Source of the DNA: a virus
Length of the DNA stretch: 30,283 bases
Direction: 5' to 3' (one strand)
IMG/VR virus record: IMGVR_UViG_3300031602_000022
Span: 1-30,283 of that record
This document shows, in pieces, positions 1 through 30,283 of this stretch. Position 1 is the first letter of the stretch; every line of letters starts with the position of its first letter. The position numbers were made by a program, and so were the translations under genes. The notes under the pieces were generated by a model. It searched no databases. It saw only the letters and a list, made by a program, of their open reading frames with translations, and was not told the DNA's origin.

Positions 1-1220
1 AGGATCTTGAGTTATTCGGACAGTCTAAGTTCCAACCGGGTGGCCTGAAGGTGATCATAACTGAAGGTGAGTTAGATGCCATAGCAGTGCAGCAGTCTAT
101 GCTTAACAAGTATAAGCGTACGTACCCTGTGGTATCCCTACCATCCTCAAGTAACATGAAGATCCTTGTGGCTAACAGAGAATGGCTCAGGTCATTTAAT
201 GAAGTCATACTAATGTTTGATCAAGATGAGGCTGGTGATAAGGCAGTAGGTGAAGCAGCTAAGATCATTGGCTGGGATAAGACATTGGTGGCTACCCTAA
301 GTGCCAATGACCCTTGTGATTCTACTCCCGAAGAAATCATGTCTTCTGTCTTCAATGCACGTAAGTATACACCTGCCTCCATCGTACGAGGTGAAGCTAT
401 CTGGGATGCATACATTGCACGTAAGGATGTGCAGTCAGTGCCATACCCCAAGTGTCTCCAAGGACTCAATGATAAGCTTGACGGTATGCGTAAGGGTGAG
501 ATTGTACTGTTCACATCAGGTACTGGCTCAGGTAAGTCAACAATGATCAAAGAGATTGTACTGGAGATCGAGGAACAGACCGAGGACAGCATTGGTATGG
601 TATCTCTCGAGGAGTCCATAGGGGATTCTGCAGAGAAGTTCATTAAGATGTTTGCACCTAAGGACCCTACTCCTGATCAAGAACGTAAGGCTTACGAGAA
701 GGTCTTTGGTAATGAAAGATTGATACTACTTGACCACAACGGTGCAGTCTCTGACTCCAGTCTAATCGACCAGATCGAGAACTTGTGTCTGTTAGGTTGT
801 GAGTATATAATCTTAGACCATATCACAATAGCAGTATCTGAAGGAGCCGGAGGTAAGACTGGTAACGAAGCTATCGATGCAATAATGTCTGATCTACTTA
901 AGGTAGTTAAGAAGCATAATGTATGGCTAGGTTTGATCAGTCACCTGAGGAAGTCTCAGAATGGTAAATCATTTGAAGAGGGTTACCTATCCTCCATAGA
1001 TGACATAAAGGGTTCAGGCTCGATCAAACAGATCAGCTTTGATATAATTACATTCTCACGCAACTTAGTGGCAGAAGATGAAGATGAACGGAATACAATT
1101 AAACTCAGAGTACTTAAGTCCAGATTTACAGGACGCACTGGAGACTGTGGTTCAGCATACTATGACACAGGAACAGGAAGACTCAAGGGACAAGAGGACT
1201 TCCTCGACTACACTGGATAA
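1..1220 (+). CDS. T7 gp4-type DNA primase-helicase (5' partial)
   Basis: This is the replicative primase-helicase, which would unwind the phage DNA and prime the lagging strand. The open frame runs in from the left edge (first full codon at base 3, reading DLELFGQSKF), so the zinc-binding and early primase domain lie outside the window. Visible first is the TOPRIM part of the primase (TEGELDA near base 60, then FDQDEAG near base 220). The RecA-like hexameric helicase follows: Walker A SGTGSGKST (near bases 515-540), Walker B YIILDH (near base 805), the SHLRK motif, and the GSGSIKQ...FSRN segment that in T7 gp4 holds the arginine-finger region. The family assignment is secure by motif order. 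The C-terminus is short (ends FLDYTG) and lacks the strongly acidic phenylalanine-ended tail of T7 gp4. Its last 59 bases overlap the likely start of the RNA polymerase gene. Confidence 0.95.
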   Translation, partial: DLELFGQSKFQPGGLKVIITEGELDAIAVQQSMLNKYKRTYPVVSLPSSSNMKILVANREWLRSFNEVILMFDQDEAGDKAVGEAAKIIGWDKTLVATLSANDPCDSTPEEIMSSVFNARKYTPASIVRGEAIWDAYIARKDVQSVPYPKCLQGLNDKLDGMRKGEIVLFTSGTGSGKSTMIKEIVLEIEEQTEDSIGMVSLEESIGDSAEKFIKMFAPKDPTPDQERKAYEKVFGNERLILLDHNGAVSDSSLIDQIENLCLLGCEYIILDHITIAVSEGAGGKTGNEAIDAIMSDLLKVVKKHNVWLGLISHLRKSQNGKSFEEGYLSSIDDIKGSGSIKQISFDIITFSRNLVAEDEDERNTIKLRVLKSRFTGRTGDCGSAYYDTGTGRLKGQEDFLDYTG

Positions 1221-3324
1221 CTCCGCTGGTATAGTCAGCATCACGGAGTACATAAAAGAAAGATGTGAGGGTAATACCTTCCGTGGTAGACCTCCAGAGG
1301 GAGCCAGACTGGTGTCTTCAATGATACCTTATGGCTATACTTACGAGAAGCTAACTGTAAGGGCCGTAGCAGGGGCTGTGGCAGCTTATCAGAAGTCCCG
1401 AAGGTCATCATCAGCACCCTTTAAACTAACCGTTACATCGACTGTGATAGGCTTACAGGTGCTGTCTGCTTTAGGCGTACTAAACACTAACCATCAGGAG
1501 ATCTTAGCTGTTGGTGATCTATACTTAGAAGCACTACTTCAACTGGGTTATATACACATTGAAAGAGAGTACTCAGGGTACAGAGCACCTTACATAATTC
1601 AACTAATGGACACATGGTCGGAGCTTGGAGATCTCCCACCTGAGTACGAGAGGGAGACACTGATTGGTACCTCCTTCACACCACCTAAGGACATAACATC
1701 ACTACGTAATGAGTTCACCAAACGTCCATACATAAAGCGCATGAGTTCAGAGGAGGACTTTAAGCAGCTTATAGGAGCACCATTTATCACTGCTCTTAAC
1801 AAGCTACAACAAACACCTTGGAGACTTAACAACACACTAGCCAAAGCCTTAGAGACTAACCTCGGATTGTTCATAGATCTTGAGGACCAGTCAATCAAAG
1901 CTAAGTCAAAGGCTATTGAGATGAAGTTTGTCATTGCAAAGATACATGCGGTAGGGTCTCACGACTTCTACCAAATGGTTGAGTGTGACTACCGAGGTCG
2001 TGTGTACTACACTGAACCCTTCTTGAACTTCCAAGGGTCTGATGTATCTAAAGGACTCTTTGAGTTTGCAGATTCTAAGGCTATGGACACTGCAGGGTAC
2101 CGATGGTTATGTATACACACAGCTTGTTCCTATAACCAATCATATGAACTAGAGGAACTACCAACATGGGTAACAGCGGACTATCGAACCTATCTGCAAG
2201 AAGAAGGGCTCTCTACCATATCAGTAGACAAGATGACCTTAAAGGACCGAGAACTGTGGACCCTAAACAACCTCGACTGGATCAACCAATTAGCGGATGG
2301 CTTGAGCTTCAGAACAGAAGCAGAAAAGCCCGTTAGTTTCCTTGCATGTTGCTTGGACGTCAGTGGGTATAACAAAGCTAGGGCTAATCGTACTGTACAT
2401 ATGAGTCGATTACCTATACCTGTTGATGGGAGTAACAATGGATGGCAACATCTGGCAGCTATATCTAAAGACAAACAAGCTGGTGAACTGGTTTCTCTCG
2501 TACCTAGTGAGATACAGAAGGACTTCTATGTCCAAGTTGCCAAGCGTCTGATAGACAGGATGCCTGACTGGTTTAATGAACGTAAGATCCCAATGAAAGC
2601 TATCCGTAAAGGTATAGCAAAGCGTGGCTCTATGACAAGGGCATACTCAGCAGGTCAGAAGAAGATTGGTGCTAATATGTACTATGACTGCAAGGTAGAA
2701 GGCTATGACAAGAAGTACAATATCACTGAAGATGACTGTACCCCTCTGTCAAAGCAACTTATACTTGCTATCAACGACACCTGCGTAGGCCCCTTAAAGA
2801 CCATGAAGTTTATTCAGAAGATGACAGACCACATACTCTCAACAGGTGAGACATGTACACAGTGGACAACTCCCTCGGGATTCCCAGTGTTATATGAGGT
2901 GTGGCGTCAGAAGAACATCACAGTACGCAGTACCATACGTGGTCTTGGGCAGATAGGTCACAGCATTAAGGTACCATACATCACACCTAGTGGTGACTTG
3001 ATACCATGCAGGAGATCATTTGCATCTGGATGTAGCCCTAACTTCGTTCACTCAATGGACGCAGCTCACATGGCTAAAGTTATCCAGAGCTTTGATGGAG
3101 ACTTCGGTGCTATACATGATTCATTCTCGACTCATGCATGTGATGTAAATAAACTAATAGACCACACCAAGTGGCAGTTCGCTATGATCTACAACAGTGA
3201 GAACTTCTTCACAGTCATAGAGAACATGCTACTAGAAACCCGAGAGGGTTACACACTTAAACAACCAGAGCTGGGAACCTTAGATATATCTGAGATCCTG
3301 TCGTCTGATTACTTCTTTTGTTAA
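1162..3324 (+). CDS. Single-subunit T7-type DNA-directed RNA polymerase
   Basis: A one-subunit polymerase that would transcribe the phage genes from phage promoters. In 720-residue numbering the landmarks are motif A VDGSNNGWQH (catalytic Asp422), motif B AKRGSMTRAY (Lys487, Tyr495, matching T7 K631/Y639), the conserved PNFVHSMDAAH block, and motif C IHDSF (Asp653). A specificity-loop-like insertion follows TTPSGFPV, and the protein ends YFFC, comparable to the aromatic 'foot' of T7 RNAP. It is clearly shorter than T7 RNAP (883 residues); the loss is in the N-terminal promoter-recognition region. The start is uncertain. ATG 1162 is chosen because the open frame upstream to 1078 is wholly inside the primase-helicase gene; no strong ribosome site precedes 1162, so translation may be coupled to the upstream gene. 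Confidence 0.93.
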   Translation: MTQEQEDSRDKRTSSTTLDNSAGIVSITEYIKERCEGNTFRGRPPEGARLVSSMIPYGYTYEKLTVRAVAGAVAAYQKSRRSSSAPFKLTVTSTVIGLQVLSALGVLNTNHQEILAVGDLYLEALLQLGYIHIEREYSGYRAPYIIQLMDTWSELGDLPPEYERETLIGTSFTPPKDITSLRNEFTKRPYIKRMSSEEDFKQLIGAPFITALNKLQQTPWRLNNTLAKALETNLGLFIDLEDQSIKAKSKAIEMKFVIAKIHAVGSHDFYQMVECDYRGRVYYTEPFLNFQGSDVSKGLFEFADSKAMDTAGYRWLCIHTACSYNQSYELEELPTWVTADYRTYLQEEGLSTISVDKMTLKDRELWTLNNLDWINQLADGLSFRTEAEKPVSFLACCLDVSGYNKARANRTVHMSRLPIPVDGSNNGWQHLAAISKDKQAGELVSLVPSEIQKDFYVQVAKRLIDRMPDWFNERKIPMKAIRKGIAKRGSMTRAYSAGQKKIGANMYYDCKVEGYDKKYNITEDDCTPLSKQLILAINDTCVGPLKTMKFIQKMTDHILSTGETCTQWTTPSGFPVLYEVWRQKNITVRSTIRGLGQIGHSIKVPYITPSGDLIPCRRSFASGCSPNFVHSMDAAHMAKVIQSFDGDFGAIHDSFSTHACDVNKLIDHTKWQFAMIYNSENFFTVIENMLLETREGYTLKQPELGTLDISEILSSDYFFC

Positions 3325-3334
3325 GGAAACTAAT

Positions 3335-3532
3335 ATGAACAATGTAACACAATTCCCAGACAAGTACGTGGCAGAGAACAACATGCTGCAAGACTTAAAC
3401 AACCTAATAGCCAAATACAATGGTGAGATGACCAATGTGGCAATGCTGGGGTGCTTACAGGCATCTTCTAACTTTGTCTTCCTGTCTATTGCAGAGTCAG
3501 CTATCTATGACGAGGACGAAGCAGATGTATAA
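3335..3532 (+). CDS. Small protein of unknown function (65 aa)
   Basis: A short gene 10 bases after the RNA polymerase, with a good ribosome site (AAGGAAAC) before ATG 3335. The product is soluble-looking, with a central helical part (MLQDLNNLIAKYNGEMTNV) and an acidic C-terminus (YDEDEADV). No family is recognised. Its end overlaps the start of the MazG-like gene by eight bases, so it is translationally coupled to it. That position suggests a nucleotide-metabolism or early-gene role, but nothing in the sequence proves it. Confidence 0.75.
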   Translation: MNNVTQFPDKYVAENNMLQDLNNLIAKYNGEMTNVAMLGCLQASSNFVFLSIAESAIYDEDEADV

Positions 3533-3857
3533 TATCTTTGAAGAACTGGAAGAGAAAGTAATTGACTGGGCTCACATCAAAGGGATCCTTGGGGATCTCG
3601 TTGGTGATCATGACCTGAGGGAACGTAAGTTGAAACAACTAGGTAAGTTTGAAGAGGAGTCTGTGGAGTTCATGGAAGCAGTGTACTCTAAGGACATTGA
3701 TAAGGTACGTGATGAACTTGGTGATGTGTTAGTCACCCTGACAGTTCAGGCAAACCTTTGGGGTCTGTCACTCACAGAGTGTATGGACGAAGCATATAAT
3801 AAAATAGCTGTACGAACAGGTCGTATGGTAGACGGAGTATTTGTAAAAGATGAGTAA
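3525..3857 (+). CDS. MazG-like nucleotide pyrophosphohydrolase
   Basis: A 110-residue all-alpha protein of the MazG/all-alpha NTP pyrophosphohydrolase type. Such enzymes hydrolyse (d)NTPs, and in phages they are thought to clean up or adjust nucleotide pools during replication. The two metal-binding motifs are visible: EEESVEFMEA (EExxE) and DELGDVLV (ExxD), followed by the usual C-terminal helix and NKIAVRTGRM. The open frame extends upstream to 3435 but that part overlaps the preceding gene. ATG 3525 is preferred because GAGGAC lies just before it and the protein then has the normal family size. It overlaps the 65-residue gene upstream and the 84-residue gene downstream by eight bases each. 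The substrate cannot be told from sequence. Confidence 0.85.
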   Translation: MYNIFEELEEKVIDWAHIKGILGDLVGDHDLRERKLKQLGKFEEESVEFMEAVYSKDIDKVRDELGDVLVTLTVQANLWGLSLTECMDEAYNKIAVRTGRMVDGVFVKDE

Positions 3858-4104
3858 TGATAAAGTATCACACAATATAGTACCCGGTATTGACGACATG
3901 GAGTACGTTGAGATGTTTAATCTTGACCCTAAACTTGCGTATACACCGGAGATCAATGAAGCTATCCTGAGTAAAGTATGGGATAACAACTATGCAGGTG
4001 CAGTTGCTGAAGGTCTCTCAGAGGCAGAAGCTATGGCTCATGCTGAGGCTCAACGAGTATCAGGACGAATGACAGTAGCTAAGGCTATTGAAGACAAGCA
4101 ATAA
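3850..4104 (+). CDS. Small protein of unknown function (84 aa)
   Basis: Last gene of the plus-strand unit. Its ATG 3850 overlaps the end of the MazG-like gene by eight bases, so translation is probably coupled. The product is acidic with a helical, alanine-rich second half (GLSEAEAMAHAEAQR). There is no signal peptide, membrane segment or recognised motif. It is followed directly by the double-hairpin region, so it closes the operon. Confidence 0.75.
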   Translation: MSNDKVSHNIVPGIDDMEYVEMFNLDPKLAYTPEINEAILSKVWDNNYAGAVAEGLSEAEAMAHAEAQRVSGRMTVAKAIEDKQ

Positions 4105-4108
4105 AATA

Positions 4109-4141
4109 ACCCCCAAGTATACGTAATGTATACCTGAGGGT
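4109..4141 (-). terminator. Hairpin, probable terminator of the late (minus-strand) operon
   Basis: Two 14-base arms (4109-4122 and 4128-4141) pair with two mismatches around a five-base loop GTAAT. The upper stem GTATAC is perfect. Read on the minus strand the hairpin is followed by TTATTTTATTG, a moderately T-rich tail, which fits termination of transcripts arriving from the 1273-codon gene. It may also act as a pause on the plus strand. The hairpin is seen; function and direction are inferred. Confidence 0.55.
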
Positions 4142-4144
4142 AAC

Positions 4145-4190
4145 GCCCCCTTGGTATCCTTAATTGGATTCCTTGGGGGCTTTCTTTTTT
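4145..4190 (+). terminator. Intrinsic terminator of the plus-strand operon
   Basis: GCCCCC (4145-4150) pairs with GGGGGC (4175-4180). Inner paired segments (GG/CC and ATCC/GGAT) surround a TTAATT loop, with T:T mismatches between them. The hairpin is followed on the plus strand by TTTCTTTTTT (4181-4190), a textbook uridine tract. It lies 40 bases after the 84-residue gene and 18 bases before the end of the converging late operon, so it would stop plus-strand transcription from running into the late genes. Confidence 0.85.
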
Positions 4191-4207
4191 ATTATCTATT
4201 GTTATGT

Positions 4208-7200
4208 TTAATCAGCTTCACGTAGTGAATCCAACGTATACTGATGTACATCCTTAGCATTAGCTCTGATCTTCTTACGACCTTCCTTTGCATGTAACCG
4301 AAGTGCCTCAAAGTTATTCGCAAGGTTCTTAACACCAGAGTCGTTAAAGACTGCAAGTGCTAGCTGGTACAACTCCTTGTTTGTAATGTACGCCCAAGGT
4401 GCATCCCCGTACTGACTTGATTTCTTATCAAGCATAGACAAATATGCAGCAGCCCTATCAGCAAGTTTAGGATGGTAAATAGAAGTAAGACTACTCATAC
4501 CACCCATCTCACTATAAACATACTTGGCATGGTTAGGGTCTGCAGGAGATCCCGAAGGGTTACCTTCTGCCAATGCACGTAGGTTCGCAAGGCCTCTGTG
4601 AGTCGCCTCACGGATACCCTTCTGCATCTCACCTATGAGGTCATAGTTTAATGTTGTATCTAACCAAGCATCGTTTATAGCCTTATACGCAGACCTGAAT
4701 GAACCTGCATCTGTAATGATCTCGTCATAGACAGGTATGAGGTAAGGGTTTCTTCCATTCTGGGAAGCACGAAGCTTCTGAAGGGACTTGCCAGTGACTA
4801 AGGCAACAATAGATGCAGCATCAAAACCAATAGTGGTCTGAGCTAACACACCCTGACTGGCACCTAAACCTGCAACACCACTCTTCTCGTACAAGGCTGA
4901 TGTATCTGACTCATACGTTGATGTAACAGTAGACTTACTGGTTCCACCTTCACTGATATAGATACCGTCATTACCTGCTACAAACTTCTTCTTGTTAGCA
5001 ACATCAAAGAACTGCCCTTTCTCATTCTTCCTACGAGTACGAGTTACAGCAGCAGACGCTAACTTAGCCTCAGTCATAACAGTACCACTGACAGACGTTT
5101 GTTGACCTGTTGGTTGTGTGTAGATGATAGGTTCATTAACAAACCCAGTGACCTTAACATAATTCTTAAGCATATTAACATAGTTAACAACATCAGAACC
5201 TACAGTAGCCACCAGATTACCCATAAGAGCATTATTAAGAATCTTTATTGCCCTGTCAGTGCCTAGTTCACCAGCGATAAGTGCTATCTCTGAGTTAGGG
5301 TTTGAGATAACTGCCTTAACAGCATACGCTTTCATGCTCTTTAAGTCTTGACCATAAACAAAAGTCATAAGAGGGGGCTTAAGGAAGTTCGCCTTATCCT
5401 CAGTGGCTAACTTAATCAATCTTGTGATCTTCATTGCATCCTCAGGACTAGATTTACCTATTTCAGAGACAGGGTTTGTCAATAAGTTGTACTTAAGTAA
5501 GTCACGAGGGTCACCGGTAAGACCTTCAAACTCAGCCAATATCCTTGGGGATCCTTTAGGTCTATACACACCAACACGAGGCATCATATGTTCCTGACCT
5601 AACTGAGCCATAAGGCCTGCAAGTCCGTTAGCAATACCATCTTGCGCAACCATACGCATCTGAGTTGTGTACGGCTTACCAGACCTATAGGATTGCATAT
5701 AACGTGCAAGCTCTGTGGTGGCTTCTAAGACGTTAATGAACTCATCAGGATGTGCTTTAGCATTGGCATCAATGAAGTCCCTAGTGGCCTGTGAAAGGTC
5801 AGCTAAGGTTGCTTTGAAGTCTTCAAGCTCTGCATTACGAATTAAGTTATCAACACCCATCACACCCTGAGGTGTGGCCTCAAGTTGCTTAAGGTCTCTT
5901 ATAGCATTAGCATCTTCAAATGCCAGTAACCAATGCCCAACCTCAACACCTATGGCCTCAAGGGATTTAAGCTCAGGGTCATTACCAGACTGCATACGTT
6001 TGACTGTATCACGGTACACCACATCAGGCTTCAAACCACCTACCTTAAGCAGGAAAGAAGCTATAGATACAACGACACCATAGTCTTCATCTGTATTAGA
6101 CATGGGCCTGATACTGTAAAGATGTGGTGAGCCAAGTACCTGACGTACCATCTTGTGGTTCTGAGGGCTTATCTGATACTGATGCATAGTGATACGTGTA
6201 TTACCCAACTGTCGTTGAAAGGTAAAGCCTATCTGGTCATTCTTGTAGTGAGCTAACGCATTAAGAACTTCCAGTTGGTTAGTAGCATGTTTCTTATACA
6301 TACCATTCTGCCACTCAGGAGTCCTTGCAAGCTCTAAGAAATCAGACAGAACATTGACATCCATTATCAATAGCATATTATCAGTATCGTTACCAGAGTA
6401 TCTCTGTGCAGCTGCAAGCTTCTTCTTTGCTTCGTTGAGTTGATACTCAATCTCTACAGGTATGTTACGTATCTTATCAATACGCTTATGCCCAACATCA
6501 AAGAAGTCTGATACAAAGGTAAGGTGGTTGTTAGCTGAGCCTTCAGTAAGATCTACAGAGGATGCTTCCTCTAATGCAGATATACCAAAGCCAAACGCAG
6601 CCTTACCCCGTATACCACCAACAACACTCTTAACATTAGAGTAGAACTTGATTGCATCAGTGATAACATCAACCTGACCCATGTCATACTGAGACCCAGT
6701 TGTCTTCTTGGTACGTGTACTTGAAGCGTACTGTGGCTGACCAGCCTTAGAAGTCTCCCCAATAATCGGAGGTACTCTGAACTTAGGTGTGGATACCTGA
6801 CTGCTCCGTAACTGCAATGCCTTACGACCTGTAGGTGTTAGGTTGTAAACTATAGGTTGGGCCTGACCAAAGGCCATGTCACCAACAGCATCAATGTAGG
6901 ATGGGTTGGCTTCTTTATAAGCATGTAGTGCATTGAAACCTATGAGTTGATTAGCTTCTCTTGAGAACCTCTTAAACAACTTAGGGTTAACTTGAGTATC
7001 CATGCCACCTGCACGTACCTGACGGAAACCCTGCCATGCATCAGACACAGACCTACCTATGTCAGTAACAGTCCTCGACTGACTATCATTTGCAGCGTCC
7101 AGTATACCAATCTGCTTCATAATATCTTCAGACAGTGTGTCAATAACACCTTGTGGTACAAAGGAACCACTGTTGTCAAGCATGGCTTCCACTACTACAA

Positions 7201-8014
7201 ATGCATTGATAAGGTAGTCAGGATCCATGCGGTACACCCTGTTGTCATGAGAAACAACAGATGCATCAAGTCCCTGAGGACCCACAAACAAAGACTCTTG
7301 TGTTAGTGCATACCTTCCATCTTGATCTAAGGTTGCCTGACCCTCTGCAGGTGCCTTAAGGAACCCCATGTCAAGATCAAATACACTGGCTACACCCTTC
7401 TGTACCACTCCAAGACCACTTTCATACTCCGATTGAGCGACCTCAGGATCAGGAAACTTATCTGTATTCTCAAAGGATCTGGCAGTACCTAAGAGATCAA
7501 AGTCATTCTTCAGGCCTATCAGAGACCTTGCAACAACAGGGCCATTAACAGGGCCCCATATCTTCATAAGATCCTGAGGGCCTAAGTAACCAGAGTCTAG
7601 CTCCGGTGACGATCCACCTAAGTCAAATCGTTGTTGCAATGACTGTGGTGCTTCTATCTGCTCCTGCCTTTGCTCTCTTTCCACAGGGGTCTGATTAGAC
7701 TGCATGTACTCAGCTGGTACATCACCGAAGTCCATACTGGTCTGGTTAGGATCAGGTATAACACTTTGGTCAATGTCTGCGGAGGTAGTATCGATACCAC
7801 CCCATTGGACACCTTCGGGTACTGGCCCACCTCGTTCTGTGCGGGGTAGGTTTAGTTGCTTTTGTGGTGATGCGCTAAAAGGGGCAATCCCTTCAGGACC
7901 TACTTGTTCAGGGGCATTATCAAATATCCCTGCCCTCATAAGGGCATCAGCAGTGCCACTACTTAGACCTCTTTTAGGTCCACTTTGCTTTAGAGCTGTA
8001 TACTTACCAGCCAT
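4208..8014 (-). CDS. Very large internal virion / DNA-ejection protein (1268 aa)
   Basis: Last gene of the late operon. It takes the place of the terminal large ejection protein (gp16-like) of T7-type phages, which leaves the capsid with the DNA and builds the trans-envelope channel. No domain is recognised. The N-terminal 200 residues are proline- and glutamine-rich and probably disordered; the rest looks like a long mixed alpha/beta protein. The frame can be extended by five codons to a TTG at 8029. ATG 8014 is preferred because GGAGGT lies seven bases before it, giving MAGKYTALK. The preceding stop is 16 bases upstream of this ATG. The role is inferred from size, position and neighbours; structural protein is likely, exact function unproven. 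Confidence 0.75.
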   Translation of the reverse strand: MAGKYTALKQSGPKRGLSSGTADALMRAGIFDNAPEQVGPEGIAPFSASPQKQLNLPRTERGGPVPEGVQWGGIDTTSADIDQSVIPDPNQTSMDFGDVPAEYMQSNQTPVEREQRQEQIEAPQSLQQRFDLGGSSPELDSGYLGPQDLMKIWGPVNGPVVARSLIGLKNDFDLLGTARSFENTDKFPDPEVAQSEYESGLGVVQKGVASVFDLDMGFLKAPAEGQATLDQDGRYALTQESLFVGPQGLDASVVSHDNRVYRMDPDYLINAFVVVEAMLDNSGSFVPQGVIDTLSEDIMKQIGILDAANDSQSRTVTDIGRSVSDAWQGFRQVRAGGMDTQVNPKLFKRFSREANQLIGFNALHAYKEANPSYIDAVGDMAFGQAQPIVYNLTPTGRKALQLRSSQVSTPKFRVPPIIGETSKAGQPQYASSTRTKKTTGSQYDMGQVDVITDAIKFYSNVKSVVGGIRGKAAFGFGISALEEASSVDLTEGSANNHLTFVSDFFDVGHKRIDKIRNIPVEIEYQLNEAKKKLAAAQRYSGNDTDNMLLIMDVNVLSDFLELARTPEWQNGMYKKHATNQLEVLNALAHYKNDQIGFTFQRQLGNTRITMHQYQISPQNHKMVRQVLGSPHLYSIRPMSNTDEDYGVVVSIASFLLKVGGLKPDVVYRDTVKRMQSGNDPELKSLEAIGVEVGHWLLAFEDANAIRDLKQLEATPQGVMGVDNLIRNAELEDFKATLADLSQATRDFIDANAKAHPDEFINVLEATTELARYMQSYRSGKPYTTQMRMVAQDGIANGLAGLMAQLGQEHMMPRVGVYRPKGSPRILAEFEGLTGDPRDLLKYNLLTNPVSEIGKSSPEDAMKITRLIKLATEDKANFLKPPLMTFVYGQDLKSMKAYAVKAVISNPNSEIALIAGELGTDRAIKILNNALMGNLVATVGSDVVNYVNMLKNYVKVTGFVNEPIIYTQPTGQQTSVSGTVMTEAKLASAAVTRTRRKNEKGQFFDVANKKKFVAGNDGIYISEGGTSKSTVTSTYESDTSALYEKSGVAGLGASQGVLAQTTIGFDAASIVALVTGKSLQKLRASQNGRNPYLIPVYDEIITDAGSFRSAYKAINDAWLDTTLNYDLIGEMQKGIREATHRGLANLRALAEGNPSGSPADPNHAKYVYSEMGGMSSLTSIYHPKLADRAAAYLSMLDKKSSQYGDAPWAYITNKELYQLALAVFNDSGVKNLANNFEALRLHAKEGRKKIRANAKDVHQYTLDSLREAD

Positions 8015-8029
8015 AGGGTTTACCTCCAA

Positions 8030-11000
8030 TTATTTCCATTGAGTAACTTCATATAGTCTATGTTTCATTGGGCCTAAAAACGGTAGACTTCCATAGAAAC
8101 TCTTCATCATCTTAGCATCATCATCTTCAAAGTAGCCTTCAGCTATCCTGTAGATTCTCTCCACAGTTCCTGCTGCAGCTGCTTCACTTGCAACGTTATT
8201 CCATGTCCACTCTGTGAAGTCTTTACTACTGTTACCATATAGTGGTAGTAGCATTGGACTTCCTATGATACGCTCACCAGTACCTATAAGTCCGGAAGAG
8301 TAGATCATACGTAAGACCTTATCCCTGTCTGTCAAGTAGGGTGACGGTCCTCCATACTTAAGCTCGTCTTTCATAGCCTGAGACAGGAATCCCATGAACA
8401 GCATTGTAGCTGCTGAAGCAAAGGTTGAGTATCGTAATCCCTTAGAGTACTTAACACCATCCCACAAACGTGGTAACTGGTTAGAAGTAAACGCTGAGAT
8501 ATAACCATTAAACTGAGTGAGTAACATTAGATGTTGGTTACTATACGGTATAGGTCTGTTGAATGCATCTGGCATAGGTACTGCTTGGTTAATGAACCGA
8601 CCAGCCCCTATCAAGAAGTTACGTTCCCATGTGGCCTGATCAGCCTGTGACAAACCATCCCAACCAGATCTAGACTTCAAGAAGTTATTGATACGGGTGA
8701 ATGAAGCTTTCTCAGAAGCTGTGAGCTCACGCCCATCCTTAACCTTCTTATTCAACTCTCCCATCCGCATTGTATCTTCATGCGTAAGGCTTGAGATATC
8801 AGGAAGACCTAGCATCTGGTTAGAGATACGGGTCATTGCTTCAACATCAATACCTAAGTCCTTAAGCATCTTACGTGATTCCATAAGCTCAGGTGTTGGC
8901 TCCTTGCCCCTGTAACTCATTATAATATCCATCTTATCAATCAAGAAGTCATTAAAGAATGCAGCTCGTATGTTACGGTGCATCTGTGTCTGATCTTGTA
9001 AGAAGTTAGACTTAAAGAATGCGTCTGCGATATGCTTAGTCAGCTGGTTAGTTTCAACCATACCTGTTGTGGTTGCTGCTCCTGTCTCTTGGAGACTAAG
9101 TCCGACCCTCTGGACAATAGTCTCAGGGGATCCAGCAAACATCCTACGGGGGTCTCCAGCTGAACGTGCATCAGGTTCCACCTTTGCCTTAGGTTTAACC
9201 TTAAGCCCTAGTTTCTCAGCTGCACCGGATACCCTAGTGATCTCACCAAGGTTAGTTGCGTAAGACGCAAGGGCTTTACCAGCTTGGTAGCCTGCAAGAC
9301 CTATGTTATCAACAATGACTTTACGTGGTACACCATGAAACAGTAGTCCAACCTCAGGGAAAGATGAGACAGCTGCCAGACCTAAGCCTTGCATTGCAGT
9401 AAGTAAAGTCAGATATTTCTGAGCTGTCTTCAAGTAGTAACTGTCTATGCGTTTGTAGTTACCTGACTCAGCATTGATAAGGTTACGTACATGGTATGCA
9501 GCCTCATCGAACTGAGCTGTAGCTTCAGCCTGACGTTGAGGATCATCACCTGCTTTAATCATAAGACCTTTGTATAGGTTACGGAAAGCCTGATCCATCA
9601 CCTCACCATTACGACCAAGGAACTTCATATGAGTCTGATATCGTGAAGACATACGAGACACTTCCTCAACGTTATTGAAGAAGTCTTGCTCAAGGAACTC
9701 ATCAAAGAGTGCATTGTCAGACAGACCGAGTGTACGTGATTCATATTCAGATGGTGTGATACCACCCTCCATCACGTTAAATTCCTTATTGTCATCTAAT
9801 ACTGTGTCATTGATGATGTTCTCAGCGATCTTAGTTGCTTGGTCATGTGTCATACGATACTCTTTGGAAAGTAACTGAATGAACCTAGCCTTATTAGCAT
9901 CTATATACTCACGCTTGAACCCCTTATGCCTGAACATGAAGTCTTGAAGGTTATGTATAAGACCCTTACCGGCCTTTGCATTAACCTCGTTAGTCTCTTC
10001 AAAGACCCTGTTAATCATTGCTTCGTACTTAGTCAACGAACCTTCCAAGGCTTCCCTGTTCTTACGGTACTTTGGATCTACCTTATCCCAGTTGATCTTA
10101 GACATAGCCTTACGTACACCCATGTTCTTCACACCCTCTCGGTTCTTACGACCTGTGATAGGTGCTAATACTTCTTTGTAGAAAGCATTAATCATATCGG
10201 ATGCATATATCTGCTTAGATGTAGAGCTACCTAAAGGGTCACTGTCAAACTGCTTATAGTGTTCAACTGCTTTACCTGAAAGAGTTTCATGTGAAGCCTG
10301 CTTAACCCTCTGGTACTCTGCAAAGTTACTTCCATGAAAGATACCATGCCTTGTGTAACCAAATACACTTAACAATCTGGCAGCTTCAACGTCAACCTCA
10401 GCCAGCTTAATCATTGCCCGTGATGCAGAAGACCTGAAGAAGTTCTGGGGGTTCTTTATGAATGCCCAGATATCTTTAGCTCCAAGGAATCCCTCGGGGT
10501 TGTTCTTCCTGTGGTCATTTGCAGCACCTTCCATCATACTATCTTTGGATGTCTTACGACTTCCGTCTTTATTGTATGCAGTGCCGCTGTAAGCTTCGTT
10601 ATTTAAAGCTTCTTTCTCAACACGACTACTTGCAGCAGCCTGTAAATCATCAGCCCATTCATCATTAGAACGTACCTTACCATGCTTCTTAAACTCTTCT
10701 TCTTCGGCATAGTCAAACTTAGTGTTGTACATGTCAGCCTTAGATGGGTCTAAGTAATCAGCAGTTGAACTCCAATCACCTACATCAAATGCAGTCTTGG
10801 GTATTGACAATGCGCCACCCATGATACCGCCAGCAGCTATTGAGTTTATCATACGGTTCTCAACTTCATCGAAGTTCCACTCTTTATCAGAGCCAATAAC
10901 AGCAGCTGTGTACTGTGTCATTTCCTGAAGTAGTTCCGTACTACCTTCAAATACAGCACCTCTTGAAAGCTGACCAGCAACCCTCTTAAATAAAGCACCC

Positions 11001-12352
11001 TTGACTATCTGATCTTGAGCAAACTTAAACCCATCTTTGGATAGTTTAGCAAGCTCTAGTTTAGCCATTGAAGCTATCTGCTTCTCAGCGGCAGCTTCTG
11101 TCATACCTTTAGCGGTTAGGTTCTTTATAAGTTCTGCCTTACCACTACCAGTCAGGAACTGAGAAGGACCTATGATACCCTTCAGTCCTAATCGATCAGC
11201 AACCATCATCAGTGCACCAGCACCAATAGCAAGTGGTAGGTTCTTAGTACCTATGTCACCTTCCATTTCATCTAAGACTAAGCCAGTGTACATCATACCT
11301 GTTGATGTTGCTCCTATGGCACCTACAGTGCCTACAACAGCAGCTCCTGCACCTAAGGCTCCAACCACAGGCGCAGCTGCCATACCTGCAACAGTCATTG
11401 TCATGTACGGTAGTGAAGACCCGAAGATAGTTGCAAGGTAATCTGTGGAGTCATGGAAAGAGGACCAGTCAACCTGAGTTATATCTGATTGAAGCATAGG
11501 CATCTCTGCCATTTCCCTCTCAGCTGTGGCGACATTAGATGCAAAGTAAGTCTCAGCATCTTCAAACCCAGCTTCATTAGCCAGCTTCCACATAACCTGA
11601 TCAAAGCCTTTACCGATACCCATCCATGAGACATCCCAGCTTGCACTCATTGGAGAGTACGCCATACCCTCCGAGTCAGCCCCATCCACACGAGTACGAA
11701 TACCCTTGTATAGATCTGGGTTAGCTGCGTACTCTTGCATGTTGAACGCCATAACCTTTTCAATAGGTATGCCACCAGAGTGTGCTGTCTCAGCAGAACG
11801 AAGTAACTTAGCAGCCTTCTCCCAATCTGATAACTTATCAAAGTTAGGGTCACGCATCTCACGTTGATATACACCACCCATATATACATCAGACCCATAG
11901 GGATCTGTAGTCTCCTTAGACTTACCCATATATCCGGGGAGTACCATACCAGATGCAAGTAGCATGTCTGATAATGCAACACCATCGGAGTCATATAGGT
12001 CACCCAGTGAACGATCATGTGTGTCAAGCTCGTCACCTGCGGATACCTTTGTGAATCCATTCCTAGTGGCAAGATCCCAGATGTATTGTGTTGCTAGTTC
12101 ACCACCAACTTCACCATGTTTAAACCCAGCATCATCACCTTGAGTAATTAACTTGCCAACCTCACGGGTATCAACGTTACCGACACGAACTCGTTGACCT
12201 GTCTTAAGGTTCTTAGCTGTATCTCCATCAATTAAGGCCCAATCGGAATCCCCAAGTCTATAGGAAGGTGCTTGAGATGATCCTACCTCATCTCCAGTTT
12301 TGTAATCTTCAAAAACAGAAGACAAAGCCTCCATCGTATCATCTCTAAGCAT
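8030..12352 (-). CDS. Giant ejection protein with N-terminal SNase-like nuclease domain (1440 aa)
   Basis: A predicted internal virion protein. Residues about 36-137 match the staphylococcal-nuclease fold pattern: IDGDT (Asp42, Asp44), RVRVGNVDTRE (Arg56, Asp61, Glu64) and HDRSLGDLY (Arg114). Arg56-Asp61-Glu64 has exactly the SNase Arg35-Asp40-Glu43 spacing, and Arg114 fits Arg87, so the active site looks complete. Residues about 305-361 and 371-390 form glycine/alanine-rich hydrophobic segments able to insert into membrane, as expected of a channel-forming ejection protein. An EGSTELLQE motif follows near residue 475. The C-terminal half is long and mostly helical. The start at 12352 follows AAGGAAT, three bases after the preceding stop. 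The whole-protein role is inferred from size and position between two other large ejection proteins; the nuclease call rests on motif spacing. Confidence 0.8.
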   Translation of the reverse strand: MLRDDTMEALSSVFEDYKTGDEVGSSQAPSYRLGDSDWALIDGDTAKNLKTGQRVRVGNVDTREVGKLITQGDDAGFKHGEVGGELATQYIWDLATRNGFTKVSAGDELDTHDRSLGDLYDSDGVALSDMLLASGMVLPGYMGKSKETTDPYGSDVYMGGVYQREMRDPNFDKLSDWEKAAKLLRSAETAHSGGIPIEKVMAFNMQEYAANPDLYKGIRTRVDGADSEGMAYSPMSASWDVSWMGIGKGFDQVMWKLANEAGFEDAETYFASNVATAEREMAEMPMLQSDITQVDWSSFHDSTDYLATIFGSSLPYMTMTVAGMAAAPVVGALGAGAAVVGTVGAIGATSTGMMYTGLVLDEMEGDIGTKNLPLAIGAGALMMVADRLGLKGIIGPSQFLTGSGKAELIKNLTAKGMTEAAAEKQIASMAKLELAKLSKDGFKFAQDQIVKGALFKRVAGQLSRGAVFEGSTELLQEMTQYTAAVIGSDKEWNFDEVENRMINSIAAGGIMGGALSIPKTAFDVGDWSSTADYLDPSKADMYNTKFDYAEEEEFKKHGKVRSNDEWADDLQAAASSRVEKEALNNEAYSGTAYNKDGSRKTSKDSMMEGAANDHRKNNPEGFLGAKDIWAFIKNPQNFFRSSASRAMIKLAEVDVEAARLLSVFGYTRHGIFHGSNFAEYQRVKQASHETLSGKAVEHYKQFDSDPLGSSTSKQIYASDMINAFYKEVLAPITGRKNREGVKNMGVRKAMSKINWDKVDPKYRKNREALEGSLTKYEAMINRVFEETNEVNAKAGKGLIHNLQDFMFRHKGFKREYIDANKARFIQLLSKEYRMTHDQATKIAENIINDTVLDDNKEFNVMEGGITPSEYESRTLGLSDNALFDEFLEQDFFNNVEEVSRMSSRYQTHMKFLGRNGEVMDQAFRNLYKGLMIKAGDDPQRQAEATAQFDEAAYHVRNLINAESGNYKRIDSYYLKTAQKYLTLLTAMQGLGLAAVSSFPEVGLLFHGVPRKVIVDNIGLAGYQAGKALASYATNLGEITRVSGAAEKLGLKVKPKAKVEPDARSAGDPRRMFAGSPETIVQRVGLSLQETGAATTTGMVETNQLTKHIADAFFKSNFLQDQTQMHRNIRAAFFNDFLIDKMDIIMSYRGKEPTPELMESRKMLKDLGIDVEAMTRISNQMLGLPDISSLTHEDTMRMGELNKKVKDGRELTASEKASFTRINNFLKSRSGWDGLSQADQATWERNFLIGAGRFINQAVPMPDAFNRPIPYSNQHLMLLTQFNGYISAFTSNQLPRLWDGVKYSKGLRYSTFASAATMLFMGFLSQAMKDELKYGGPSPYLTDRDKVLRMIYSSGLIGTGERIIGSPMLLPLYGNSSKDFTEWTWNNVASEAAAAGTVERIYRIAEGYFEDDDAKMMKSFYGSLPFLGPMKHRLYEVTQWK
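11942..12247 (-). other. SNase-like (thermonuclease) domain within the 1440-aa ejection protein
   Basis: This covers codons 36-137. The metal-binding and catalytic positions of staphylococcal nuclease (Asp21, Arg35, Asp40, Glu43, Arg87) have counterparts at Asp44, Arg56, Asp61, Glu64 and Arg114. The terminal helix-like segment ALSDMLLASGMV corresponds to the family's 'VNEALVRQGLA' region. Between the two halves there is the usual helical stretch (ELATQYIWDLATRNGF). Confidence 0.75.
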
Positions 12353-12355
12353 ATT

Positions 12356-14701
12356 CTATTCCTTCTTATTGCTCGGCATAATGCCAAGATCTGTGTATAC
12401 ATTTATATTAAGACTTGCATAACTGCTGTGCTGCCTGCCCGGATCTGTAGAAGAGGCCAGCCACATGATGAAAGGTGAGGACATGTTAGAGTCCTTAGCC
12501 TGCTTCTTCCAGAAGTCCATGTGTTTCGGAGGTATTGCTTGGAAGCTCTTGTTAAGTTGTATGAGGATGTGAGACTTAGTAGCTTCAGTTTTCATAACGT
12601 ATTTTAACTCTTCCTTCTGATCCTCTGTGACAGTTTTTAAATCATTAGCCTTAGATATAATAACATTCTGCTCTCCATGAATCTTATTAAGTCTCTCTGA
12701 TAGTATGTTCATTGCCTCTGTGCCAACAACCTTACCCTCTGAGTGATAGATAGACTTAGGTACTTGCACCACACCTGAGGTTATCATTGCCCGATCTAAG
12801 TGACCCATCAATGAAGCTATCTTAACTTCCTCACCATTAGCAACAGCTGAGGAGTACGACTCCATAGCTCGTCTGAGCATTGGAATACTCTTCTCAAGTC
12901 CATCAATGCCATAGGAGTCAGTGTAAGAGTCAACCATCTGTTGTGACAGACCAGCTTCTTGGAACATCTGAGTTACTTTAGCTACGTTACCTTTGTCATA
13001 CATACCCTCACCATCCGCATTCTTGGTTTGAGTATTCAACCTGTTCAATATCTGATCTTGGATCCTATTGACACTGTCTGTTGCATCTAGCTTACGAGTC
13101 TGACGATCCTTCTCACCTGTAGCAGCAGGTCTCCATCCTGTCTTAGAGACATCAATAGTACCTAGCTTAGGGTGGTTAAGGGACTTACCGTTCTTGGATG
13201 CGTACACCTTCTGGAAGTTACCATACTTGTCAACATAGTTAACAGTCTTAGACATATCAACAGCATCGTTTTCAGCAGCCTTAGCTGTTGCAGTCTGATC
13301 AAGCAAGTCTGCGTCAGCTTGGTTATCCCAACCTTTGAGTAACACCTGACCGGCAGCCATACCTGAACCACTAGCTGAGTAGCCCATAAGACGAGAACCC
13401 ATGTAGTATACAAATGCATTCTGGATAGCCTTGTCATCCCACAGTTCACCCAGTGCATTGACAGCACCTTCCATCATGTCTTTGAATGGGATACCATCAA
13501 TCAATCCTGCAAAGAAACTTGTAACGGTGTTAGTAACTTCTTCCTCATCTTCCTCATCTACAGTCTGGAAAGACCTTAATTGATCAGGCGTCAGTCCAGA
13601 GGCTAGTTTGATAACTTTATCTACAGAATTTTTATCTTCTTCCGGGAGGTTATCAATAGCCTTCTGTTCAGCTTGTTGCTTTTGTATCAACGAGATGTCA
13701 TTCAGTTTAGCCTCCAACTCCCCCTTAACTCGGAACAAGCCGGAGCCTTCAGCATCTGATTTAGCCATAGCTGCGTTAGCAGGTCCATATCTTTCAAAGG
13801 TTTGAGCTATCTGGCGGTTGATATTGTCTAACTCTTCTTGAGTTGCTGCTGCAGATTCACCATAGGCATCACCTGCGGAAGCCTTAACGTCTGCAAGATT
13901 CTTCTCAGCACCAGCAATCATCTCTGGGCTTGCGTCAACCTCACGCATAATCTTTAAGTTCTCTTCAGCAACAGCGATAGCCTGTGTACTTTCCTTGTCA
14001 TATTCTGACTGTGTGAGATCTAACTCATTTCTGACATCCCAAGTACTACTTACGAATCCCTCTGTACCATTCGCCCACGCCCACATCTCTGTCTTTTCAA
14101 GATCCTCAGGTCTTCCGAGATTCTCTGAAGTTAAGGCCGCAAGCACCGGGTTAGCTACCTTAGTTACAGTACTAAGTGGTTTAAGTATTGAGCTCAGTGC
14201 TGGATACTTCACCGGTACTGGCTTGCCAAGGTTAGTTAAAACCTTCTTCCACTTACTCTTTGTCTTGTCCCATTCGTATCCTTCAGGTTTAGGTATCTTA
14301 TTACCACTGGAGTCTGTGAATGTTGTCTTAGATCCGAGTACCTTACGACCATTCACATCTAGCTTAGCTTTCTCAGCAGCTTGCGCATTAGGCCCTAAGT
14401 TCCTACGTACAGGTGTGTTGGTTTTCTTAGGTGGTGGTGGGGTTGACTTAGCACTGGCAGCTTTTGCAGCATCTAGTGTTGTCTTACGGGCAGGCTGTGG
14501 ACGTCCAGTGCCACTATCCACTTTAGCTGCTGCTCGTGCTCGTGCTTGCTCCTCAGCGTATGTAGGTACTCTTGCTCTCTCCGGTGGAACATTTGCTCTT
14601 TCCCGTGGAACATTCGACTCTGAATGAGCCTCCATAGGTGGACCATCATATAGATTACCACCTCCAAAAAGAAGCCCTAGTTGTTCAATTAATCCACTCA
14701 T
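12356..14701 (-). CDS. Large internal virion / ejection protein (781 aa)
   Basis: Third of the three large proteins at the end of the late operon, in the place of T7 gp15-like proteins. The first 130 residues are basic, proline- and alanine-rich and probably unfolded, with a short internal repeat (VPRERANVPPERARVP) and PPPPKK. Residues about 200-360 are predicted helical or coiled coil, rich in Ala, Glu and Gln. An acidic patch DEEDEEE follows, then a hydrophobic stretch (FFAGLIDGIPF and QNAFVYYMGSRLMGYSASG) and a second helical region. No enzymatic motif is seen. Start ATG 14701 overlaps the previous stop (TAATG), with GGAGGAAAG just upstream. Assignment is by size, composition and position. 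Confidence 0.7.
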   Translation of the reverse strand: MSGLIEQLGLLFGGGNLYDGPPMEAHSESNVPRERANVPPERARVPTYAEEQARARAAAKVDSGTGRPQPARKTTLDAAKAASAKSTPPPPKKTNTPVRRNLGPNAQAAEKAKLDVNGRKVLGSKTTFTDSSGNKIPKPEGYEWDKTKSKWKKVLTNLGKPVPVKYPALSSILKPLSTVTKVANPVLAALTSENLGRPEDLEKTEMWAWANGTEGFVSSTWDVRNELDLTQSEYDKESTQAIAVAEENLKIMREVDASPEMIAGAEKNLADVKASAGDAYGESAAATQEELDNINRQIAQTFERYGPANAAMAKSDAEGSGLFRVKGELEAKLNDISLIQKQQAEQKAIDNLPEEDKNSVDKVIKLASGLTPDQLRSFQTVDEEDEEEVTNTVTSFFAGLIDGIPFKDMMEGAVNALGELWDDKAIQNAFVYYMGSRLMGYSASGSGMAAGQVLLKGWDNQADADLLDQTATAKAAENDAVDMSKTVNYVDKYGNFQKVYASKNGKSLNHPKLGTIDVSKTGWRPAATGEKDRQTRKLDATDSVNRIQDQILNRLNTQTKNADGEGMYDKGNVAKVTQMFQEAGLSQQMVDSYTDSYGIDGLEKSIPMLRRAMESYSSAVANGEEVKIASLMGHLDRAMITSGVVQVPKSIYHSEGKVVGTEAMNILSERLNKIHGEQNVIISKANDLKTVTEDQKEELKYVMKTEATKSHILIQLNKSFQAIPPKHMDFWKKQAKDSNMSSPFIMWLASSTDPGRQHSSYASLNINVYTDLGIMPSNKKE

Positions 14702-15387
14702 TACTTTCCTCCTGCTCCACCCTTACCACCAGCAACATTACCTGTGCTTTGGTTGGGGAGTCCTATTGGGTTGCCATTGCCAGACAGCACTGGGCTACCT
14801 GCAGTATCCCTTAGGACATTAGCAGCTGGTGCTTGTGGTGCATAGTTAGGTCTTGTCATTGGACCAGTTGTTGGTCGTGTAAGGTCTACAAATGCTGGAT
14901 CAAATGAGGGTATTGTTGCCTCTTGATAATCATATGCAGGTGGTGGTGTGAACACACTAGGGTACGTACCATTAACAATCTGATCTGGAACACGAACTGT
15001 AGGGTCAATAGCCGGAGTCAAGCCACCATTGAGTGCTGATAACTTCTCAAGGACACGTTGGTCTGCATTCATTGGTGCTGTGTACTCCATTGGAATAGCA
15101 GCAGGTTCCCTACCATCTAATGCAACAGCTTGGCTGTACATGTCAGGTGGTACTCGACTATCAAGTGCAACAGCTTGCTGGTACATATCTGGAGTTTTAT
15201 CTAATGCAGCAGCTCTTTGGTCTGCTTCCATCAATGCCATTTGTTGTTCAAGGTTGAACACTGGACTAGGGACACGGAACCCAGAGTCGAATGGAATCTT
15301 AACACCATTCTTATACTTAGAGGTCGCAGGGCGTACCTGTGTGTCATTACTTACTTTAGCGAAGTAATCTTCAATCTTCTTTGTCAT
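14701..15387 (-). CDS. Proline-rich virion-associated protein of unknown function (228 aa)
   Basis: The first 35 residues are charged (KKIEDYFAKV). A helical segment follows, and then a tandem motif appears twice in a row: PDMYQQAVALD and PDMYSQAVALD near residues 65-93. The remainder is Pro/Ala/Asn-rich, ending GGKGGAGGK. There is no signal peptide or membrane segment. The start at 15387 follows GGAGATTAAGAAG, and the gene is coupled by TAATG to the 781-residue gene downstream. Placed between the lytic transglycosylase and the large ejection proteins, it is probably a minor internal virion protein; no family is recognised. Confidence 0.65.
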   Translation of the reverse strand: MTKKIEDYFAKVSNDTQVRPATSKYKNGVKIPFDSGFRVPSPVFNLEQQMALMEADQRAAALDKTPDMYQQAVALDSRVPPDMYSQAVALDGREPAAIPMEYTAPMNADQRVLEKLSALNGGLTPAIDPTVRVPDQIVNGTYPSVFTPPPAYDYQEATIPSFDPAFVDLTRPTTGPMTRPNYAPQAPAANVLRDTAGSPVLSGNGNPIGLPNQSTGNVAGGKGGAGGK

Positions 15388-15391
15388 CTTC

Positions 15392-16144
15392 TTAATCTCC
15401 AGTTATTGTAGCCCAGAAGGACTCAAACTTATCTTTATGTTTCTTAGGTATCCTTTCTGTCACTTCTCTCTGAGGTTTACCACTCTGATCACCGCCAAAG
15501 ATACTATTAATGAAGTCATTAACAGGACTGAGAAACCCAGCATCAGCTTGTGGAGGAGCCTCCTGCGTTTGTTGAGGTACTTGTTGAGATACTTGCTGCG
15601 TCTGCAACTGCTGACCAACTTGTATACTATTGATATCTTGTATTGAATTCAAACTTGCCAATTGCTGCACAGTCATCCCTGCATCGTTAGCTATCTTAGT
15701 CAGGTTGTCACCTGATTGAACTGTATACTGTTGACTATTAACTTGAGGTACTGGTTCTTCAATCGGTACTGGGACTGACCCTTCAGGTCTCCATCCAAAC
15801 TGATCGAACTTACCAACATACTCTGAGGTCTCCGGTGGCATCTCTGTGAGATCACCACTAATAAACTTAAGCATGTTACCCGGACCCCAGTTGTAGGCTT
15901 GTAGTGTCTGCGTAGGTGTCCAGTCATACTGACGCTGCATACCAGCTAGGTAATCCCCAGCAGCCTTACGGGCCTGAACTGGATCTAACGGGTCAAAGGC
16001 TTTAACACCATAACCCATGTCACTTACATACTGAGGCATGAATTGGTACTCACCTACAGCTCCTGCTGGAGAAACTGCGTCATTGTTTCCACTAGATTCT
16101 ACCATACGGAGAGCATCAAGTAGCTCTGGGGTTATCCAACTCAT
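15392..16144 (-). CDS. Lytic transglycosylase with LysM domain (virion or lysis muramidase)
   Basis: Cleaves peptidoglycan. Residues 1-115 are an SLT-type transglycosylase domain: catalytic Glu16 in MVESSGN, then GAVGEYQFMP, and AYNWGPGN near residue 85. Residues about 139-181 are a LysM peptidoglycan-binding motif (YTVQSGDNLTKIA ... INSIQVGQQL). A glutamine-rich linker and a basic C-terminus follow. There is no signal peptide. In T7 this activity is part of gp16; here it is a separate 250-residue gene set among ejection-protein genes, which suggests it enters the envelope with the virion to open the wall. It is also the only peptidoglycan hydrolase seen in the window, so it might serve host lysis too. 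The start follows AAAGGAAA. Confidence 0.9.
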   Translation of the reverse strand: MSWITPELLDALRMVESSGNNDAVSPAGAVGEYQFMPQYVSDMGYGVKAFDPLDPVQARKAAGDYLAGMQRQYDWTPTQTLQAYNWGPGNMLKFISGDLTEMPPETSEYVGKFDQFGWRPEGSVPVPIEEPVPQVNSQQYTVQSGDNLTKIANDAGMTVQQLASLNSIQDINSIQVGQQLQTQQVSQQVPQQTQEAPPQADAGFLSPVNDFINSIFGGDQSGKPQREVTERIPKKHKDKFESFWATITGD

Positions 16145-16156
16145 ATCTGTTTCCTT

Positions 16157-16660
16157 TTATTTTCCTGAGTTAGCTGCAAGTAGTCCAGCACCGATTAACA
16201 CTGGTATACCAAAGGGACCCAGTGCAGCTGCTGCAGGGGCTACTGAAGCTAATGCTCCACCTGCTGTACCAGCGGTTGCTGCTAGTCCAGTGGTACCTGC
16301 TGCTGAGGCAACTACAGGTGCAGCTAGAGCTGATGAGCCCATTACTGCCTGTGCTGCTCCGGGAGCTAAGGTACCACCTGTAGATGCTGCAAGTTCTGCC
16401 ATACCTGCTGCTTGTGGTGCTGAGATAGCTGCTGTAGGTGCTGCTGTCAATGCTGCCCACTTGTTAGCTACACTGTCAGTCATTGCTGTACCCATCTTAC
16501 CAGCTGCTTCAGAACCCATAGCTTTATTAAAGACACTGGGTGCTAGTTGCTGGGTTAATCCGGGTTGTTCTGCCTGTGGTTGTGGTGCAGGTACACCCGG
16601 AAGCTGAGGGGCTCCCTGCTTCTTCTCCATCTGTGGAGCAAAGGGGTTAAATCCTGCCAT
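16157..16660 (-). CDS. Alanine/glycine-rich hydrophobic virion-associated protein (167 aa)
   Basis: The N-terminal 45 residues are Pro/Gln-rich. From about residue 75 on the protein is almost only Ala, Gly, Ser, Thr, Pro and Val, ending in a membrane-like segment (GPFGIPVLIGAGLLAA). This small-residue hydrophobic composition is typical of phage ejection components that line or insert into membrane, but no family is recognised. The gene lies two bases after the 235-residue gene, with GGGGGTAAG as a likely ribosome site, and before the transglycosylase. An ejection role is inference from position. Confidence 0.65.
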   Translation of the reverse strand: MAGFNPFAPQMEKKQGAPQLPGVPAPQPQAEQPGLTQQLAPSVFNKAMGSEAAGKMGTAMTDSVANKWAALTAAPTAAISAPQAAGMAELAASTGGTLAPGAAQAVMGSSALAAPVVASAAGTTGLAATAGTAGGALASVAPAAAALGPFGIPVLIGAGLLAANSGK

Positions 16661-16662
16661 AA

Positions 16663-17367
16663 CTACTTACCCCCAGTTTGTGTGGTCTCTTTAGGTGCAA
16701 CACCAGAGAACAAACCAATGCGTTGTGCAAGGGCTGTGTACTGTGAGTCTGCTTCAGCCTGCTTCTGCTGCTGTTGTGCCTGACCAATCATACCTAAGGT
16801 TTGTGCGCCTTGACCCTGCATACCCATAGCTTGACCCATGTTCTGAGTCTGCATCTGTTGAGCCTGTTGATCAATGCCAGCGAAGTTAGCTGCCAGCCCT
16901 TGTTCAATACTTGACTGATTAATGCTCTGACGAGAACCACCAAGACCACCTGACTGCCCAGCTGCTGCCTGTGAAGTGCCAAGTGCACCTTGGGCTTGCT
17001 GGAGTGAAGCTGCTCGTTGACCTGACAGGTCTACTGGCTGATTAGCAATACCCATCATAGAGTTTGCAAGTTGAGTTTGATTACCTGCTGCTGCAATTCC
17101 AGCTGCCTGAGCATCCTCACCTACATCAGTGAACCCTGCAACCTGACCTAGTTGACCGGAGTCATATAGACCCTTAGCATCGCCAAGCATCTCCTTAATC
17201 TCAGGCTTATACTCTGTGGCAAAACCAGAGGTAGTTGTCTTTGGACCACCACCACCGCAGTGTGCTATATCTTCTTCAGCATGGTATGTTACTTCACCAT
17301 GTTCTAGTACTTCACCAGTGGAAAGGCTGAATACCATGCCATCATAAATCTTTGTTAGTTTAGACAT
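16663..17367 (-). CDS. Gln/Gly/Ala-rich internal virion protein, T7 gp14-like position (234 aa)
   Basis: The N-terminus (residues about 1-35) looks folded: a KIYDGMVFSLSTGEVLEHGEV beta-hairpin-like segment. A GGGGPKTTTSG linker follows, then a long Gln/Ala/Gly-rich helical region (residues about 50-215) with repeated QAQ/QQ patterns such as QQAQQMQTQNMG. This composition resembles internal core or ejection proteins of podoviruses. ATG 17367 is chosen over the adjacent TTG at 17370 because AAAGGAGACC sits at the right distance. The start overlaps the end of the GNAT-like gene by eight bases. The gp14-like label is positional only. Confidence 0.65.
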   Translation of the reverse strand: MSKLTKIYDGMVFSLSTGEVLEHGEVTYHAEEDIAHCGGGGPKTTTSGFATEYKPEIKEMLGDAKGLYDSGQLGQVAGFTDVGEDAQAAGIAAAGNQTQLANSMMGIANQPVDLSGQRAASLQQAQGALGTSQAAAGQSGGLGGSRQSINQSSIEQGLAANFAGIDQQAQQMQTQNMGQAMGMQGQGAQTLGMIGQAQQQQKQAEADSQYTALAQRIGLFSGVAPKETTQTGGK

Positions 17368-17800
17368 CAAAGGTCTCCTTTAAACTTAATCTCATTGTTG
17401 TGTAACGTTCTTTCCAACCAGCTTTCTCAAGTGGTTTAAGTAGTCCTCGTCTGCCTGTGAACTCCAAGCAGTCAATTTGAGGGAACTTACTCATCTGTGC
17501 AGCGAACTCAGTGGTCCACTCAGACATCTTGTCATTGGTCTTTCCACCAAGAGTTATGATGTGAAGTGACACGAAGTTGTTGTACTGTATTAGTCTTGTA
17601 GTTCCAATCGCAACAAGATCACCATCATCAAAGACCTCCCATACATGGAAGTTCTGAGGGTCTGATATAGCTCCTTGGATTATCTGTTGTGTAGTCCACT
17701 CACCAGAACTGTGCACTAAGGCAGAGTCTATCTGTGGTTTTAGTTCATTATACTTAGTCAGTATATCTTCACCCACTACTTGCGTGATCTCAATTGACAT
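17360..17800 (-). CDS. GNAT-fold protein, T7 gp13-like (146 aa)
   Basis: The pattern fits a small GNAT acetyltransferase fold: central strands FHVWEVFDDGDLVAIGTTRL and FVSLHIITLGGK, a helix (MSEWTTEFAAQMSKF), then CLEFTGRRGLLKPLEKAGW and a final strand YTTMRLSL. The 'GRRG-L-KPLEKAGW' end is the usual C-terminal GNAT feature. T7 gp13, an internal virion assembly protein, has a comparable shape (RFLKTIGA...EEYTR), and the gene sits just before the ejection genes as gp13 does. A virion-assembly role is therefore more likely than free acetyltransferase activity, but acetyl-CoA binding cannot be excluded. Confidence 0.65.
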   Translation of the reverse strand: MSIEITQVVGEDILTKYNELKPQIDSALVHSSGEWTTQQIIQGAISDPQNFHVWEVFDDGDLVAIGTTRLIQYNNFVSLHIITLGGKTNDKMSEWTTEFAAQMSKFPQIDCLEFTGRRGLLKPLEKAGWKERYTTMRLSLKETFDV

Positions 17801-17814
17801 TATTGTTTAGTCCT

Positions 17815-18189
17815 CTATGCAGGTGGCGTAGGCCACACTGGGTTCTCTGTTGGTGTGTAAGTTGAAGGTAAGTCTCTTAGATCCTGACGGTATGTTAACC
17901 ATGCATCTAGGTCTAAATGAGGGTAGTCTGCGATAGATGCTCTCCAATCAGAACTAGCTAGCAACCTATTTCTTATAGACCTAATAGCATCTTCATCAAC
18001 ATTGAGATCAACCGCAATAGCATCGTGGAGAAGAGTACCATCACTTTGCCACACGTACTCATTGAAGTTTTCTTCAGTCACCCCAACGGGGACATTTATC
18101 TCCTTAACGTCATCTGAGGGAGCCGATATGGCATTCTCATGCAAATTCCAAGTGGCTACTCTTGAGCTGCTATCTATTTGTATATACAT
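17815..18189 (-). CDS. Tail fibre assembly chaperone (copy 1, 124 aa)
   Basis: Directly downstream of the 880-residue fibre gene. The N-terminal part (MYIQIDSSSRVATWNL ... VTEENFNEYVWQSDGTLLH) has the strand-rich form of small fibre-assembly proteins. The C-terminal part (RNRLLASSDWR ... LDLDAWLTYRQDLRDLP) closely fits the phage tail assembly chaperone pattern, in which 'SDW' is followed by 'W..YRQ.LRDLP'. Its likely job is to help fold or attach the fibre made from the preceding gene. It is paralogous to the 110-residue protein at 28855-29187: both begin M-IQID and share GV-EEN--EY-W---GT--H. Confidence 0.8.
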   Translation of the reverse strand: MYIQIDSSSRVATWNLHENAISAPSDDVKEINVPVGVTEENFNEYVWQSDGTLLHDAIAVDLNVDEDAIRSIRNRLLASSDWRASIADYPHLDLDAWLTYRQDLRDLPSTYTPTENPVWPTPPA

Positions 18190-18200
18190 ATAATGTCTCC

Positions 18201-18518
18201 TTAGCTATATAGTCTAACCCATTTTATACTACCACCTGAGTAAACATTGTTGTTATTCCCCGTCTTTAATGAGCGAAGGTAAGGAGTCCCTGTACAATAA
18301 GCTAGACCTGCTGTGGTGGCAGCTAGATATGCGATACCATCATCATCAGATGTAGAGTTATCCCAACCTTTTACGTTATTGAGTGTGCAACCTCGACTAA
18401 AGTCTTGGAAGTAATACCAACCAGCACCCCCCGAACCCAAGCTCAAGGTTACAAAACCACCATTCGTATTACCAGTCATTACTGACGTAGTTAGGCTAGC
18501 TTGAGTGGGTAGTTTCCA
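18201..18518 (-). repeat. Fibre-tip domain, copy 1 (C-terminus of the 880-aa fibre)
   Basis: Codons 776-880. Landmarks shared in order with the copy at 29199-29498 are: a KLP/GLP start, a TT-rich strand, GG-GWYYF followed by F and a basic-Gly turn, a GW, an AxGTPxL-like CTGTPYL, then a N-rich loop and a GxxIKWxxL end. A compact beta-rich receptor-binding tip is the likely meaning. Confidence 0.75.
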
Positions 18519-20843
18519 AATATCCTCAAGGGCTACCTTGGTTCCACCACCAGCTGGGTTTGACACAGATGCATAACCAACACCACCTGCACCACCGGGG
18601 GTGACAGCAGCAGTTAAAGCAGCGGAGGGTACAGTTGGGGCTGCACCACCGGAGCCTATAGTGAACTTAACACTTAAAGCTCCAGATGGTATTGAGGTTA
18701 TACTCAGTGTAGTTCCCGCACCACCTCCATTATTAGTAATAGCAATAGGTGAACCGTTGAACCCGGAAGCACCCCCAGAACCACCACCAGAACCATAAGA
18801 ACCTACCCCTGTGTTGGAGCTTGGGGTTGATGGTGTTCCACCAGCTCCTCCCGGAGCCTTGGATGATGCATCACCTGAAGCACCGTACCCATATCTAATG
18901 TTTGACTGAACAGACCACACTGCACCTGAACCACCTGTTGTTGTGTAACCACCAAGACTTGTACCAGTTCCATCAGTACTTGCATAGAACGCTACAGATG
19001 TAGGTGAACCTGCGTTGCCATTTACCTTCCAAGAGGCAGGTCGGTCACCTGCGGCATTACTTGAACCACTACCACCACCTGCTATAATAGTTATATCAAG
19101 GGCTGTTGTAGTGACACCCAGCTGATACACATGTGAGCCTACTGTTGTGTACTCTGTGACTGCTCCGGGTGAACCTGTGAATATGTCCACACCGATAAGT
19201 CGGAAGGTACCTGCGGAATCCATAAGGATAGATGAGGTTGGTGATGATATTGCAAAGCCAGCTATATCAGTGCCTGAGGCTGAGGTTCCACGACCATAGA
19301 AAGCACCATGTGCCCCATCCGTTAATGAAGTCTTGTTGAAGATTATACCTGAGCTATCCCCAGTGAACTCCACGTTTTCAGACAGAGTTATCTTATCTGC
19401 AGTGACAGCACCAGCCGCTATAAGATCTGCTGTGAGGGAGCCTGAGCTTATCTCGTTAGCAGTTATACTACTGGCAGTTATCTTAACAGCATCGATAGAT
19501 CCTGTTGTTACTTTACCGCCATCGATAGTTGTTGTACCACTAGTGTAGATATTATCAGTTATCACTTGAGCAGCGGCTGCCGCAGTACCTGAAGCATCAC
19601 TAGCTGCCTCTGCTGCAGCCTGTGCAGCATTAGCTTTAGTCGTTGCATCCAGTATAGCTCTGGCTTCCTCTGCCGTGACTATGCCATCTGCGTAAGCCTC
19701 AGCAGTTGTCTGAGCTAAGTCAGCTTTAGTCTGTGCAGCAATAGCAGCAGCATTTATAGCAGCCACCTGCGCAGCAGCAGCAGAACCTATTGGATCACTG
19801 GCAGCTTGAGCAGCCGCAGCAGCACCTGCAACGTCACTAGCTAACTCCGCAGCAGCTTGTGCCGCGTTAGCCTTAGTTGTTGCATCGAGTATAGCCCTAG
19901 CTTCTTCAGCTGTTACTATACCATCAGCATAAGCTTCAGCAGTTGTCTGGGCTAAATCAGCCTTGGTTTGAGCTGCTAACGCTGAAGCACTTATAGCTGC
20001 TACCTGAGCGGCTGCTGCAGCACCTAATACGTCTGAAGCAGCCTCTGCAGCGGCTTGAGCAGCATTAGCCTTAGTTGTTGCATCTAATATAGCTCTGGCT
20101 TCTTCAGCGGTCACTATACCATCGGCATAAGCCTCAGCAGTTGCCTGAGCTAAGTCAGCTTTAGTCTGTGCAGCAAGGGCGGCAGCAGCTATGGCTGCCA
20201 GCTGAGCAGACACTGCAGCACCTACCGGATCTGCACCTACAGTTGAGTAGTTAATAGCGTTACCGCCAGATACAACTAACTTAGTTGCGTCAATAGAGGT
20301 TGCAGCTATATGCTGTGCAGCTACGGTCCCATCAACGATAAGGTTACCATCAATGAATGAAGCTGGAGGTGACCACACATCAGCTCCACCTGAACGCTTA
20401 AGAGTGCCGTACAACTTACCGTCATCGTATGTGATGACCACTGTTGTGCCATAACCAAACTCTTTCTGGTTAGTATATGCTCTTCCAGTGAAGTTAGAGA
20501 CAGCAACCACCGCATCAGCGATCCATGTGGAATCCCCAAGGGTTGGCATGTTGTACCCTGATTTAGTATAGGTTACAAAGGGTATTCCACCGTCTTTCGC
20601 CTGCACTGGGTATATCTGCCACTCGGAAGTGACACCATCTATGAGATACCTCTCAGCTATCCAATAGGCTGTTGAAGGTGCAGCTCCATTAGTTAGTATC
20701 CAAGTTACCCCAGTTCCGGGGTTAGTCGGGTCACCCATCTCCGAGAATAATCCGGGAATATCAGAGTAGTACCTTGTGAAGGTTGGACTACTACCGTCTA
20801 TAACATCATATATTGTAAGTGCAGCTCTACCTGTTCTACTCAT
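18201..20843 (-). CDS. Long tail fibre with 66-residue repeats and glycine-rich tip (880 aa)
   Basis: Probable host-recognition fibre. The N-terminus (MSRTGRAALTIYDVIDGSSP) is shared with the next fibre upstream and probably docks to the tail. Residues about 160-200 carry IDGNLIVDGTVAAQHI-type tail motifs. Residues 211-426 contain three tandem alanine-rich repeats (QTKADLAQxTAEAYADGIVT...) forming a likely coiled shaft. Residues about 430-490 carry repeated 'G-ITA--I' motifs. Residues about 585-770 are highly glycine-rich (GGAGG, GSGGGSGG), reminiscent of polyglycine-II adhesin tips. Residues 776-880 are a folded tip (GGAGWYYF ... GTPYLRS ... GSIKW) that recurs in the 123-residue gene near 29.4 kb. 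The start has a perfect AAGGAGG site. Its own chaperone gene follows. Confidence 0.85.
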   Translation of the reverse strand: MSRTGRAALTIYDVIDGSSPTFTRYYSDIPGLFSEMGDPTNPGTGVTWILTNGAAPSTAYWIAERYLIDGVTSEWQIYPVQAKDGGIPFVTYTKSGYNMPTLGDSTWIADAVVAVSNFTGRAYTNQKEFGYGTTVVITYDDGKLYGTLKRSGGADVWSPPASFIDGNLIVDGTVAAQHIAATSIDATKLVVSGGNAINYSTVGADPVGAAVSAQLAAIAAAALAAQTKADLAQATAEAYADGIVTAEEARAILDATTKANAAQAAAEAASDVLGAAAAAQVAAISASALAAQTKADLAQTTAEAYADGIVTAEEARAILDATTKANAAQAAAELASDVAGAAAAAQAASDPIGSAAAAQVAAINAAAIAAQTKADLAQTTAEAYADGIVTAEEARAILDATTKANAAQAAAEAASDASGTAAAAAQVITDNIYTSGTTTIDGGKVTTGSIDAVKITASSITANEISSGSLTADLIAAGAVTADKITLSENVEFTGDSSGIIFNKTSLTDGAHGAFYGRGTSASGTDIAGFAISSPTSSILMDSAGTFRLIGVDIFTGSPGAVTEYTTVGSHVYQLGVTTTALDITIIAGGGSGSSNAAGDRPASWKVNGNAGSPTSVAFYASTDGTGTSLGGYTTTGGSGAVWSVQSNIRYGYGASGDASSKAPGGAGGTPSTPSSNTGVGSYGSGGGSGGASGFNGSPIAITNNGGGAGTTLSITSIPSGALSVKFTIGSGGAAPTVPSAALTAAVTPGGAGGVGYASVSNPAGGGTKVALEDIWKLPTQASLTTSVMTGNTNGGFVTLSLGSGGAGWYYFQDFSRGCTLNNVKGWDNSTSDDDGIAYLAATTAGLAYCTGTPYLRSLKTGNNNNVYSGGSIKWVRLYS
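19566..20213 (-). repeat. Three tandem ~66-codon repeats in the fibre shaft
   Basis: Codons 211-426 of the 880-residue fibre hold three copies of a unit built on QTKADLAQ, then AYADGIVTAEEARAILDA, then TTKANAAQAAAE. The QTKAD start falls at residues 226, 292 and 371. The period is therefore 66 residues, then 79 because of a 13-residue insert (around AASDPIGS). The copies are nearly identical in protein but differ at many third codon positions, which points to old duplication with selection on the protein. Confidence 0.9.
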
Positions 20844-20852
20844 AAGACCTCC

Positions 20853-21992
20853 TTAGTGCACAGTCACTGTCACTTCACATGAGAATTGAGTTGAGCTGTT
20901 GTCAGCTATATCGGTAGCTCCCACTACAAGGGTGTTTGCCCCAAGACCATCTGAGGTCACACCACCAGATGCAACTACGTCTCGTGTTCCTGATGACACC
21001 CGTACATCCGCAGAGGTACCACCAGCGTCCACACGTTGCCAGTTGTAGCTGACAGATGTCTGACCTGAGAGTGTACCCACATGAGACACTGATGCACCAT
21101 TAATCATATCGTAGATGTTGCAGGTAATAACCTTATCACTACCTGTGTTGTTCTTAAAGATACTTCCATCACTTGACACAATGTCAACAACAAGGGCGCT
21201 TGCACCTCGGACACCATCACGTACCCGTACAATAGATACTGAGTCAGAACCTCCGTTGGCTCCGTTCACCCTGATGGTCATTGTGTTGGAGTCTGAGAAG
21301 TTAGCTGCTGAGATAATTATTTGGTCTGTACCTACACCATCCGTATCCAGTGTCTTAGCATAATCAGCACCTGTACCTGAGGCAAGGGTAGTGAAGGCAG
21401 CACCATCAATACTCTTCTGGGCAGTCAGGGTTCCAATGTTACCTTGAGTCTCAACTGTCATAACTATATCAGATTGAACTGAGGGAGACAGTGTTGCAAA
21501 CTCATCATACTGGAAGTACTGCTTTGTGGCTGTCAACTGAACAACAGCACCACCAGTACCTTCAATTGCTTTAGTAAGTGTGAGCGACAAGGTAGTGCTC
21601 TTTAAAGACTGAGATGTATCATTTACAGAGATAGGTATCGTGATCACTGTGGACTTGTTTGTAGTACCTGTGGGGATCGCTGATATAGTTACAGCACCTG
21701 TACCTGCGTGAACTGAAGTGGTCCATCCAGATGAGGATGAAGCCAGTGTACCGTAGCTGAACTTATTGTAGTCTGTGGATCCTACAGATACAGCACTGTT
21801 CTTATAAGTTCCAGCTGCGAATCCCATGAAGATTGACACGGATGTTGTGAAAGCATCTCGCTCTGCTGTTGCAACGTCACCTACTGATGAAGCTGCGAAT
21901 GTGTGGTTCTCGTTAGTCAAGAACGCAGAGATGGGACTACCACCATCTGCTATGTCTGTGATCGTTATTGCACCTGTTGCTATACGACTCAT
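20853..21992 (-). CDS. Tail fibre / tail tip protein with Ig-like C-terminal module (379 aa)
   Basis: A Ser/Thr/Gly-rich, strand-rich protein with no cysteine pair and no signal peptide, typical of phage tail fibres. The N-terminus (MSRIATGAITITDIADGGSP) matches the N-terminus of the 880-residue fibre, so both probably use the same docking site. Residues about 75-140 resemble a beta-sandwich (SYGTLASSSSGW ... STVITIPISV). Residues about 266-379 form an Ig-like module (SSDGSIFKNNTGSD ... VSYNWQRVD ... TSDGLG ... FSCEVTV) that is also present in the adjacent 257-residue protein. The start follows AAGGAGAT. Ten bases separate it from the next fibre gene. Confidence 0.75.
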   Translation of the reverse strand: MSRIATGAITITDIADGGSPISAFLTNENHTFAASSVGDVATAERDAFTTSVSIFMGFAAGTYKNSAVSVGSTDYNKFSYGTLASSSSGWTTSVHAGTGAVTISAIPTGTTNKSTVITIPISVNDTSQSLKSTTLSLTLTKAIEGTGGAVVQLTATKQYFQYDEFATLSPSVQSDIVMTVETQGNIGTLTAQKSIDGAAFTTLASGTGADYAKTLDTDGVGTDQIIISAANFSDSNTMTIRVNGANGGSDSVSIVRVRDGVRGASALVVDIVSSDGSIFKNNTGSDKVITCNIYDMINGASVSHVGTLSGQTSVSYNWQRVDAGGTSADVRVSSGTRDVVASGGVTSDGLGANTLVVGATDIADNSSTQFSCEVTVTVH

Positions 21993-22006
21993 GTTAATCT
22001 CCTTGT

Positions 22007-22780
22007 TTAAGGTATGTTAGATACTTCGCATCGAATAGTTTTAACATTGTCGATATCGTCAGCACTTAGGTTCATCTGTCTAAAGTTTAATGATGCAGTA
22101 GAGTTATTTGTGTCAGCCCTGTGGAAGCTTAGGCTCCTCGACTGACAAGCCACTGCAACTGTATCTGTGTATATTGTACCTAAACCATCGGATACAATGT
22201 TACCGTTTGAGTCAACACAGATAACATCATCAGCTATGGTCCACTTGTACTTGTATGACAGATGGGCAGTGTCATTCTGGAGTTCACCACCTATGTCTAC
22301 ATCAGCACGTAGTATTGTTGAACCTGTGTCATTACGGAATACAGTGCCGTTTGAGGAGTATATACCTACAGAGATAGCACCTGCACCTGAAGTGTAGGTC
22401 CACTCATAGTCTGTTGGATCTGTTGAAGCTATAACTGAACCCCACCAGAGCCCTCTCCAAGGCTTCTGAGTACCACTGGGACTGAAAGGGAGTTCAGAGA
22501 AGGAGACTACCTCATTCTGGTTTGACACAAGGCCTTGCTCGGAGACATTAGTCACTGTATCAGCATACCTGATATGTAGTTGTTTGTTAGCTAATGTCCA
22601 AGAGCCACCACTGAATATCCATAGGTTATTAGTGGCAGCATTATAGTATGTGTCATTCTCCTTATAAGACCCATTAGCTGCTGGATCCACTATACCACTG
22701 TAGCTATTAGCTCCGAAGCCAACGCCCCGTTCGAGGGACCTCAGTCTTCTCTGTAATTCTGTTTCACTTATACTAGCCAT
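22007..22780 (-). CDS. Tail fibre-associated protein with Ig-like module (257 aa)
   Basis: The first 20 residues are a charged helix (ETELQRRLRSLERGVG), which may be the attachment or trimerisation segment. The middle contains KENDTYYNAATNNLWIFSGG and KPWRGLWWGSV ... DYEWTYTSG, the latter a common tail-tip motif. Residues about 135-257 (YSSNGTVFRNDTGS ... LSYKYKWT ... VSDGLG ... IRCEVSN) match the Ig-like module of the 379-residue protein. It has a strong ribosome site (AAGGAGTAGCT). It lies between the nozzle-like protein and the other fibres, so it is probably part of the tail tip or fibre complex. Confidence 0.7.
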   Translation of the reverse strand: MASISETELQRRLRSLERGVGFGANSYSGIVDPAANGSYKENDTYYNAATNNLWIFSGGSWTLANKQLHIRYADTVTNVSEQGLVSNQNEVVSFSELPFSPSGTQKPWRGLWWGSVIASTDPTDYEWTYTSGAGAISVGIYSSNGTVFRNDTGSTILRADVDIGGELQNDTAHLSYKYKWTIADDVICVDSNGNIVSDGLGTIYTDTVAVACQSRSLSFHRADTNNSTASLNFRQMNLSADDIDNVKTIRCEVSNIP

Positions 22781-22794
22781 AGCTACTCCTTAGA

Positions 22795-24363
22795 TTAACG
22801 CCAACTTGTAGGCTTTAAGCTGAATTGAATTGATGTGAGTTTAGGGTTAACTGTTCCAGACATTGTGACACGTACGTTGATGTACCTGCCAGACTGCCTA
22901 ACATCAACCTTGTGTCCAGTTGAAGGGTTAAAGGCTCTTGATGTACTGTTGAAGCCGGTTGTTAAAGCAGAGTCAGAGGTCTTAGCTGAAGTACCAAACA
23001 CTGCAATATTAACAATACCATCGGACTGTGGGTACATAGTGTCAAGGTCTTTATACTGAGCTCTTGCACCTAGGTCATCTTCAGTACGTACGAACCACCC
23101 ATTGGAGACTAACACTGAACTGGATAGCTCCTTAATCGAGTTCGTGTCAGGTGATGTTGCAAAGATGCGTAGTGCACCTTCAACTTCAGTCTCATACATA
23201 TCTGTGATGTTAGGTAGTGATCTGATGTGGACCTTCTGGTCTGCGTAGTTGAACACAAAGGCCTTGTTGCAGCCCGAGCCAGTGGTTCCAGTCTCCCTGA
23301 AACAGAACCAGACTTCTTTGTCTCGGGTCTGTTGGAATACAAAAGACTTATCTTTGTCAGTGCCTTTAACTAGGTCAAACATAGTGTCTTGAAATAGACC
23401 TTTGGCGATGTCTTGCTTCTGGGACTGGCCATCATGGATGTACACACCATAGTTACCTATAACGAGATGCTGTGAGTCACCAATAGTGGTAACACACCTT
23501 GTAGAGTATAGGCCATCATCTTCAAAGATAGAGTCAAAGCCAAGTACAAAGTTATCCCCAGTCTCGTACACACGGACTACTGAGTCTGTCTTGTACGCTA
23601 TGAAGAACTCACCTAACTGTCTACCGTCAAGTATACGTCCCGGAGTCTGAGTCATGAAAGCATCACCAGCTGTGTTGACAAGTGAAGCCTGCCACTGTAC
23701 TCCTGCTATGGAGTCCAACGCAGTCACATGAGAGGACCACACGAAGTCTATGGGGTACGCTGCATCATCACCTAATATTGCTGTATCCTTATCATCATAG
23801 AAGCTCATAGCCACTAGACGGTTCTTGTATGGACGCATAACACGAGCATACTGAGTACCAGCCATAGCTGCCCAATTAGGGAGGTCTATGAGGTTACCTG
23901 CAGTTGTAGCATCTGCTGAGATATACTGTGGGTTACCAGTTCCGGGGTTACAGATGAGTACCCCATTGAACACAAACAATTGTGGTGGGTAGTTATCATC
24001 TATCTCGAAGTTAGCTGCTGCAAGTCCATTGGTAATCTCTATGTTCTGTAAGGTACTAGAATTATATACAAAGACTCGCCCCTTAGTTCCTGTGGGGGAT
24101 ACGGTATCTTTAATGATGTAAGCAATGTTAAGGAATGTGGATCCTGCTGGAGTCCACTGAGTAACAGCTACAGGCTCTCCTGCTGCGTATGCAGAGGGTA
24201 CACCAAAGCCAGCTACAAAGTCATTAACACCCTGCACTGAACCATCTTTTACTCTTATATCAAGACAGTCACTCCAAGCCCCTTGGGGTAGAGAGTGTGC
24301 TGGCATATCTGTGATTAGACCCACAGATGAGAAGTCAATCTCTGGGGTTATTTGAAATGGCAT
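22795..24363 (-). CDS. Tail tubular protein B-like / tail nozzle candidate (522 aa)
   Basis: A 522-residue strand-rich protein. The N-terminus (GLITDMPAHSLPQGAWSDCLDIRVKDGSVQ) fits podovirus tail proteins that begin by wrapping the tail hub. The middle has repeating strand pairs (QHLVIGNYGVYIHDG, EVWFCFRETG) that look like a beta-propeller, and the C-terminus (SGRYINVRVTMSGTVNPKLTSIQFSLK) is a beta-sandwich-like end. Its position just before the fibres and the gp13-like gene agrees with T7 gp12 (nozzle). There is no clear sequence match by eye, so a stopper or tail-needle-like role is possible. The start follows AAGGAGGCT. Confidence 0.6.
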   Translation of the reverse strand: MPFQITPEIDFSSVGLITDMPAHSLPQGAWSDCLDIRVKDGSVQGVNDFVAGFGVPSAYAAGEPVAVTQWTPAGSTFLNIAYIIKDTVSPTGTKGRVFVYNSSTLQNIEITNGLAAANFEIDDNYPPQLFVFNGVLICNPGTGNPQYISADATTAGNLIDLPNWAAMAGTQYARVMRPYKNRLVAMSFYDDKDTAILGDDAAYPIDFVWSSHVTALDSIAGVQWQASLVNTAGDAFMTQTPGRILDGRQLGEFFIAYKTDSVVRVYETGDNFVLGFDSIFEDDGLYSTRCVTTIGDSQHLVIGNYGVYIHDGQSQKQDIAKGLFQDTMFDLVKGTDKDKSFVFQQTRDKEVWFCFRETGTTGSGCNKAFVFNYADQKVHIRSLPNITDMYETEVEGALRIFATSPDTNSIKELSSSVLVSNGWFVRTEDDLGARAQYKDLDTMYPQSDGIVNIAVFGTSAKTSDSALTTGFNSTSRAFNPSTGHKVDVRQSGRYINVRVTMSGTVNPKLTSIQFSLKPTSWR

Positions 24364-24373
24364 TAGAGCCTCC

Positions 24374-24808
24374 TTATTTACGAGCTACGATGCTCTGTCC
24401 AAAATACATACCGACTACTGACATGATTGCATGTGGTAGCCAGACTGGTGTCACCATACCTTTCAAAGATACGTACTCTGTCACAGTGTTTGTGAAGTCA
24501 AAGAACAGTACCTTAAAGCCTGTTGTTACATCTATAGGTACTACTGTACTGAAACCTAAGATAGGTGCAAGTAGTATGAACATAGCCATGCTCATGAATG
24601 AGATTACAAGGAACCTGCGTATCCATTGGGCATTAGGGTTCTGGTGAGCCCTTGCAGCATTGACGCTGTTCTCAGACGCATCGAACCTAGCCATTAGCTG
24701 TTTCTGTTGCTCCGCTTTATCTGCCTGAGCCTGAGCCCACATCTTCATTCCAGCGCCACCTAAGGTGCTGCCCATCATGGTGACAGCTTCCATTGGTAAT
24801 CCAAACAT
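24374..24808 (-). CDS. 3TM-holin-like membrane protein (144 aa)
   Basis: The N-terminal helix (residues about 20-55) is charged and Gln/Ala-rich. A membrane segment follows at about 66-88 (FLVISFMSMAMFILLAPILG), then an amphipathic stretch (VLFFDFTNTVTEYVS) and a second membrane segment at about 122-139 (VWLPHAIMSVVGMYFGQSI), ending in basic ARK. This resembles the 3TM holins of gene transfer agents and marine phages. A role in host lysis is therefore plausible. The start at 24808 has a strong AAGGAGAGG site that lies inside the end of the 27-codon zinc-ribbon gene. Confidence 0.6.
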   Translation of the reverse strand: MFGLPMEAVTMMGSTLGGAGMKMWAQAQADKAEQQKQLMARFDASENSVNAARAHQNPNAQWIRRFLVISFMSMAMFILLAPILGFSTVVPIDVTTGFKVLFFDFTNTVTEYVSLKGMVTPVWLPHAIMSVVGMYFGQSIVARK

Positions 24809-24812
24809 ATTG

Positions 24813-24896
24813 TTACCTCTCCTTCTTACAATTCCTACATACCCTCGAGCCCTTGGCTACGTTGTATGAGTTACATATGGTACATCGTGGGGTCAT
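24813..24896 (-). CDS. 27-residue four-cysteine zinc-ribbon-like miniprotein
   Basis: ATG 24896 overlaps the stop of the preceding 73-codon gene (TAATG), so translation is probably coupled. The frame is open for 27 codons and ends at TAA 24813, filling exactly what would otherwise be the largest gap of the late operon. The peptide is MTPRCTICNSYNVAKG followed by SRVCRNCKKER. Two CxxC knuckles are separated by 11 residues, a minimal zinc-ribbon or zinc-knuckle arrangement, with a basic end. Its last codons double as the ribosome site for the holin-like gene. Function unknown; a regulator or a metal-stabilised virion or lysis peptide are options. Confidence 0.65.
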   Translation of the reverse strand: MTPRCTICNSYNVAKGSRVCRNCKKER

Positions 24897-25117
24897 TATT
24901 GTTTACCCATTATGTACGCACCTAGGCCACCAAGGAGTGCTGCCAGTGCTAATGCACCTGCTGCCATACCTTTGCCTTTGGCTAACTGAATCTCTTGTTC
25001 AGCCAGTCTTTTGTTTAGTTGATCCACAGATACAGTAAGTACCTCTAGATCTTTAGTTAGTTGAGTTACTGCGTGTACTAATTGTCCAGCTTCGAAGTCC
25101 GGCATTCCTGACATCAT
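24896..25117 (-). CDS. Small coiled-coil protein with C-terminal membrane anchor (73 aa)
   Basis: Residues about 10-45 form a heptad-like coiled coil (VHAVTQLTKDLEVLTVSVDQLNKRLAE, shown here in part). Residues about 50-70 are a glycine/alanine-rich membrane segment (AAGALALAALLGGLGAY) near a short basic end. This tail-anchored shape is seen in some phage lysis or superinfection proteins. Two ATGs start the frame; the first (25117) fits the AAGGAG site. It sits between the 180-residue membrane coiled-coil gene and the zinc-ribbon miniprotein. Role unassigned. Confidence 0.65.
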   Translation of the reverse strand: MMSGMPDFEAGQLVHAVTQLTKDLEVLTVSVDQLNKRLAEQEIQLAKGKGMAAGALALAALLGGLGAYIMGKQ

Positions 25118-25128
25118 TGTAACTCCTT

Positions 25129-25671
25129 TTAGTTGGCTAGTGGATTATCCAGAGCTCTTTGCAACTTCTTGTTTAGCCTTGTTTCAAGGTCCGTGATCTT
25201 ACGTTCCACATCCTCACGGATAGTGTCAGACTTCTGTACATAGTCCTTCTGTAGCTGGTCTCTCTTGCTTTCAAATCGTCCTTCAGCAGTGTCTATTGTG
25301 GCTCTTACATCTGTTTCAACAGCTGAGATATCGTCTTCAACCTTGTCAATGATCTTCTCTTGCCTATTGATATCTTCCCTTAGGGAGGTCTTAAGGTCTC
25401 TTACAGTTATATACTGCCCTTCTGAGGTGTCTTTAAGTAGGACCATCTCTTTATCTATAACAGCAAACTTACCCTCCATGACAGCTATACGCTTATCATA
25501 GTCTGAGAGGTCTGGTGTGACAAACTCGTTAATCCTTGCCTCCATACTTAGGTATCTCTGGTAGGCTTCAAAGCCACCCCACAACCCACCTACGATTGTA
25601 CCTATCAGTGGGACTATCAAGAGCAGCTTACTGCCCCCTAGCTTGACGCCACCATATTCTATCTCTGCCAT
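25129..25671 (-). CDS. Membrane-anchored long coiled-coil protein (180 aa)
   Basis: One membrane segment at residues about 15-35 (KLLLIVPLIGTIVGGLWGG) is followed by about 120 residues of charged coiled coil (DLKTSLREDINRQEKIIDKV and DTIREDVERKITDLETRLNK). The build (N-terminal anchor with a long helical periplasmic or cytosolic arm) resembles an inner-membrane spanin, but no lipoprotein partner is evident beside it and the arm is longer than usual. A scaffold or superinfection-exclusion role is an alternative. GGAGGGG precedes the start. Confidence 0.6.
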   Translation of the reverse strand: MAEIEYGGVKLGGSKLLLIVPLIGTIVGGLWGGFEAYQRYLSMEARINEFVTPDLSDYDKRIAVMEGKFAVIDKEMVLLKDTSEGQYITVRDLKTSLREDINRQEKIIDKVEDDISAVETDVRATIDTAEGRFESKRDQLQKDYVQKSDTIREDVERKITDLETRLNKKLQRALDNPLAN

Positions 25672-25672
25672 A

Positions 25673-26071
25673 TCACCCCTCCAGCTGTAGCCTTCTTAGG
25701 GCATTTAGTTCAGTTTCTAACTTCATTATCTCAAGACGCTTCTTGTTAAGCTCCAGTAAGTACAACGTGTTGCAGTTGATTCTTTCCTTGGGGGCATTAA
25801 GAGGCATTATGATTCTGGCAAAGATACCAATATCCTTAGACTGCGGAGTAGGGTCACCGGAGTCAAAGATGCTTGTAGCATTGTTGATGATACCTGTTAC
25901 TCCGAACTCTAAGTTTATCGTACCACCTATAGCATTTGAGCAGTCTAAGTCACCAGTCTTAAACTTATCTGACTGGTAACTTGAGTTGCTGCTTGGTAGT
26001 TGCAGAGAAAGCGAGTTACTTGCAAGTACAGGTGTGCACATTAAGAGTGTCACCAATAGTAGTCTTTTCAT
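25673..26071 (-). CDS. Exported small protein of unknown function (132 aa)
   Basis: A Sec signal peptide (MKRLLLVTLLMCTPVLA, cleavage before SNS) is followed by a compact domain with GDLDCSNAIGGT, LEFGVTGIINN and IGIFARIIMPL strands, then NCNTLYLLELNKKRLEIMK as a C-terminal helix. There are two mature cysteines. The frame is open six codons further (to 26089), but ATG 26071 is chosen: it starts the signal peptide, is preceded by GAGGATAAAG, and overlaps the upstream stop as ATGA. The strand content plus long terminal helix suggests an outer-membrane or periplasmic assembly protein. No family is recognised by name. Confidence 0.7.
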   Translation of the reverse strand: MKRLLLVTLLMCTPVLASNSLSLQLPSSNSSYQSDKFKTGDLDCSNAIGGTINLEFGVTGIINNATSIFDSGDPTPQSKDIGIFARIIMPLNAPKERINCNTLYLLELNKKRLEIMKLETELNALRRLQLEG

Positions 26072-26445
26072 AACTTTATCCTCGAACATATCTTAGATGT
26101 TACAGTAGTCCCCAGCTTCAGCTTTGACTGAGAGCATATGTACTCAACAGACCTTAAGGCATCGTTGTTTACATAAACATCAAAGGTGATGGTGTCCAAG
26201 TACTTCATAGGTATTACCTTGTACTGAGACACAAAGGGCACTGGCTCCCAATCATCAGTGAACACCCCGACCTCATAGTAAGCTACATCTGTTCTCTTGT
26301 TGAATAGATTCATTGTAGTCACTGAGATACCCGGAATGAACGACAGTTCAAACTTAGGGTATGTGGGTGTCATCTGATGTGAATACACAGTAGTGCTTAG
26401 TGTAACCAATATGAAAGACAAGAGTACTCTCAGGTTACTTCGCAA
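26068..26445 (-). CDS. Exported PapD-chaperone-like single-domain protein (125 aa)
   Basis: A signal peptide of about 22 residues (RVLLSFILVTLSTTVYS) is followed by an Ig-like domain that fits the N-domain of periplasmic pilus chaperones: TPTYPKFELSFIPG, SVTTMNLFNKR, YYEVGVFTDDWEPVPFVSQY, then KVIPMKYLDTITFDVYV and SVEYICSQSK...KICSRIKL. The second chaperone domain is absent. The frame has no ATG; the only start that keeps the signal peptide is TTG 26445 (or TTG eight codons later), overlapping the end of the pilin-like gene, so translation is probably coupled. Whether it binds donor strands like PapD is inference. Confidence 0.6.
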   Translation of the reverse strand: MRSNLRVLLSFILVTLSTTVYSHQMTPTYPKFELSFIPGISVTTMNLFNKRTDVAYYEVGVFTDDWEPVPFVSQYKVIPMKYLDTITFDVYVNNDALRSVEYICSQSKLKLGTTVTSKICSRIKL

Positions 26446-26932
26446 TGCACTCAGCTAAGATGATGGCTGTGTAGCTGCCTCCGGGAAATGATTTAGTTCC
26501 ACCATAGACTGCGGTAGCCTCTGAGGAGAACCATGTGGATCCTGCAAGAGTCAGGTCAAACTGAGTAGTAGAACCGTAAGTTACCTTACCGGTCTCGTAC
26601 GCAGCCATACCAGCATCTGAGGTCTTAGTCACTGCTGTTGAGCCAGTCCAGACTACTGCGTCTGACAGTGCTGGTGAAGAGCTGAATGCTGTAGGTGTTG
26701 TCACCTTGGCAAGATAAGCATCTGCAAGGGTAACATCATAGCGTACGATAGGTACAACACCACCGTCAGCGGAAGCTGTACTTAGCTTGCTTGGTAACGG
26801 GTTACCGAACACACCATTGGTGTCTGTTACGATAAGGCATCGGGTTTGTACATTGCCCACGATAGGGGTCTCCCCTGCGTACGCTGGTGAACAGGATGCA
26901 AGCAGAGCACCTGCTATTAGTAATTTCTTCAT
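26435..26932 (-). CDS. Exported pilin / spore-coat-U-like protein (165 aa)
   Basis: A signal peptide MKKLLIAGALLASCSPAYA precedes GET. It also contains a lipobox-like LLASC, so lipid anchoring is an alternative to cleavage after AYA. The mature part is beta-rich and small-residue-rich with one cysteine near each end (VQTRCLIVTD and GGSYTAIILAECIAK). That is the layout of chaperone-usher pilins and spore-coat-U-like proteins, where the two cysteines bond the first and last strands. The gene overlaps the PapD-like gene that follows. Fold assignment is by pattern only. The start follows AAGGAGTAAC. Confidence 0.55.
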   Translation of the reverse strand: MKKLLIAGALLASCSPAYAGETPIVGNVQTRCLIVTDTNGVFGNPLPSKLSTASADGGVVPIVRYDVTLADAYLAKVTTPTAFSSSPALSDAVVWTGSTAVTKTSDAGMAAYETGKVTYGSTTQFDLTLAGSTWFSSEATAVYGGTKSFPGGSYTAIILAECIAK

Positions 26933-26935
26933 GTG

Positions 26936-27796
26936 TTACTCCTTCGGTTTATACTGCATACCTACCATCTGGGTATGTAATAGTTGTTGTGCCAGACCTG
27001 CCCTCGCACCTTTCTTATTGTCTGGTAAGTTACCACCATCCAAGACTACTGTCTCTTCATACACACCACCTGCTAACTTCTTATCGTAGTAGGTGTTCAT
27101 AGTCCCAGCATGAGTCATAGCGTACATCAAGAGGTTCTGTGAGACCACATTGGCAGATAAGACTGAATCGTCTACACTGCTGAGGATCTTCTCAAGCATC
27201 TCTTTCTCTTCATCTGCCTCTTCTTCATCGGTGTCTTCTTCCAGATCTACTTCCTCGTCCAGTACATCTGTGATGTTCTTGTCGCTTAAAGAATCATAAG
27301 CTTCAATGGTTTGGTTGTTCATCATCCCAAGGACTGCATCGGTATATCCGGGACATGAGGGGTCAGACATTGGTGTCAGGCAGTCGTTGTTATACTTGTA
27401 ACTGTATATGACATTAGCATCCTTGACGGAGCCTGTACCTTCAACATCTATGGAACCATCACCCCAGAGTTCTATGGGTGAGTTATCCACAAGGAACCCT
27501 CGGGTTATCGGGATACCCCCGGGTAACCCAGACCAGTCATCAGAACTCTCGAAGATGTAGCCTCCACCAATCTTCTTGTTTCTGACATAGACCACCATAT
27601 CATCTTCAGTATTCTTAACTGGGGTGTATTGATAGTACACTCCGTTAATCCTGAGACCTCTGGTATTACTGGGTCCGATGTTCATACCCCAAGTGTGTCC
27701 AGTTCCTGCCATGTCACCCGAGATACCATAGAGATACTCAGAGTGTACCTGAGAGCTCACCAGAGCCGCTGTGAGAGCGATTAAGATTAATCTCAT
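26936..27796 (-). CDS. Exported protein with acidic linker, unknown function (286 aa)
   Basis: A signal peptide (MRLILIALTAALVSSQVHS) is followed by a strand-rich domain (residues about 20-165; YLYGISGDMAGTGHTWGMNI, VYYQYTPVKNTEDDMVVYVR) with two cysteines (NNDCLTPMSDPSC). A strongly acidic stretch follows at about 180-200 (EEVDLEEDTDEEEADEE), then a helical C-terminal region. The start overlaps the previous stop as ATGA and has only a weak ribosome site, so coupling is likely. It is one of five consecutive exported or membrane genes. Function unknown. Confidence 0.65.
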   Translation of the reverse strand: MRLILIALTAALVSSQVHSEYLYGISGDMAGTGHTWGMNIGPSNTRGLRINGVYYQYTPVKNTEDDMVVYVRNKKIGGGYIFESSDDWSGLPGGIPITRGFLVDNSPIELWGDGSIDVEGTGSVKDANVIYSYKYNNDCLTPMSDPSCPGYTDAVLGMMNNQTIEAYDSLSDKNITDVLDEEVDLEEDTDEEEADEEKEMLEKILSSVDDSVLSANVVSQNLLMYAMTHAGTMNTYYDKKLAGGVYEETVVLDGGNLPDNKKGARAGLAQQLLHTQMVGMQYKPKE

Positions 27797-28320
27797 AGCA
27801 ACAGTAGGAGTCCAAGTAGAGAGCCTCCAAGGCCGAATAAGAACTTCTCAGTCCCGTCCTCTTCCATAGCCTCTGCTTTGGGTACTTTAGCTTCATCGTT
27901 TTCCCATGCTATCTTAGCGTCAGCACCGATGATCCCGTTGTACGGGCATGGTGTACCTGCCATCAGCATAGCATCGAAGACCCTGAGGTCCTGACATAAC
28001 ACTGACACTGCAGCTACTTTCATACCCATGTCGTATAAGGTCTTAGCGTTCTTCAATCGTTCACAGTTAAGGTCACGAGTTGTAGTACCTGCTGAGATAC
28101 CTAGGATCTGTGTCTGCACTGCACCTGCCACCCCAACTGTACATGAGTCAGAGTTACTACCACCTAATGAGGGGGAGATAGCAGATGGTGGTGGGGACTT
28201 TAGTGTTGTAGTTACACTGCCTGTCGTGTGAACTGTACTTTTAGTAGTGGAGTCAGTCACGATAGGTTCAGCCATAGCCAGTGTAGGTATTAATAAGACT
28301 AACCATATCGCCCTACGCAT
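27793..28320 (-). CDS. Exported protein with C-terminal hydrophobic tail (175 aa)
   Basis: A signal peptide (MRRAIWLVLLIPTLAMA) is followed by a Ser/Thr-rich N-terminal stretch. A four-cysteine domain comes next (SDSCTVGVAGAVQTQILG, DLNCERLKNAKTLYDMG, VSVLCQDLRVFDAML, GTPCPYNG), then an acidic linker and a Gly/Leu hydrophobic tail (FLFGLGGSLLGLLLLL) that could hold it in a membrane. The 'D-NC' plus helix pattern echoes the 132-residue exported protein at 25673-26071. The start overlaps the preceding stop (TAATG). Function unknown. Confidence 0.65.
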   Translation of the reverse strand: MRRAIWLVLLIPTLAMAEPIVTDSTTKSTVHTTGSVTTTLKSPPPSAISPSLGGSNSDSCTVGVAGAVQTQILGISAGTTTRDLNCERLKNAKTLYDMGMKVAAVSVLCQDLRVFDAMLMAGTPCPYNGIIGADAKIAWENDEAKVPKAEAMEEDGTEKFLFGLGGSLLGLLLLL

Positions 28321-28538
28321 TAGGCTACTTCAGCTTCAGCAGGCTGTTCAGCAAGCTCAGCTTCAAGTGTTTGTTCAAATACTGATTGTGCAGCAGCAAG
28401 TTGTTGTTGCTTCATGGATAAGTCGGCCATCTGGTTACGTAACGACAAAAGTTGCTGGTACGATACTTTAGCCTTCTCAGACAGGTCATCGAATACATAA
28501 CTACTGTCGTTAATCATTACTACGTTACTTTCGCTCAT
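28320..28538 (-). CDS. Small coiled-coil protein of unknown function (72 aa)
   Basis: A short strand-like N-terminus (VVMINDSSYVFDDLSEKAK) leads into a helix rich in Gln, Leu and Ala (VSYQQLLSLRNQMADLSMKQ) and an acidic Ala/Glu tail. The layout resembles small DUF6447-type phage proteins, which I could not verify. No signal peptide. It has a good ribosome site (AGGAAG) and is coupled by TAATG to the exported 175-residue gene. Confidence 0.6.
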   Translation of the reverse strand: MSESNVVMINDSSYVFDDLSEKAKVSYQQLLSLRNQMADLSMKQQQLAAAQSVFEQTLEAELAEQPAEAEVA

Positions 28539-28549
28539 ATTATTACTTC

Positions 28550-28831
28550 CTATTCTGGGTTTATTTCAGCTTCTTCTGAAGGAGCAGCAATAGCACCTAC
28601 ACAGATTTTGTTGTGTACACCCATTGCTACTTCTGATAAGCGTTGCTCAATGGCAGCATCATCTTCACAGCCTACGGTGTTTACATTACGGTCATGCGTG
28701 ATACCTGTGGTTCCACATGTAAATGTTACAGAGACTGAGTCAGCACTAGCTTCCTCAGTTTCATTAGTCACCCATGTTACTAGGTGAGCTGGGGTTACTT
28801 CTACTTCTACTTCAATTGCTGCTTCAGTCAT
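28550..28831 (-). CDS. Small acidic protein of unknown function (93 aa)
   Basis: A Glu/Val-rich N-terminus (AAIEVEVEVTPAHLVTWV) is followed by VSVTFTCGTTGITHDRNVNT, a helix with EQRLSEVAMGVHNKI, and an acidic end. Three cysteines are present (FTCGTTG, VGCEDD, KICVGA). No signal peptide or membrane segment. Ribosome site AAGGAGTC. It lies between the fibre-chaperone copy 2 and the 72-residue gene. No family recognised. Confidence 0.6.
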   Translation of the reverse strand: MTEAAIEVEVEVTPAHLVTWVTNETEEASADSVSVTFTCGTTGITHDRNVNTVGCEDDAAIEQRLSEVAMGVHNKICVGAIAAPSEEAEINPE

Positions 28832-28854
28832 AATTGACTCCTTGTTTTAAAATA

Positions 28855-29187
28855 TTATACGATAGCTGAACGAGCTTCTGCACGAGCCGTTAAGATGTCT
28901 TGGGGTATATCTGCACCTGTCTCTTGGTTACGGATTACATACCAATCAGTTTGATTAAGGAAAGCCAGAGGGTCTAATGACTCCTCCCCATCTATAGCAT
29001 GCACTGGTAGCGGGGAGTGCGTAAACGTGCCTCCTTCAGACCAGAGATACTCATGATAATTCTCTTCATCAACACCTGTGTACTCAAGAGTTTCTACTAC
29101 ATTGTTATCGTTTTCTAAATCATAAGAACCTTCTAGTAAGCCCCAAGAAAGTATACGACCATCTGTTACATCAATTTGAATAATCAT
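28855..29187 (-). CDS. Tail fibre assembly chaperone (copy 2, 110 aa)
   Basis: This is paralogous to the 124-residue chaperone at 17815-18189. Both start M-IQID, contain an 'R---W-L' strand and the box GVDEENYHEYLW / GVTEENFNEYVW followed by GT--H, and end in a 'DW' chaperone segment (LNQTDWYVIRNQETGADIP here, as in family members with the TDWYVIRxxETG form). The frame is open nine codons further to 29214, but ATG 29187 is chosen because it matches the paralogue's start and has AGGGG upstream. It directly follows the small fibre-tip gene, its likely client. Confidence 0.75.
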   Translation of the reverse strand: MIIQIDVTDGRILSWGLLEGSYDLENDNNVVETLEYTGVDEENYHEYLWSEGGTFTHSPLPVHAIDGEESLDPLAFLNQTDWYVIRNQETGADIPQDILTARAEARSAIV

Positions 29188-29198
29188 ATTTGTAACCC

Positions 29199-29498
29199 CT
29201 AAAGCTTTCGCCATTTTATAGTAGCTCCAGCATAGCCAGAGCCACTGTTAACCGAATAATATGTAGTGTTAAGACGCGGAGTTCCGTTAGCCCAAAATAG
29301 GCCACCAGTTGGGCCAGTCTCAATGGGCATATTATTGTAAGGAAACTGTGTCTTTGTTTTCCAGCCTTCAACATAGGATAGGGTTTGATTACCTTTGGTA
29401 AAGTTAGAAAAGTAGTACCAGCCACTACCGCCATTACCCAAATAAGTTCCATTACTACCTGAGCTAGTAGTCGTCGTCATTGAACTAACCGCAGGCAA
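29199..29498 (-). repeat. Fibre-tip domain, copy 2
   Basis: Codons 25-123 of the 123-residue protein repeat, at protein level, the fibre-tip domain found at 18201-18518. Shared in order: GLP/KLP start, Thr-rich strand, GG-GWYYF, GW, GTP-L, IKW--L. DNA identity looks low by eye, so the duplication is old or the copies came from different phages. Confidence 0.7.
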
Positions 29499-29570
29499 AC
29501 CTGAGGCTGCTGATGTTTGTATTGTGTTGTCAGGGAATTGAACCCCTGTACTAACTAATGTTACTGCCAT
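29199..29570 (-). CDS. Short tail-fibre tip protein (123 aa)
   Basis: The N-terminus (VQFPDNTIQTSAASG) is the common phage-fibre motif that precedes a tip or trimerisation region. Residues 25-123 match the last 105 residues of the 880-residue fibre: GGSGWYYFSNFTKG, a GW, ANGTPRL, and GATIKWRKL. The protein would be a free-standing receptor-binding tip, or an add-on to the fibre whose end lies at the right edge. Ribosome site GAGGGG. Followed at once by its chaperone. Confidence 0.75.
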   Translation of the reverse strand: MAVTLVSTGVQFPDNTIQTSAASGLPAVSSMTTTTSSGSNGTYLGNGGSGWYYFSNFTKGNQTLSYVEGWKTKTQFPYNNMPIETGPTGGLFWANGTPRLNTTYYSVNSGSGYAGATIKWRKL

Positions 29571-29571
29571 A

Positions 29572-30135
29572 TTATATCCCCTCTCTTTCAGACATACTAA
29601 TCCAGCCTGTTGCTATATATTTTCTTTGACTATAAACAGGGTTTCCCCTATGCGTATGTGTCCATGCAGCAGGGAATATAACCATTGTCCCCTTTTTAGG
29701 CTGTATCTTAAGACCTTGTTCAAGAAGCTCAGTTGTACCTTCACCTTCAACAACATCGTTAAGGTATACTGTGTACACTAATTCCCTAAGAGAATACTCT
29801 TGCAACCCACGTTCAGAGTGAAAGGTATGAAAGCCACCTTTAGGTCTAGTTTCTTGTACTTTAACGTTCTTTAAGTAAAGATTTCTAGGAGCTAAAGAAG
29901 GATGCTCGTCAATGTACTCACGCAATTTTACTATTGCAACATCCATAAACTCAGAAGTTAAATCACCATCCTCTATATCTAAAAAGAAGCTTATGTCCTT
30001 ACGTTCAGGGTTAGTGTCTTGGCCTAATTGAGGCCCAGTTATAGAGTTTTTCTGTAGCTTTAAATGTTTTTCAATAATTCGGTCGCAAAGGTCATCAGGT
30101 ATAGCCTTTTCATAAAGACTTACAAAGTTACTCAT
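29572..30135 (-). CDS. 2OG-Fe(II) oxygenase, prolyl-4-hydroxylase-like (187 aa)
   Basis: A predicted dioxygenase using 2-oxoglutarate, O2 and Fe(II). The double-stranded beta-helix landmarks are: first metal ligands in FHTFHSERG (His106-x-Glu108, or His103), strand YTVYLNDVVEGEGTTEL, the PKKGTMVIFPAAW strand, the distal histidine in THTHRGNPV (His160 or His162), and the co-substrate-binding basic residue in QRKYIATGW (Arg171/Lys172). The proximal acid is Glu instead of the more common Asp. Length fits phage members. The start overlaps the fibre stop (ATGA) and has AAAGGAAA. Sitting between fibre genes, it may hydroxylate a fibre or a host surface protein; the substrate is unknown. Confidence 0.85.
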   Translation of the reverse strand: MSNFVSLYEKAIPDDLCDRIIEKHLKLQKNSITGPQLGQDTNPERKDISFFLDIEDGDLTSEFMDVAIVKLREYIDEHPSLAPRNLYLKNVKVQETRPKGGFHTFHSERGLQEYSLRELVYTVYLNDVVEGEGTTELLEQGLKIQPKKGTMVIFPAAWTHTHRGNPVYSQRKYIATGWISMSEREGI

Positions 30136-30283
30136 TTTATTTCCTTTAATCTAAGTTTGAGTTCATCTATCTGAGTCTGTTGTTCCTTGATGGCTTCGAT
30201 TAGTAGCCCAACCATGTTGCCATAAGCTACGGATAGATGCCCATTTTCTGGGTCAGTAACTACCGCTTCAGGTAGCTCCTTCT
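30132..30283 (-). CDS. Tail fibre C-terminus with S74-type intramolecular chaperone (partial)
   Basis: Only the last 49 codons are in the window; the gene continues past the right edge. The end reads LSVAYGNMVGLLIEAIKEQQ then TQIDELKLRLKEIK, the typical helical end of the 'chaperone of endosialidase' (peptidase S74) domain, which trimerises a fibre and then cuts itself off. The TGA stop overlaps the oxygenase ATG. The body of the fibre and its catalytic Ser/Lys pair are not visible. Confidence 0.8.
   Translation of the reverse strand, partial: KELPEAVVTDPENGHLSVAYGNMVGLLIEAIKEQQTQIDELKLRLKEIK

Follow-up and report, generated by a model that had tools for sequence, protein, structure and literature searches.

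A staphylococcal nuclease domain at the N-terminus of a predicted ejection protein of a CRP-7-related phage

We have identified a staphylococcal nuclease (SNase) domain at the N-terminus of a 1440-aa protein that is encoded in a stretch of 30,283 bases from an IMG/VR virus record (hereafter the window). Profile comparisons and a predicted fold show that residues ~35-145 of this protein form the domain. Structural-protein homology and gene order support the protein well as a virion component, and by the same reasoning it would be ejected. The domain is predicted to be catalytic. The enzyme family is known; the architecture is new.

The window contains a long leftward late module and a rightward replication end that encodes a primase/helicase, a single-subunit RNA polymerase, and MazG. 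Near the window end, the protein encoded at 29572-30135 (-) exhibits similarity to phrog_61 (2OG-Fe(II) oxygenase, E 1e-37) and phrog_2297 (DNA endonuclease). The best named relative of the window phage is Roseobacter phage CRP-7 (MK613349), a podovirus of 58.1 kb that belongs to the marine RCA lineage (PMC6918029). The tblastn search of the 1440-aa protein against 50,697 phage records gave no match; CRP-7 was reached via the neighbouring RNA polymerase gene and a 522-aa structural gene. The window phage is presumably marine, given its kinship with CRP-7. In both phages the late module is closed by three large genes, the products of which are 781, 1440, and 1273 aa long in the window and 1223, 1368, and 1235 aa long in CRP-7. 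The features that were assigned in the window are listed in Table 1.

Table 1. Features of the SNase-carrying protein and its neighbours in the window.
Feature	Coordinates	Strand	Basis
SNase (staphylococcal/micrococcal nuclease) domain	11918..12250	-	residues ~35-145 of the 1440-aa protein; hmmsearch against PDB, hhalign, AlphaFold2 with Foldseek and VIA
D42-G-D44-T45 motif (SNase D19, D21, T22)	12218..12229	-	D42, D44, and T45 invariant in 12 relatives
R56 (SNase R35)	12185..12187	-	invariant; aligned to R35
D61 (SNase D40, Ca ligand)	12170..12172	-	D in window and CRP-7 types; N/S in L028-L031 and L047
E64 (SNase E43)	12161..12163	-	invariant
R114 (SNase R87)	12011..12013	-	invariant
1440-aa internal virion protein, predicted ejection protein, SNase domain N-terminal	8030..12352	-	phrog_6958 virion structural protein, E=3e-12; orthologue CRP-7 gp34
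Adjacent 1273-aa late protein, putative virion RNA polymerase	4208..8029	-	phrog_414 (T7-like RNA polymerase), E=2e-7; motifs A, B, and C; PF00940 in homologues
781-aa late protein, putative ejection protein	12356..14701	-	gene order
250-aa SLT transglycosylase with LysM, probable peptidoglycan hydrolase	15392..16144	-	PF01464, E=1e-14; PF01476, E=8e-14

The initial annotation had reported three SNase-like motifs within 11942-12247, which corresponds to residues 36-137. All three were found there in the 1440-aa reading frame, counted from its starting ATG: IDGDT at residues 41-45, RVRVGNVDTRE at 54-64, and HDRSLGDLY at 112-120. The spacing of R56, D61, and E64 equals that of R35, D40, and E43 in SNase. 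In the HMM alignments D44, R56, D61, E64, and R114 fall on D21, R35, D40, E43, and R87, so the catalytic set is complete in the window. SNase Y85 corresponds to His in the window; most relatives have Tyr there. A pattern defined post hoc, D.DT-x(8,18)-R-x4-D-x2-E-x(30,70)-R, occurred in 17 of 20,000 shuffled versions of the full protein. A chance motif was ruled out by these shuffles and by the column shuffles of the profile comparison given below. The stronger case against chance is that the residues are kept in relatives that are ~25% identical and that no other 104-residue stretch of the protein is as conserved as the domain (residues 40-143).

The domain is hardly visible from the window sequence alone. 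The single-sequence Pfam scan of the protein gave no SNase match, so that routine annotation misses the domain. The phmmer search of the domain against PDB matched staphylococcal nuclease with E 0.77; in PHROGs, an 'endonuclease' family was matched at E 0.004. Because these searches were weak or empty, relatives were needed to test the assignment. The hmmsearch of profile A3 against PDB returned 41 sequences at E<10, all of them staphylococcal nuclease. After the third lineage was added (profile A5; 12 relatives), the best E was 1.4e-5, all 60 matches listed were staphylococcal nuclease, and D21, R35, D40, E43, and R87 were in register in the alignment. The hhalign comparison with 68 bacterial SNases gave 96.7% probability (E 4e-10), against at most 1.3% for 100 column shuffles and 1.5% for the reversed profile. 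Each of the three lineages alone reached 95.6, 70.5, and 78.0%. The Pfam family PF00565 has a cut-off of 21 bits, which is exceeded by the orthologue L018 (66% identical, 22.0 bits); L006, L028, L029, and L047 scored 12.6-14.6 bits.

The predicted fold also agrees with SNase. The AlphaFold2 model of the domain has a mean pLDDT of 70.9, with core blocks at 86-91 and residues 1-28 disordered. The top 50 Foldseek matches of the model in PDB were all SNase (best E 3.3e-5). The VIA comparison gave Z 8.9 and 3.4 A over 96 residues, with nearly all rows from staphylococcal nuclease. Another fold for the domain was ruled out by these two comparisons. The domain therefore has in common with staphylococcal nuclease and PF00565 the fold, the order of the elements, the equivalents of D19, D21, T22, R35, D40, E43, and R87, and the R35-D40-E43 spacing. 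It differs in that it is ~25% identical, has His at Y85, and has lost D40 in the most distant relatives. Staphylococcal nuclease is also a secreted stand-alone enzyme, whereas the window domain is the N-terminal part of a 1440-aa phage virion protein.

Three lineages of relatives were identified. The first consists of seven loci with the window-type domain, from identical down to 91% identity, and L018, which is 64-66% identical to the window. The second consists of CRP-7 gp34 and its relatives L010-L014, which are ~27% identical in the domain. The third consists of L028-L031 (~25% identical) and L047, the single new locus from the scan with this lineage. The domain is N-terminal on the same long protein in all relatives found. 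CRP-7 gp34 is the orthologue of the window protein, with the same gene position, the same N-terminal SNase domain, and all catalytic residues, and is 24% identical to it overall. In BLASTP between the two proteins, the domain was aligned on its own at 34% identity (E 1e-8). The domain is under purifying selection, with dN/dS of 0.09-0.20 between close relatives, as in the remainder of the gene. Cellulophaga phi46:3 was rejected as a phage relative, with E 5 over 43 aligned residues of a virion protein of 416 aa that is encoded next to tail-fibre genes. The scan of genome contigs with the domain alignment gave 98 pattern matches and no relatives, and thus no provirus evidence.

D42, D44, T45, R56, E64, and R114 are invariant across the three lineages, CRP-7 gp34 included. 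The loss of R56, E64, or R114 in relatives, which would have spoken against the assignment, was seen in none of those examined. The complete active site that was initially proposed holds for the window; it is not universal, since the most distant lineage has Asn or Ser in place of the Ca ligand D61. This substitution would suit a non- or barely catalytic OB-fold that binds nucleic acid, either to hold the DNA by its leading end or to steer it through the ejection channel, and so would the hazard of a nuclease next to the packaged genome (PMC9026906). However, D21 is invariant together with R35, E43, and R87, which serve catalysis and not folding in SNase. Asn at D40 is also present in 7 of the 68 bacterial SNases, which had been sampled by a GC-rich pattern admitting D or N at this position, so Asn alone does not denote a dead enzyme. 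A non-catalytic role is hence considered unlikely, and an active domain is preferred.

The carrier protein was placed among the virion and ejection proteins by the initial annotation, and structural-protein homology and gene order agree with this placement. The C-terminal region of the homologues L029 and L031 is similar to 'particle proteins' of Vibrio podophages and to a 'structural protein' of KPP25. The SNase motifs are absent from the full KIT05, 1.262.O, and KPP25 proteins, as checked by reading and not by profile. The fusion thus appears to be lineage-specific, since Vibrio and Pseudomonas phages have homologues of the C-terminal region without the domain. The survey of homologues that had been proposed at the outset located the domain at the N-terminus in the CRP-7, window, and L031 lineages, to which the fusion appears to be limited. 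It is very improbable that the protein is not ejected but stays in the particle or serves assembly, with the nuclease acting in maturation or packaging. The homologues are annotated as particle or structural proteins, and the gene lies late, next to genes for wall hydrolases and for a predicted virion RNA polymerase.

The neighbouring genes fit an entry module. The structural module ends with consecutive genes for the SLT-LysM protein and for proteins of 228, 781, 1440, and 1273 aa; the CRP-7 counterpart is gp33-gp35. A pesticin/lysozyme-type domain is carried by the neighbour gp35 in CRP-7, whereas the SLT-LysM protein is a separate gene in the window. This domain of gp35 (L009:13697-17368), a large and unannotated late protein, is N-terminal, of the pesticin/phage-lysozyme type, and above the Pfam cut-off.

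The 1273-aa protein, which matches CRP-7 gp33 in position, looks like a virion RNA polymerase; we regard this as a strong lead and not as proof. It carries motif A (AQDGIANGLAG), motif B (LKPPLMTFVYG), and a C-like motif (VYDEIIT), and the phage's own RNA polymerase is encoded separately at 1078-3324. In an alignment of ten sequences, the motif A Asp is kept (as DGxxNGLA for the window and L031 types and as DARQSNAG for the CRP-7 type), as are motif B (K-x3-M-x3-Y-G, where the CRP-7 type has R for K) and the Asp of the C-like motif (I-x-D). PF00940 matched homologues at E 1.3e-4 and 2.3e-4, slightly below the cut-off. The AlphaFold2 model of the putative polymerase had pLDDT 48.5 and no Foldseek match at E <= 0.001, and the PDB profile search gave nothing relevant; the assignment hence rests on the motifs, phrog_414, and PF00940. 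Ejection would be more credible with a virion RNA polymerase encoded next to the SNase protein. In L029 (12042-16243) the RNA-polymerase-like gene lies in overlapping frames, probably due to a sequencing or assembly frameshift, and it is intact in L028, L030, and L031.

The 781-aa protein has no Pfam or PHROGs family match. Its gene, directly upstream of that of the SNase protein, varies strongly in length and N-terminus among close relatives: the product has ~610 aa in L018 and other N-termini in L003, L005, and L006, despite SNase domains that are 91-94% identical in the latter three. This protein and its counterparts are probably a variable component of the ejection module.

The reading that we favour, and consider fairly probable, is that the domain is an active, ejected SNase that attacks host nucleic acid. 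The protein would be stored in the capsid of a CRP-7-type podovirus as a large internal virion protein fused to the domain, and would be ejected ahead of or with the DNA. Its neighbours would be ejected with it: a wall hydrolase (of transglycosylase or lysozyme type), another large protein, and the putative virion RNA polymerase. After delivery, the domain would refold, bind Ca2+ through D44 and D61, and, by an R35/E43/R87-type mechanism, cut nucleic acid either at the site of entry or within the cytoplasm. The most likely role would be to attack host nucleic acid at once, for the salvage of nucleotides, for shut-off, or to clear away competing DNA or RNA. The initial proposal of an injected nuclease that destroys host nucleic acid or processes ends is plausible from the sequence, and injected polyvalent proteins with other nucleases are a natural parallel (PMC5512222).

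The T7 gp16/P22 gp16 class likewise comprises large internal virion proteins among the ejection proteins, with an N-terminal enzymatic domain in T7; the likeness drawn here is one of architecture. The N-terminal domain of T7 gp16 is a transglycosylase, whereas the window protein starts with SNase and the SLT domain lies on a separate open reading frame. The enzymatic domain of T7 gp16 is located in the periplasmic tunnel (PMC8954989). If the window protein follows a similar topology, the SNase domain would stop short of the host chromosome, and the target may be at the envelope. A nuclease that acts outside the cytoplasm (within the periplasm, or against extracellular DNA on the surface of the cell) or on phage DNA (trimming the phage's own ends or stalled molecules) would be in line with this topology. 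It would also be in line with the BtI1 homologue of 0305phi8-36 gp147, a baseplate hub protein whose N-terminus has an SNase-related domain at the place of a tail lysozyme, the purpose of which was 'not obvious' to its authors (Hardies 2007, PMC2147016). The BtI1 protein resembles the window protein in having the SNase domain N-terminal on an entry-related virion protein. However, it belongs to a myovirus/prophage tail hub, the window protein is an internal podovirus protein, and the two are likened here by architecture. The equivalence with gp16 is also an assumption, and no need for end processing is known. Such sites of action are judged quite unlikely, and the attack on host nucleic acid remains our preferred reading.

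If the domain is active, it must be asked how the phage shields its own genome from a packaged nuclease with intact catalytic residues. Seawater contains ~10 mM Ca2+, which rules out low calcium as the safeguard of a CRP-7-like phage. The initial suggestion of an escape by low calcium is also unlikely for a seawater phage given the engineered T4 that carries CTS-staphylococcal nuclease (PMC9026906). When external Ca2+ was added to T4 heads with up to 200 molecules of the nuclease, their own DNA was digested and infectivity was lost within minutes. This makes the question of self-protection concrete, and it means that a marine phage must restrain the domain, since the enzyme would kill such a phage if left unrestrained. 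The T4 system is artificial, whereas a natural marine phage must have solved the hazard. The same system also shows that an SNase packaged in the capsid can be delivered on infection and act (PMC9026906), as is proposed here. The domain would be kept off the genome most simply by a portal-proximal location in the core and unfolded passage through the tail. Unfolded storage, a DNA-free core, another metal, and modified DNA remain as options for the restraint.

A broader proposal, which we put forward tentatively as possible, is that CRP-7-type phages eject a multi-enzyme kit of a wall hydrolase, an active SNase on an internal protein, and a ~1270-1400-aa single-subunit virion RNA polymerase distinct from that of N4, with the nuclease silenced until delivery. 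Ejection of several enzymes by a phage that stays in calcium-rich water would call for such built-in silencing.

In the part of the literature that was covered, no report of an SNase domain in a podoviral internal or ejection protein was found; the prior art is the SNase domain of the prophage baseplate-hub protein (Hardies 2007, PMC2147016). Standard annotation overlooks the domain, and CRP-7 gp34 is labelled 'hypothetical'. Direct testing is possible because CRP-7 is a cultured representative. The finding would place a potentially very aggressive nuclease among the proteins that accompany the genome into the cell, in a type of marine phage that is widespread.
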